From Pempheris klunzingeri (Eukaryota > Chordata > Actinopteri > Acropomatiformes > Pempheridae), in NCBI RefSeq assembly GCF_042242105.1, contig NC_092012.1:36663993-36727992 (forward strand): 64,000 nt of DNA. The letters run 5' to 3'. This document shows positions 1-64,000 of the stretch, in pieces; the stretch's first letter is position 1; each line of letters opens with the position of its first letter. A model generated the notes under the pieces. It was not told where the DNA came from. It did not search any database and was given only the letters and a program-made list of their open reading frames with translations. A program made the translations under genes and the position numbers.

Positions 1-1145
1 GTAAAAAGGACACATTATAGAACATAGTCTTGAATACATGGGCCTGATTGGTCTAAAGAAAAAGCTGAGAAGTTGAATGAAACAGGTCTAAACTATTTAC
101 AATGTGACAGGGTTTTGCTGCGTATAATGAAACACGTCTGAGATCAGAAGATTAATTCAATTCAATTCAATTCAATTTATTTTGTATAGCCCAATATCAC
201 AACAGAGTTGTCTCACAGTGCTTTACAAAGTTCACTGAAATAAACAAGAAGTGTAAGCAAACAAACAATCTTAGAGAAAGTCATTAGAGAAACTCCTGCT
301 TGACTCGCCTCAATGTCTGCTTCATGCTGCGGGGGCTGCGACAGTCTTACAAAATGAGGTCTTTAATATGGGAAGCCCAGTCACACTACCATCAGATATC
401 ATGTAATACCTGAAGTCGTCTGAAGCTGTAAAACTAAAGTGGAGAAGTGGAGCTTCTGTCAAAACACGGACACACGCTTGGATGCAGACGTTTGTGAGAA
501 ACTTTGTGAGCTACCTGCCATCGGACTTGTGCACTTACCCCACCTCTGTGGGAACACGCCTTGTTGAACTCAGTGAGGCCTGCTAAAGGAAGTGAAATGT
601 TATCATGAAATAAGGTTACAACAGAGTCTGCTGCCTATGTGCTGCTGATAACGAGCCTTGAGTGGCTGCAATACACACTTAGCTGGAAGACAGACAGACT
701 TATTGTTCTGGTTTTACAGCTCACCATCCTCTACTCAGTCATGTCAAATATTTCCTTTAAACATCCCACGCAGAGGACAAGCCACAGCAGTGGGATTAAA
801 GTCAGAGGCTGCATCTCAAACTGTCACCACAGACCACCTCGGACTGAAAACACATACATAATATATGATACACATGACTGGAAATGGCTCCACACGGAAT
901 TAACAAGAAGTCATGAGTGAGTCAGAAAACAAAACTTCACTACACATTAACTACACAAGGTACAGCTAGTGCATAAAAACACACGTTAAGTAAAACATGA
1001 TCATCACACACATGAAAATAACACACAGTAACTGCCCAGGAGCAAAATGTCAAACTGTGTATATTCACCTCATTGATTTATTGGTTCATTCATTCATTGT
1101 GACATCTGTGTGACTGTGTCGTAGGTCGTGTGAGTCCCTGGATGA
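1..1145. other. Gene-free left flank with UGT 3' end
   Basis: No coding region with recognisable homology was found here; the open frames are short and lack domain signals. The segment at about 155-340 is an interspersed repeat described separately. The right end should contain the 3' untranslated region of the minus-strand UGT gene: TTTATT at 1077-1082 reads AATAAA on the minus strand, about 65 bases after the stop codon, and is a plausible poly(A) signal. Confidence 0.5.
155..340. repeat. Interspersed repeat with TTCAA-rich start
   Basis: The stretch begins with iterated TTCAA pentamers. It continues with a TTTATTTTGTATAGCCC-like core and an AGTGCTTTACAAAG-like segment. A second copy of the same architecture lies at about 8523-8650, with TTTATTTATATAGCGCC and GATGCTTTTCACAAAG. 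Sequences of this design are widespread in percomorph genomes as short retroposon-like repeats. I cannot assign the class from sequence alone. Confidence 0.45.
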
Positions 1146-2732
1146 TTAGTCCCGCTTGTGTTTGCGTTTGAACACTGTAGAGCACACACACCTCATCAGA
1201 GTGAAAATGGTGGACAGCAGGAGCAGCAGGGCTGCAGCCAGGAGCAGCAGCACGTCTACAGAGTGGTAGGAGTACCAGGGCAGCCGGTAGGACTGAGCCC
1301 TCAGGTGAGCTGCACCTTTGTGTCTCATGACAAACTCTATCCAGTAGAGGGCGCTGTCCAGAGGCTTCATCGGCTGATCCTTGTGCAGCCTGGAGAGTCT
1401 CTGCATGTTTGCCCTGTAGGAGGGCTCACTCAGGACCTCCTGTATGGCCTTCAGGAAGTTGTCGTCTTTGTCCACCGTATTAATGGTCAAAAGCTTCGCC
1501 GCCCCTTTCTCCTTCAGACGCAGTAGGTTGTCGTACTGGTCAAAAAACAGTGGAAGTCCTACGACTGGGACTCCGTGGTAAATAGCCTCCTGAACGCCAT
1601 TGGTTCCTCCGTGAGCCACGAACAGTTTGGTCTTTGGATGTCCCAGGAGGTCGTTCTGAGGCATCCAGTCCACCAGTAAAGTGTTGTTGCCCAGAGTGGC
1701 TGGTCTGGCCCCTTTATGCCTCCAGATGACTTTCTGAGGTAACTTAGAAAAAGCTGCAGCGATCTTGTCTGTTATGTCAGCAGGAAGTTCACTGATAAAA
1801 GTGCCCAGAGACATGAGGATGACTCCGTGCTCTCCAGAGCTCTGCACAAACTGCTCCAGGTGTTCAGGAAGAGCTTTGGCAGGTTTACACTGGAACCCCC
1901 CCATGTAGACCACATTAGGCATGGTGGGACGGGGGAACTCAAACACAAAGTCCACCCTCATGAGCCACAGGTCTGCATCCACCGCCATCTGGTGGAAATC
2001 GGTCCCTGGCCCCAGGTATCGGTCACAGATCTTCTGGTATATGCGCTGACCTATCAGGTGATTCTGTGTTTGGGTTATCAGGTGCAAAACCACATTTTTA
2101 ACTCTCTGGCCAAAGGTCATGTGATCGGTATTTCCCGACCCGGTGATGGGGATGTAAGACAGAGGTGACGGGGCAATAGCATGGTGGGCTTCTCCAGCGA
2201 TCAGCCAGCGAACGTTATAAACCAAAGGAAGGTTCAAGTATTTGGCCAAAATGACCCCCCCGCCCCAGCAGGGATCGGTCAGCACCAGGTCGAACTTGCT
2301 GTCCTTCATGGTTCTCATCAGCTGTCCGTCGCCAAACATTGCTGACACAAAGTCACCCACGGTGGCGTGAGCTTCCAGAAAGGTGCTGAACAACCCGACA
2401 GTCACGTGGAGGAAACTTGTGAGGGGGAGGGCCCCCCGCTCAAATTCAATGACCTTTGATAGAATTTTGGTGATGAACTTCTGGTCGAGGCTCCTCTCCA
2501 CCTTCACGGTGAGGGTGTTGTAGTGGGGGGAGTTGTCCGGGATGTACCAGCTCTTACTGGAGCGGACAATGGTGACGTTGTGTCCTCTGGAGTGCAGAGC
2601 TTGGAGCAGGACGTCCATGTTGACCCAGTGGCTGCCTTCAATGGGAAACACCAGGATGTTCCCACCCAGACAACCCCGGAGAGCCAGGAGGAGCAGCAGC
2701 AGAGCGCCGCCGCAGCAGCAGGCCAGCCGCAT
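1146..2732 (-). CDS. UDP-glucuronosyltransferase, UGT5-like, single coding exon
   Basis: Predicted 528-aa UGT, an ER membrane enzyme that transfers a sugar (normally glucuronic acid from UDP-glucuronate) to small lipophilic acceptors. Visible features are an N-terminal signal peptide rich in Leu, the catalytic His in EGSHW (residue 35), and an Asp in the DLVLTDP motif. The UGT signature follows at about residues 355-400 (WMPQNDLLGHP, HGGTNG, FFDQYDN). A C-terminal membrane helix ends in a KHKRD tail that fits the KxKxx ER-retrieval pattern. The length is normal for the family. The coding region is a single exon, as known for fish UGT5 genes. On the minus strand a pyrimidine-rich tract ending in CAG directly abuts the ATG, suggesting an upstream noncoding exon. 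The C-terminal half is nearly identical to the copy at 14386-15972. The exact family number is inferred. Confidence 0.9.
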   Translation of the reverse strand: MRLACCCGGALLLLLLALRGCLGGNILVFPIEGSHWVNMDVLLQALHSRGHNVTIVRSSKSWYIPDNSPHYNTLTVKVERSLDQKFITKILSKVIEFERGALPLTSFLHVTVGLFSTFLEAHATVGDFVSAMFGDGQLMRTMKDSKFDLVLTDPCWGGGVILAKYLNLPLVYNVRWLIAGEAHHAIAPSPLSYIPITGSGNTDHMTFGQRVKNVVLHLITQTQNHLIGQRIYQKICDRYLGPGTDFHQMAVDADLWLMRVDFVFEFPRPTMPNVVYMGGFQCKPAKALPEHLEQFVQSSGEHGVILMSLGTFISELPADITDKIAAAFSKLPQKVIWRHKGARPATLGNNTLLVDWMPQNDLLGHPKTKLFVAHGGTNGVQEAIYHGVPVVGLPLFFDQYDNLLRLKEKGAAKLLTINTVDKDDNFLKAIQEVLSEPSYRANMQRLSRLHKDQPMKPLDSALYWIEFVMRHKGAAHLRAQSYRLPWYSYHSVDVLLLLAAALLLLLSTIFTLMRCVCSTVFKRKHKRD

Positions 2733-3040
2733 CTGGGGGACAACAGACAGTCAACTGACCAGAGGGAGACAACTGACCAGAGGGACAACACACCAGAGAG
2801 AGACAACTGATAGCTGACCAGAGAGACAACAGACTTTCAACTGACCAGAGGGACAACAGACCTACAGACAGGCTACTAACCTACAGACTTACAGACAGAC
2901 TACTAACCCACAGACCTACAGACGGAGCGCAGACAGACCTACAGACAGACTACTAACCCACAGACTACAGACAGACAGACAGAGCACAGACAGACAGAGA
3001 GCACAGACAGACTACAGACCTTGGTATAGGTCTCTGGCTG
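2733..3040. repeat. Low-complexity tandem repeats upstream of UGT
   Basis: About 300 bases are built from degenerate short units: CTGACCAGAGGGACAACA-like at 2755-2870, then CAGACCTACAGACAGACTAC-like at 2870-3020. The repeats lie immediately 5' of the UGT start codon, where an intron between a noncoding first exon and the coding exon is expected. No protein is supported. Confidence 0.6.
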
Positions 3041-3284
3041 CGTGCTGACTGAACCACTGTGTCGGCCCGTTGGAAAACGGGCGGCGTCCGTTAAACCAAC
3101 AGATGATCACAGGTGTCTGTGCCTGGCTCCTTCAGCCTCTCTGTCACAGATCACAGATCAGCAGCAGAGCCCGTCTGTCAGTACCAGCAGCCCCGCTAAC
3201 AGTCAGACATGGAGGACACTCAGCGGCTCTATTCACTGTTTCTGCTCTCTGCTTTCAGACCGCAGAGTTTCACCAGACCTACGT

Positions 3285-3540
3285 CTAGGGGGAGGGGGGA
3301 GGAGCCGGACCCTGCAGGCTGGCTGAGCTCCTCCTGTGGAGGGGGGCAGACCTCTGTCTGGGGGGAGGGGGAGGAGCCGGACCCTGCAGGCTGGCTGAGC
3401 TCCTCCTGCGGAGGGGGGCAGACCTCTGTCTGGGGGGAGGGGGAGGAGCCGGACCCTGCAGGCTGGCTGAGCTCCTCCTGTGGAGGGGGGCAGACCTCCG
3501 TCCGGGGGGCGGGGGGAGAAGCCGGGCCCTGCAGGCCAAC
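3285..3540. repeat. 72-bp GC-rich minisatellite
   Basis: GAGGAGCCGGACCCTGCAGG recurs at 3299, 3371 and 3443 (period 72), with a degenerate fourth copy starting near 3516. The unit includes GGCTGGCTGAGCTCCTCCTG and a G-rich junction with runs of five or more G. Because 72 is a multiple of three, long open frames occur in several frames on both strands; they are repeat artefacts. The G runs could form quadruplexes. Confidence 0.85.
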
Positions 3541-3699
3541 CAGGGGGGAGGTGCTGCAGGGAAACAGGAGGCTGAGTGGAGACATGACTGATAAGAAAGT
3601 TACTGACTGACAGGATCACGTGACCCAGGGAAGGAGCAACAGGAGGGAGGATATACTGGATCAATCAATCATTGGCTACCTGTGGTAACTGTGACATAT

Positions 3700-4090
3700 T
3701 GTGGTGACTGATTTATTGAAACTGATAGTGGCTGTCTGTGGTAGAGTATTATTGATTGATTTATTGATATTGATCGTTGCTGACTGTGGTAGAGTATTAT
3801 TGATTGATTTATTGATATTGATCGTTGCTGACTGTGGTAGAGTATTATTGACTGATTTATTGATATTGATCGTTGCTGACTGTGGTAGAGTATTATTGAC
3901 TGATTTATTGATATTGATCGTTGCTGACTGTGGTAGAGTATTATTGATTGATTTGTTGATATTGATCGTTGCTGACTGTGGTAGAGTATTATTGATTGAT
4001 TTGTTGATATTGATCGTTGCTGACTGTGGTAGAGTATTATTGATTGATTTATTGATATTGATCGTGGCTGACTGTGGTAGATTGTGTGGG
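3700..4090. repeat. 48-bp AT-rich minisatellite
   Basis: GTAGAGTATTATTGA recurs at 3741, 3789, 3837 and onward with an exact 48-bp spacing, about seven copies. Variants are mostly single substitutions such as ATTGATTG versus ATTGACTG. The period keeps one frame open, giving a 16-residue hydrophobic repeat, but there is no start context or homology to support a protein. Confidence 0.85.
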
Positions 4091-4439
4091 GTTAGTAGGT
4101 GCCCAGGCCCCTTTGGGTAGCTACAGTGATTCTTTCATCATCACTGTGGCCATGAGGAGTCTGTTTATTTAATAGGATAACTGCAGTTTCTCCCCCTGGT
4201 CCTCTCTGTCCATATACTGGTGTCTGAGTGACTGGTAGGTAGTAAAAGTGTTGGAACTGGTCCAGTAGATCACCTCAGCCAGCAGCCACCAAACGGGCTG
4301 CAATGGCTGCAACGTGATCCTTTGGGACAACTGCACCTGATCACAGTAGGTCCACTAAAAGAGCTTGTTTGATCCACTGACAGGCTCAGAGTGTTATTCT
4401 AAGTGTGTGACAGCATTATAGAAAGAGATAGACCAAAAA

Positions 4440-4660
4440 CATAGGAGACTATTGGAGATCATCTGAAAACTCCTGAGACTGTTGAGACCGCTTGAGAGCT
4501 TCTGAGATTATCTGAGAATGTCTGAGATCCCCTGAGACCATCTGAGATTATCTGAAAACGCCTGAGACCATCTGAGATTATCTGAGAACGCCTGAGACTG
4601 TCTGAGATTGCCTGAGACCACCTGAGACCATCTGAGACCGCCTGAGACCACAAGAATGGC
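4440..4660. repeat. 10-bp CTGAGA-type tandem array
   Basis: About 20 head-to-tail copies of a 10-bp unit, TCTGAGATTA or CCTGAGACCA. Two alternating subtypes suggest a higher-order period of 20-30 bp. No coding function is supported. Confidence 0.75.
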
Positions 4661-5319
4661 AGGAGACGGGAAAGGAGTGGGAGGGAATGGGAGGACAGGG
4701 CGGGCTCTCTGGAGTAGGAGGAGGAGGATGAGGACGAAGATGAAGAGGAGGAGGGAGTGTTGCCTGTGCACAGGCAACAGGGAGGGAAGTAGCATCTGTA
4801 TGAGCGAGAGAAGGATCTGCGAGGAATGGACGAGTGCTGAGCAGCAGCGTGGCTGTCGTCAGGGCTTCCCCCGCCTCCACCTCTCTGCCCTGGCTTTTCA
4901 CGGAGGAGGCTGCACATAGAGCAGGTCTGTACAGTCCGCACACGGCTTCCACACACCTTCACACACGCCTGCAGTGTGACAAGGCATCATTACCGTGGAG
5001 AGGGTCAGACTAGCAGCTGAAGGGGGGGGGGGGTTCTCAGCTTGTGCAGGATGCTGTCTGTTTAAGGTGTGTGATTAGATGATGTCTGTTATTTAGCTGG
5101 ACGACGTCTGGAGGCTTCTCCAGCTCCACACTGCAGATTCAATGAGATTTACCAAAGGGGGGGGCAGGACTACTGTCTGCTAGGACGTGAGCCCCCGATC
5201 CAGTGCCTTATCAGAGCCACGCTCTAACCGCTCAGATGGTTTTCATAACCGCTGCATTTCGTGCTTGTTTTCCAGCTCTGTGATGCCCGAGGGAGCAGCT
5301 GCGTGGATCCAGCTCTGAT
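4661..5319. other. Gene-free stretch and chrna5 5' region
   Basis: A purine-rich block (GGAGGA and AAGATGAAG) covers about 4660-4760, and an 11-base G run lies near 5021-5031. A splice-acceptor-like TTGTTTTCCAG at about 5265-5275 precedes the chrna5 start region, so the first coding exon may have a noncoding exon upstream. A short upstream frame is listed separately. Confidence 0.4.
5283..5318 (+). promoter_or_regulatory. Upstream ORF before chrna5 start
   Basis: An 11-codon frame (ATG CCC GAG ... CTC TGA) ends one base before the inferred chrna5 ATG at 5320. If it is in the mature leader it could lower or gate translation of the receptor subunit. Whether it is transcribed is unknown. Confidence 0.4.
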
Positions 5320-8300
5320 ATGATGCTGAGAGAAGGGGGGGCAGCCACCTCTCTCCCACTGCTGCTGCTGCTGTGCTGCTGCCACCTGTGCCTCTCACTG
5401 CGTAAGTGTCTTCAGCACTGGGGACGCTTCATCACATGACCACTGTGAAGTAGCCTCCGTGTGACACATTGCATGGTCCAAGATAAGCTGGATTTGTAGA
5501 AACAGAGAAAGGAGATGTAGAAACTGGTCAGTGAAGGGAGCTCTCCAACTTATAAACAGAGTGTGGGTGTCGGCATGAGCACTTACCTTCTCTTATCATG
5601 TTTACGGCCGTCCAGGTAGTTTGGTTCTGATGAAAGCTTTTAGCGGCTGTGATAACTGAGCCCAGAATATTGCACAAAAAGTATGCCAACTATCCAGAAA
5701 TTCAACAAGTAGCACACTTCTATTGACTGACCACCGAACAGCTCCACGATTTCTCAGTAGCCAAGAAGAGGGAAAAGAGAAGTTGAACTTCGTCAACTAA
5801 TCCTAACCCTGTTGCCATGACAGTGTGTGTGTGTCCATGTATGTACCAGCTTTCGCTGAATGTGTGTGTGGTCATGTTTGGTGTCTTTAGGAGCATGTTT
5901 GAACCGTGGGGGGTTTTGGCCTCCTGCTGTACATTTTCTTTCGCTGGTTGTAGGATGTGTGTCATCTCAGTCTGCTCTCACTGTAACTGTCACCGCCTGC
6001 CTGCTACACACGACACACACACATCACATGGTCCCTGTGTGATTCATGCTGATTTACTTCTGACAGCAGCAAGTAGGTTTCTTTGAAAATGCAGGAGTGT
6101 GTAGATATTAATTTTACTCAGCATGGGATGTAAATGAGCATCTTCTTGATCTTCGAGCACATCCATATCATTGTACGATACACATTAATGTAGCACCCTG
6201 CAGACTCTGCAGCGAGATGCTGTCGGGGGCTCAAGAGACAGGGAATTTGCTTATCGTGAAGTCATTGTTTGAGGCTGTTGCAACCTCTTCTTCATTGATC
6301 TTCACACCACGAGAGGGTGACTCCATACATGTGTGGTCAGTCTAGGAAGATTTGCAGCCAAGTCCCCGTCCATAAATTGAGTTTATGACTCTGTTGGTGA
6401 ATGATTGAAAGATCAGAATGAAAGAAATTGTGTGTAATTCAAAATGGGATCAATATTTTCTGCATTGCAGAGAAGCCTTGCTTCAGTGTCACTGTTATAC
6501 ACTTTAATGTATGGAGAGGGAGAAGAAACACACTTTATTCACAGATGACAAAAGATTTTTACTCACATTTTAGGGTCAATACACAACCTTTCAGTCATCA
6601 GTCCAAAGTTCAAGCCATATTTTGACCTGCAGCTCTCATTCTCTTAGCGACACACTTCACTGTCCTACTGCTGTCTCCTTCACTGACCTTCAGTATCCTC
6701 CCAGCAGTGATTTTTAATGAAATGTATGCACCTTGAAGTGAGAGTGCCTGCATTACTCACAGTCAGGACACACATGAGTAGACACTGATGAGTAAACACT
6801 TTTGTTTTTACTGTGGTAGAAGAATAAAAGAAGAATGAAAGAAGGACAGCGCACACAGAAAAACAAGTATGCTGACGTGTTGGCTCTAGTTGACCAACGT
6901 AACCATGAATACACTCAGTCATGTAAGAGATGTGTTAAAGCCACCTTTGATATGAGCTAAGATGAAGATTAACAGTCAGAATCAGTCACAGTGGTTTCTT
7001 GCTTTGAATGTTTTGGCTGTTCCTTCATTTTCCCAGGAGGAGTTTGGGGCCTGTTCCCGGTGCATGTTGGACTCCGGCAGGGCTGCCCTTTGTCACCGGT
7101 TCTGTTCATTATTTTTATGGACAGAATTTCTAGGCGCAGCCAGGGGCCGGAGGGGGTCCGGTTTGGGGACCGCATGATAGCATCTCTGCTTTTTGCGGAT
7201 GATGTTGTCATGTTGGCTTCGTCAGGCCGAGACCTCCAGTGTGCACTGGGGCGGTTTGCAGCCGAGTGCGAAATGGCTGGGATGAGAATCAGCACCTCCA
7301 AGTCCGAGGCCATGGTTCTCGACCGGAAAAAGGTGGTTTGCCATCTCCGGGTCGGTGGAGAGTCCTTGCCTCAAGTGGAGGAGTTCAAGTATCTCGGGGT
7401 CTTGTTCACGAGTGGGGGAAGGATGGAGCGTGAGATCGACAGGCGGATCGGTGCAGCGTCTGCAGTAATGCGGTCGCTGTATCGGTCCGTCGTGGTGAAG
7501 AGGGAGCTGAGCCAAAAGGCAAAGCTCTCGATTTACCGGTCGATCTACGTTCCTACCCTCACCTATGGTCATGAACTTTGGGTCATGACCGAAAGAACAA
7601 GATCTCGGATACAAGCGGCTGAAATGAGTTTCCTCCGCAGGGTGGCCGGACTCACCCTTAGAGATAGGGTGAGGAGTTTGACCATCCGGGAGGGGCTCGG
7701 AGTAGAGCCGCTGCTCCTCCACATCGAGAGGAGCCAGCTGAGGTGGCTCGGGCATCTGTTTCGGATGCCTCCTGGACGCCTCCCTGGGGAGGTTTTCCGG
7801 GCATGTCCCACCGGAAGGAGGCCCCGGGGAAGACCCAGGACACGCTGGAGGGACTACGTCTCTCGGCTGGCCTGGGAACGCCTCGGGGTCCCACCGGATG
7901 AGCTGGAGGAGGTGTCTGGGGCCCGGGAAGTTTGGGCATCTCTGCTAAAACTGCTGCCCCCGCGACCCAACCCCGGATAAGCGGTTGAAAATGGATGGAT
8001 GGATGGATGGAGTTTGGGGCTCTGACAGGAAAGACTAAGCCTTTTGACAAAGCTTAAGCCTGTCTCTTTTTTCTCCTTATAGGGGTTCCAAAACCCTCCT
8101 CCTATGCAAAAGCAGAGGATGAGTTGTTCAAATTCCTCTTTGGAAACTACCAGAAATGGGTCCGTCCAGTGGAATACTTAAACCAGACGATCCTTGTGAA
8201 GTTTGGACTGGCCATCTCCCAGCTCGTTGATGTGGTGAGGACATGTAGTTCATGAAAGTGTGATGCTCAGGGTTAACTACAATGACTGTCACACATAGCT

Positions 8301-11108
8301 GAAAGACAATTGTATTTATACTGTTGCTCCATGAAAATGTTTCAACAGAGCTGCCTTTTAAAACTGACATTTGAACTTGATTGTTGTCTCGTTATTGTAG
8401 GACGAGAAAAATCAGCGAATGACTACTAATGTGTGGATGAAACAGGCAAGTACTGTACCTCTGACCCACAGCGTTATGTTTGACCCCCATCAGTTAATAT
8501 TTGTATTGTCAGGGTGTGGCTCTTAATCAATCAATCAATCTTTATTTATATAGCGCCAATTCATAACAGTGTTATCTCAAGATGCTTTTCACAAAGAGCA
8601 GGTCAAGACCAAACTCTTTAATTAAGAGAGAGACCCAACGATTCAGGAATCGATAGATGGATATCTATCTATCTGGTGTTGTAAATCTCCTTCGCTTGGC
8701 AGTCACGTCTTTGATTGAAAAAAAGTTCCCAGATATTCAGCTGGTTTCACACTCTGGCCTCCAGAATCTTCTTCCCCAGCGTGTTTGGGCCAAATCAAAC
8801 ACACTGGTTAGTGACAGGCTGGTTAGTACTCCAACAGCAATGAAGGTTGCTATATTTGCTGGCACATAGCGATATAATTTATAAAATATATATATAATTA
8901 CAAAATATCAGAGCACACAAAGCATATTTACAGGAAACGTTTGACATTTTGTGAAATGTGCTCATTGGCTTTCATGCAATGGGTTAGAGCAGAAAGTTGT
9001 TACCGCTGTCATCTGTCAGTAGTCAGTTAGCTTAGCTTAGCACCTAGACGGAAACCGGGGGTGGGCAGCAACCTTTTCTCTGTCCACATGTAACAAGGTC
9101 TGCAAACTCTTTAATTAATGTATATAATGCTTTGACATTTGTTCACTTTAGTTTTCACATGGATTAAACAAATGTGATACAGTGTGATAATTAGTAGGCT
9201 TTAGAGGTGCTGGTAGGCAGATCTCTTTCCAGGCAGAGCCAGGCTAGCTGTTACCCCCTGGTTTTGGTCTATGTGCTAAGCTAAGTTACCATCTTATCAT
9301 ACAGACACAAGTCTTCATCCAGCTGTTGGTAAGACCGGGAAAAGGCATATTTCTGGAAATATCAAACCGTTCCTTTAAAGTTTCACAGTGCGCGTAGATG
9401 TTTGTAATGAATACATCTGAAGTGTTTCCTTTATGTAGGAGTGGATTGACATGAAACTCAGGTGGGACCCTGGTGAATATCTGGGCATCACAGTTATCCG
9501 AGTCCCCTCTGACAGGATCTGGCTCCCTGACATTGTGCTGTATGATAAGTATGTGTCATTATTTGTTGAATGAAATGGCTGAGATATCATGGATTTTGTA
9601 TTTTCCAAAATGTATAAAGATATGACCACACTAATCTGCTGCAGTACTGTATCATTAAATGTCTTTAGAGAACCTATAAAGCAAAAAAGTCTACTAAAAC
9701 TAAAAATGAACAGAAATTCTACCAGTGTCTTTAACTGTGAAGACATCGTTTAGATGAATCAGGGTTATTTCTTCCAACAGTTCAGATGGGCGTTTTGAGG
9801 GCACTGTCACCAAGGCTGTTGTTAGGTATGATGGAACCATATCTTGGACACCACCAGCCAATTACAAGTCAGCCTGCACCATCGATGTCACCTTCTTCCC
9901 TTTCGATCTCCAGAACTGTTCAATGAAGTTCGGTTCGTGGACATATGATGGGTCCCAGGTGAGTGTATCCTCCACAGATGGTCAGTGTTATTCATAAGCA
10001 GTCATGGGCTGAGGTTTCACTCTGACTTTAACAGGTGGACATAATTCTGGAGGACTTCCATGTGGACAAACAAGATTATTTTGACAACGGTGAATGGGAG
10101 ATAGTGAAGGCCACAGGCAGCCGTGGTCTGAGGACAGACGGCAGCTCCTCCTATCCCACCATCACCTACTTCTTCATCATCCGCAGGCTGCCTCTTTTCT
10201 ACACCCTCTTCCTCATCATCCCCTGCATTGGCCTGTCCTTCCTCACCATCCTTGTCTTCTATCTGCCCTCCAATGGCGGTGAGAAGATCTCTCTCTGCAC
10301 CTCAGTCCTGGTGTCACTCACAGTTTTCCTCCTGGTCATTGAGGAGATCATCCCCTCCTCTTCAAAGGCTATCCCTCTCATTGGGGAGTACCTGGTCTTC
10401 ACCATGATCTTCGTCACACTCTCCATCATCATCACTGTCTTTGCCATCAACATCCACCATCGATCCTCTTCTACACATCACGGCATGGCCCCCTGGGTGA
10501 GGAGGATTTTCCTGCATCGGCTGCCTAAGCTGCTGTGCATGCGCAGCCACGTGGACCGTTATGCCACAGCTGGAGTGGCCAGAGGCAGAGGAGCGGTTGG
10601 ACTGGGAATGATGAAGGACTCAGCACCGGAGCTGACACCTCTCCTCCACACCAAACACAACCTACAAGCAGCTTTGGACTCTATTCGCTACATAACCATG
10701 CATGTGGTTAAAGAAAATGAGGTCAGAGAGGTGAGTGTGTTGCATTTGGTGTATTTACATATATCCACAGGTAATAACAAAAGTGGTTAACAGCTATATA
10801 AACTAGTATTGGTGGCCCTGTCCTTTGTCTTGTTTAAAACAACACAACAAATTATGACAAAGGCTCCAATTAAGCTCACAAGATGGAGTACTATATGTTT
10901 CTAATACAAGTACATGTCAAGTAACTGATGCACGTCTTTTCTGTTTCAGGTGGTCCAAGACTGGAAGTTTGTAGCTCAGGTCCTGGATCGAATGTTTCTT
11001 TGGGCCTTCCTCCTCGTGTCAGTCCTGGGCTCTGCTCTCCTCTTCATCCCAGTAATTTACAAGTGGGCAAACATCATCGTCCCCACCCATGCTGGAAGTA
11101 CCCTCTAA
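5320..11108 (+). CDS. chrna5: Nicotinic acetylcholine receptor subunit alpha-5
   Basis: Coding exons: 5320-5401, 8083-8234, 8401-8445, 9439-9548, 9781-9958, 10035-10730, 10950-11108 (473 aa). Alpha-5 is an accessory subunit of pentameric acetylcholine-gated cation channels at the plasma membrane, usually partnering alpha-3 and beta-4, which are encoded downstream. The product has a Leu/Cys-rich signal peptide, a Cys-loop (C162 and C176), four membrane helices with M2 beginning [13 protein letters not shown], and an ending in [13 protein letters not shown]. Assignment as alpha-5 rests on [42 protein letters not shown] and the synteny. Oddities: residues 226-227, where human alpha-5 has vicinal Cys-Cys, are Ser-Ser; an extra 76-bp intron splits Q189 from V190; and intron 3 has a GC donor. 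D404 aligns with human Asp398. AATAAA lies at 11395. The ATG at 5323 is an equally plausible start. Confidence 0.93.
7051..8008 (+). mobile_element. 5'-truncated LINE (Rex1/L2/CR1 group) in chrna5 intron 1
   Basis: The open frame to the TAA at 7978-7980 encodes the C-terminal part of a non-LTR reverse transcriptase: RQGCPLSP, the FADD catalytic box at about 7195-7206, then the thumb and C-terminal region ending [10 protein letters not shown] short 3' UTR (AAGCGGTTGAAA) and an ATGG-repeat tail follow. A 12-base direct repeat GGAGTTTGGGGC flanks it at 7039-7050 and 8009-8020 and is the target-site duplication. The endonuclease and N-terminal RT domains are missing, so it cannot move on its own. 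The uninterrupted frame and perfect duplication indicate a recent insertion. The exact clade name is uncertain. Confidence 0.85.
8523..8650. repeat. Interspersed repeat, second copy, in chrna5 intron 3
   Basis: Starts with ATCAATCAATCAATC and the core TTTATTTATATAGCGCC, followed by a CAAGATGCTTTTCACAAAG segment and AGAGAGAGACCCAACG. The design matches the repeat at 155-340. The class (SINE-like or LINE tail) is not determined. It lies in the 993-bp intron between 8446 and 9438. Confidence 0.5.
8930..9380. repeat. GCTAAGCTAA-type dispersed repeat, copy 1
   Basis: Within chrna5 intron 3, two opposed blocks share the hallmark of a fish dispersed element: TTAGCTTAGCTTAGCAC at about 9028 and the reverse-oriented GTGCTAAGCTAAG at about 9272. 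Between them is sequence with AGGTGCTGGTAGGCAG and CAGAGCCAGGCTAGCTG. Similar blocks recur at 27640-27990 and 51240-51420. The inverted layout suggests a non-autonomous DNA element, but termini and target duplications were not resolved. Confidence 0.45.
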
Positions 11109-11580
11109 GAGTCATAGTTCAACAAACCACACGTGGGGGTGAAGCACATCAACAACTTGTTATGGGTCTAATTTGAGATTTGAATGACTAAGATACTGAG
11201 ATTACCTCTGAGATACTCGGACACTCTGCTCATCCACTCTCTTTTTATAAGCAGAGCCGCGATCTTGTCTGCTAATTAGAGATGGTGTTTTTGTTTAAGT
11301 GAGAGCTGAATCCTGTTTTTCTTAGTAAGTCAAGGAAAACTGACTCAGTTGATGTACGTCATGATCATAACACAGTACATTTTGCCCACACATCAATAAA
11401 TTTCATTACATTCATTTCAGCTTTTTATAGTTGCTGGAATCATAGAGCGGAGGTTTATCATTCGGTCTGGTACACATTCATAGAAATGTGATCTGACATG
11501 GTTCAGACTAAATGTCTACAGGTTACAGGACACAGGGATCAGCACCAGTTCAGTTCATTCCAGTACAAATGTATGGTCTA
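11109..11580 (+). other. chrna5 3' UTR region
   Basis: Follows the chrna5 stop codon. AATAAA at 11395-11400 is a plausible poly(A) signal about 290 bases downstream. No other gene is visible before the satellite array begins near 11580. Confidence 0.5.
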
Positions 11581-13560
11581 TAGTCTGCAGATCAGTCTGT
11601 AGATCAGTCTACATATTAGTCTAAAGATCAGTCTACAGATCAGTCTAAAGATCAGTTTGCAGGTCAGTTTGCAGATCAGTCTACAGATCAGACTGTAGAT
11701 CAGTCTACATATCAGTCTACAGATCAGTTAGCAGATCAGTCTGCAGATAAGTCTGCAGATCAATCTACAGATCAGTCTGTAGATCAGTCTACAGATCGAT
11801 CCGCTATAAGTCTACAGATCAGTCTACAGATCCATCTGCAGATCAGTCCACAGAGCAATCTGCAGATGAGTCTACATATCAGTCTCCAGATCTGTCTGTA
11901 GATCAGTCTGCAGATGAGTCTACGTATGTCTACAGATCAGTTTGCATATCAGTCTATAGATCCATCTACATATTCAGTCTGAAGATCAGTCTACAGATCA
12001 GTCTACATGTCAGTCTAGTTTATTCTACAGATCAGTCTGTAGATCAGTCTACAAATCAGTCTACATATCAGTCTGGTGATCAGTCCACATATCAGTCTGC
12101 AGATCAGTCTACATATCAGTCTGCAGATCAGTCTACAGATCAGTCTGAAGATGAGTCTGCAGATCAGTCTGCGGATCACTGCAGATCAGTCTACAGATCA
12201 GTCTGTAGATCAGTCTACATATCAGTCTTCAGATCAGTCCGCATATCAGTCTGTAGATCAGTCTACAGATCAGTTTGCATATCAGTTTAAAGATCCATCT
12301 ATAGATCAGTCTGCAGATCAGTCTACAGATCAGTCTGAAGATGAGTCTACAGATCAGTCTACAGATCAGTTTGCATATCATTTTAAAGATCCATCTATTG
12401 ATCAGTCTACAGATTAGTCTGTAGATCAGTCTGCAGATCAGTCTACAGAGCAGTCGGCAGAGTAGTCTACAGATCAGTTTGCATATCAGTTTAAAGAGCC
12501 ATCTATAGATCAGTCTGTAGATCAGTCAGCAGAGTAGTCTACAGATCAGTCTGTAGATCAGTCTGAAGATCCATCTATAGATCAGTCTGCAGATCAGTCT
12601 GTAGATCAGTCTGAAGATCAGTCTACAGAGCAGTCGGCAGAGTAGTCTGCAGATCAGTGTACAGATCAGTCATATCAGTCTACAGATCAGTCTGCAGAGC
12701 AGTCTACAGATCAGTCGGCAGAGTAGTCTAAAGATCAGTTTACATGTCAGTCTACAGATCGGTCTACAGATCAGTTTGCATATCAGTTTAAAGATCCATC
12801 TATAGATCAGTGTGAAGATCAGTCTAAAGAGCAGTCTGTAGATCAGTCTATAGATCAGTCTACAGATCAGTCTGCAGATCAGTCTACAGATCAGTCTGTA
12901 GATCAGTCTGTAGATCGGTCTACAGATCAGTCTACAGATCCATCTGCAGATCAGTCTGCAGATCAGTCTAAAGAGCAGTCTGTAGGTCAGTCTACAGATC
13001 AGTGTGAAGATCAGTCTTAAGAGCAGTCTGTAGATCAGTCTATAGATCAGTCTGCAGATCAGTTTGCAGATCAGTCTGAAGATCAGTCTACAGATCAGTC
13101 TACAGATCCGTCTGCAGATCAGTCTGAAGATCAGTCTAAAGAGCAGTCTGTAGGTCAGTCTACAGATCCGTCTGCAGATCAGTCTAAAAAGCAGTCTGTA
13201 GGTCAGTCTACAGATCAGTCTGAATATCAGTCTGCAGATCAGTCTACAGATCAGTCTACAGATCCGTCTGCAGATCAGTCTGCAGATCAGTCTGTAGATC
13301 AGTCTGTAGATCAGTCTGCAGATCAGTCTGCAGATCAGTCTGTAGATCAGTCTACAGATCAGTCTACAGATCTGTCTGCAGATCAGTCTGCAGATCAGTC
13401 TGCAGATCAGTCTACAGATCAGTCTACAGATCTGTCTGCAGATCAGTCTACAGATCACTCTACAGATCAGTCTGCAGATCAGTCTGAAGATCAGTCTAAA
13501 GAGCAGTCTGTAGGTCAGTCTACAGATCCGTCTGCAGATCAGTCTACAGATCAGTCCACC
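11580..13560. repeat. ~2-kb satellite of 12-bp unit (GATCAGTCTACA)
   Basis: About 165 head-to-tail copies of a 12-bp unit, GATCAGTCTACA or GATCAGTCTGCA. Variants include GATCCATCTATA and GAGCAGTCTGTA. Longer blocks such as CAGTTTGCATATCAG followed by TTTAAAGATCCATC recur, so higher-order units exist. The multiple-of-three period leaves long open frames on both strands that are compositional artefacts. The array lies about 0.5 kb past the chrna5 stop codon and about 0.8 kb before the second UGT gene. It is very dense in GATC sites. Confidence 0.95.
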
Positions 13561-14385
13561 CTAACCCTCATATAATCTAGAGAAATGTCAGACAGGCTCC
13601 AGAGTCACTGCAGCACCATCCACACCTCCCAGGATCATCTCTGTGGTTGAGCCTGCGCTGCCTCTGCATGGACATTACACCACATTACAGAGCATGGAGC
13701 ATGCTGGTGACTGTGGTGATGAAATCTGTCAGAAGCTCCAGTTACCACCACTCCAGTATAGAGACTAAAGATTTTTAAAAAATGATGAACAAGAACAGGT
13801 TGAGAATGTAAAGTTGTCCAAACACAGATGGATGAGAGGACTAAAGGGGGATGAAAGGAAAAGAGATCTAGATGAGTGAGAGCTCTTAAACTGAGGTGGT
13901 CAGTTTTTTGGTCGAAATCAAAATGGTGAAAATCAAACTCAAATGGGTTGAATTCTATGCTGCTCAGTTTATTCGAGTTTATTATCCAGAGTTGTACATC
14001 ATCATACCCAAGTGGACTCATTTGATATTTCCTTGCGAATAGTAAATGAATCTGAGCACAAGTTAGATTAGTCAGGGAAATAGAACATTGTTGTCCATTC
14101 CTGAAGAAAAGAGCCCAAAGAACAGCTTAGCTATAATCCACTTATGTAAGCATTCCTGGAGTCTGTGGTCATGTGTTCAGTGGTACCTTTGGTGTTTCAC
14201 ACCAACATCCAAACACATTCGTGGCCGGAGCTGCTTCATGTAAAACAGGTATGTTACATATTAGTTATGCATGCAATTCAGTGTCGCTGAATTTGTGAAT
14301 AATTATTCATTATTTTCATGGCTCAATTTCTAACCCAGTGAGATTAAGAACAATATTTTATCTGTTTTGTCTTTTCAGATTAAAT
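13561..14385. other. Upstream region of second UGT gene
   Basis: No coding homology is visible. TATCTGTTTTGTCTTTTCAG ending at 14378, eight bases before the chosen ATG, is a strong splice acceptor. A noncoding 5' exon of the UGT gene therefore probably lies in or beyond this stretch. Confidence 0.45.
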
Positions 14386-15972
14386 ATGCTCCCCGACAGA
14401 AATGAAACCTTTCTTCTCTTATCTATCATGCTTTTGTCATGGAGACTTAGTCACGGAGGCAAGATTTTGGTTGTACCTTTAGAGGGAAGCCACTGGGTGA
14501 ACATGGACATCATGATAAAAGCTCTCCATGCTCGAGGACATTCTGTCGATGTCGTGCGAACCAACCAAAGCTGGTACATCCAGGAGAACTCTCCACACTA
14601 CAAGACAATCACAGTTTCTGTCAGGGAAGCCTTTAATCATGACTTCATCAACCCGATCCTGAAGAAGATAATTGAAATAGAAAGGGGTGAGAGCTCAGCC
14701 CTGAGCTTTGCAAGTTTGCAGCTTGAGATGTTTACTGCGATGTTTAACATGCACAGGATCATGTGCAAAATGGCTACTATCATGTTTAAAGACATGTACC
14801 TAATGAATAGATTAGAGGATAGGAAGTATGACCTGGTCCTCACCGACCCAGCATGGGGTGCAGGTATAATGTTGGCTCATGCTCTTAAGGTCCCGCTGGT
14901 CTATAATGTGCGCTGGACGACAAGTGGAGAGGGACATCTGGCCATCGCACCTTCTCCTTTGTCTTATATCCCAATGACTGGCTCAGGACTGTCAGACAAA
15001 ATGACGTTTATACAAAGAGTCAAAAACCTTATCTTCTATGTTATTTGGCAAGCTCAGGATGGGTTTTTGATCAGCCCTCAGTATCAAGCTGTGTGTGATG
15101 AGTTCTTTGGCCCTGAAGTCAGATATAGTGACTTATTACATGGGGCAGACCTGTGGCTCATGAGGGTGGACTTTGTGTTTGAGTTCCCCCGTCCCACCAT
15201 GCCTAATGTGGTCTACATGGGGGGGTTCCAGTGTAAACCTGTCAAAGCTCTTCCTGAACACCTGGAGCAGTTTGTGCAGAGCTCTGGAGAGCACGGAGTC
15301 ATCCTCATGTCTCTGGGCACTTTTGTCAGTGAACTTCCTGCCGACATAACAGACAAGATCGCTGCAGCTTTTTCTAAGTTACCTCAGAAAGTCATCTGGA
15401 GGCATAAAGGGGCCAGACCAGCCACTCTGGGCAACAACACTTTACTGGTGGACTGGATGCCTCAGAACGACCTCCTGGGACATCCAAAGACCAAACTGTT
15501 CGTGGCTCACGGAGGAACCAATGGCGTTCAGGAGGCTATTTACCACGGAGTCCCAGTCGTGGGTCTACCTGTGTTTTTTGACCAGTACGACAACCTACTG
15601 CGTCTCAAGGAGAGAGGGGCGGCGAAACTTCTCACTATTAATACGGTGGACAAAGACGACAACTTCCTGAAGGCCGTACAGGAGGTCCTGAGTGAGCCCT
15701 CCTACAGGGCAAACATGCAGAGACTCTCCAGGCTGCACAGGGATCAGCCGATGAAGCCTCTGGACAGCGCCCTCTACTGGATAGAGTTTGTCATTAGACA
15801 CAAAGGTGCAGCTCACCTGAGGGCTCAGTCCTACCGGCTGCCCTGGTACTCCTACCACTCTGTAGACGTGCTGCTGTCTTTTCTGGCTGTGGCTACAGTG
15901 ATTTCTTTTCTCCCTCTTGTGATCTTCAGATTTGTATGTTTTGAGAAATGCTTGAAAAGAAAAACTAATTAA
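14386..15972 (+). CDS. UDP-glucuronosyltransferase, UGT5-like, second copy
   Basis: Predicted 528 aa from the ATG at 14386, the same length as the copy at 1146-2732. The frame opens further upstream only by reading through a splice acceptor and using GTG, so this ATG is preferred. It has a signal peptide, the catalytic His (residue 36, EGSHW), DLVLTDP, the UGT signature (WMPQNDLLGHP, HGGTNG, FFDQYDN) and a C-terminal membrane helix. The KRKTN end fits the KxKxx ER-retrieval pattern. It should conjugate small hydrophobic acceptors in the ER lumen. From GADLWLMR to SYHSVDVLL only a handful of residues differ from the first copy, while the acceptor-binding N-terminal half and the tail differ widely. 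It lies between the convergent chrna5 and chrna3 genes. The substrate cannot be inferred. Confidence 0.92.
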   Translation: MLPDRNETFLLLSIMLLSWRLSHGGKILVVPLEGSHWVNMDIMIKALHARGHSVDVVRTNQSWYIQENSPHYKTITVSVREAFNHDFINPILKKIIEIERGESSALSFASLQLEMFTAMFNMHRIMCKMATIMFKDMYLMNRLEDRKYDLVLTDPAWGAGIMLAHALKVPLVYNVRWTTSGEGHLAIAPSPLSYIPMTGSGLSDKMTFIQRVKNLIFYVIWQAQDGFLISPQYQAVCDEFFGPEVRYSDLLHGADLWLMRVDFVFEFPRPTMPNVVYMGGFQCKPVKALPEHLEQFVQSSGEHGVILMSLGTFVSELPADITDKIAAAFSKLPQKVIWRHKGARPATLGNNTLLVDWMPQNDLLGHPKTKLFVAHGGTNGVQEAIYHGVPVVGLPVFFDQYDNLLRLKERGAAKLLTINTVDKDDNFLKAVQEVLSEPSYRANMQRLSRLHRDQPMKPLDSALYWIEFVIRHKGAAHLRAQSYRLPWYSYHSVDVLLSFLAVATVISFLPLVIFRFVCFEKCLKRKTN

Positions 15973-18400
15973 AAATGGCACTAACTCTGTCCTGTTCTGT
16001 CTCCAGTATCTTATACATGCTGACATTGTTTAGGATCTTAGCTCAATTAACTGAAGAGAGAGGTGATTTAGATCACTCTCACAAGATCTGCAGACTGGAT
16101 TATTCAACCATTAAACAGGTGTCCACATGTTCTCTTGTTCCCTTGAGGTGTAGCAGCAAAGTTATGGTTGGCTTGCATATCTAAGCCTTCACTGAGTAAC
16201 AGGAATTTGTTCCTCTATTTTTCCCTGCAGAACAATGGTTGGTTGTGAGAGGCTTTTAGCCCTATAACAATGAGAAGAGGCCAGCCCCTTCCAAGCAAGG
16301 ACAGGGTGAACCCCTGTCCTTGCTTGGATTGACCCAATCCAGATTCAGGTTCAGCAGGCACAGCTAGGACTTAGACATGCTCACTCGAGCTGAACTGAGA
16401 CATCCGCTATCTGATTGTTTTCAATGCAGGCTGATGATTAAGACACTATTTTATCTTAGTTACAAGCTGAATGGCAGGTCACATGAGGGACAGTTGTTCA
16501 GAATTAAAAATTACAGTGAGAAAAAAACATTTCCAGCTCATGTGAACATGTGAACGGCTGAGAAGGCTCACTGTGACAGCCTGTAGCTACAGGACAGATT
16601 CCCTACAGCCACCCTGTGTCTGATCACACAGAAGTAACTATCGTGTTGGGACAAGCTCCTGCGTTTTATTTCCCACCGGAGCAGCAACTGGGAAAAAAAC
16701 ATCAGATGCTCCTCGTGACTGAAGAACATGATCAGTCATTACAGTCACGGCTGCTGATTACGTGTTTTTCTTACCATATCAGGTTATTTAGCTCTTTGGT
16801 TGAGCTTTGATCAGATGACTCTCAGGTAATAATGGATGCAGTGCAGGTTACTGATCACTGATTGGACAGTTTCTAATCAGCACAAAAAGAGAAAATAAAG
16901 ACAGTAGTTGCACTTCATACATGAGACACATAGTTAAAAATAAACCAGTGGCTCACAGCTTTTTAGACATGTGGCTGTTTTATAAAGAAGCGATGTGAAC
17001 CCTTTGGCCTTGTGAGCAGTTTCACTCCAAACTTCTCACATATGATGTAACTCAATTATTATATTATAGTGAACTATATTAATCAAATAGATCACTAATA
17101 ACAGCAACAGTTTTGAGGTTTGTGCAGCAGACGCTCCCCCATCAGTCATCTGACAACCCTGCAGGTTAGAGTGGTGAGAGCCCAGTCCTCAGGCCGGTCT
17201 AAACCTGTTTGTCAGGTAGAAAACAGGAGCTCTGCCCTGAGCAGCAGGAAACAGTAAACGGCTGTTTATCCATGAACATATCAGTATTAATCTATTAATT
17301 AATACTTTTTTTATTTTTTATTTTATTTAATAATTAATTAAATAAAATATTTAATCCTACAGAATGACATTGGTGTCAAAATCAGCTTTTTATTCAGGGT
17401 TTTATTACGTTGGCACTTGATCACATGTTTAATAGAGACAACAAAGAACAAATGTGTCTGAGTACATGTGAGCAGAGGCAAGATTTGTTTTTCAACACTG
17501 TTTTACATAAAGTAAAACCAATGATATTTACATCACCTGCAGGGTTTATAATGGAAAATATGAAAAAATTAAAGGTTTTATAAAGCACTGATTCTTCAAA
17601 ATAGCAGGACCAGCCACTGTTTTCACTGACTAGACAAAGAGGATTTAACTTCACGCTCTGCAGCAAAGAAAGGATCCATGCTAACATTAAACATGTACTC
17701 GGCTTTCAGGCCAACTTTGATAATGGCAAGTTCCACAAAGCTGTTTCATTCATTCACTCGGAACACAGTAGGGTTGCAGACCGGCGTCTGATCCACCAGG
17801 CGTCAAACTCAGGGGGGGACAGTGGCTCTGCTGTTGCACGTGCTGTATAAACATGCTAGACTTGGTCCTGCAGGTGGATCATCTGAGGTAGAGAAGTTCA
17901 CATTTAAACACCAGGCCCAGCCTTGTGCATTTATTCTTGGTTCTTTGACTTTTTCTCTTTACGCGACAGAATTAGGTCTTTTGAGTGAGACAGTTTTCTA
18001 CTAAATACTATTCATATCCACCCTGCTGCTACAAATCAACACGTGGTCTTCCTGTAAGCCACCCTCGCTGACAGACGAACCTGCTCTTCTGAAATAACGG
18101 CATGAGACAGGCCTATGCCTTCTGATTATTTATTCTGGGATTTATTATTTTATTCTTATTTTCTGTCCATGTTGATCAGTGAAAGAAAAAGAAAAGAAAC
18201 GTGAACAAGAACAAATGGTGCATCTGATGGGTCACATTTCTCAGTGTGTGAGAATATCACATTACGCTGATAACTGTACATTTTACAGTAGTATACATTT
18301 AGCACTCGTATCAGTCGTAGTCATCGTCACTCTCATCTCCAGGTCAGAGTCCTGCACTAAAAAAACAACTGAGTTGTTCTGTAGTCGTACATGGACATCT
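15973..18400. other. Gene-free stretch with one perfect hairpin
   Basis: No exon or domain could be supported. Notable structure is a perfect 16-bp inverted repeat at 16291-16327. A TTAATTAA-rich block lies at about 17280-17355. The remaining open frames are short and have no family resemblance. Confidence 0.4.
16291..16327. repeat. Perfect 16-bp hairpin
   Basis: CCAAGCAAGGACAGGG at 16291-16306 is followed by a five-base spacer and its exact reverse complement at 16312-16327. Transcribed, it would form a 16-bp stem with a TGAAC loop. No terminator or miRNA context is established. Confidence 0.7.
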
Positions 18401-18401
18401 G

Positions 18402-19387
18402 TCACTTTCTAGCAACACTGTACACTCGCTCCTCATTGTCGTCATAGTCAGTTGAGTCGTCATCATCCAGGCCGCTCTGATTCCTGCCAAAATGCCGCCG
18501 CCAGTCAATGATAATAATCATCATCATAATAATGTTACAATAATACGTTGAGACGAGTTTTAAAATAATATAATAACATAATGCAGTGAGTGTAAATGTT
18601 CAGTTATTTCATCTTTCGCTAAAAGAGGTCAGTTCATGTAACTATTGTAATGATTTCTCATTTTGAATTGTTGAATTAGATCATCATAAAGCATATCTCA
18701 CCTGAGGATATGTATTCAAATGTTTTAATATACTTACTCGTTCTGCTCCATGCTGAGAGATTCTCCTGATAATTAAAAAGAGATTGTAGGATTCAGTCAG
18801 ATATTGTTGGATAGATTATACGGGGTTAATTTACAGGGGGGTTAGGATATAGGGGGTTAATTTACAGGGTGGTTAGGATATAGGGGGTTAATTTACAGGG
18901 TGGTTAGGAATGTAAGGGGTAAGGATATAGGGGGCTAGTTTACAGAGTGGGCTAGGATATAGGGGGGTTAGTTTACAGGACGGTTAGGATATAGGGGGTT
19001 GCTGGTTGCTGCACGTTACATAGAAGTCACTGTGCTCGCTTATGGTTTTCTGTTGGGCCAGAATCTTGGCAGGAAAAATATCTTCCATATTGATTTGTTG
19101 AAACAAACACAGACAATGTATTGATAAGTGGCATAATGCAGTCATATTGAAAATGCAGCACACAGACGTCTTTTTGTGATCAGAAACTCACCTTTAGTTT
19201 GACTTTTGACCTGAATTGCAAGAGCACCTTGAAGGAAAAAAATTAAAATTTATCATTTCTTCTTTTACTTGCTTACACAAAGCTTCATTCATTATAAATA
19301 AATTTATATAGTTATATATATATATATATATAGATATAGATATCAGTTGTTAAGGTACTTACACAGAAGAACGGAGATCAACTTCAT
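18402..19387 (-). CDS. Possible small signal-peptide gene with acidic tail
   Basis: Inferred from splice signals only. Exon A (ATG at 19387, donor after 19363) and exon B (19227-19192) join in phase to give MKLISVLLCALAIQVKSQTK, a good signal peptide. A third coding piece around 19087-19023 reads DIFPAKILAQQK and beyond. After the 31-bp minisatellite, exon D (18765-18738) and a last exon (18483-18402) join in phase as ESLSMEQNE then NQSGLDDDDSTDYDDNEE, ending VARK and a stop. The donor linking the third piece to exon D is unresolved because phases do not match cleanly, so the model may be wrong, broken or missing an exon. The family is not recognised. If real, the product would be a short secreted or membrane protein with an Asp-rich C-terminus. 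Confidence 0.3.
18815..19002. repeat. 31-bp minisatellite
   Basis: About six units of TTAGGATATAGGGGG plus TTAATTTACAGGGTGG, period about 31 bp, with one degenerate copy (AGGAATGTAAGGGG). It sits inside the putative small minus-strand gene, where an intron would be required. Confidence 0.8.
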
Positions 19388-21422
19388 GATTAGAGGCAAT
19401 GTGACTCCACAGCACCGTATGAACCCTGCACAGGCACCAGCCAGGCTCTGGTCGACACCTACAGACAGCTAACTGTAATGAACCACTTCCTGTGCTTTCT
19501 GTGGTGTCTTTGTGACTGAAACATAATTACTGAAAAAATCGTTCATGCATGTTTTTACTGAGCAATTGGTGGCAAGTGGAGAGCTCGAGCCGTCCTGCAG
19601 ATCAGTCACACGAGTTCTCAGAAAGCTTTAATTGGCTTGGAGTTTCTTATCAGATGTGACATTGAGCTAACGCAGTATCTGTCCGTGCCTCGCTGGGCTC
19701 AGTCTTCTTGTAAACACACAGCTCGCCATCTGCTCTGATCTTTAGCTGTATAATGGACAGTGACATAGTGGCAGTCAGACGCCATGCAGACTCTTTGAGC
19801 ACAGATACTCATAGGACCTGGGTTAGGGTTTGGGTTAGGGTTAGGAGTCACCCAATTTTGACTTTCAGCAAATCAGCTTATGAAATACCAAACCAAATCA
19901 CCTGCATGTTTGTTTTTGTCAAATAACCAGGGCTCCTTAAGGGGGGAGATTCTGTGTTTTGGATTCTGTGTTTTGCTTCATCCTAACATGGAGACTGATA
20001 GATCCATCACTGCATTTTACGAGACACTATATGCTTTAAGTACATGTGAGAAATTGACCCTGACAGCATAAGACCTGTTGGGCAAACACTGAGCTATCAA
20101 GAGTTAGTGCTGACCCCATGTTGTTAGAGCAGAAAATTGTATTCATTGTATTTTGGCCAGGAAGCATGGCTAGATGAAGAAATGAGTGGAATCCAATAAG
20201 GTCCTTCATCACCTGCTCTCTGTATTGATTGTGATCCAATAAGCTGAGTTAGCTCCAAGGGGGAAACGAGAATGTGGAACAGTGTAATAAACCTGGAATC
20301 ACATCTACATCTCACAGCTTTGTTTCTCATCTCAGCATTCCTAGTAGAAACCACTGGTACAAGAGAGGTTCACCTTAAACCTTTGTGGAACACAGAAATA
20401 TGCAGGTAAAACAGATCTAACGTCTGTGTTTATAGATGCTTTTTCTCTTTGCAAATCAAACACACTAGGTCCACTTTGCATGGTTGAAAACATTGTAGAT
20501 TACATTTTCTCAAGTCACTCATGCTATCCAGTTACCAGCTATGATCAGTGAAGCACCCAGTAAAGCAATTAAAAAAAAAACACACATTAACAATCACCTC
20601 AAGGTTAATTTATCAACCTGAACAACTATGATGGAATGTAGTTTGACATGTTGTTAGTTTGTTTGCTTCACTTGTAGTTGTCTTTTACTTGGCTTTTAAC
20701 ATGTATTACTTATTTTACTATGACTAAGAGTAGCTGCTACCTTCCTGGCAGCTAATGGGGATCCAAATAAAGAATAAAGAATCCAGCTCAAACAGCAGCT
20801 CTAGTTCTGCATTCAGACATATCCTGCCTTGTTATCGTTTGTAGTAGTAAAGAACTACCACATGATGTCGCTCTTTGGACACATTCAACATCCTTGCTTC
20901 CTTCTTAGATACATGGAAATCCATGATAAATAATTCTTTGGCATGGTGGTGGTGGTTATGACAAATCAAAAACCGATTTTTCTGGTGGAATGATTTCATT
21001 TGTGAATGTATGTACATGTTTGCTGAAGCTGAAATTAGTTGTCTCAACTTCAGTCAATTGAGTCACTGTATTCATTATTTACTCATAAATATTAGAATTA
21101 CAGATCTTTATTCTGAGGGGTGTTGCTTTGGCAGGTAGATTATATTATCATTCACCACAGAACTATTTTGAACACTATGAAGTGATTTATCTCCAGCCAT
21201 CGTTTGTTAGCCATGTAATTAGCACTGGAAAGTCCTTAATCACTTCACATCACTGTCAGAAAACAGTCAATAAGCCATTTGCATCAACATTAGACCGACA
21301 CAGTCATCTATTCTTCTTGGCTTTGGATCCACTCTGGATTTTCTCTGTCTGGGCCATGGTGAGGATCTCATAGGTAACAAATACTGTTCAACAGTCTGGA
21401 GTATTAGTGTAGTCAAACTGAT
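19388..21422. other. Gene-free stretch downstream of chrna3
   Basis: No protein-coding homology is visible. A short interstitial telomere-like run (GGGTTAGGGTTTGGGTTAGGG) lies at about 19820-19848. A LINE-tail-like end is at about 20690-20790. TTTATT at 21107-21112 (AATAAA on the minus strand) could serve chrna3, whose stop codon is at 21423. Confidence 0.4.
20690..20790 (+). repeat. LINE 3'-tail remnant
   Basis: GGCAGCTAATGGGGATCC followed by AAATAAAGAATAAAGAA resembles the 3' terminus of common fish L2-type LINEs. Only about 100 bases remain. Recognition is by pattern memory and needs a repeat-library search. Confidence 0.4.
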
Positions 21423-24400
21423 TCAAATGTCCTCCCCAAGTAATAAAGGCTGGAGGAAGAGGCCAGCTGTTCCCAAGATGCACACAAGGACGAAAACCCA
21501 CAGGAAGATCCTGTCGATAACCATGGCAACGTACTTCCAGTCATCCTGAACCTGTGACAGCATCACAGGGAAAGCATTTTCACAGATATGTTGACACTGT
21601 TGTCTTGAAAGCAAATTTCCTATAAAGGTTTTAAAGCTATAGTTTAAAATGGTGTAATGAGAATAAGAACTTACCTCCTTTGCTTCATTCTGTAGTCTCA
21701 TGTTCTCTGCTATGTATTTCACACTCTCAATGGCCTCTCTGACCTCAGGGGAGAGTGGCAACAGGGACATTATTCCTTCATCTAGAGACTCGGAGCTGGA
21801 GCACTGACTGCCCCCTCCAACTCCAACAGCACTGCCTCCTGACAGAGGCCCCAGGCTACCCAGCCCTCCGCTCCCTCCCTGCAGGTCTGCAGGTAGTTTG
21901 GTGGATCTCTGGTGCCAGCAGCAGTTGCAACGGCCCTCGCAGCACAGGAACGTTGAGCCTGCACCTTTGGCCGAATCTCCACTTAAGTTATTGAGGTTGG
22001 AGAGCTCTGTGTTGTTGAAAGGCCTTTGGCGGCTTGTCAGGCCTGATACCACACTGGAGGCCAGGGCCTGAGGTTTGTGCTGCCTCTGCAACATACCTGA
22101 CGAGTGAATGGCACAGGGCCTTGAATGCATGGTCTGAACACTGCCAGCCACTGTCACCTGCTCGGGGTTCCTCTCTGGCCTGGTCATGAACATCACTCTG
22201 GGTAACAGCCCCAAGAACACAGTCCTCACCCAGCAGGGCATAGTGTGGGTCTTTGGTGTGCGGTAGTGGACGTTCAACACAAAAACAGTGATGACAATAG
22301 AAAGGGTAACGAAGATCATGGTGAAGAGGAGGTACTCACCAATCAGGGGGATGACAAGTGAGGTGGAGGGGATCGTCTCCGTTATTACGAGGAGGAAGAC
22401 GGTTAAAGACAGCAGGACGGAGATACACAGAGTAACTTTCTCACCACAATCAGATGGCAGGTAGAAGACGAGCACAGTGAGGAAGGAGATGAGGAGGCAG
22501 GGGATAATCATGTTGATGGTGTAGAAGAGTGGCAGACGTCGGATATACAAAGAGTAAGTGATATCAGTGTAGATTTCCTCGCAGCAGTTGTACTTGATGT
22601 CATGTTTGTAACCAGGGGCGTCGATGATTGTCCACTCGCCACTCTCCCAGAAGTCCTTGAGGTTGATGGTTGAGCCAATCAGCACCAGATCGATCTTGGC
22701 CTTGTCGTATGTCCAGGAGCCGAACTTCATGGTGCAGTTTTGGTAGTCAAAGGGAAAGTAAGTGACATCAATCTTGCAGGAGCTCTTGAATATGGCTGGA
22801 GGTATCCATGTAACATCGCCATTGTAACGAAGCAGTGCCTTCGTTTTGTCATCAACCTGGAAATCTCCGACTGCACTGTAGACAAAGAGAGAGCAAAAGA
22901 GAGAAGGTTGAGTAACTGAAGAGTTAACTGAAGGATGTGCACATTGACTATTGTTTCATGGAGACAGACATGAAAAGAGATGCTCCGTGGCTTCAGTAAA
23001 ATGCACCCTCCACTGTCTCTTTTACAATCCCTTTAGAATATGCAAAACAAAAATCAATGAAGATGTTGAGCCAGGTTTTTAGTTTGTTGTTACACTCACT
23101 TGTTGTACAGCACAATGTCTGGCTTCCATATCCTGTTGGACGGCACACGAATAAACTCAACGCCTCCAAAGTCTTTTGGATTCCATCTGAGTTTGTAGTC
23201 ATTCCAGATCTGAAAAACAAAACAGAATGATTAAGCCATAGCCATAATAATTGCTAACCATCTGAAAGTCAGGTTGAATTGGTACAATAGTCACAACCAA
23301 TCACGTTGGTTGATCTTAACCTTTAAGCAGAATTTGACTCAATGAAGGCACTATTTATTCATCCAAAAAAATCAAAGAGAATTTAAGTACTTAAACATAA
23401 ACGCACTGCTGATAAAAAGAATTAAGATATATGCAACATGGATAGCTAAAACGTAAAATACAGTACAAAGTATAACCCAAGTAGCAGAACATAGTAAAAT
23501 GAGTCTAAAGTCATGCTAGCAGGATCACTAAAGTCATTAGGGTGTGTTTTCTGGGGAAAAAGTAGTTCTGTGCAACATTTCATGGTGATCCAAAGTGGCA
23601 AGCCAATCAACAGACCCACACTGACTTTACAAGAGCAAAATGTGTCTACCAAACAAGCCTACTAGGAAATGGCAGGATGCCACCTCTCCATTCTTTCAAT
23701 ATACAGTGCCTATAGAAAGTCATCATACCCCTTTGAAATAGTTACATTATTTGTTGTACAGCCTGAAATCAAAACTCATAAAAAAAAAAAATCCAGCTTT
23801 ATTTACAAAATTTTTCCATACAACGTCAAACTAAAGAACAAAAAGGCGGCAGTTCCGAAAATGTATAAAAAATGAAAAACTAGAATACAAGGTTGGAAAA
23901 GCCATCGGTCCCCTGATTTAATACTTTGTAGTGCCACCTTTTGCTGTAATTACAGCCATCAGTCTGTTCGGATAGGTCTCTATTAGCTTTGCACACCTAG
24001 ATTGAGGAATATTTGCCCATTCTTCCTTGCAGAATTGTTCGAGTTCAGTCAAATTCTGTGGTGAGCGGCGATGAACTGCTCTCTTCAAGTCCATCCACAG
24101 ATTTTCTATAGGTTTTAAGTCAGGACTTTGACTTGGCCACTCAAGGATATTCACCTTCCTATCCTTAAACCACTGCGTTGTTCTTTTGGCGGTATGTTTA
24201 GGATCGTTGTCGTGTTAGAAGGCGAATGACCTGCCCATCTTCAGCTGTCTAGCAGAGGGACGCAGGTTTTCCTCAATAATTTGGGTGTACTTGGCAGCAT
24301 CCATTTTCCCTTCAATCTTGACCAATTTCCCAGTCCCCGCTGAAGAGAAACATCCCCACAACTTAATGTTGCCACCACCATGCTTCACAGTAGGTATGGT

Positions 24401-27400
24401 GTGTTTTGGGTGGTGTGCTGTGTTCGGTTTTCGCCAAACGTAGCGCTTGGAGTTCAGTCCAAAAAGTTCAATCTTAGACTCATCTAACCATAAAACCTTT
24501 TTCCACATGGCAACAGAATCTTCCAGGTGTGTTTTTGCATAGCACAAACGGGATTGAGTGTGGCACTTTTTCAGAAGAGGCTTCTTTCTTGCCACCCTGC
24601 CATACAGGCCAGCTTTGTGTAAAGCTTGTGAGATTGTTGTCACATGCACAGACCTACCAGTCCCAGCCATAAAGACTTGTAAGTCCTTCAAAGTTGCCTT
24701 TGGCCTCGTTGTAGCTTCTCTGATCAATGCCCTCCTGGCTCGTCATCCAGTTTGGACGGACGGCCTGATCTAGGCGAGCTGTTGGTGGTGCCATACACTT
24801 TCCACTTCTTAATGATGCTCTGAACAGTACTCAAAGGGATAGCTAAAACCTTTGAAATCTTTTTGTAGCCTTCACCTAACTTGTGTCTTTCTACAACTTT
24901 ATCCCAAAGGTCTTTTGAAAGCACTTTTCCAACCATAGTGAATTCTTTGCAGCACCATGCGCTACTAGTAGTGGAATCTTCAAGAAACAGCTGGTTTTAT
25001 TCTGAAGTAATCCAAACCACTATAATTGATGTCAGGAGGGAGGCAATTAGCTTGGTGTTTCATCTGTAAGTTGATTGGTTGCACCTGAGCAAGTTTATAA
25101 TGGTATACTCCAAGGAGCTGATCACTTAACCAAACCAGGTATTTCATTATTTAATTTTTAATAATTGTCCAGCATGTTTTAAAATGTTATTTTCACTTTG
25201 ATGATGAGGTTTATAATCAGCTCAAAAAAGTTAGCTCTGATTTATTTTAATTTCCAGGCTGTAATGTGACAAAATGTAAAGATTTTCACAGGGTATGATG
25301 ACTTTCTATAGGCACTGTAAGTGGTTTAAACTCAACAAGTTTGTCACAGACAGCTTTAAAAGCTACAGAACAGATACTAAAACAAAAGGGTGACAGTTGC
25401 TTCCTTCTGGTGATTATATTTTACAATATAATTCTGCTCTGACTGATTTAAACACGTTCTCTTGTAAGAGGTCCTTCATAAAACAACAAGAAGTCGTCAT
25501 CTCCAATTGTGGACTATAAACAATGTTTATCCAGTACATTGTCTGAGCAGAGATATAATGAACCATAGTTCACAGTGTTAAATTAACCTTTTTGGCCACT
25601 GGCCACCAGTCATAAAACTACAATGGTAAAACAACCTCAGAGAACTATAAAAAAAATCACTTAATTAAGAAACGGTAAGAACCTAGAGTGTATTATATGA
25701 TTTGGGTGGCTAGCAGGAGAGATGCTTAGAAAACTCTAAAACAGCAGGTGACATTAAAACAGAGCTTCAACTATCAGCACCAAAGAGCAATCACAGCTCA
25801 GCCCTTTAGCATGAACATGGCTCCAGTACAGATGAGGATTCGCTCAGTAATCTGACTCAAACTGGTTCACTGCACTATGCATCACAGCAGCGAAGACACC
25901 ATGTGGGTCCAGTGAATGACAAAACATTAAGCCATACAGCATGTATGGTCACTGCTTTGTGTTTTTGTCGACTGCCTCTCTGTAGCTGAGGTACTGTTTG
26001 CTGCAGATGTTTAAAGGTTTCTGTCATAGTATCAAAAGAGATATTATGGAGCGTATAGCAAGTATAATAAATTCCAAACATGTCAGTGGATTTTATAGGA
26101 TTTTCAAAATGTTTAAAAAGATAGCCCTGGAAGGTTCAGTGTGCTTGAACAGCTTGTCTCCATGAATAATTCATCTTTTCAGTCTAGCCTTGAAGAGTCA
26201 TGTATGACAGACAACTGGATTCATACTTGATGTCCTTGCTCAAGGTCTATTTGCACAGTTATGCACCCTATACTTACATGCCTCAGCCACAGATTTGTCT
26301 CCATGATCTGATTGACTTCATCCTGAGAACAGAGCAGAATTGATAATTAAGACACTTAATCAAAGAAAAAACAGTAAATGGTAACATTTTAAAGTTAAAA
26401 CAGGAAGAACGCTGTCACAGGTGATCACCCAGTTCCCCACGGAGGATTGTTTCTGTGCTGTCTGCAGGCCCAGATCCCATACAAGAGGATTAAGAGAGGC
26501 ACACCTGAGTCCTCCCCGCCTGGAGTGTTACGCTCACGACAGCTGGAGCCACGGGATCGCAGCACAGCCTTGAATCTTATTCCAACAGCTCAGATTGAAG
26601 GGGGGAAGGAAAAAACTGTGGAGGTCAGGTTTGAATGTGACTTAGACCGTGAATTAACCAATCTCATAACCCAGTGCATAACATTAAGCGTGCATGTTAA
26701 CATTTAGTATCCAGGAGCAGTTTGACACGGGAGATAAGCGCAGGTGGATGGTGGTTTTGCTGCATGTTTACAGCTAATGCACACATCCTGATTCTTATCA
26801 CTGAATCAGGCAGAGTGCAGAGTCACAGTATATAGAAATACAGTATGTTCTGGTTCAGTGTGGGTTTTTCTTTTTTTTTTTTCACGTGGATCTACAATTG
26901 TAGCACCATTTCACCAGGCACTATAGCTGTGTAGCATACACTTCAAGCATTGCTGACCGCATGAGCTGAGGTCAAGATCAAACCAAAACTCATACACACC
27001 AAAGTCATTTCTTGGTTTTTAGTTGTTCATACATTTACGTTTCTGTGTGGAATGGAAAGAGCCATAACGTGTTAATTAGTGATCTTAAGAGTCGCTGATC
27101 TTTGAACAGGGGTAGGAAGGCTGTTCAGTCTTTAAGATAAGCTAACTGACTCCTGGATACACCTTCATATTCAATGGACAGACATGAAAGTGGGGCTGAT
27201 GTTCACATCTAACTCTTGCAAGAAAGTAAGTGCATTTCCCAACATGTCAAACCATTTCTTTAAAGAAGAGTCTCTATTGCCCCTGCAGCATACGCCACAT
27301 GCTGTGAACCCTCAACAGAGAGCCTCATATGATTACTGATTGTGAGATGATGACTGAGCCAGCTGGCCGATGACCCACTGATGGTCTAAATGAGCTCATA

Positions 27401-29293
27401 TAGTGCTACTGTAATTGTGTGGGATGACCAATACCAATTGCATCTGGGTTAGGAGAATCAAGTGTGGGGAGGGAATAATAGTCATCTATCAGCATGACGA
27501 GCTCCTTAAGGAGAATAAAATATCCTTTATCTCACTGTTATCTCAAGAAGCAGACAGGTCCTCAATACTTATCTGGTCCTTCAGAGAAATACCAAAAAAG
27601 ATGACTTGTTAAACAGCAAAGGAATTTTCTCGCCAAGAGTTAGATGAGAGGATTCCTTCTGCTCTCATATCTGTCCATTAGATATCAAGCTACTGCCAGA
27701 TGGTTAGCTTAGCACAAAGACTGACAATGGGCCTGGGTTTGTCCACGACTATAGAAATCTGCCTACCAGCACCCATAAAGCTTACCACTTAACTCATTAT
27801 ATCTCATTTCTTTATTAGGGTTATTTTCTGTTGGACAGAGCCATGCTAGCTTTCCCCCATCTTCAGTCTTTACGTTAAGCTAAGCTGACGATTTGCCTTG
27901 CTCTAGCTTTGTATTTACTATTACTGTACTATTCTCAGCAAGAAAGAAAATAAATAGGTTTCCCAAAATGTTTCACTACAACGTTTAATGTAAATCAGTT
28001 TGACGGGGGTAAAACAATATTTCTAGAGGCAGTTTTCTTGTCTAAAACATAAACAGATGATGTTGGTAAAACGTGTAAAATAAAAGAGCTGATGAGCATC
28101 TTATCTGGTCACTAAGCACAAGCAGGAACTGATGTACAATATATCCAAGGCTGTTCATTTTGTGAAAAGAGCCGTCCTCCCTGTCCAGTGTGAGCCTTTT
28201 TGCTTAATTATTGAGGTCCGCCTGCCTGAGTCCAGCGAGAGCGTCTGTCCCACCAGTCTGCAATCAACAAGCTACAGCAAGACCTGCCACTACATCCAGA
28301 GGTGCTCTCATGTGAAGTGGCAGTGACTGAAGCTGTCTGAACAGAGAGGGACTCAGGCAGCTGACAGTTCCCATCCTGTTTTGGCCTGAAACACAGCCCC
28401 TCTTTTCATCCACCTCCCTCCGCAGGATTAGAAACCAGGGGCTACTGTGCACCAGCAGGGAGCATCTCAGGTGTCTCAGACAGCAATTGTCCTCTAAAAC
28501 TTTGTTGTTTCAAAGCCCACAAGTCGACACACAACCTATTTCCTCAGAAGCTCAGACATGTAGCACTCTCTTTACGTCACTGTGTGATCTCTCGGGTTGT
28601 GACTACTCACTGAGCAGAGTGATAAACTGTGTGTGTCAGACTGTGGTGAAACAGCAGCCCATTACTCACGGACACTGCACACATCAAAGCTTGTCACATA
28701 AACAGCATTCAAACCTTTTTTAGGACACTTACCACTTTGACCAGCTGTGACATGGACACCTCGAACTGTACGATGACTGGATCTGACACATTTTCCACTG
28801 GTCGTATGTACTGGTTGTAGCTTGAGAATATCCCAGAGAAGAGCTTGTGCTCTGCATCTGAACAGGAGCCTCCTGAGTAAGAGCACAGGTTCAGACGTGG
28901 ATCTGTCACCCTGATCTGGTTTAGTTGGTTATAAGCCAGATGAGTGTTTGATCGTTCTCATCAGTCACTTCATATTTCACCTGTTTCAGTACACCGACTA
29001 CAATCAATAAGCTATTTTCTGTAATCCCCAAGGGTTTCCTTTAAGTTATCATGCTGTGTTGGTCTGATTTATTTCCTCATTGTAAAAAAAAGTGTGTTTG
29101 GCATCATACGAATGCGTGCATCCCTTTAAAGGTAATACCTGGCAACCAACAATTAAGTGTTCTGCATTAATTAAACAACACAATTAAACAGAGTCATGTA
29201 AAGCAACAAGTAAGTAGCAGGTTATCACTCACCTGGCAGGAGAAATAGAAGGAAGAAACATGTGTACAAAATGAAGCAAAGGTCGGCTCTCAT
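21423..29293 (-). CDS. chrna3: Nicotinic acetylcholine receptor subunit alpha-3
   Basis: Exons on the minus strand: 29293-29233, 28872-28733, 26322-26278, 23209-23100, 22875-21675, 21551-21423 (561 aa). Exons 3 and 4 are 45 and 110 bp, as in the other two receptor genes here. Alpha-3 supplies the principal face of the acetylcholine site in ganglionic alpha3-beta4 channels. Seen: signal peptide [28 protein letters not shown], Cys-loop C152 and C166, vicinal C216-C217 (YNCCEEIY), and helices M1-M4 including [16 protein letters not shown]. The intracellular loop keeps a cysteine cluster (CCEGRCNCC) comparable to human alpha-3, and the ending is [12 protein letters not shown]. The protein is longer than the human one (about 505 aa), mainly in the M3-M4 loop. 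A Tc1 transposon sits in intron 3. Its 3' end faces chrna5 as in mammals. Confidence 0.95.
23704..25317 (-). mobile_element. Tc1/mariner element in chrna3 intron 3
   Basis: A 1,614-bp element flanked by TA dinucleotides (23702-23703 and 25318-25319). The terminal inverted repeats begin CAGTGCCTATAGAAAGTCAT at the left; the right end is the reverse complement, with weaker similarity extending inward. It encodes a broken transposase in the same orientation as chrna3. The element removes nothing from the chrna3 coding sequence, since both neighbouring exons and their splice sites are intact. Confidence 0.95.
23918..24936 (-). pseudogene. Inactivated Tc1-like transposase
   Basis: Starts at 24936 with [20 protein letters not shown], a helix-turn-helix paired-type DNA-binding region, then [11 protein letters not shown] single-base deletion near 24742 shifts the frame; the second block (24727-24215) carries [16 protein letters not shown] and the first catalytic Asp region [13 protein letters not shown]. 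An in-frame TAA at 24215-24217 interrupts just before the HDNDPKHTA motif holding the second catalytic Asp. The last block, ending at 23918, has [11 protein letters not shown] with the third acidic residue. Two lesions make this a dead DDE transposase of about 340 codons. Confidence 0.93.
26870..26882. repeat. Poly(T) run in chrna3 intron 2
   Basis: A short homopolymer tract in the intron between exons at 28733 and 26322. Likely simple repeat; no function inferred. Confidence 0.5.
27640..27990. repeat. GCTAAGCTAA-type dispersed repeat, copy 2
   Basis: In chrna3 intron 2. GGTTAGCTTAGCACAAAGACTG at about 27702 and the opposed TTAAGCTAAGCTGACG at about 27873 flank CTGCCTACCAGCACCCATAAAGC and GGACAGAGCCATGCTAGCT. 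This is the same design as 8930-9380. A weaker fragment lies at 27115-27260. Confidence 0.5.
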
Positions 29294-30180
29294 CCTGCCG
29301 ATCAGGAATCAGGGTCAGAGGCAGCAGCAGTAGCAGACGAGAGGAGAAAGTGGGAAGAGTGAAAGCACGACCGCAGAGGAAGAGAGAGAGGAGGAGAGAG
29401 GGTGGGGTGGTGAGCGGAGTGGTGGGTGGGGGAGGGAGAAAGAGAGGAGAAGAGAGAGAGGGAGGGAGGGAAGGAGAGAAGGAGAATGGTCTTCTCTGTG
29501 AGTTACTCCAAAATGGTATCGGAGGAAAAGTGTAAGACCTGGTTTAATGTAAATACTCAGAAAATCAGTTTGCTGTAATTGGACAAAAAAACTATAATTT
29601 TTCAAACAATGTCGCGGGTCCATCAATGCTGCAATAAATCCCCACCACCTTTCAACTGTCCAGAACCAGGACTGGACCTATGCCAGCCTTACAACAAACA
29701 ACTTCTGCGGCGATTTCACTGTCGCAGACAAATTTCCATTGTTGGAATAAAATCACAAGAGTTTTGATGGAGTTGGGGTGTGTTCCCGTCATCTCGATCA
29801 TTTGGTGTAAAGTGGTCATAAATCTCAGGCCGACAGTCTTTTTCCCGTCTTGATGTTCTGATAAAATCAAACATGTTTAATTTTATCATACGTTTTTAGT
29901 CTTGACATGCAAATTGTGAATGTCAATGTGAACACTGTCAACAGCCAATAGGAGTGCTTTCCTCAGCACCAAACAGGGTAGATAAAAAATGTGAGGGAGA
30001 CTCCAGGCTGACACAAGGACGTGAACAAGTCTCTGTTCTCTTAGACTGAGGGAGAGGAGGAGAAATTGTTGGAGCTGTGGAGTGAAGACCCTCTCTGATG
30101 TTTATTTGTACAACGATAAAAAAAGACCACTGCAGCCCTCGAAATCCCCAGTGAGTATGCTGCAAGGTTATGCTGTGTAG
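29294..30180. other. chrna3 5' region with polypurine tract
   Basis: Directly upstream of the chrna3 ATG (minus strand) lies a purine-rich plus-strand tract at about 29340-29485 (GAAGAGAGAGAGGAGGAGAG and GGGAGGGAGGGAAGGAGAG). Its minus strand is a long CT tract in the leader or promoter. CT-rich Sp1 or hnRNP K elements are known in mammalian beta4 promoters; a similar role here is inference. No TATA box was identified, and no other gene was found to 30180. Confidence 0.45.
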
Positions 30181-30201
30181 CTAGCTAGCTAGCTAGCTAA
30201 C
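30177..30201. repeat. TAGC microsatellite
   Basis: Iterated TAGC (GTAGCTAGCTAGCTAGCTAGC). Each unit is self-complementary, so the run is palindromic throughout. Confidence 0.7.
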
Positions 30202-30839
30202 TGCTGTCCATTGTAACTCTGTAACAGGACATTGCTTGCAAGCTAACATTAGCTCCTGTTTCCTACAAGCTAACTGTACGTCTCAGCTGAAGATTTTTAG
30301 CCTTACACCAGAAGTGCAGCTTTGTAGCCTGATATATCAGGGCTACTCTGAGCTACAGTGAGCTGCTGCAGTCTTCAGTAGTTGTACTGATGTTGTAATA
30401 TTTCTGTGTATTTGCCTCAAAAGTAGGACTAAATCTGCCGTGTTTTATACATCATCAGAGTGACCTGATGCAGCTCATGTGATCCTCGGACCCATCAGAG
30501 AAGCAAGTTAATGCTGGACAGGTGTGTGTCTGCCACTGATGACCTGAAGACACCACAGGAGACAGCGTCATCATGGCAGCCATCAACAGCGGACACGTCA
30601 GTGTCAGTTTATCTCAATTAGAAAAGTTAAGGCTTTGTTACTCTGTGTTTTATACTGCATTTACGCTACTCATATTTCCATTTCATTGGCAATGAATTAA
30701 GTGCTTTATTTTCAAGGAGAGATTAGGCCATTTTTAAATTCAATGGTAAGGTTCCAGTGATATTAGAGAAACATCATGTTTTCTCACAAAGGTTTTATGT
30801 AATTTCACTGGGAAATAATGGAAGATCTCAAAATAAATC

Positions 30840-31510
30840 TAGTTTCGTATTTTAAAAGTCTTCTAGTGTATGGAAGGAATTAGAGGGAAAGGAAGTGAAA
30901 TGTCTCATGCAGACAATCTATTAATGTTATCGCAAACAGAACAGGGAATGCAATGCTTCTGAACATACTCCGTGATTACTGTGAAAAATGGGCAATCATT
31001 GGATATCTAGATAACACTAAAATTATGATATTTCAAAAAATGCCATCTTCCTTTGGGAGAGACAGCACAGAGTAACACAACAGACTACACACACCTCGAC
31101 TTAACCATCCCTGCTTCAGGACATTTTGTCAAGGCTGTCAGTGCATCAGCAGATAAAGCTCAGCGAGCTTATTAGAGTACAAGAAAATCAAATCCTCCAA
31201 GAAAGATTTGGCTAAAAGTTTACTAGAGTGTTATTGAGCTAATCCTTTTGTATGGAAGTGAAGTTTGGGGCCCATTATTTAAACAAGAACACTGGGACTC
31301 AAAACCTTTAGAAAAAGTATATGTTGAGTTCTGTAAAACATAGTGAGAGTGCCCAAACCGTGGCTGCAGAGCAGAGCTGGGCCAATTCCCCTCTTAATTC
31401 AAATCAAAAATAGAACAATCACATTTTGGAACCACTCAATAGAGTCAGATTCGGATTCATACCAACACAGAGCATATTTAACACAGTAAAGCCAGCTGAC
31501 CCCAGGTGCA
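30840..31510 (+). mobile_element. Decayed LINE reverse-transcriptase remnant
   Basis: Broken plus-strand frames resemble the C-terminal region of fish LINE ORF2: a YGSEVWGP-like segment at about 31245-31275, then EHWDSKPLEKVYVEFCK, and a RAELG-like block near 31370. Many stops and frame changes show it is old. It lies between chrna3 and chrnb4. Boundaries are approximate. Confidence 0.55.
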
Positions 31511-33533
31511 AACACCTGGAATGGAACAAATAAGCAGACCAGGTTCACATGTCAAAATGATGTGATCAAAATAATCCTCATCTCACAAATAAAACAGACA
31601 GACAATTGTGTTGTCTCTTATGTGTCTGAGGTTGTGCAAAGCGAACATGGGTAGTGAACATGGATCCTGGTGGTGTTAATATGTTCCCCACATGGTGTAG
31701 ACGCCCATAATACATCACCAAATAGCCCTCAGTCCATCACATACAATCAATAAACACTGTGTGCCACTGGGTCGAGATTTGGGGGGCCCTCAGTGACAAG
31801 AACATAACAGCATTTTTCTTGATTGATTCTTTATTGATTTTGGCTTTTTTATCAGAAACATGTCACTATGTGGGTGGTGGCAGGCCCAGCACTAATTGGG
31901 ACATAGCTCCGCTCCGACTCTGGCTTCCCTTCATGCCTCATTTATTGTCATTTCACAGCGTGTTTTCTGTCCATCAGGTAAGTGAAGAGCAGCTCCAAGT
32001 ACTGCTCAGCCCGTCTGATGTACCCTAAAATAATAAATAGATCCCCAGCAGCACCAGAGATGCTGTTTGGTGTCTGACCCTCCATGTTCAACTCCTTTGA
32101 GTGGGGTGAAAGAATTAACACATTTTTGAGGACTTGTTCGATGTCTGTTGGAAACATAAAAACACCTACCTGTACTGCAGGACAGTGTCTCCATCCATAT
32201 CTTACTGGAGACAAAAGGCTTGAGTGCTGAGTGACAACTCCTCTGGCTTTGTTCAGACTGAAACAGCTGATGGACTGTTGATGGATATGGTGTCGTGCTG
32301 TGCGGTCCCTCTTTTTCTAATGACAGGACACTAACAGGTGAATGAAAAAGCCATGAACGATCCTGAAACCTGTAAACAGAGATTAAACTAACACCTCTGT
32401 CCATTAACACAGATGCTGATCGCCTTCTCTGTACTTAAATGAAGGTCTCACAAAAGAGCCAACAGTCTGCAGAATCTCTGACGAGCCCACTCAGCACTGT
32501 TTACTTAGCAGTAAATCTAGGCAGAGTTTGTGTGTGTCTGAGTGTGTGTGTGTGGTCAGTTCAGCACATTTATGTGAGGCATTGTGTGTGTGTGTGTACC
32601 TCCACTTGTCGGGGTGTACAAATGATCACTGAACAGAGATGACTGCTGATGTAAAGGATGGGCGGCCATGAGGTTACAGTCTAACATATTGTGTTTTATC
32701 TCATCTCTTTTCTATCTCAGTGCAGATTTGTTCAGAAGCTCCTGTTTCTGTGAGGCTGTTGTGATGGCAAAAGTCCTGGTCCTACATAGACATAGAAATG
32801 ACGTCCAGCTCCATCTCCAACGGTTTTGTTGTATCAACATATTTTTTTGCCTGGTCACAAATTCTCACATTTCAAGTGAACCGCTGTCTTATCTGTGTGA
32901 TGAAATGTTCTTATTGGCACATCCTCAGCAAGCCTTTTGGCTCTGAGGACAAACTCTATCACAGGCAACATACATTAACTGAACACTTTGGCAAGACCCT
33001 GACAATTTTAAGACTTTACTGGGGATTTCATATACTTAATCAAACAAATCAATGCACACATTTGTCTTTATTATTCATTCTTTAATCACACATCACATTT
33101 CACAGGTAATATAAGTTAAACACAAATAAGGAATCAAATGAGAAATGGCGGCAGGCAGAGGACCCCATGTCTCAGTTTTATTGGGTATATTTCTACAGTT
33201 CTGCAGATATCCTTTGTAGACATGAAGGGAAATGGCCTGCCACAATGCCACATCATGTACCCTGCAGTTGTACCATCTCCTCAGGGCTTTAGACCAGGAG
33301 GTGTTGATTATTGGAAGACATTTTATCCATGTACTGCCGATCCTGTCTGCTCCCCTGATGTGCACAGTGAGTATTGGTTGGGTTTGACCCAGAGCTGTTA
33401 GAACTCTTTAACCCCACCGATATGATCCTACAGGCTTTAAGCAAACACCAAACAGACTTTGTAACTACTACTGGCCTGCATCTGCTTACAAGAATGCTTG
33501 TCTTAATGGCTTGATTGTGGTTAAATAAAGAAA
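31511..33533. other. chrna3-chrnb4 intergenic stretch
   Basis: No gene supported. TG-rich microsatellite runs lie at about 32529-32600. TTTATT at 33177-33182 and 33067-33072 (AATAAA on minus) are possible poly(A) signals for chrnb4, whose stop codon is at 33534-33536. Confidence 0.4.
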
Positions 33534-36500
33534 TCACATGCGAGGACTATCTGAGCTGGGCTGCTGGTTGGGAGGAATCTGACTCTGGAAGAGAGGCTGG
33601 AGAAATAAGCCCAGTGTACCCACCACACACACAATCACAAAGATCCACAGGAACATCCGATCCACCACCATAGCCACATACTTCCAGTCCTCAATCACCT
33701 GCAAATACACAGAAATTACATTTACATTAGTTTATAATTAGTTTATTATCATGGCAGTGTTGCAGAGCTGTGAGACGACCTGCTGCAGGGTGCTGCCTGT
33801 GGATGCTGCACGGCCTCTGTGCAGCCACTCGGGGGCAGAGAGAGAAACCGAGTCAATGAATGAGGGAATAAGTGGTGACAGTGAATCACTTTTGTATCTT
33901 CTTTGCATCCAAACAAACTGTAAAACCCTAACAACACATCTTACATACATCTTGGGAATATGTCTTGCAGTAGGATTATTTCAAAGGTGTTACATCCTGT
34001 CTGAACAGTAACAGTGCTTGTTGTAGGTAAGCTCATTCTTAGGATGTTGACTGGGTAATATTTGAATGGGAGCATAGTAAAGTCATATCCCTGTTAGGGG
34101 GGTTTTTATTTTGCTGACACTGACACTAAAACAGCTATTGACCCTTTCACCCCATTTTCAATGCTGTCCTTGGTAGTTTTTGGATTAAGTAATTTCTCAT
34201 TCCTTCTTTCCTCCTTAATTTATTGATTTATCAGAGAAAGCAATTGATTATCCAAAGTCTGCCTGGGTCACAGTAGTACTTAAGGTTAATGGTATTCCTT
34301 CCTGTGCCTGTCAGGGGTCATAGAATAAACGGTAAATGTTATCACATCAGTACAAACACGCATAATCCAGTTTATTGGAATAGATGGAAGAGAAGGGCGA
34401 AGAACCAAGTAGGTAAGGCTTTGATGGCAGAAAATAACTCTAAACATGGCCAAAGTTATTTTAGCTACCACCTTTTAATCTTGTCACAGCATGAGCACAT
34501 AAAAATGTTGCATCCAATCATATTGTCTCATTATTTGACTGATGCTGGCCACACAATTTTCCAAGTTTTCTATTTTCTATTCAGTAACTCATGTCTGGTT
34601 AGCATAAAATCTGTAAACAGGAAGTTAACAGCTCTCTCTAAAGTTCAAAAATCCACCAACCAGCCAAATCTCACTAATTAACCCATTTTTCACTTGTTAA
34701 AAATATAAAAAAACATCAATTTGTGGTTTTAGAGTTATTATGTGCAGCAATTACAGTATTTCCTAACTAACAACTTTGTATCCATTACTTTTTGCAGTGT
34801 CTCAACATGGCTAAAATAGTGACAGTGTGTAACTTTTGGGTGTTATTGCAACTCAACCAGCTGCTGCCCTGCTGACGTCACGCTGCCCTGCTGCTGCCAT
34901 GCTACCCTGCTGACGTCACGCTGCCCTGCTGATGTCACGCTGCCCTGCTGCTCTGCTGACGTCACGCTGCCCTGCTGACATGCTGCTCTTCTGCTGCCAC
35001 GCTGCTCTGCTGACCCGCTGCCCTGCTGACACGCTGCTCTGCTGACACGCTGCCCTGCTGACACGCTGCCCTGCTGATATCACACTGCCCTGCTGACATG
35101 CTGCTCTTCTGCTGCCATGCTGCTCTGCTGACCCGCTGCCCTGCTGACACGCTGCTCTGCTGACACGCTGCCCTGCTGATATCACACTGCCCTGCTGATA
35201 TCACACTGCCCTGCTGCTCTGCTGACACGCTGCTCTGCTGATACGCTGCCCTGCTGACGTCACGCTGCCCTGCTGCTCTGCTGACACGCTGCTCTGCTGA
35301 TGTCACGCTGCCCTGCTGACACGCTGCTCTGCTGACACGCTGCTCTGCTGACGTCACGCTGCCCTGCTGCTCTGCTGACACGCTGCCCTGCTGTCCTGCT
35401 GACACGCTGCTCTGCTGACATCACGCTGCCCTGCTGCTCTGCTGATGTCACGCTGCTCTGCTCCTGTCACGCTGCTCTGCTCCTGACACACTGCCCTGCT
35501 GCCCTGCTGACCCGCTGCTCTGCTGACGTCACGCTGCCCTGCTGACACGCTGCCCTGCTGACACGCTGCTCTGCTGATGTCACGCTGCTCTGCTGCTCTG
35601 CTGCTCTGCTCCTGTCACACTGCCCTGCTGCTCTGCTTCTGTCACGCTGCTCTGCTGCCATCTGGTCACTAAAATGTCACTAATGAGCTGCTGCTCGTGA
35701 GCTGTCAGGTTGCCGTGGTGACGGTGCCTGCAGAGCCACACACTCTTTTCATTGAGATTACAGCTGTGACACACCTCCGAAAATCCAGGTTTTACTCAAA
35801 ATGGTACGTGTCACAGCTTTAAAGCTTTAAATTAGGTGGAAACAGCTGAGGGTCTTGTGACCTGGTTAAAAGTTTAATGGAGTCTCTAGCTGACAGTAAG
35901 AGGAAGCTATAAGCTTTCTAAGTGGAGGAAGTTGAAGAGAATTTGAAAAATACATACACTCTGATCATCATCGTCTCCCATCATGTGCTCAGCCACAAAG
36001 CGCACCCCATTCACCGCTTCCTGGACATCAGACACCCAATCTGAGTTGCTTCTCTGCTGGAGGTCCTGGGTGGAAGTGAAACCGCTGGGAAGGTGATCGG
36101 TGGAGCGCAAGTCCCCTTTCCTGTTGGAGTAGCTGTAGCTTAGTGGAGGAGCTACGTTTCTGTGTCCCGGGGTGGAGAAGGCAGAGTCAGAGGACAGCAG
36201 GGCAGAAGACGACATGTTGATACCTGTTTTGGATGCAACTGGGTAACCCAAGCCCAAAATGGCTCTCCTCGCCCTTAGACATCGCTGTTGGCGAAGTCTC
36301 TGGCGTGCAGAGTTATTGTGAGGGCGTCTCATGAAGAGTAATGCAGGCAGTTTGACAAGAAAAATCAGCTTGACCCAGGATGGCATAGTGTGGGTGCTGG
36401 GAGAGCGGTGGTGCACGTTGAGCACACACACACTGGTGATGATGGAGAAGGTCACCAGCACCATGGTGAACATCAGGTACTTGCCAATCAGGGGCACATC

Positions 36501-39500
36501 CAGTGAGGTGGGAGGAACAATCTTTGAGATTAATAGCAGGAACACAGTGAGAGCCAAGAGAACAGAGATGCAGAGGGTCATCTTCTCCCCACAGTCTGAT
36601 GGTAAGTAGAAGACCAGAATGGCCAGAGAGGTGATCAAAACACAGGGAATAATGAGATTGATGGTGTAGAAAAGAGGCTTCCTTTTGATGATGAAGTCAT
36701 ATGTGAGGTCTACATAGGTGGGATCCAGAGGGTTGACAGTCCGTCTGCCTGGCAGCGCCAAGATATCCCACTCCCCACTGGGAGTGAAGTCATCCATACT
36801 GGCCACCTCAGACTTCAAGATCAGGTCAATCTCTGTGTGGTCGTATGTCCAAGAGCGGAACTTGAGGGTGCAGTTCTGCTGGTCGAAGGGAAAATGCTTG
36901 ACCTCGATCTTACAGGCGCTTTTGTAGATGGCTGGAGGAAGCCAGTTGATGCTGCCATTGAAAAGGACAATGGCATTGGTGAAGACTGTCACCTCATAGG
37001 TACCATCAGCACTATGAGAAGAGAAAGACAGAAGAGTTTAGAGAACCTGTGAATCAATCTCTGCGGCTTGTGTTCTGAACCCAGCAGTCATAGTGAAGAT
37101 TGGAAGAAAGCCACACATACTCAAGATTTGTTTTGTTTCTACTGCAAAAAAAAAAAAAAATTCACAAGAACAGCCTAAAATAATAAAACCATCATATATA
37201 AACTCTGTAGAGGCTTCAGAGAATCAATTTGAAAACGTATTAATGGTGAACAGAACAGAACCCCCCCCCTCATTGCTGTCCAAAAACATTTGAACCTTAT
37301 ACGGACAACATTGGCAGATTCTAAAAATAATACAAACATTGCACATAGGCATGTAAAATCTCTCTGTAACGTAACACTCGTTCCAGTGACGCTTACTTGT
37401 TATAGAGGACGATATCTGGCAGCCAGATGTGTCTGGAGGGAATACGCAGCTTGTCGATACCTTCGTACTTTGCAGGGTCCCATGATAACCTGTAATCCAC
37501 CCAGTGCTGCAGACGCAAAGAGGCCTGGTCATTAGTCTGACTTCCACTCACTTTCTCAAAACCAGCTCATTTCTAATTACATGCTTCATTATCAGTGAAA
37601 TATGTTTGGAGCACAATCACAGTTTGTTCCACGCTCAGAGACAAAGACTGGATATGGTTTAATCCAAGTTCAGGGGGAAGGACATTTAACAAGACATAGG
37701 CTGGCTGAGAGTATATGAGTCTGAGCTTCATTACACTTACCTGAGTGAGCCAGACATTTGTGGTCATGATCTGTTCTCTCTCATTCTGCAAATGCACAAG
37801 TGAGGTAGAATTACTTTCACAGCAGTTTTCACGCAAAGACAATTAGCTAATGTTAAACTGTGTTACCTGACCCTGAACACTGATTTAACACTGAACTGTC
37901 TCGTTCTGATCCTGGACCCATGAGGGTCTAACACTCTTTTCAGCTCTGGACCTCGGAGGGTCAACTGAGCTAAGCTCAGTGCTGTCTTTCTGCCTCCTCA
38001 TCTGGATTGAGGAGAACTCTTCCCCAGAGCCCTCTTACATTCCTGAGGGCCTCTGCCTCAGTTTGCCCTGTACCAGACCAGGCCACCCTGTTTCATAGCA
38101 GCGGCACGAAGTCCTGTCTGAACCAAGCTTCTCAGCACCAGCAGGTATGACCCAAAGTCTGCCAGCTGATCATCAGAGCAACAGGAGCACGCCAGCAGGT
38201 TAGCACTGAGCTGCTAACTAGCAAGGGACAAAGGAGCGACGGGATTCCTCCAGCCTGCAACCAGGACAGCAAGGACAAAGAACCACAACCTTCTCCCAGC
38301 CTGGTTCATCAACAGGCTAAGAAGCAGCACACTTAAGGACCTTCTTCTCCCATTTTAAGGACTGGTTACAAACTCTAACTGGGCATATATAGAATAGCAT
38401 AACTATATACATGGCTAAGCAATAGTGTAACATTGTTAATGTATTGGTTTTGATTTGCTTTATTGAGCACTGAGTTTGATTACTGTGATGTGTTGTAGTT
38501 TACTGTGCAGCCATAAAGTAAAGTTGAGGTTAGTTGCTCACACAGACACAGTCTACATGCAGACTAACCATCCTCTCCTGACCTGCACCTTTATCTACAC
38601 ACTCACACATACAGTTTACAATAGGCCTCGACTGAGAGACAAAGCTAAGCTAACAGCTGCAGCACTTAGCTTTACTTTGTCTGCCTCTGACCCACACACC
38701 AGGGGGTCTGGTAATCATCATTTGGCTTCCCCCACCTTTTATGGTCTTCCATCTTTCATTCCTTTTGCCTAGTCACACGTACACACCCCTCACACACACA
38801 TACACACACACACACACACTCTCCTTATCCTTTGTTAGCTAGTCAGTCACACTTAGTTAGAATGTTTATGATTGATTTTGTAATGTTTTAATACACATGG
38901 TGTCTTCTTTAATATTGTGTGTGTACTGAGTGAATACTGCCAACCTCTACTCTGTCAAGAACTCCGAAATCCTTCAGCTAGCTATCAATGTGATAATTTT
39001 GGTAGTAGTTATTAAGTTAATTATTAATCATAATACCAAATTGATAGTTTAGTAATTTTATGAGTTATTTAATTAATTCAATTAAATTAATTCAATTAAA
39101 CTATCTTTTTCCTCGTTTATCAAGGTGGTGCCCCAATCGAGGTGGACTTAACACAATGTCCCATTATTTTAAATAATTATAAATTATCTTTGATAGTTAT
39201 TAATTATTTCTGATAGCCAAATTGCCCCATACAAGGTACCAAACATTTTTGGTGCCGCCGTATGAGATTATTAATTGTCCAAACATGATTGGAACCCCTA
39301 CAGTTATTGGTGCCCAAGATACCAAAGCACAACACCAGTTAAAAGTCTATTCTAAAGAACCCTTTGGAAGATTTGGTGGTGACCAAAAGGTATTATAGTT
39401 CATTAATAGGGCTGCAGGGTATGTCAGACAAAAAAGACCTGAATAGTAATAGCAAAAAGAAGAGCATTTTCACTAAATATCCCAATACTATCTCTTGGTT

Positions 39501-42500
39501 CATGGTCTGTTATACAACTGTGTAGCTTGAACTTACTAAAACCCAGTCGACCTACAAAACGCAGATGATACAGCTGCTTGGAAATGCTGAGGACCAAGAG
39601 AAGAAGGCGTCCTGTGTTGGTGTCACAAGAATACGAGAACATTTTGTGCCCAGAATTCATTACGATCTCGATCTCGATTTGACGATGTCAGCATCTAAAC
39701 AGCTACTTTCTGACTCTGGAAACTTTCATTGGAGAGCAAAAGTTATCAAAGATTTGAGGATTGTGTTGTAACATTGAATTCAGGTGAACCTTCCTGCATA
39801 CTGTCATCTCTAAGCTGCATTTAGCTTGAAATGAGGTCAAAAGTAACTGAAATCCTCTCTTCTCAGATTGCTTGTTAACATGTTTGTTGGTGGCCCTGTC
39901 ATCACACTGCCATGACATACACGCCCCATAAAGTGATACCAAATGCCAATTACTCCAAGGGGTACAATGCAAACTCATACAGTGAGGCTGTGAATGGGCC
40001 TTGCTGCCTCGGAGTGCAGCTGGGAGGAGCTGCTGCTGTAAATCAGAGGAGAGCCTCTATCACTGAGGCTAAAACAGGTTTATGGCCCCGTTTAATCCAA
40101 TGTGCTGAAGTTTCAATCTGGGCATGACAGAGGCAGAGATCACAGCTGACCACATTTATCCTCTACTTTATCCATCTGTTTAGAGCTGCACCCTCTCCAC
40201 ACAGGCTGCTTTGTGATTAAGTACTTTCTCAAAGCGTTGTGGCTCTTGCCCTGTCTTTTCTATCATCCTCTTCATTTCACTCTGTCTTTGCTTGTCCCTC
40301 TTTGTCTCCCCAGGACAGTCTCCCTCAAACATAAACACATGCAAACACATGCTCGTGGTGGGCAGGAGTGTCTGGAGCCTTACCACACTGATGAGCTGAG
40401 CCAGAGACACCTGCAGCTTCACTGTGACTCTCTCTGTCCTGTTGACGGCCGGGCGGATGAGTGGATTGTAGCGACTCTTTCCCAGCAGCCAGTTCATGAG
40501 ACGCTCCTCTGAGTCGGCACAGCTGCCGCCTAGTGACACAGTTTTGATCAGTGAACAGGTACTGAATACACTCCCAAAATGTCAGTATCAAGACAAAACT
40601 ACACCTAATGTTCTATGGAGAGACCAAACCCACCAACCCCTTAGGCCATGGACACTCTGTGACTTCATAACGGGTTAGGGTTGGTTGTTGGTTGCTGTAG
40701 GAAGGTATGGTGGAGTCCATGCTACTTGCTTGTTCCTTACTGATTTTGAATCCATTTGACCCAACAATTACAGACTGGCTCCATTTGTCGGCATAACTGT
40801 ATTTCTTAATGGAATGAGTTGATTGTTTAAAGCCCCTACATTCAGCTGTCACACTGAGCTATGTTTGAAATTGAGGATGGAGCTGTGATGGAGTGAGCTT
40901 TCATTGGTGAATGTACCGTAGTGGCTTCCCACTTTGGTCCCAATTACTGATCCCCACATTACTGATTTCTGGCCATTCAGAGGATTCATACTTGGGACGT
41001 GTCAATTACAATTTAAAAGTCAGCTTAAGTGTGCAACGAAAGACTTCATTTAGCGTACCAATGCTATGGAAGACAGTTTAGCAAACCCCAAATAACATCC
41101 ACTGCTCATGTTTGGTGTGAGCTGGAGCGTATTTAAGTTCCATAATGTGCTGTCTTTCTGAGTGAAAAAACGTAAGTGGACAGAGAATAATAAACAAGCA
41201 GAAATTTCTTCAGAGTCTTGAGATTTGACTGGATCCCTCCAAAATGGCTGCAGCTTTGCAAATATGGTGGTGCAAGCAGCAGAGGACTACAGCCACACAC
41301 CCCTCATGAGGGTGAAGGATGAGGGAGAAATTAACAGATTAGACTTCAACCAAACACAGTATTAGCCAACTGATACCCAAACGCACTCCTCTGATCCATG
41401 ACGACCACAGCCTGCTAGCTAATGCTCAAGTGTGCTTTTATGTGATGGGTGGAGAGGGCTAGTTGCCTGCAAATCACATTTGACTGGATTGATTTTCATA
41501 TGTGCTCTAGAGCTGGTTGATTATTTTGTTATATATTTGTCATAAAACAAGTGGTAAATGAACAATAGACATAAGGATACAGAATTAGAACTTTGTATGT
41601 TTTATTTATTTTGAAGTTAGAGAAATGGTCACTTTTTTTAAACTCAGCATTAACTGTTCATAGGTCCATAGCAGCACATGAAACATGAAAGCTGAAAGCA
41701 ACACGATTATCCACCAGCTTGACATTCCACATCCTTAGTTTCTCCGTCTTTTTATAAAGGGCGCACTACCTCCTATTGTGGCACTGAATGTTGGCGCCAT
41801 CCTGTATGAAACTGGTCCATTATCAGAGTAAATCATCAGTTCGCTGGACAACAATCGTTGGTCATCACCCTGCGCAGTATGTCCTCTCTGCCTGCCTCTG
41901 TGCTAAAGCTGGCTAAAGAAAAAAAATTGAAACACTGAATAAGAAGTCAGCAAATCTGTTCCTGCTCACTTGAATGTGTCCGACTGCTATATACAAACTG
42001 CACATATAAATTGTCTTAAGGGAAACAGCAGCTGTTAATTAAAGAGGCCACGGATGGCTGTGTTGTGGAAATTATATTGAAATCTTGTGAAGGCCTCAGT
42101 GTCCTTTCCAAATAAGTAATTACATTTGGGATGAGGGCAGATATTTTCACAGCATGATAATAATTCTGTTCTTGCTTAAAGGCAGACCACAGAATGTATC
42201 TTTGAGATGAGAAGGAGCCATGAATGGCAACACTTCCACTCCATCCCTGATGAATGATGCCATGTCGGGTGAAGCCAAGCCTGATTGAAACTGATGATCT
42301 GTTTTTCCCATCTGGAGCAGAATGAATCCATGTAGCACTACCTCTTCCATTTCCTTTACATCCAGATGGTTATTAATGCCCCCACGTGGTGTAAAAGCTG
42401 CTGAGTCAACTCTCCAGTGAGGTGAGACTCTTACTGATGGGCCCCTTGAGGAGGAAACGCTGCTGTTGTCAATATTCTGCAGAGGGATGCCCACCCCATG

Positions 42501-43862
42501 TGCCGTGTGTGAAGCTATATGATGATGCACTGTGCTGTGGGTGAGAACAGTGTTGGACTCCAAAGTTTCTCCTCTTGCTGTTGCTTGGAGTGTCATTATC
42601 GTCCCTCAGACTTCTGAAGCTTGGATGGCATGGCTTACCAACAGTCTGGCCCCACAGGTCGGCACATGCCGTCATTTGGCTGAGGTCCCACCGGCACAGT
42701 GGGACCTCCACAGCTCTCTGTAACAGATGGCGTGTTCGTTGTCAAAGCCCTTGGAGACCAGAGTCAAACAAGCTCTGCCCTCCCCAGAGGTGAATGCCAC
42801 AGGCAAACCACCCAAACCTGTGATTACCTGCCATGAAATTACACACACACACACACTACTATATGTGTGTGTGGAGGTTTAGTGTTTCAAATGGGCAGCG
42901 TCTCACGAGTGCTGTGTTGACATTATGTGTGTGAGTTCAGGCGTGTTAATACGATGCTGGAGTCAGCCGCTGTGGAGCTGATAAGGTCACTATGCCTAGC
43001 ACACTGGAAGTCGGAGAGCCCACACGTGTGTGAATGAATCAGACCATGGGCCAAAAGGCTAAATACGCTTTCTTCTTTCTTCTCTTCCACTCCTTCATGG
43101 TCCACCTCTTAGTGATTTGATAATCAACAGTTATTAATAAGAATTGGGCATTATCACTCCATCTGTTTGTCCTCCCCTTTATATACAGGAAAAGGAGAAG
43201 TACAAAGTTTTGTCATAACTGACTGATAAACACAGGGACACTGGCAGTGCCACAGGATGAGCTACTTTACTTTCTTGATTTATCCTGTAACTTTGAATCC
43301 CAGTGATCTCACTGAATGAGGCCACGCTGGTCATGTGAGACAGTGAAGTAAAGTAAAGAGGTTTCCTGATGCTAATCAGGTCATTCTATGGGCTTAGGAA
43401 GCTGTTTCTAACATTGTTCAGACTTCTCATGTTGTAGACGCCTATTGGTTAGGGTTAGTGACCCCACACTAAATAAGTCAGACCTTCATTTGAATGCTGA
43501 TTTGGTGGCTAAAGGTCACATTTGACAGCAGGACTGACTCAACAAATTACTTACAGCAGCAATGTGCAGAAATACAGTGGCATCATGTCTCTGCTGAAAA
43601 AACTCATACATTCACAAAATGATTCTTTTTGAAATCTCGGCTATCTGCATATGATCCTACCATTACAGCTGCGTGCAGCTGAGGCACTGAAGTGAAAACT
43701 AAAATCTGACTTCGGGACACTAAAAGAAAGAAAATCAAGTCAGAGCGTCTCGACCCAAAGCCACCCGGAGCTGCCTCACCCGAGCACTTGCACAAAGTAA
43801 AGAAAGACACACTTACAGTGAACTAAAGAGAAGAAGTACAGGATGGAGAGAGCCCGAGTCAT
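33534..43862 (-). CDS. chrnb4: Nicotinic acetylcholine receptor subunit beta-4
   Basis: Exons on the minus strand: 43862-43817, 40529-40384, 37785-37741, 37506-37397, 37011-35958, 33698-33534 (521 aa). Beta-4 provides the complementary face of the agonist site and pairs with alpha-3 in ganglionic receptors. Seen: signal peptide [48 protein letters not shown], Cys-loop C149 and C163, no vicinal Cys pair (as expected for a beta subunit), helices M1-M4 with [19 protein letters not shown], and [20 protein letters not shown] before the last helix. The beta-4 assignment uses [20 protein letters not shown] and the position beside chrna3. The large intron 1 (about 3.3 kb) and the minisatellite-filled intron 5 are the main non-coding features. 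Exon phases match the other two receptor genes. Confidence 0.95.
34848..35660. repeat. GC-rich minisatellite with CRE palindromes in chrnb4 intron 5
   Basis: About 800 bp of CTGCCCTGCTGACACG, CTGCTCTGCTGACGTCACG and related units. The perfect palindrome TGACGTCA, the cAMP-response element consensus, occurs at 34873, 34911, 34957, 35255, 35349 and 35524, with further TGATGTCA and TGACATCA variants. Minus-strand open frames give Ser-Ala-Glu-Gln-Arg repeats and are artefacts. The array lies between the beta-4 exons ending at 35958 and beginning at 33698. Confidence 0.9.
37146..37160. repeat. Poly(A) tract in chrnb4 intron 4
   Basis: Homopolymer A run of about 15 bases in the short intron between exons at 37397 and 37011; a C run of about nine follows near 37261. 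Both may cause assembly or sequencing errors. Confidence 0.6.
38700..39420. repeat. Possible degraded LTR-type or simple-repeat region
   Basis: In chrnb4 intron 2. A CA microsatellite (about 38785-38820) is followed by AT-rich sequence with TTAATTCAATTAAATTAATT and a segment reading GGTGCCCCAATCGAGG, then TTTTTGGTGCCGCCG and TTATTGGTGCCCAAG. Recurring TTGGTGCC next to an AT-rich block is reminiscent of an LTR and primer-binding-site area. No coding domain or paired LTR was found, so this is weak. Confidence 0.25.
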
Positions 43863-44160
43863 CTTGTCGGCATCGTCTGGTCCGCGGAGCTGTCACTGAT
43901 GAAGTCTGGACGCTGCGGGGATCAGCGCTCCTCCCGTCGGACATGCCGGACCCCCCGCGCTCCCAGTTTGGACGCTGAAGCAGCGCTGTGCTGATCTCTG
44001 AGAAACAGAGCATTAACCGCGGACCGGCGGGGCTACTTCCTAACAAACCGCACCGTAAAAGTCACCGACTCCCCGCTCAGTGAACGCGTCTTTACGCGCA
44101 GCAGCGTGCCGAGGCGCGCAGCCCTCTCTGCAGCTCCTGAACCAGGTCTGAGCCTTACAG
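43863..44160 (-). promoter_or_regulatory. GC-rich chrnb4 promoter region
   Basis: The stretch just upstream of the beta-4 ATG is GC-rich with several CpG (GACCCCCCGCGCTCCC, CGCGGACCGGCGGGGC, ACGCGTCTTTACGCGC). This contrasts with the AT-rich surroundings and fits a CpG-type promoter and first exon. No TATA box was seen. The transcription start is not determinable here. Confidence 0.5.
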
Positions 44161-47100
44161 CTTTAGATCAGCAGCTTCAGATGGTCGCTCATATGTGCCG
44201 TATGTACCTCTGGACATGTTACTGACCTAAGACATGATGGGGTATGATTGTGTATGAAGTCAGCTCCTTCATTCCTGCTCCAATTAAAACACCCTCCAAG
44301 AAATAATTTTTAGACCCCATGTCTGAGGCTTTTCTACAGATTTAAAGTAGTAGTTTTATACTGTTTAGTGTGCTCGTCTTGAGCCCAGCATGTAGCCACA
44401 GGTTAGCAGAGGGCTCTGGTACGTCGGAGTTTAGAGGCGGGTGTCCACATGTGGCCTCATTGTCTGCATGAGCTGGTGGCTTCGCGCTGCTGTGGAGCCA
44501 CTCAGGAGAGGACAGTAAAGCATTCTCTGGTCCTGAATGTGAGATTTAGTGCGGTCCAGTCAGACCAGAGGCAGCGAAGTAAATTTACAGTGGCCGAGCT
44601 GCTCACAGCCTCATTATAATGGCCAGTAAAGGAAGTGTATCAGGCCTGCGGAGCAGCCCCAAGGACTCACCTGGGGTTATAAATTTGAACTGCAAAGACT
44701 TCTATGCTGGATCATTGAGAACAGATCAATGGGGGCTGATGAGGTTTGACCCTTTCATGTCTTTTGTCAGCTGGATGGAAACAGGGCACACTTCATTTGT
44801 TTCCACGGTCTAATATGTGTCACAAATACTGTTTGCACAGAAAACAAATGTTATCATGAAACAGCATCGGGTTTAGATGGTTTTTACATCGTATCCAGAT
44901 GCAAACAGAAACAGCTGAATCTAAAGAGCGCATTGCTCGCTGTCCTGGTTGCTTTTATTTCACATTAGTGTTGAGTGAAGGTAAAACTGACCAAATAACA
45001 AAAACTACACCTGCAAAAACATTTTTGTTTGCTGAAATAAAATTGAAAATGAAACCTCACAAAAAACACTGACAAACTAAAATGACAGAGAAAATGTCCC
45101 TTGTTTTTTTAACAAGACTTTTTTAATCTTTCATGCCTAATTCCCCAAAACTAAAATGGATTAAAACTAAACTGAAATTAAAGGCAAAACAATAAAATCT
45201 AATGAGAATTGCAAAAGTATGTTAACCTTTCATCTTTCCTTTGAGGTTAGTCTGAACTTTTAACTGCATATAACATAACAGCAGACATGATGGTCACTCT
45301 GGTGTCTGCAGGGTCTTTTAAACTGTAGAGAAACAAAAAAAACAGCTTTCCTCCTCCTGAGATGAATGTAAAAACTCACCGTGAGGCTCAAACGACCACG
45401 TGAAGAAACTGTACTACAGAAAAGATTACATAATGAGAAATATAATGGTAATGCTAATGCTAACACAGCCATCCATACCCCTAACCTTCGTCACCATATT
45501 TCTGACTGCACCACCTCTTTGTGTGAACATTGCACCCATCCTACTTGTTGATGTAAAAATATTAATGATTAGTAGGAGACGAGGTTCAGAAGATGCATCA
45601 AAAGAATATATATCACTTTTTTATCCCATGTCATTATACAAATACACAAAAATGAAATACACAGTCAGCTCTAATGATTTTACAGGGCTCATTCTGACAT
45701 CTGAACCCTCATCCTATATGCACTATATGCCCTGGCAGTGTACTCTGAATATACATTCATGAGTAGTGAAACATGAGTCCTCAGAAATGGACCATGAGCC
45801 AGCTCATTTGGTAAATGGCCGACTACTTCATCATGGTACACTGTGATGACAATTTCCAGACACATTCTGTGAAATACTCAATATCTACGATATAATTACT
45901 GAGTGCAGAACAAGAAGGTTGTTTGGACTTTGGATCAAAGCCAAGGCTCCCATCACTAATAGGGTCCCATCGCTAATATCTCAATGGATTTAAGTATAAA
46001 CACTTAAAGCGCCAGTCTGTATTATCTGCAGTAGGGTTGTCTGAGGTCTTTTGGTCAGACCTCCCAGAAGAAAGATTTAAATATGTACTTTGGATAATTT
46101 GTTTGATGTCAAGTGTGATGCTGCAAACAGAATTTCATGTTTCAGTTGTCCCGGCTGAAGCCGCTCCCATCCTGCTAATGTCTGCTAATGTCAACATCAA
46201 CATCCATCCACTTTGTATGATGACCAAATACCTCAGAAAATCTTATACTAAATCAGCCGATTTAGTATGCTAACTCAGTAAACTAAGAGTTGAGGTTTCT
46301 CTGTATGCAGGGAGGCATGATGGAAGAGAAATGGCCAATCAAAGAATTGCTGCTGTTGCAGTACCACGTTGCACCACTGCACTCCCATGCTGTGAGGGAT
46401 ATATATCAAGCAGGCAGTTCATTACCCAGAGTGCCTGGCTGCTGGAGCACAGAGGCGTAACCTCATGTGAGGAAATCGATTGCCCACCATCCTGCAGGAG
46501 GATCAGCTCACCTCATTGGTTCATGCGAAATGTTTTAGTGTTATGATCATAATCCTTTGTTACAGCTGAGGTCCGTTTGTGTGAGCGTGCGTGTGCACAG
46601 ATGTGTGTTGATAGCTTCCCGTCATGTAATTTCAAGTAAAATTTGTTTAAATCTTTTAGGGTTTAACTTGTATGGTTTAACTTGTACCCCCGAAACATTT
46701 CTTTCTCAGAAAAATGTGCTGTAAGATTTAACATACAAGGTCACCTAAGCTGAATATAAACATAGCTGTAAAATACACATAAATATGTTCTAAATACACT
46801 CTCTGCCCATCAGTGGAAGCTCTCTCGTTGTTTTATTGTCAGTGACATCAAGTCTGCTACACTGCTGTGATGTGCTACATCCTCAACACTACATTAATAA
46901 CAGCTCTGGGGGGAGGACGTTGTTATTGAAGAGCATTTGGGAAATGTTTTGCTCATACCTCATGGGAAGCTTTTAAATACAGCAATTGGAGAGTAGAGCA
47001 AAATAAGACAGAATGCAGCAGTGTGCCAGTGGGAGGTTTTATCTCCATGGTCCACATCATGTTCTATCAGAGTGAGCGGTCAGTAATGAAAAGTCTCTGG

Positions 47101-48430
47101 AGAGTCCACATTAGTCTGTTCATTAATGTATTCAGCTTCTCAGCAATAGAAAGGAAGGTGAGACTGCTCCCAAGTGTGAAGTCAAATATGTCATACAGCA
47201 AGAGCGATGAAGATAAATGATCTTACATCTGCAGACAGAGGAGGACTTGATGTGACCTCCTGAATGTACTCTGCAGGGCCATTATTATAGCCCTGGGAGG
47301 GGTACAAAACCACACCTGTCTTGGAGTGCAGCCCCACAAATCCTGAGGGAATTAATTGGTCTGGCCATCCCAGACCTCCTTTTCCCCCCAGAAGTCTGAT
47401 TTAGAGGTGGCCTTCTCCTGATGTCCACATTCAAGGAGCTTGTCTGGTCGTTTTAGCCATCAAAGCCTTCACCGAAGTGGACTGAAAGTTGAAATGCTGG
47501 TTTACGGCACAGTACACCACAGATTTGAAACTGAGAAAAATGATTTTTTCATTTTTAGCTAGCTATTATATTAAAGAAATTATAGCATTGTAAATGGTGC
47601 TCTGGAGACAGAATAAATAAAAAATTAGAGAGCAGAAGCAGTGACGGGACCTAAGTGTACATGTACATGTCAGTCTAAGTGTGTGTGCACATGTACAGGT
47701 TTGTGTACAGATGTTGTCAGAGTGTGTGTAATCTAAATGCCTAATGTAATTTAAATTTAAAACACCTCAACAGCCCGTCTGTGCTAACAGACGTCTACTA
47801 TTCGTCACTGTGAGGTCTCTTACACAGGAACTATTTGCTGACATGCCTCTCCACAATCCCAGCTGACTGGAATCAATTCTCTCTGCCCAAGATGAGATCT
47901 TAATGTGCCTAGAAGCGTGTGTCTGCAAAGCATGCAGACTGTGTCTATCTGTAAATCTTGCCTTTGTGCTTTTCCGGTCACAATAAGAGTTAGATGGTGG
48001 TAATAAACGAATGCTGAGAGAGACGCAGACAGAGGGAGCAGCCAATCAAAAAGAAACAAACAATGTTCAACAATAAATAACGTGAATGCAGGTAGTTTGG
48101 TGAACAGACAGACAGATGGTGCTGCTAAAGAACAAAGGTCGTCAGCTCAGCTTTCTGAGGAAGTGTCACTGCCTCATCCAGATTATTTCAAATCCATCCA
48201 ATGTCCTTAGACATTATGACTTAAAAAGGAAATTATGTCTGACACCTTGAGAGAGAATGCCCCCATGATTATAAAATAAGGCCAAAACTGGTGCATAATT
48301 TATGCATGTTAACAGCTGTGGTTGAAAATATCAGTCATATATTCCTCATCACTGTGAAAGAAGTCCCTTTATTTTCCAGTCTTCTGGTTAGAAAGAAAAT
48401 TGTGTGAGATGCTGATTTATGATGCAGGTT
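44161..48430. other. Gene-free intergenic stretch
   Basis: I found no coding homology or clear transposon here. Open frames are short and unlike known families. Sequence is AT-rich and ordinary. Confidence 0.4.
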
Positions 48431-49270
48431 CTGGATATTGATTGTTTCCCACCTTAGACACAAAGTCTGACAAAAGTATTGAAAACATTCAGCCCAAACT
48501 GTAGCAGGATTTATCTATTAGAAAAAGAGACCCACTCGAAAATCAAAATGCAAAATGAAGAAATAGAGAACGTCAATGGCTTCAGGTTTTTAGGAACAAT
48601 TTTAGATCCACAGATTCAGTTTGATAAAGATGTAAAAAAAGACTAACCTTAAATGTTTCAACTTAATCAGGCACTACACACCCACTCAGGCAGCTCAGTT
48701 ATTTTGGCATTGTTTGATTTTCTCTTATTTCTAATTTTGTTCAACAGTATGGGTGAAAGCACCATCATCAACAATCAGAAACCTCACATCCTGATACAAC
48801 CCAGCACTGAAAATGGACAAAAAGCCTGTTCGGTGGCATCACTGCCATACACTAAAAAGATACAATCTACTTAGCTTTGAGAGCTTTACTCATTTTTGTT
48901 TTCTCAGATTAATTTTTCAGATGTATCAACAGTGGAGCCCCAGGGCCTCTTTCTAGATATGTTCAGACAAGAAGACAAGACAGTAACATGGTGAATGGCA
49001 ATCGTAGAATGCCACGTCATAGATCTAAATTTGGACAACCAGCTGTGGAACACATTACCTACTGAAATCAAATTAATCTCAGATATAAAATCTAAACAAA
49101 GGTGAAAATGAAACAAAGTTGAAATGCTGGCTGAAAGGAAACCAGAGCTGCACCCATTTTCAGTTAATTGTATTTTCTTGTTTTCTTGTGTATTGTACAT
49201 GTGTTTTATTGTAATTCCATATTTGTAATGTAATCTGTTTAATGACATTCACTGACATCTGTATATTTGA
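48430..49270 (+). mobile_element. Decayed LINE ORF2 C-terminal remnant
   Basis: Plus-strand frames show NGFRFLGTILDPQIQFDKDVKK at about 48573-48640, typical of the RT thumb region of L2/CR1-type LINEs. A later block near 48960-49080 reads MVNGNRRMPRHRSKFGQPAVEH followed by stops, resembling the extreme C-terminus of the same ORF. Internal stops and a deleted middle show it is old. Confidence 0.6.
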
Positions 49271-50870
49271 CTTCACTGTATATGTAAAAGCCCAACTAGG
49301 GACAAGAGTTGAAAGTTAGCAATATCTATAAACCCACTGTGCATCCCATCAGTGCCAGGCTTTGTATTTGAACTATGTTGAATTGCATCACCCCTATCAA
49401 ATAAAATAGAAATAAATAAATATTTTATGACCTGTTCCCAATATGTGTGAGCAGTTAGGATTAAATACTCCATGAATAGGATGAATAAAACTACTTACAT
49501 CATTATCACAACAATTGGAAACCATCTTTAGGCAGTTTGTCATTCAATTTTATCATAAAAATGAATGAACCATCCAATCTCCCAAAGTACATACAGTTCC
49601 ATCATGGAAGATGTCCACTAATGTACGGCTCACTATAATGTCGATCACTCTCTTAATTTTGGAAATAAAATTTCCTCTGTCTGCCTTCAAAATCCTGATG
49701 ATCTCAGTCCCCTGAAGTAATTTGTGCTGGGCAGGAAGAACAGGAGACATCGGGCCGGAGTGGACATAATTATGATGGAGTAGGATTGACAGCGCAGCCC
49801 TGGTGTTATTGGGCCTCGGAAGCAGAACTCCTCTTCCGGGGCTCATAGTGTGATGAGAGCTGTGCTGAGTCAATCAATGCCTATCAACGCTGGACATGGA
49901 AATGACCCAGCTGGGCCTGACTGGGAATGTGAGGCGGGTAATACACCTCGATGAGGGTGGTCCCAGTGGGAGGAAGTATCAACAATATTTAGTCCGCTGT
50001 TGGTTGACGTGGGAAAGTCATTTTCCATTATTTTAACATGGTTTTAAAGGAGCAAATATGGTACGACTATGGCTATCGAGTATGACTAAATATGACTAAA
50101 CAAGTCTCAAGACAGACTAGTTTTGAAGAACAATGTTGGCTGATATCATAATGATATATTTATAACTTGGATCCAAGTGAATGAATTGGAGTGACCACTG
50201 TAAGACATCACAGTCATAAAAACAGACAGCTGAGGTAACAAGGAGTACCTGGGAGCGTCATTGGAGTTCTGTGATTGATTTTACTGACCTGTACATGACT
50301 GCAGCTTTCATGACAGAACTGTATCCTCCTGCTCAGTGGATACAGCATCTTGGGTTAATGACGTCTGTGCATTTGGCTGGGATTATGTCTCTGTGATTCA
50401 ATTCAGTGTGTGCTACCATCAAACCAACTCTCCAGGGACAGAAATGGGGAGCATGAAGCATGAGTCATTTGCAGTACCCAAGAGACCATGGAGGCCCCTT
50501 ATCATCACAGAGAGCTGATCCTAGGGGGCTGGGGTCACAAGGTGAAGTGACTGATTGCTGTGTGTCTGTCTGGACTGGCTACTAATGATGCAGGGCAGAA
50601 ATAATCAACTAAGCACAGGCACCGTAGCTGGTACTTACTCCAAGATAAGTGAAATGGATTGGATGTGAAGCTGCATTTCACACAGAAACCTGACCATCCA
50701 TCAATTAGCTGAAAGCAAATACCCTCAGGCCGAAAAGCCTGTTTGTTCCTGGAGCTTCTGTAAAGTGTTTCCACGTAGATGCTTTCCATCCCGTGGATCG
50801 CAGCAGATAGTGTGATAATGAATTCAGTATCATTTTTGTCAAACATCAGATAGAGAACTGGTTCTCTATA
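49271..50870. other. Gene-free stretch
   Basis: No exon, domain or RNA gene could be supported. Composition is ordinary intergenic sequence. Confidence 0.35.
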
Positions 50871-50874
50871 CAAA

Positions 50875-51050
50875 TTACCCATCCATCCATCCATCAAATT
50901 TTCCATCCATTCATCCAAATTTTCATCCATCCATCCATCTATCCATCACTGCACTATTAAAATGATCAGAGCAATAAAATGCATAATTAATTAATTAAGA
51001 ATTTCCCCCCGGGGATCAATAAAGTATTTCTATCTATCTATCTATAATTA
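50875..51050. repeat. CCAT microsatellite and LINE-like ATCT tail
   Basis: CCATCCATCCATCCAT-type repeats at 50878-50945 are followed by AATTTCCCCCCGGGGATCAA TAAAGTATTT and an ATCT repeat at about 51029-51042. The latter matches the usual 3' terminus of a fish non-LTR retrotransposon family. Only the tail remains. Confidence 0.5.
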
Positions 51051-51239
51051 AAAATAAAATCTAACAGCGGCTGCCATTCTGCCAACTTTTTAGACTAAAT
51101 GCAGTACTACTCAGTACTTCTCAGCACTGTTTCCTGGCTCTTAACAGTTTACAGGCACATAACAGCCCAGTAAACAATTTCCACAGATCAAACAAATTAG
51201 ATGTTAGTGGGCTTTTGGGGTGCCGGTTTAGGGCTATGT

Positions 51240-51420
51240 CGTTACCATTTGAGGCTAGCTGTTTCCACTTGTTTCCAAACTTTGTGCTAAGCTAAGCTAA
51301 CAGCTGCTGACTGTAGCTGCATATTTATTGTTCAGACATGAGTATCAATCTCCTCATGTAACTGTCCACCAGAAAGCAAATAAGCATGTTATCATCAAAT
51401 GTTGAACTATTCTTGTGAAC
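51240..51420. repeat. GCTAAGCTAA-type dispersed repeat, copy 3
   Basis: Contains GAGGCTAGCTGTTTCC, TTGTGCTAAGCTAAGCTAAC and AACTGTCCACCAGAAAGC. It represents one half of the element design seen at 8930-9380 and 27640-27990. Confidence 0.45.
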
Positions 51421-54400
51421 AGCCATGCTTGTTTTCTTACAAGCTGCATTAAATGAATAGGCTCCCTAACAGAGGACACAGCAGTGTTGGACAACCAGGA
51501 TACATTCACCATAGGTAGACTGCTCTAAGTCACATGCTGATGTTGGCTTTAAGTCACAAAAAATAAAATGCATGTCTTGTGCCTTTGAGTGGTGATTAGA
51601 TGTTTGAGAAATTGAATGTAATTCACAGGTGATTTATGTCTTCAGTGTGGCATTTTATTGCTTTTGTTTCCTTTTGTTTATCTAATATGAAGAAATTTGT
51701 TTGAAAGAAAGCTCAATAATTCATTAGATAGAAATCCTCCTGCCATAAAATATGACTTATGACTTCTCCTCCGAGCTTAACGATCACGCTACCTGATGCT
51801 ATGAATGAAAGAGCTTTTTCTTGGCATCAGCCTGGAGAATGAGGTTAGGGTAACGTCCTTGGCTTGATTATGTGTGTGTTGTAATCCCACCGTTGCATAA
51901 TTTAGTCTGGACTGCTAATCTTAAAATGAATTACATTTTACTGACAGCATGGTAGCTGATGTGAAGGACATCCAGATGAAAAGTTTAGCATGATGTCAGG
52001 CTTATAATAACCATAGCAATCACAGTTTTCTGTCTTTATATACAGTACACAAACAGGACATAAATGTGCATCCACACATTGTCTTTTTTCCTTGGATAGT
52101 TGCAGAAGTGGCTCACTGTTTTATCTAAAGTTTAATCTGCTCTACTGTAGAGAGTAACTGGACCTGTCTGAACAGTGGGTCTTGTCAGGTGTGACGACAG
52201 GACTGCAGAGAGGTCACTGACGAGTCCACAGGCGGAGGGAAATTGGATGTGTCACAGCTCGCAGAATTCCAGATGGTATGTTGCTCCCCTTGAGACCCTC
52301 TCCTTCTCGAAGTCTACCCTGTGATCACATTCGTAGGTGGAAAATGTTATCTGCCACATACAGCTTCTCAGCACAGCCACCATATGTCCCCAGCTTTTCT
52401 CATGGTGGGAAATCCCTCCCTGTTCTCCTCACCCACCCACACCCACAGGACGAGACAGCAGACCGTTAGACACTTTCCAGATTGTCTTGTTTCTCTGTTA
52501 CAGTTGTCCTGAGAAAGAAAGTTAGAGAATCAAGCAGCAGGATTCGTTGGCTATGTCAAGCTCAAACAGTCACAAGAGGACTTGCCTACTGTACTTTCAC
52601 ACTTCCACCCAGCAGGCCAATCATCAAGTAAAGACTGTCGGATTATTAGAGGAGGATTTCTGTTTGAAGCACACTGAGGTCTTACACATTGTCCTGATGA
52701 AAACTATAAACCTCTGGTTGGGTTTCACCATGTCACAAGGTTTAGAGGATGGCCTGTAGGACACTCACTGAACGCAGCAGAAATGCACGGTGTCTTAATT
52801 GATGAAATAAATTATTTATTCAAAGTTTGATCTCCGGTTCAACTTTCGGTGCCGGCACTGCTGTGAGCTAGTTGATACAGCGAGTGTATGCTACGCTGTC
52901 AGCACCTCAATCATAACTCTGGCCAGGGCTAAGTGCTCCTCCCTGCCTGCATGTGCCTTCCATTTCAGGCCTGTTGCCCAGGGCCAGGCAGGGTATGATT
53001 TAGACGATATTTGTCCTCTTAGCTAATTGATTTAAGCTGGGCCTCCTTCCCCCATTGTCAGCCTGTCAGGGTCTCTCACTGGCCCTGTAAACTGTATTAC
53101 CATTAGGACGGATAGGTTTGCTATGGTACACTCATTTACGAGACCCCTTTCCACCAGCTCATTTTGCCTCTTGCCAGAGCAGCAGTGCCCCAGAAAGTAA
53201 ATAGACTTTGACTTGAATGTGATTAGGCAGCAGTTTACTTGGTTAGACCACATGAGGAACAACAGATCCCACTGAGCAGTGATGCCCCACAGATAACCCT
53301 TATCCAATTAGATTGGGACAACACAGTCCATTTATCCATTACGCTGCAAAACTTATAAAAAATACATGACTTTAGATATTAGGACTGCCATCAAGCAATT
53401 TTGCGCCCTCTCATGCTTTGATAATGTCATTTTACAGTGAAGCTCCTGTTTGCCCCTAGCCGAACCTTTACTGTATAGATCAGTGTGTGTAATATGGATT
53501 CATGCTTTGTATGTTATAGAAAGTGACATTATTAAAGTTGGTAGCTGCTTCTATCAGCTTGTCTGTTACTGTCTCACCTGTACACGCCTCCATCTAGAGC
53601 TTTCACTTTGTTCAGAAAGAAGTAAAAAGACTGCTGAGACACTTCTGGCGATGCCAGTACAGTTCAAGGTGACATTTGCTCTTTATTCAGTGCTGTTTGA
53701 GACTAATGGCCCTCTGTGGGCTCATTGGAGAGACACTTAAGTCGACTAAGAACCATGGAACTGACAAGTGCTGCTTTAATGTAATTATGTTTCGGAAGAC
53801 ACTGATGTGAAATGTGTATAAAACCAATTGATATAATATGCTGTCTACCTACTCCACAATACATCTAATCTGTTCATTTATCTTTTAATTCATGGCAAGA
53901 ACAACATGACTCTGTTATCAAGGCCATGTGTTGAATCTTCCTGTCTGTGACTGAACACGGTTTTGTCCTGAGTTTCACAGGTACGTGGATGATTTCTATT
54001 GTTCAGGTTTGTCCATAAATCCTTTTCGCTTATCGTGTCATGTACAGTATTTCAGTTTGTTTTCTGTTTTTTCTGTTTTCTAGCCAGTGCTCTTGCAGGG
54101 TCTTGAGATAACCTATCATGATCTTCCAGGGGGCGATTTCCCAAGATGTTAATCAGTGCTACTCACATGTCTAATCACTCCTGCCATGAGGACTGTAGAC
54201 AATAAAAGAAGACTGCAACAGGTGGTATTGGGCTTTACTTCATAGTTTGTGTGTTCAGTTCATGTCAATATTTTAAGATGTTTAAGACCAAGGCTTTAAC
54301 ACAGATGCACATCATATATTATTAATATTGCAGACATTGCGGCTGTTGGATCGACTGATGAAAGATTTTAAACATAGCAGAGTGTCATTGTTCCACTATA

Positions 54401-57400
54401 CAGAAATGTGCTGTGGTTTTCCCTAAGGTAAAAAAAAATGCTTGTTACCCTGACAAAATAAGGCACTCACATTTACTGGACCATGCACAGACTCGGGTAC
54501 AGCTGTGAGTGGATCTAATTTTACTGCCTTAATGTTTTGGTCTCAAGGAAAAGCAACACATTTTGGTTTACTGGACCCTTGTGTGTCCTCACTCCTCACA
54601 GTGTAACCATTTAAAGCACACAGGAAGGCGTTACTGATGCACTGTGCAGTGTAAATTGAGCATCAGCCGTGGGTGTGAGACATGAAGATTCTCATTAAAT
54701 GAACTGACCCCCGAAGGACACATGCTACAGCCACTACGAGGGCTCTGTGTCCTGGATGTCAGCCTTTGTCTCTGCTGGTGAGCTCACTGTTCCCCGTGAG
54801 GACTCAGCATCTCTCCTCCTGGGTCACCTCTGACAAACTGGCTTCAGATATCTAAAGCTAAACATGTCCAACATACCTCCACATCCCTACCAGATGTGAG
54901 TTTAACACCACAGCCTTAACACTTGTCCTTACTAACGCTATGAGTTGGAGTTAGTGCACTAATGAGCTGACACAAAACACTCGTCTGTGAATCTGTACAA
55001 TTAATTCTATGTTAGTCTTGTACATGGACAAGCCAGACAGGTTAAAGTTCAATTAGGTTAGGGTTACTGCTTCTTCACACACAACAATCTGTGCATTTGT
55101 ATCCACTACATAAGGGACAATGAAAAGAATACATGCTACATCCTATTATGAGATTTAAGTTCAAGCTGGAAGAAGAAGGTATGTAGAGCCTTCATGCTGC
55201 CCATTTTGACTTCAGTGTTCAAAAATAATTAGTAAAGGTTGTAAATGGTGGGAGATGATTTGCTCCTGCTGTCTGGGATGGAATGAGGAGACATGGCAGG
55301 ATTTTAATTAACTCTTCGTCTAGTGCAGATAGAGGGCAAAGGAGCAGGATAAATCACAGAGGACAACAGCAATCTGCCTCTTTATTAGAGCACACACACA
55401 GGCACGCTGTGACAAACTACACGTCAGCTGCTCAATCATAAAACAAGGCTGAAAAGACAATCAGCATTCAAGCTAACACATCTGTTTTGGTTTGTTCTGA
55501 CCCTTGACAGGCTTTGAGACATCCCTTAAGAGATGCCCTGCCCTGGAGATTTAATACACCCTCACAGACTACAATATATGAAACTTAACTCCAGCATTGA
55601 GGTCTCCAATCCATTTCTCAGTGTCCATCTGCTCCCCTTCATTTCCATGTCCTCCACATGAGTGAGATGGATATAATACCGAGGTACAATCAATAAGGAA
55701 CCTCATACAGAATATTTTCTGTTTTCTGGTGGGATCTAATTTATACAGAGGAGGGATATGCACAAAGTCCATCTCTCAGTGGCTGTCTGCTGTTGAGGGA
55801 GGAAACTTCTTTGCTTGTGGTGGGATGTTACACAGCAGCTGTCTATCACATGATATCCCAACAGTGGACACATGTATGGGGACCAGTCTCCTTAATAAGA
55901 ATTAGAGAGGTGTCACGGCACACCAACACAAATGTACGCTCACTGATTTGACCTGCTAGTGAAATGTGAACTCTGGTAGCACAGATTAGCAGCATTTAAA
56001 TGAAGAGAGGCGACCAGGAGGAAGTGCTGAGAGTGTATGAAAGGCTGAGAAAGTAACCCTTAAATACTTATAAATTTTATTTCTATAAATGATGGACATG
56101 ACCATTAGATATGAAGAGAAATGTTTGTCTGAGTCATAAACAGGCTCATGTTAAAATCACTTTTTTTATCAAGAAGGATCTTTTTAAGCTTATTATTACG
56201 TTCAGCTCTTGTTGTTGTTGTGTTGTGGTGTTTTCTTATTTCTTATTGTTGACGCCCTTTCAACCATAATTCCATAATTATTCAAACCCTTGTTTCTAGC
56301 CTGAATGAATTACTGATCATGATATGGTCAGTACCCCGACTTTTCAATCTCATTATTCAGTGCACAATTCGACAAAAAAAACACACACAGCCACTAGTGC
56401 AGATTAGAACAAACACAAAGAATGGGTCAGAACAACAAAGTGTAGCCAAGTTTGTGCTTTGGACATCTATGCTTGTTGATTTAACACCACCTCCATCTCT
56501 TTCTGCCCAGCCCCACCCGTAATGAATTTGAATGTTTTCTAGAATGGAACCTTGACCTTTTCTGAGGAGGCATTACATTAACAAAGCCCCTGACCTCACT
56601 GCACACTCGCTGTGTCCAGGTACATCGTTACACTTTATTGCACACTGATGCAAAATTGTACATGGTGAATTTAAGAATTTGTAAGCTCACATATGTAGAC
56701 AAATGTGGGCAGAAACGCCCTCGATGTGACCCCCAGCAGAGGTCAGGGCAATCCCTGGCCACACTAAGCTGGGCCTGCAGCCGAAGCTCCGTACACACCC
56801 CCAGTGGCAAGCACGGGTTTAAATGACAGGGTCAACCACCCTCGTCCTTTTCGTTTATGGGTTTAACGGTAAGCCGATACGATGGTCCGCAACACTGAAC
56901 CCTCAAACTGAGAGTGCTGTGGTTACCAACTTAACCCTAATACAATGGTTACTAAGCTACATTTGCTTTACTCTGCTCAGTCTACCAAATGTGAGTCATG
57001 ACAAGTCAGAGGTACAACATATGACTAAATAAATACTGATAAACACTGACCTTGTACCAGTGATGTTGGAGTGAGTTGCCTGCGTCCTCCACTGCCTATC
57101 ACTGAATACTAATTCTGATGGGTCCAAATAAAAAAGAGGTCATCCCTGTTGAAAGGGAGACGTCATGATAGCATAATTAGAGGCGACAGCACAGCACTAT
57201 TCTGGGCCAAATCTGCCCTGATAACAATGGGAAAGGCTTTTAGAGTTTGTTTGTTGGGGTTTGTTGTGCTCCCTGAAACCCACACTATCTTTCTAATTGA
57301 ATTAAAAAACCAGAATAAGTGCTTCCTGAAGGCTTTTGCCCTCTTCGTAGCATTGAACATGTCTGTGTCTCAACCTGGAAGCCAAAACATTCCCAAAATA

Positions 57401-57670
57401 AAATTTTTCTACAGGCAGCGATCGAAGAGTAGCCTCCAGACAAACATGCAAATAATCTAGACACTTTTGGCATTTGCTCAACCATCAAACTTATGTTGTG
57501 TAATTATAATATGGAGAGGACGCATTCACACAGCCTATAAGTACACAGTAACCACCACTATGTAGAGGGCAGGACCAACAAGAGTGTGCTTTCAGAAACT
57601 CACCATCCTCTAACCCCAGCTGTCCTGAGCCAACACCACCTCCTGGTGGGCATCAGGTACTACTACAGAC
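51421..57670. other. Long gene-free intergenic region
   Basis: About 6 kb without a supported gene. Reading both strands gave only short open frames with no recognisable motifs, plus ordinary AT-rich sequence. Distant regulatory elements for chrnb4 or ube2q2 could be here but nothing identifies them. Confidence 0.4.
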
Positions 57671-58055
57671 ATCACCTGAACACAGGTACACTGTTCATGG
57701 TTTATATGGAGTAAAAACAGGAGAGGAGAAAAACAGGTACACTGTTCATGGTTTCTATGGGGTAAAAACTGGGGAGGAGGAAAAACAGGTACACTGTTCA
57801 CAGTTTCTGTGGGGTAAAAACAGGTACACTGCATGGTTTCTATGGGGTAAAAACGGGAAGAGGAAAAACAGGTACACTGTTCACAGTTTCTGTGGGGTAA
57901 AAACAGGTACACTGCATGGTTTCTATGGGGTAAAAACGGGAAGAGGAAAAACAGGTACACCGTTCACGGTTTCTGTGGAGTAAAAACAGGGGAGGAGGTA
58001 AAACAGGTACACTGTTCATAGTTTCTATGGAGTAAACGCAGGTACGCTGTTCACG
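57670..58055. repeat. Minisatellite with ACAGGTACACTGTTCA unit
   Basis: About eight degenerate copies of ACAGGTACACTGTTCATGG followed by TTTCTATGGGGTAAAAAC and GGGAGGAGGAAAA, spaced about 35-55 bp. Two unit lengths alternate in the middle (one with, one without the GGAAGAGGAAAA block), indicating a compound period. No coding function. Confidence 0.8.
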
Positions 58056-58479
58056 GTTTCCATGTTTGTAATCATACCTACGGGAAAATTGAGTCACCAA
58101 TTAAGGATCTTGGAGTACCAAAGAGAACCCACATGGGAAGAACATGACGCCACGCAGAAAAGTGCCTCTTTGCTGGCCTGCAGGTTTAATCTATATTCTA
58201 GTAAACACATTTTAGAGTTGTCTATGTTTGACTGTGCTCCTGATTTTATAGAACAGTAATGCTGAGTCAAAATATGAAGTAGGTCCAACTCTGTGACCCA
58301 CTCTGTATCAACCATCGTTTCCATGGAAACAAAATCTAAGTGACTTCTACCATCTCTGTGGTGGGCTACCAAATGATTCCGTGGACAGAGCCAGTTTAAA
58401 TGGTTCGGGACAGTGGCTCTTTTCCATCACAGACTAGTTTAAACCATATTATATAGTTGATTCACAGCTGTGGGACTGG

Positions 58480-59101
58480 AAGGTGCCCTCCTGTAAACTT
58501 CCCCGGAATGAGCCGGAGCCGCGCTGAATGCTGGGATTATGCGGGAGCGGGGAGGCTGCTGGACGCCATCTTTAAACCCCACAGAGGCCAGCTCCAGCCG
58601 CACACCGGGATGAAAAACCCTGTCCCCTCCGCGGGATCTAAGTTCACGTCGCGGAAATGGTATGATCGCTGCCCGGTGAAGTAGCCGGTACGGGACCGTC
58701 GGAGGGGACTGTGAACAGGTGGCCACGGGGCAGCGCCACCGCCGTAATCAGTTGTTATCGGAGGCGGACAACAACAATAGACGGAAAGACAACAACAACG
58801 GACGAGCTCGCTAACGGCTAGCTCAGCTAGCACCTGGCCCAGCGCTGCGCTGTTTTCTCATGCTAAGTGGTAGCTAGCTAACGTTAGCTCGTTCATCAGC
58901 AAATCTGTCCGGGGACGCTGAAATTTGACCGGAAGCCTTTTATATCTGGCGCGGGCATCCAGGTACATCTGCTGGAGCAGTCTGTCATCTCTTCGCCACT
59001 TAAAAAAAACAATTTGTACTGAAGTTTGCGTTGTGGCTTTGGTTAGCTGAAGGCTAAGTCCCGACTTCTCCCCCAGCGGCCCAGCCGGAGATGCGTGGAA
59101 G
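58480..59101 (+). promoter_or_regulatory. CpG-rich promoter and 5' UTR of ube2q2
   Basis: GC content and CpG density rise sharply (for example GGAGCCGCGCTGAATG, CCTCCGCGGGATC and GCCGGTACGGGACCGTCGG). GACGCCATCTTT at about 58561 matches a YY1-type core. There is no TATA box. This fits the CpG-island promoter of a housekeeping gene directly upstream of the ATG at 59102. Confidence 0.55.
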
Positions 59102-62100
59102 ATGTCGGTTTCGGGGCTGAAGGCCGAACTGAAGTTTTTGGAGTCCATTTTTGACCCAAACCACGAACGCTTCAGGATCATTGACTGGAAGCCTGATGAG
59201 CTGAGCTGCCAGTTTAATGTCACCGGGGAAAAGCTGCTAATTATCCACTGTAACATAACGGTAAGCGTCAGGAGTACCAGTGCCGGGCTTTAATCACTTC
59301 CCGGGTTGGTCGTTAGCGGGCTAAAGTTAGCTGGTTAACTTTAATTGCCGGGTATCAGGACAGGGTTAGGGCAACTTTAACCCACCCACAGCCGGGTGCT
59401 GAGTGGGACGGGGTTTGTGTGTCATGAGCCAGGCCTGGGTTACTGTTGAGGGTTGTTCTTCTGACAGTCCCACATTAAACCGCAAGGAAGAGCTAGCCTA
59501 GCTGTGGGCTAACGCTGCACTGTGGAAGCTAACGTCGTCAGCCCTAAACACACGTTATTATTTAGTGAGTTATCTAGCTGTTTGGTTACTGACTGTGACC
59601 CTGCTACACCTGAGCATGGAGGTCCGGTGAACTAATGAATCTGTGTGCTTTGTGCTGTGTTTCTCTGTCTGTAGGAGTCCTATCCGTCTACGCCTCCGAT
59701 ATGGTTTGTGGACTCTGATGACCCCAGCTTGGCCCAAGTCTTGGAGAGGTTGGAGGATGTGAGGAAGGGCAGCACCCTGGTAGTTATCCTTCCTTCACTG
59801 TGTGTCATTGAGGAAAACGCAGTGGTGTCAGTACACTGAGAGTCTGCTGACCATCTTCTTATTCACAGTGAACATGTCAACTATGAGCAGACTGTAAAAG
59901 TGATTCCTGAACACACATCACAGGTTTTGTGGGAGTTGTAGTGTGGACTTTCTCTAACCCTGAGACACATTGGCATTATGATGTGGTGCAGCAGTCCACT
60001 TAACAGAAATAAACTCTGAGCAGATGATTTGAGTGGAAAGCTACATCGCATTTGGCTAACCCAGTAGTGACCAGGCTGCCTCTCAGCTGGAGCATTTTTC
60101 TTTGCGTTGTTGTGACAGAACAGCAGCCAGCCAAGCTTCATCAGAGACAGGCACATGATCGGGACTGCTTAATAGTCTGTTGGCTCCTCCATTGCTTTGA
60201 TTGACTGTGCCAAATATTATTTAAGTGTTGAATACCCACTTGAGTTACTACTGAAATTTATACTAGAGTTTTAGATGACATATTTTTTGTACATCAGACT
60301 TAGGTGAGACTAGTCTAATGAAGCCTTTCTGTTGCATATATATTAAGACTGACTTCATTCATCAGGTATGAATGTTAGCCTGGTTTTCCCCGGCTCAACC
60401 AGTCATCCGGCTCAGTTACCAATGATGGGGTTAGAGTTATTTTATGTGGTGTTTCATAGACGGACACACAGAGGTCATTAATGACGCCACCTGTGGGTTC
60501 TGTTGTGGGCTGTGGGTTGGTGCTGCTACTGGGATGGTTGCTGGAGAAACTATCCGCTGGGCGCACAATGGTGTGAAGAGACTTGAAAGTGGTGGCACTC
60601 ATTCATGACTCATCCCAGCTTACGGTAGCAGGATGGATGTATCTCCAAAGTATTTATCTCCAGTTTATACCATGATCCCACTGGACAGGAACCCACTTTA
60701 GGATGAGTCTCTGCTGTGTTTGTCTGAGCACTTTGGTGTTTACCGGCGACTTCAGTGATGTGTTTGCTGAGCCAGGTGCTCAGGAGCACTCAAAGGAGCT
60801 GCCACAGAGAAACCAGCCGACGACTCCATCTGACTCGTCAGAATCGGCGTTCTGATCGTGTTCATTTAACTAAACTGCTGAGTCGACAGTGATATTAAAT
60901 GTGGCGATCTTCCACAGCAAGTGTCACTGCTGCGTTGCAATTTTTATCTTCTGTCAAGTAACTTATCCCACCCATAAAGCATTGCATGGCAGTCTACATT
61001 AGTCAGTCAGAGGGGAATTTTCTGCTGCAGGTAAATTTAAGTTTCTACTGGAGGTCTGACTTAAATACTGGGCCTGTCTTCATGCAGCGGCTGCCCCAGA
61101 GTTTTAAAGCACCAGTAAACATCATGTCTGACGTCAGTGGGGTCTTACTTGTGCCCCATATGATGGTATTAGTTTAGACAGGCAAGTTTTCATGTCAGCA
61201 GATCACTGGGACAACCTTTGAATTCAAGGTGTCTGTGACGGGTACCAACGTGTGGTGTGACATGCGGAGCTCTGTTAGCCTACTTATTCGTGCTGCTCTA
61301 TTTGTAGGACACAATAAGCTTTTTATAGAAGTGCTGTCAGCTTTTTTGGATAGAAGAGGAGGTTTCTGTTTGCACCATAAAGTAGTGATCATTCAGGTAA
61401 AGAATACATCATTGTGTGTGAGGTGAGGGCCAAACCGTGGCCCCCTGTGGATATAAGATCAGTCTATGTTTGAGTTGCTGCACAGATATGTTAGTGCTAC
61501 CCTGTATCTGAACTGCACCAGTTTAAATGCAGAACGCACAAGCTACTGGCAGCTGCTGTCTAACTGTCTTTACAAACTCTGTCAGTGTTCCTGCATTTAT
61601 TTGCTATGCCACTACAAGAAGTGTTTTATGTTTAAATCCTTAAATGGAAGTCATGTGACTGATTGGCTCAGCTTTATTGCTGCAGTGATAGGTTTCCAGT
61701 TTTCACAGTAATCCACAGGTGTAGTCTGAATGCCCTGCCCTGCGTGCTGAATAGTCTGATTGTTCATTGTATTTGGTCTCGCACAACACAGTCTGTGATA
61801 TTAAAAACATAATCTTTTAAAGATATCCTTTCAGAAATAAATAAATAAATATATATATATATATACATACACGTATGTATTTTAAAAAATCTGCTATTGA
61901 TTCCGGTGATAGCTTTGTCTCTATCACGTGTGCCATGTGCCATCACTGTGGAGCTGCATTTACAATGTGGTTTGTCTCTTCTAGCTTTTGCAGCAGTTGA
62001 AAAAACTCATCTGTGACCTTTGTCGGCTGTACAACCTTCCCCAACATCCAGATGTGGAAATGCTGGACCAGCCGCTGCCTGCAGGCCCTGTGGGACAAGA

Positions 62101-63699
62101 CCGAAAGGCAAGGCTGCCCCATTCGCTCCTGTCAGACACGTCTTGTGGCATGAAATGGCGCGTCCACTGTTTGACCATTTTTAAGGAATATGCCATGCAT
62201 ATTTAAGTCAGGATGTTTAATTAGGCTCTTCAAACCACTCTCTCGCGGTATTGTAAAGGCAGCCTGCATTACTGAGGTGTAGGTGAATGTATGACGTTCT
62301 CAGAGACTGTCAGCGAGTTCTACCGGTATTCATGGTCAGTAGTAGGTGGTTGCACTGGATGTAAAATACAGAGACCACTTTATTCAGCCTGCCTTGATGC
62401 CCTGTCTGTGGTGTGTTTATCCACAGCATGGGACAGAGGAGGTCACGTCTGAAGAAGAGGAGGAGGAGGAGATGGGAGAGGTAAGTTGTCATCAAACACC
62501 TGTTGTGCTGCATTGGGAGGCCGTGCTGGATGCTCAGTAATGAAACACGGGTGTATTTTCCTCCCATCTTAATCACCCATTATGTGAGATAGGAATGTAG
62601 TGCATGATGGACTGGTCTGTGGTTTGAAAGTATGTTTGAAGTTACACGTGATGGTTGTCTTTAGATTTGATCTGATTAGGATGGACCCACTCTGGATATT
62701 ACCAAGTTAATAGTTGATGTTTTCTGTGTTGTTCTAGGAAATTTTGGCAGTGGGCTCACTTCTCTTGACTTGGCACTCCCTGAGCAGTTTTCATGTTGCA
62801 TGCATAACTGGAGAACCAGGAAACATTAAAAATGTCTAAATGATCTAACGTGAACCAACAGGACATCGAGGATCTGGACCACTATGAAATGAAAGAGGAG
62901 GAGCCTGTGGATGGGAAGAAATCTGAGGACGATGGGATTGAGAAGGAGAATCTGGCCATCTTGGAGAAGATCAGAAAGAACCAGAGGCAGGACCACTTGA
63001 ATGTAAGTCTTTATTCACTGAAGTACATTTGTGCTAAGGAGATCATGGCCATATTTGATCAATTACCATATTTAATCTAAGACCTGACTTAATTGAATTC
63101 AGAATTTAACTAAGGAATTTATACAGTGTAAGCTCATTGCATCAGATTCCTTTGTGAATGAAGTGGGGGAGAATTGGTGAGACATTCATGCATTCGTCTG
63201 ACAGTAGGGAGTGTGTTTCTGAAGGTGAAGACAGCTCATATTCACATATATCTTACCATCTTCCCCTCACCAACATGTATGAAGATCAGTTTTTCTTCTG
63301 GGTAAGACTCTCAGCTGGCTCATCGTCCTGTGCAGTTAGCTGCTCAGCTGTGAGGCTTTCTTGGTACCAGAAACGTGTCCAAAATACAGTGATATCTTAA
63401 GTATGGAGCTAGTGGTGTTTCATGAACTTGATTTACATGTTTCTGAATCTTTTGAGGAGGATCAGTGAGATACTCTCGAGTGTGCTGGTATTAATGCTGG
63501 CGTGTTGGAGAGTAAAGCTTTCTCGTTGGCCCAAGTAAAGTACAGGTGACAGTGAATTTCAGAGCATTGGCTTCTTTGTCATTACGGCTCTAGTTGTTGT
63601 GTTGTATTTTGCAGGGAGCTGTGTCTGGTTCAGTTCAAGCCTCTGACCGCCTGATGAAGGAGCTTAGAGAAATCTACAGGTCTCAGAGTTACAAGACAG
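59102..63699 (+). CDS. ube2q2: Ubiquitin-conjugating enzyme E2 Q2, N-terminal part
   Basis: Coding exons in the window: 59102-59260, 59675-59779, 61985-62107, 62427-62480, 62862-63002 and 63615-63699, about 222 codons. The gene continues past the right edge. E2 Q2 accepts ubiquitin from E1 and passes it to substrates. The part here is the RWD-like N-terminal domain ([20 protein letters not shown] ... [17 protein letters not shown]) and the acidic linker ([31 protein letters not shown]). The start of the E2 region follows ([20 protein letters not shown]). The catalytic Cys is outside the window. [13 protein letters not shown] and [15 protein letters not shown] identify Q2 family members. Exon 3 appears to end with a GC donor (AAG|GCAAGG at 62108). 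All exons stay in frame across the proposed junctions. Confidence 0.93.
59780..61984 (+). other. ube2q2 intron 2
   Basis: 2.2-kb intron with no separate gene. An AT microsatellite with flanking ATAC lies at about 61845-61880. Remaining sequence is unremarkable. Confidence 0.6.
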
Positions 63700-64000
63700 G
63701 TATGCACACACACCTGTGCCAAAGGGTTGCGCCTGACTCCACCTGGGCACTAGCACACATCCCTACCCACCCTCACACAGAGTAACAATCAGCTCTCTGG
63801 ATGTGACGGTTCATGAGCACTGGTGAACATTTAGCATAGCAATGTTAACACGATCAGAGGAACATTTTAGTCTCACGCTCATGAAGCCAGCTCCACCCTG
63901 TGGTGGCTCTTCTGTAGATTACTCCACCCTGTTTGTCAGTGTCTCCTGAAGGCTTTACCAACACCATTCTGACACTTTTTTTTCACAGCAGCATAACAAA

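Follow-up and report, generated by a model that had tools for sequence, protein, structure and literature searches.

How should a gene be read that bears the name of a nicotinic receptor alpha subunit and has serines where alpha subunits carry their defining pair of neighboring cysteines? The question is raised by chrna5 of the fish Pempheris klunzingeri, which lies in a window of 64,000 nucleotides from contig NC_092012.1, the window being the whole stretch of DNA that was analyzed. An earlier note, made from the letters of this stretch, had described the gene as probably functional, its loop C as beta3-like, and any residual principal-face agonist role as one that the serines would end.

Gene model of chrna5

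The gene has seven exons and 473 codons with no internal stop, and five of its six introns are bounded by GT-AG, the other one by GC-AG. Its parts are as follows.

5320..5401, forward strand: exon 1, predicted signal peptide, ATG at 5320 or 5323 (open frame MMLREGG...LCLSL, donor GTAAGT after C, phase joining exon 2)
8083..8234, forward strand: exon 2
8401..8445, forward strand: exon 3, followed by the GC-AG intron (donor GCAAGT)
9439..9548, forward strand: exon 4, with loop A Tyr128 near the exon end
9781..9958, forward strand: exon 5a, with Cys-loop C162/C176 and loop B Trp183
9959..10034, forward strand: extra phase-0 intron (GT-AG, 76 bp) that divides what is one large exon 5 in neuronal subunits
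10035..10730, forward strand: exon 5b, with loop C, M1-M3, and most of the intracellular loop
10950..11108, forward strand: exon 6, with M4, the C-terminus, and the stop TAA

Pfam matches to Neur_chan_LBD and Neur_chan_memb lie far above the cut-off, and the product combines C162 and C176 with the ligand-binding domain and transmembrane region expected of a Cys-loop receptor. The reading frame, the splice sites, and both Pfam domains thus support the description of the gene as intact.

The donor of intron 3, GCAAGT at 8446-8451, is noncanonical. A very large exon 5 has been described for CHRNA2-6 and CHRNB2-5, together with CHRNA5 introns gained in four teleosts (PMC6354393, Pedersen et al. 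2019); as far as that account goes, the extra introns fall mainly in the intracellular loop, whereas the one at 9959-10034 interrupts the extracellular domain. In two alpha3/6-type genes elsewhere in the genome (L011 on C9 and L012 on C3), the large exon is split before VNLKDFW, near the site of the extra intron in chrna5.

The M2 2-prime residue is Ser275 (10290-10292), a position at which human alpha5 has cysteine. According to PMC7744819, an M2 cysteine found only in alpha5 reacts with MTS reagents; if its site is that of Ser275, the alpha5 of this fish would be without this MTS handle. Translations read by eye place a reverse-transcriptase-like frame inside intron 1 (6973-7980, forward strand), and a degenerate GATCAGTCTACA-type minisatellite of about 2 kb lies directly 3' of the gene (window 11580-13560).

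Loop C and the missing cysteine pair

The codons at 10137-10157 (forward strand) are GAC GGC AGC TCC TCC TAT CCC and encode D224 G225 S226 S227 S228 Y229 P230, within a loop C of T-D-G-S-S-S-Y-P. The three serines, encoded by AGC TCC TCC at 10143-10151, have the coordinates and residue numbers that had been assigned to them, and they fall into two features.

10143..10148, forward strand: Ser226-Ser227 (AGC TCC), site of the vicinal cysteine pair by codon reading and alignments
10149..10151, forward strand: Ser228 (TCC), aligned to Trp of human alpha5; the two beta3-like genes of the fish have Ser in one case and Trp in the other

Both loop-C cysteines are indeed replaced by serine, and each of the two codons is one base away from a Cys codon. 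Human alpha5 has Cys-Cys-Trp where the fish has S226-S227-S228. By alignment, S228 itself is unremarkable, since at the position after the pair even the fish's own beta3-like genes disagree, one having Ser and the other Trp.

The hallmark of alpha-type subunits, the vicinal cysteine pair in loop C, is therefore absent, Ser226-Ser227 standing in its place. The first loop-C tyrosine, at the position of alpha1 Tyr190, is replaced by Asp224, and Thr231 stands at the post-loop-C Asp position. Retained are loop A Tyr128, loop B Trp183, and the second loop-C tyrosine (Tyr229), and a glycine, Gly181, stands before loop B. Compared with alpha4, loop C is short by two residues (the HMMER alignment has two inserted residues against 5kxi_A and none against 8a5u_B), and it aligns without gaps to RRDGVYSYP of human beta3 8a5u_B. 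When a 152-residue chrna5 query was run against the fish's own 646 Mb assembly, 51 matches were returned. The gene matched itself at 100%, the runner-up lay on C9 at 79%, and neither another near-identical copy nor a cysteine-bearing haplotype was among them.

Neighbors and relatives in the genome

Two further receptor genes of the window bear on the identity of chrna5.

21423..22955, reverse strand: chrna3 large-exon ORF (last exon in frame), cysteine pair kept, assigned by bits and by columns against alpha6
35907..37037, reverse strand: large exon of a beta2/4/5-type gene, named chrnb4 from its position only and lacking the cysteine pair

The neighboring chrna3 retains its Cys-Cys pair in loop C, as had been noted. 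Its ORF scores 484 bits to human alpha3 (6pv7_A) and 433 to alpha6 (8zrn_A). Over one 164-residue stretch, the alpha3 and alpha6 scores were 330 and 305 for the window gene, 324 and 312 for its relative on C9, and 324 and 314 for the one on C3. Because alpha3 and alpha6 cannot be told apart by bit scores alone, we counted the 43 columns that differ between them: the window gene is alpha3-like in 32, alpha6-like in 5, and neither in 6, and the C3 and C9 genes have 23 alpha3-like columns each and 15 or 16 alpha6-like ones. Judged from these sequences, the window gene stands up as alpha3, and the choice between alpha3 and alpha6 is less secure for the C3 and C9 genes.

The last intron of chrna3 (GTAAGT...CAG, 123 bases by frame reading) contains no stop and has a length divisible by three, and its retention would insert about 41 residues ahead of M4. 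Tc1/mariner-like transposase pieces appear by eye in translations of the chrna3 gene span (23918-24996, reverse strand). Also by eye, long, intronless-looking UDP-glucuronosyltransferase-like frames flank chrna5 at 14299-15972 (forward strand) and about 1150-2730 (reverse strand). The former sits between chrna5 and chrna3, which in human are direct neighbors.

Elsewhere in the genome, C9 and C3 each hold a beta3-like gene together with one alpha3/6-type and one beta-type gene, with the C3 matches at 23580299 and 23581823 counted as one beta3-like gene. The alpha3/6-type genes of C3 and C9 are taken as chrna6 by their linkage to the beta3-like genes; chrnb3 adjoins an alpha gene, chrna6. Loop C of the beta3-like genes reads RKDGLYSYPFITY and RRDGVYWYPFVTY; as RKDGLYSYP and RRDGVYWYP, it has the same length as loop C of chrna5. 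Three alpha2/4-type genes have KYDCC or KYECC in loop C (the C18 gene is alpha4-like, and those on C24 and C11 are so called from loop C), and the beta2/4/5-type genes are without the pair. The pair is thus kept in all six other alpha2/3/4/6-type copies read (L003-L008) and absent in alpha5, a comparison that covers those copies and leaves lower-ranking members of the 51 matches (e.g. alpha7-, alpha9-, and muscle-type) outside. That two beta3-like genes and one chrna5 were found in the genome agrees with PMC6354393, where a teleost duplicate is described as kept for CHRNB3 and not for CHRNA5.

The gene is alpha5, not beta3

The likeness of loop C to beta3 is real. Beta3 (CHRNB3; human 8a5u_B and the fish copies on C9 and C3) is the sister gene of alpha5, and the window gene shares with it an equal loop-C length, the absence of the pair, Asp at the first loop-C tyrosine, and Gly before loop B. 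The claim of a beta3-like loop C was accurate to this extent. The two differ at the pair site, which is Ser-Ser in the fish chrna5 and Val-Tyr or Leu-Tyr in beta3, and in loop A, with Tyr in the fish gene and Phe in human beta3. In its neighbors, tree placement, C-terminus, and M3-M4 loop, the window gene is like alpha5.

The assignment of the gene to chrna5 was upheld by identity, tree, and neighbors. Compared with an approximate human alpha5 reference sequence, it is 77.5% identical (331/427 aligned residues), with the same loop-C length and Asp at the first loop-C tyrosine; identity to beta3, for which the reference was the 8a5u domain with an approximate remainder, is 67.1% (285/425). The 56 diagnostic columns of the extracellular domain are alpha5-like in 29 cases, beta3-like in 10, and neither in 17, and those from M1 to the end divide into 31, 10, and 23. 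A tree of 14 rows unites the window gene with human alpha5 at 87/90 and, separately, the fish's two beta3-like genes with human beta3 at 91/87. The corresponding values are 90/88 and 88/84 after masking of stretches in 8 of the 14 rows, which included loop C of all five alpha5/beta3 rows and, for C24, possibly a wrong stretch. These supports are moderate, below the 95/80 star of the tool, and come from a tree without L018 (the beta-type gene on C3) into which the C3 beta3-like gene was entered by its first part only. The gene also lies in a cluster with CHRNA3 and CHRNB4, as a CHRNA5 orthologue does, its beta-type neighbor being chrnb4 by position only; it shows neither the beta3 placement nor the CHRNA6 linkage of a CHRNB3 orthologue. 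On this evidence from sequence and linkage, the gene is chrna5, not chrnb3. A scan of viral contigs for relatives of chrna5 gave three pattern stretches, none of which was confirmed.

It is accordingly barely credible that the gene is a misnamed chrnb3 in which absence of the pair would be normal. Among the matches listed, the ligand-binding part does score best against beta3 8a5u_B (318 bits), DGSSSYP resembles DGVYSYP, and the presence of an adjoining alpha gene recalls the arrangement of chrnb3. However, the beta3 score is uninformative because an alpha5 chain is absent from the solved-structure matches listed (the best 60 of 101, and likewise the best 60 of 339), and identity, diagnostic columns, and tree all favor alpha5. 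The neighbor is chrna3 by 32 alpha3-like columns to 5 alpha6-like ones, and the beta3 copies are two other genes, on C3 and C9, so that an identity as chrnb3 is already contradicted.

Probable loss of the pair in an intact gene

We consider it very probable that this chrna5 is an intact orthologue of teleost type in which substitution removed the pair, and that it most likely encodes a fifth subunit with a purely accessory role. Under this explanation, loop C of alpha5 would already have been shorter by two residues than its alpha4 counterpart, with Asp at the first loop-C tyrosine, and the vicinal disulfide would no longer have served agonist capping and could have drifted to serine. The product would join alpha/beta pairs (e.g. 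alpha3-beta4) as the fifth subunit, altering permeability, desensitization, and trafficking without an agonist-binding principal face. Pair loss in part of the vertebrate alpha5 tree would then repeat an earlier loss in the sister beta3. Within its clade, the window alpha5 has the longest tip branch (0.22 vs. 0.06-0.09; masked, 0.21 vs. 0.07-0.10). This is two to nearly four times the length of its relatives' branches in a comparison of few sequences, of which two are approximate in whole or in part, and it fits weaker or relaxed constraint.

Because human alpha5 has an equally short loop C that still contains the pair, shortening by two residues probably preceded pair loss in this clade. A short loop with the pair present would argue against an account given in PMC9319688, which explains the shorter loop of beta3 by the loss of cysteines.

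Other routes to the serines appear much less probable than substitution under relaxed constraint. A gene conversion that replaced loop C from a chrnb3 copy would be in keeping with an excess of beta3-like diagnostic columns there (3/7, vs. 6/47 in the preceding extracellular domain), but the difference gives a Fisher p of 0.08, the pair site is Ser-Ser, unlike the Leu-Tyr and Val-Tyr of the fish's beta3-like genes, and beta3-like states may simply be ancestral; we regard this as highly unlikely. An error of sequencing or assembly is more doubtful still, as is a pseudogene in decay. The tip branch is long, and the letters are known here from the assembly alone, yet two adjacent codons are changed with the frame unaltered, the 473 codons are intact with ordered splice sites and conserved M1-M4, and no further near-identical copy is found among the 51 matches. 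Loss of the pair within an otherwise well conserved subunit could also suggest that the serine loop is adaptive, as an escape from redox or toxin sensitivity or as a new modulatory surface; relaxed constraint explains the serines of this one sequence with less, and the chance of adaptation appears as slight as that of conversion.

A broader proposal is that alpha5 of the fish lineage converged, repeatedly or adaptively, on a beta3-type loop C, with teleost alpha5 and beta3 forming an interchangeable nonbinding class. We hold this to be unlikely, though less remote than the alternatives above. If it were true, the two-residue shortening would have come first and made the disulfide dispensable.

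Earlier work and agonist binding

The abstract of Jones, Elgar and Sattelle from 2003 is said to describe the Fugu counterpart of alpha5 as apparently a non-alpha subunit. Some vertebrate CHRNA5 orthologues without the cysteine pair are reported in PMC6354393, and in the portions of PMC6354393, PMC9319688, and PMC7744819 consulted here, only the first states this absence for CHRNA5. The orthologues described there resemble ours in being CHRNA5, in the absence of the pair, and in the extra introns of teleost CHRNA5; the likeness is by description only, as the main text leaves the pairless species unnamed and gives no loop-C letters. Since CHRNA5 orthologues that lack the pair are already on record, the serine state is not exceptional. 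Pair loss in chrna5 is known in kind, what is added here is the exact letters of one species, and the serine pair is mostly an ordinary lineage difference with little surprise in it.

The earlier note had also held that the serines would "end any residual principal-face agonist role." This was overstated, because the principal face is already impaired by the missing first loop-C tyrosine, which is Asp224 here. In the discussion given in PMC9319688, this critical tyrosine is missing from beta3 and, alone among the alpha subunits, from alpha5, and beta3 is most probably unable to form a principal face. The same paper cites a pentameric-concatemer study in which ACh did not bind on the principal side of alpha5, and also Jain et al. 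(2016), according to whom alpha5 and beta3 do form plus-side ACh sites. ACh binding at the alpha5 plus side is thus disputed, and the serines by themselves are no proof that the site is dead, since one group argues for ACh binding even by pairless beta3. The plus-side residues that chrna5 keeps despite pair loss, namely the loop A and loop B aromatics and the second loop-C tyrosine, count against a lost site.

A review assigns alpha5 an accessory role, with effects on calcium permeability, desensitization, and trafficking (PMC7744819). Reading expression, function, and cause from the sequence, we infer that the alpha5 of this fish most likely works as an accessory subunit whose disulfide had become dispensable and so came under relaxed constraint. 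An "alpha" subunit without the alpha hallmark is a naming trap, and agonist binding assumed from the name, in pharmacology or in annotation, would mislead in such fish. Their chrna5 genes are natural sequences for the dispute over ACh binding at the plus sides of alpha5 and beta3.
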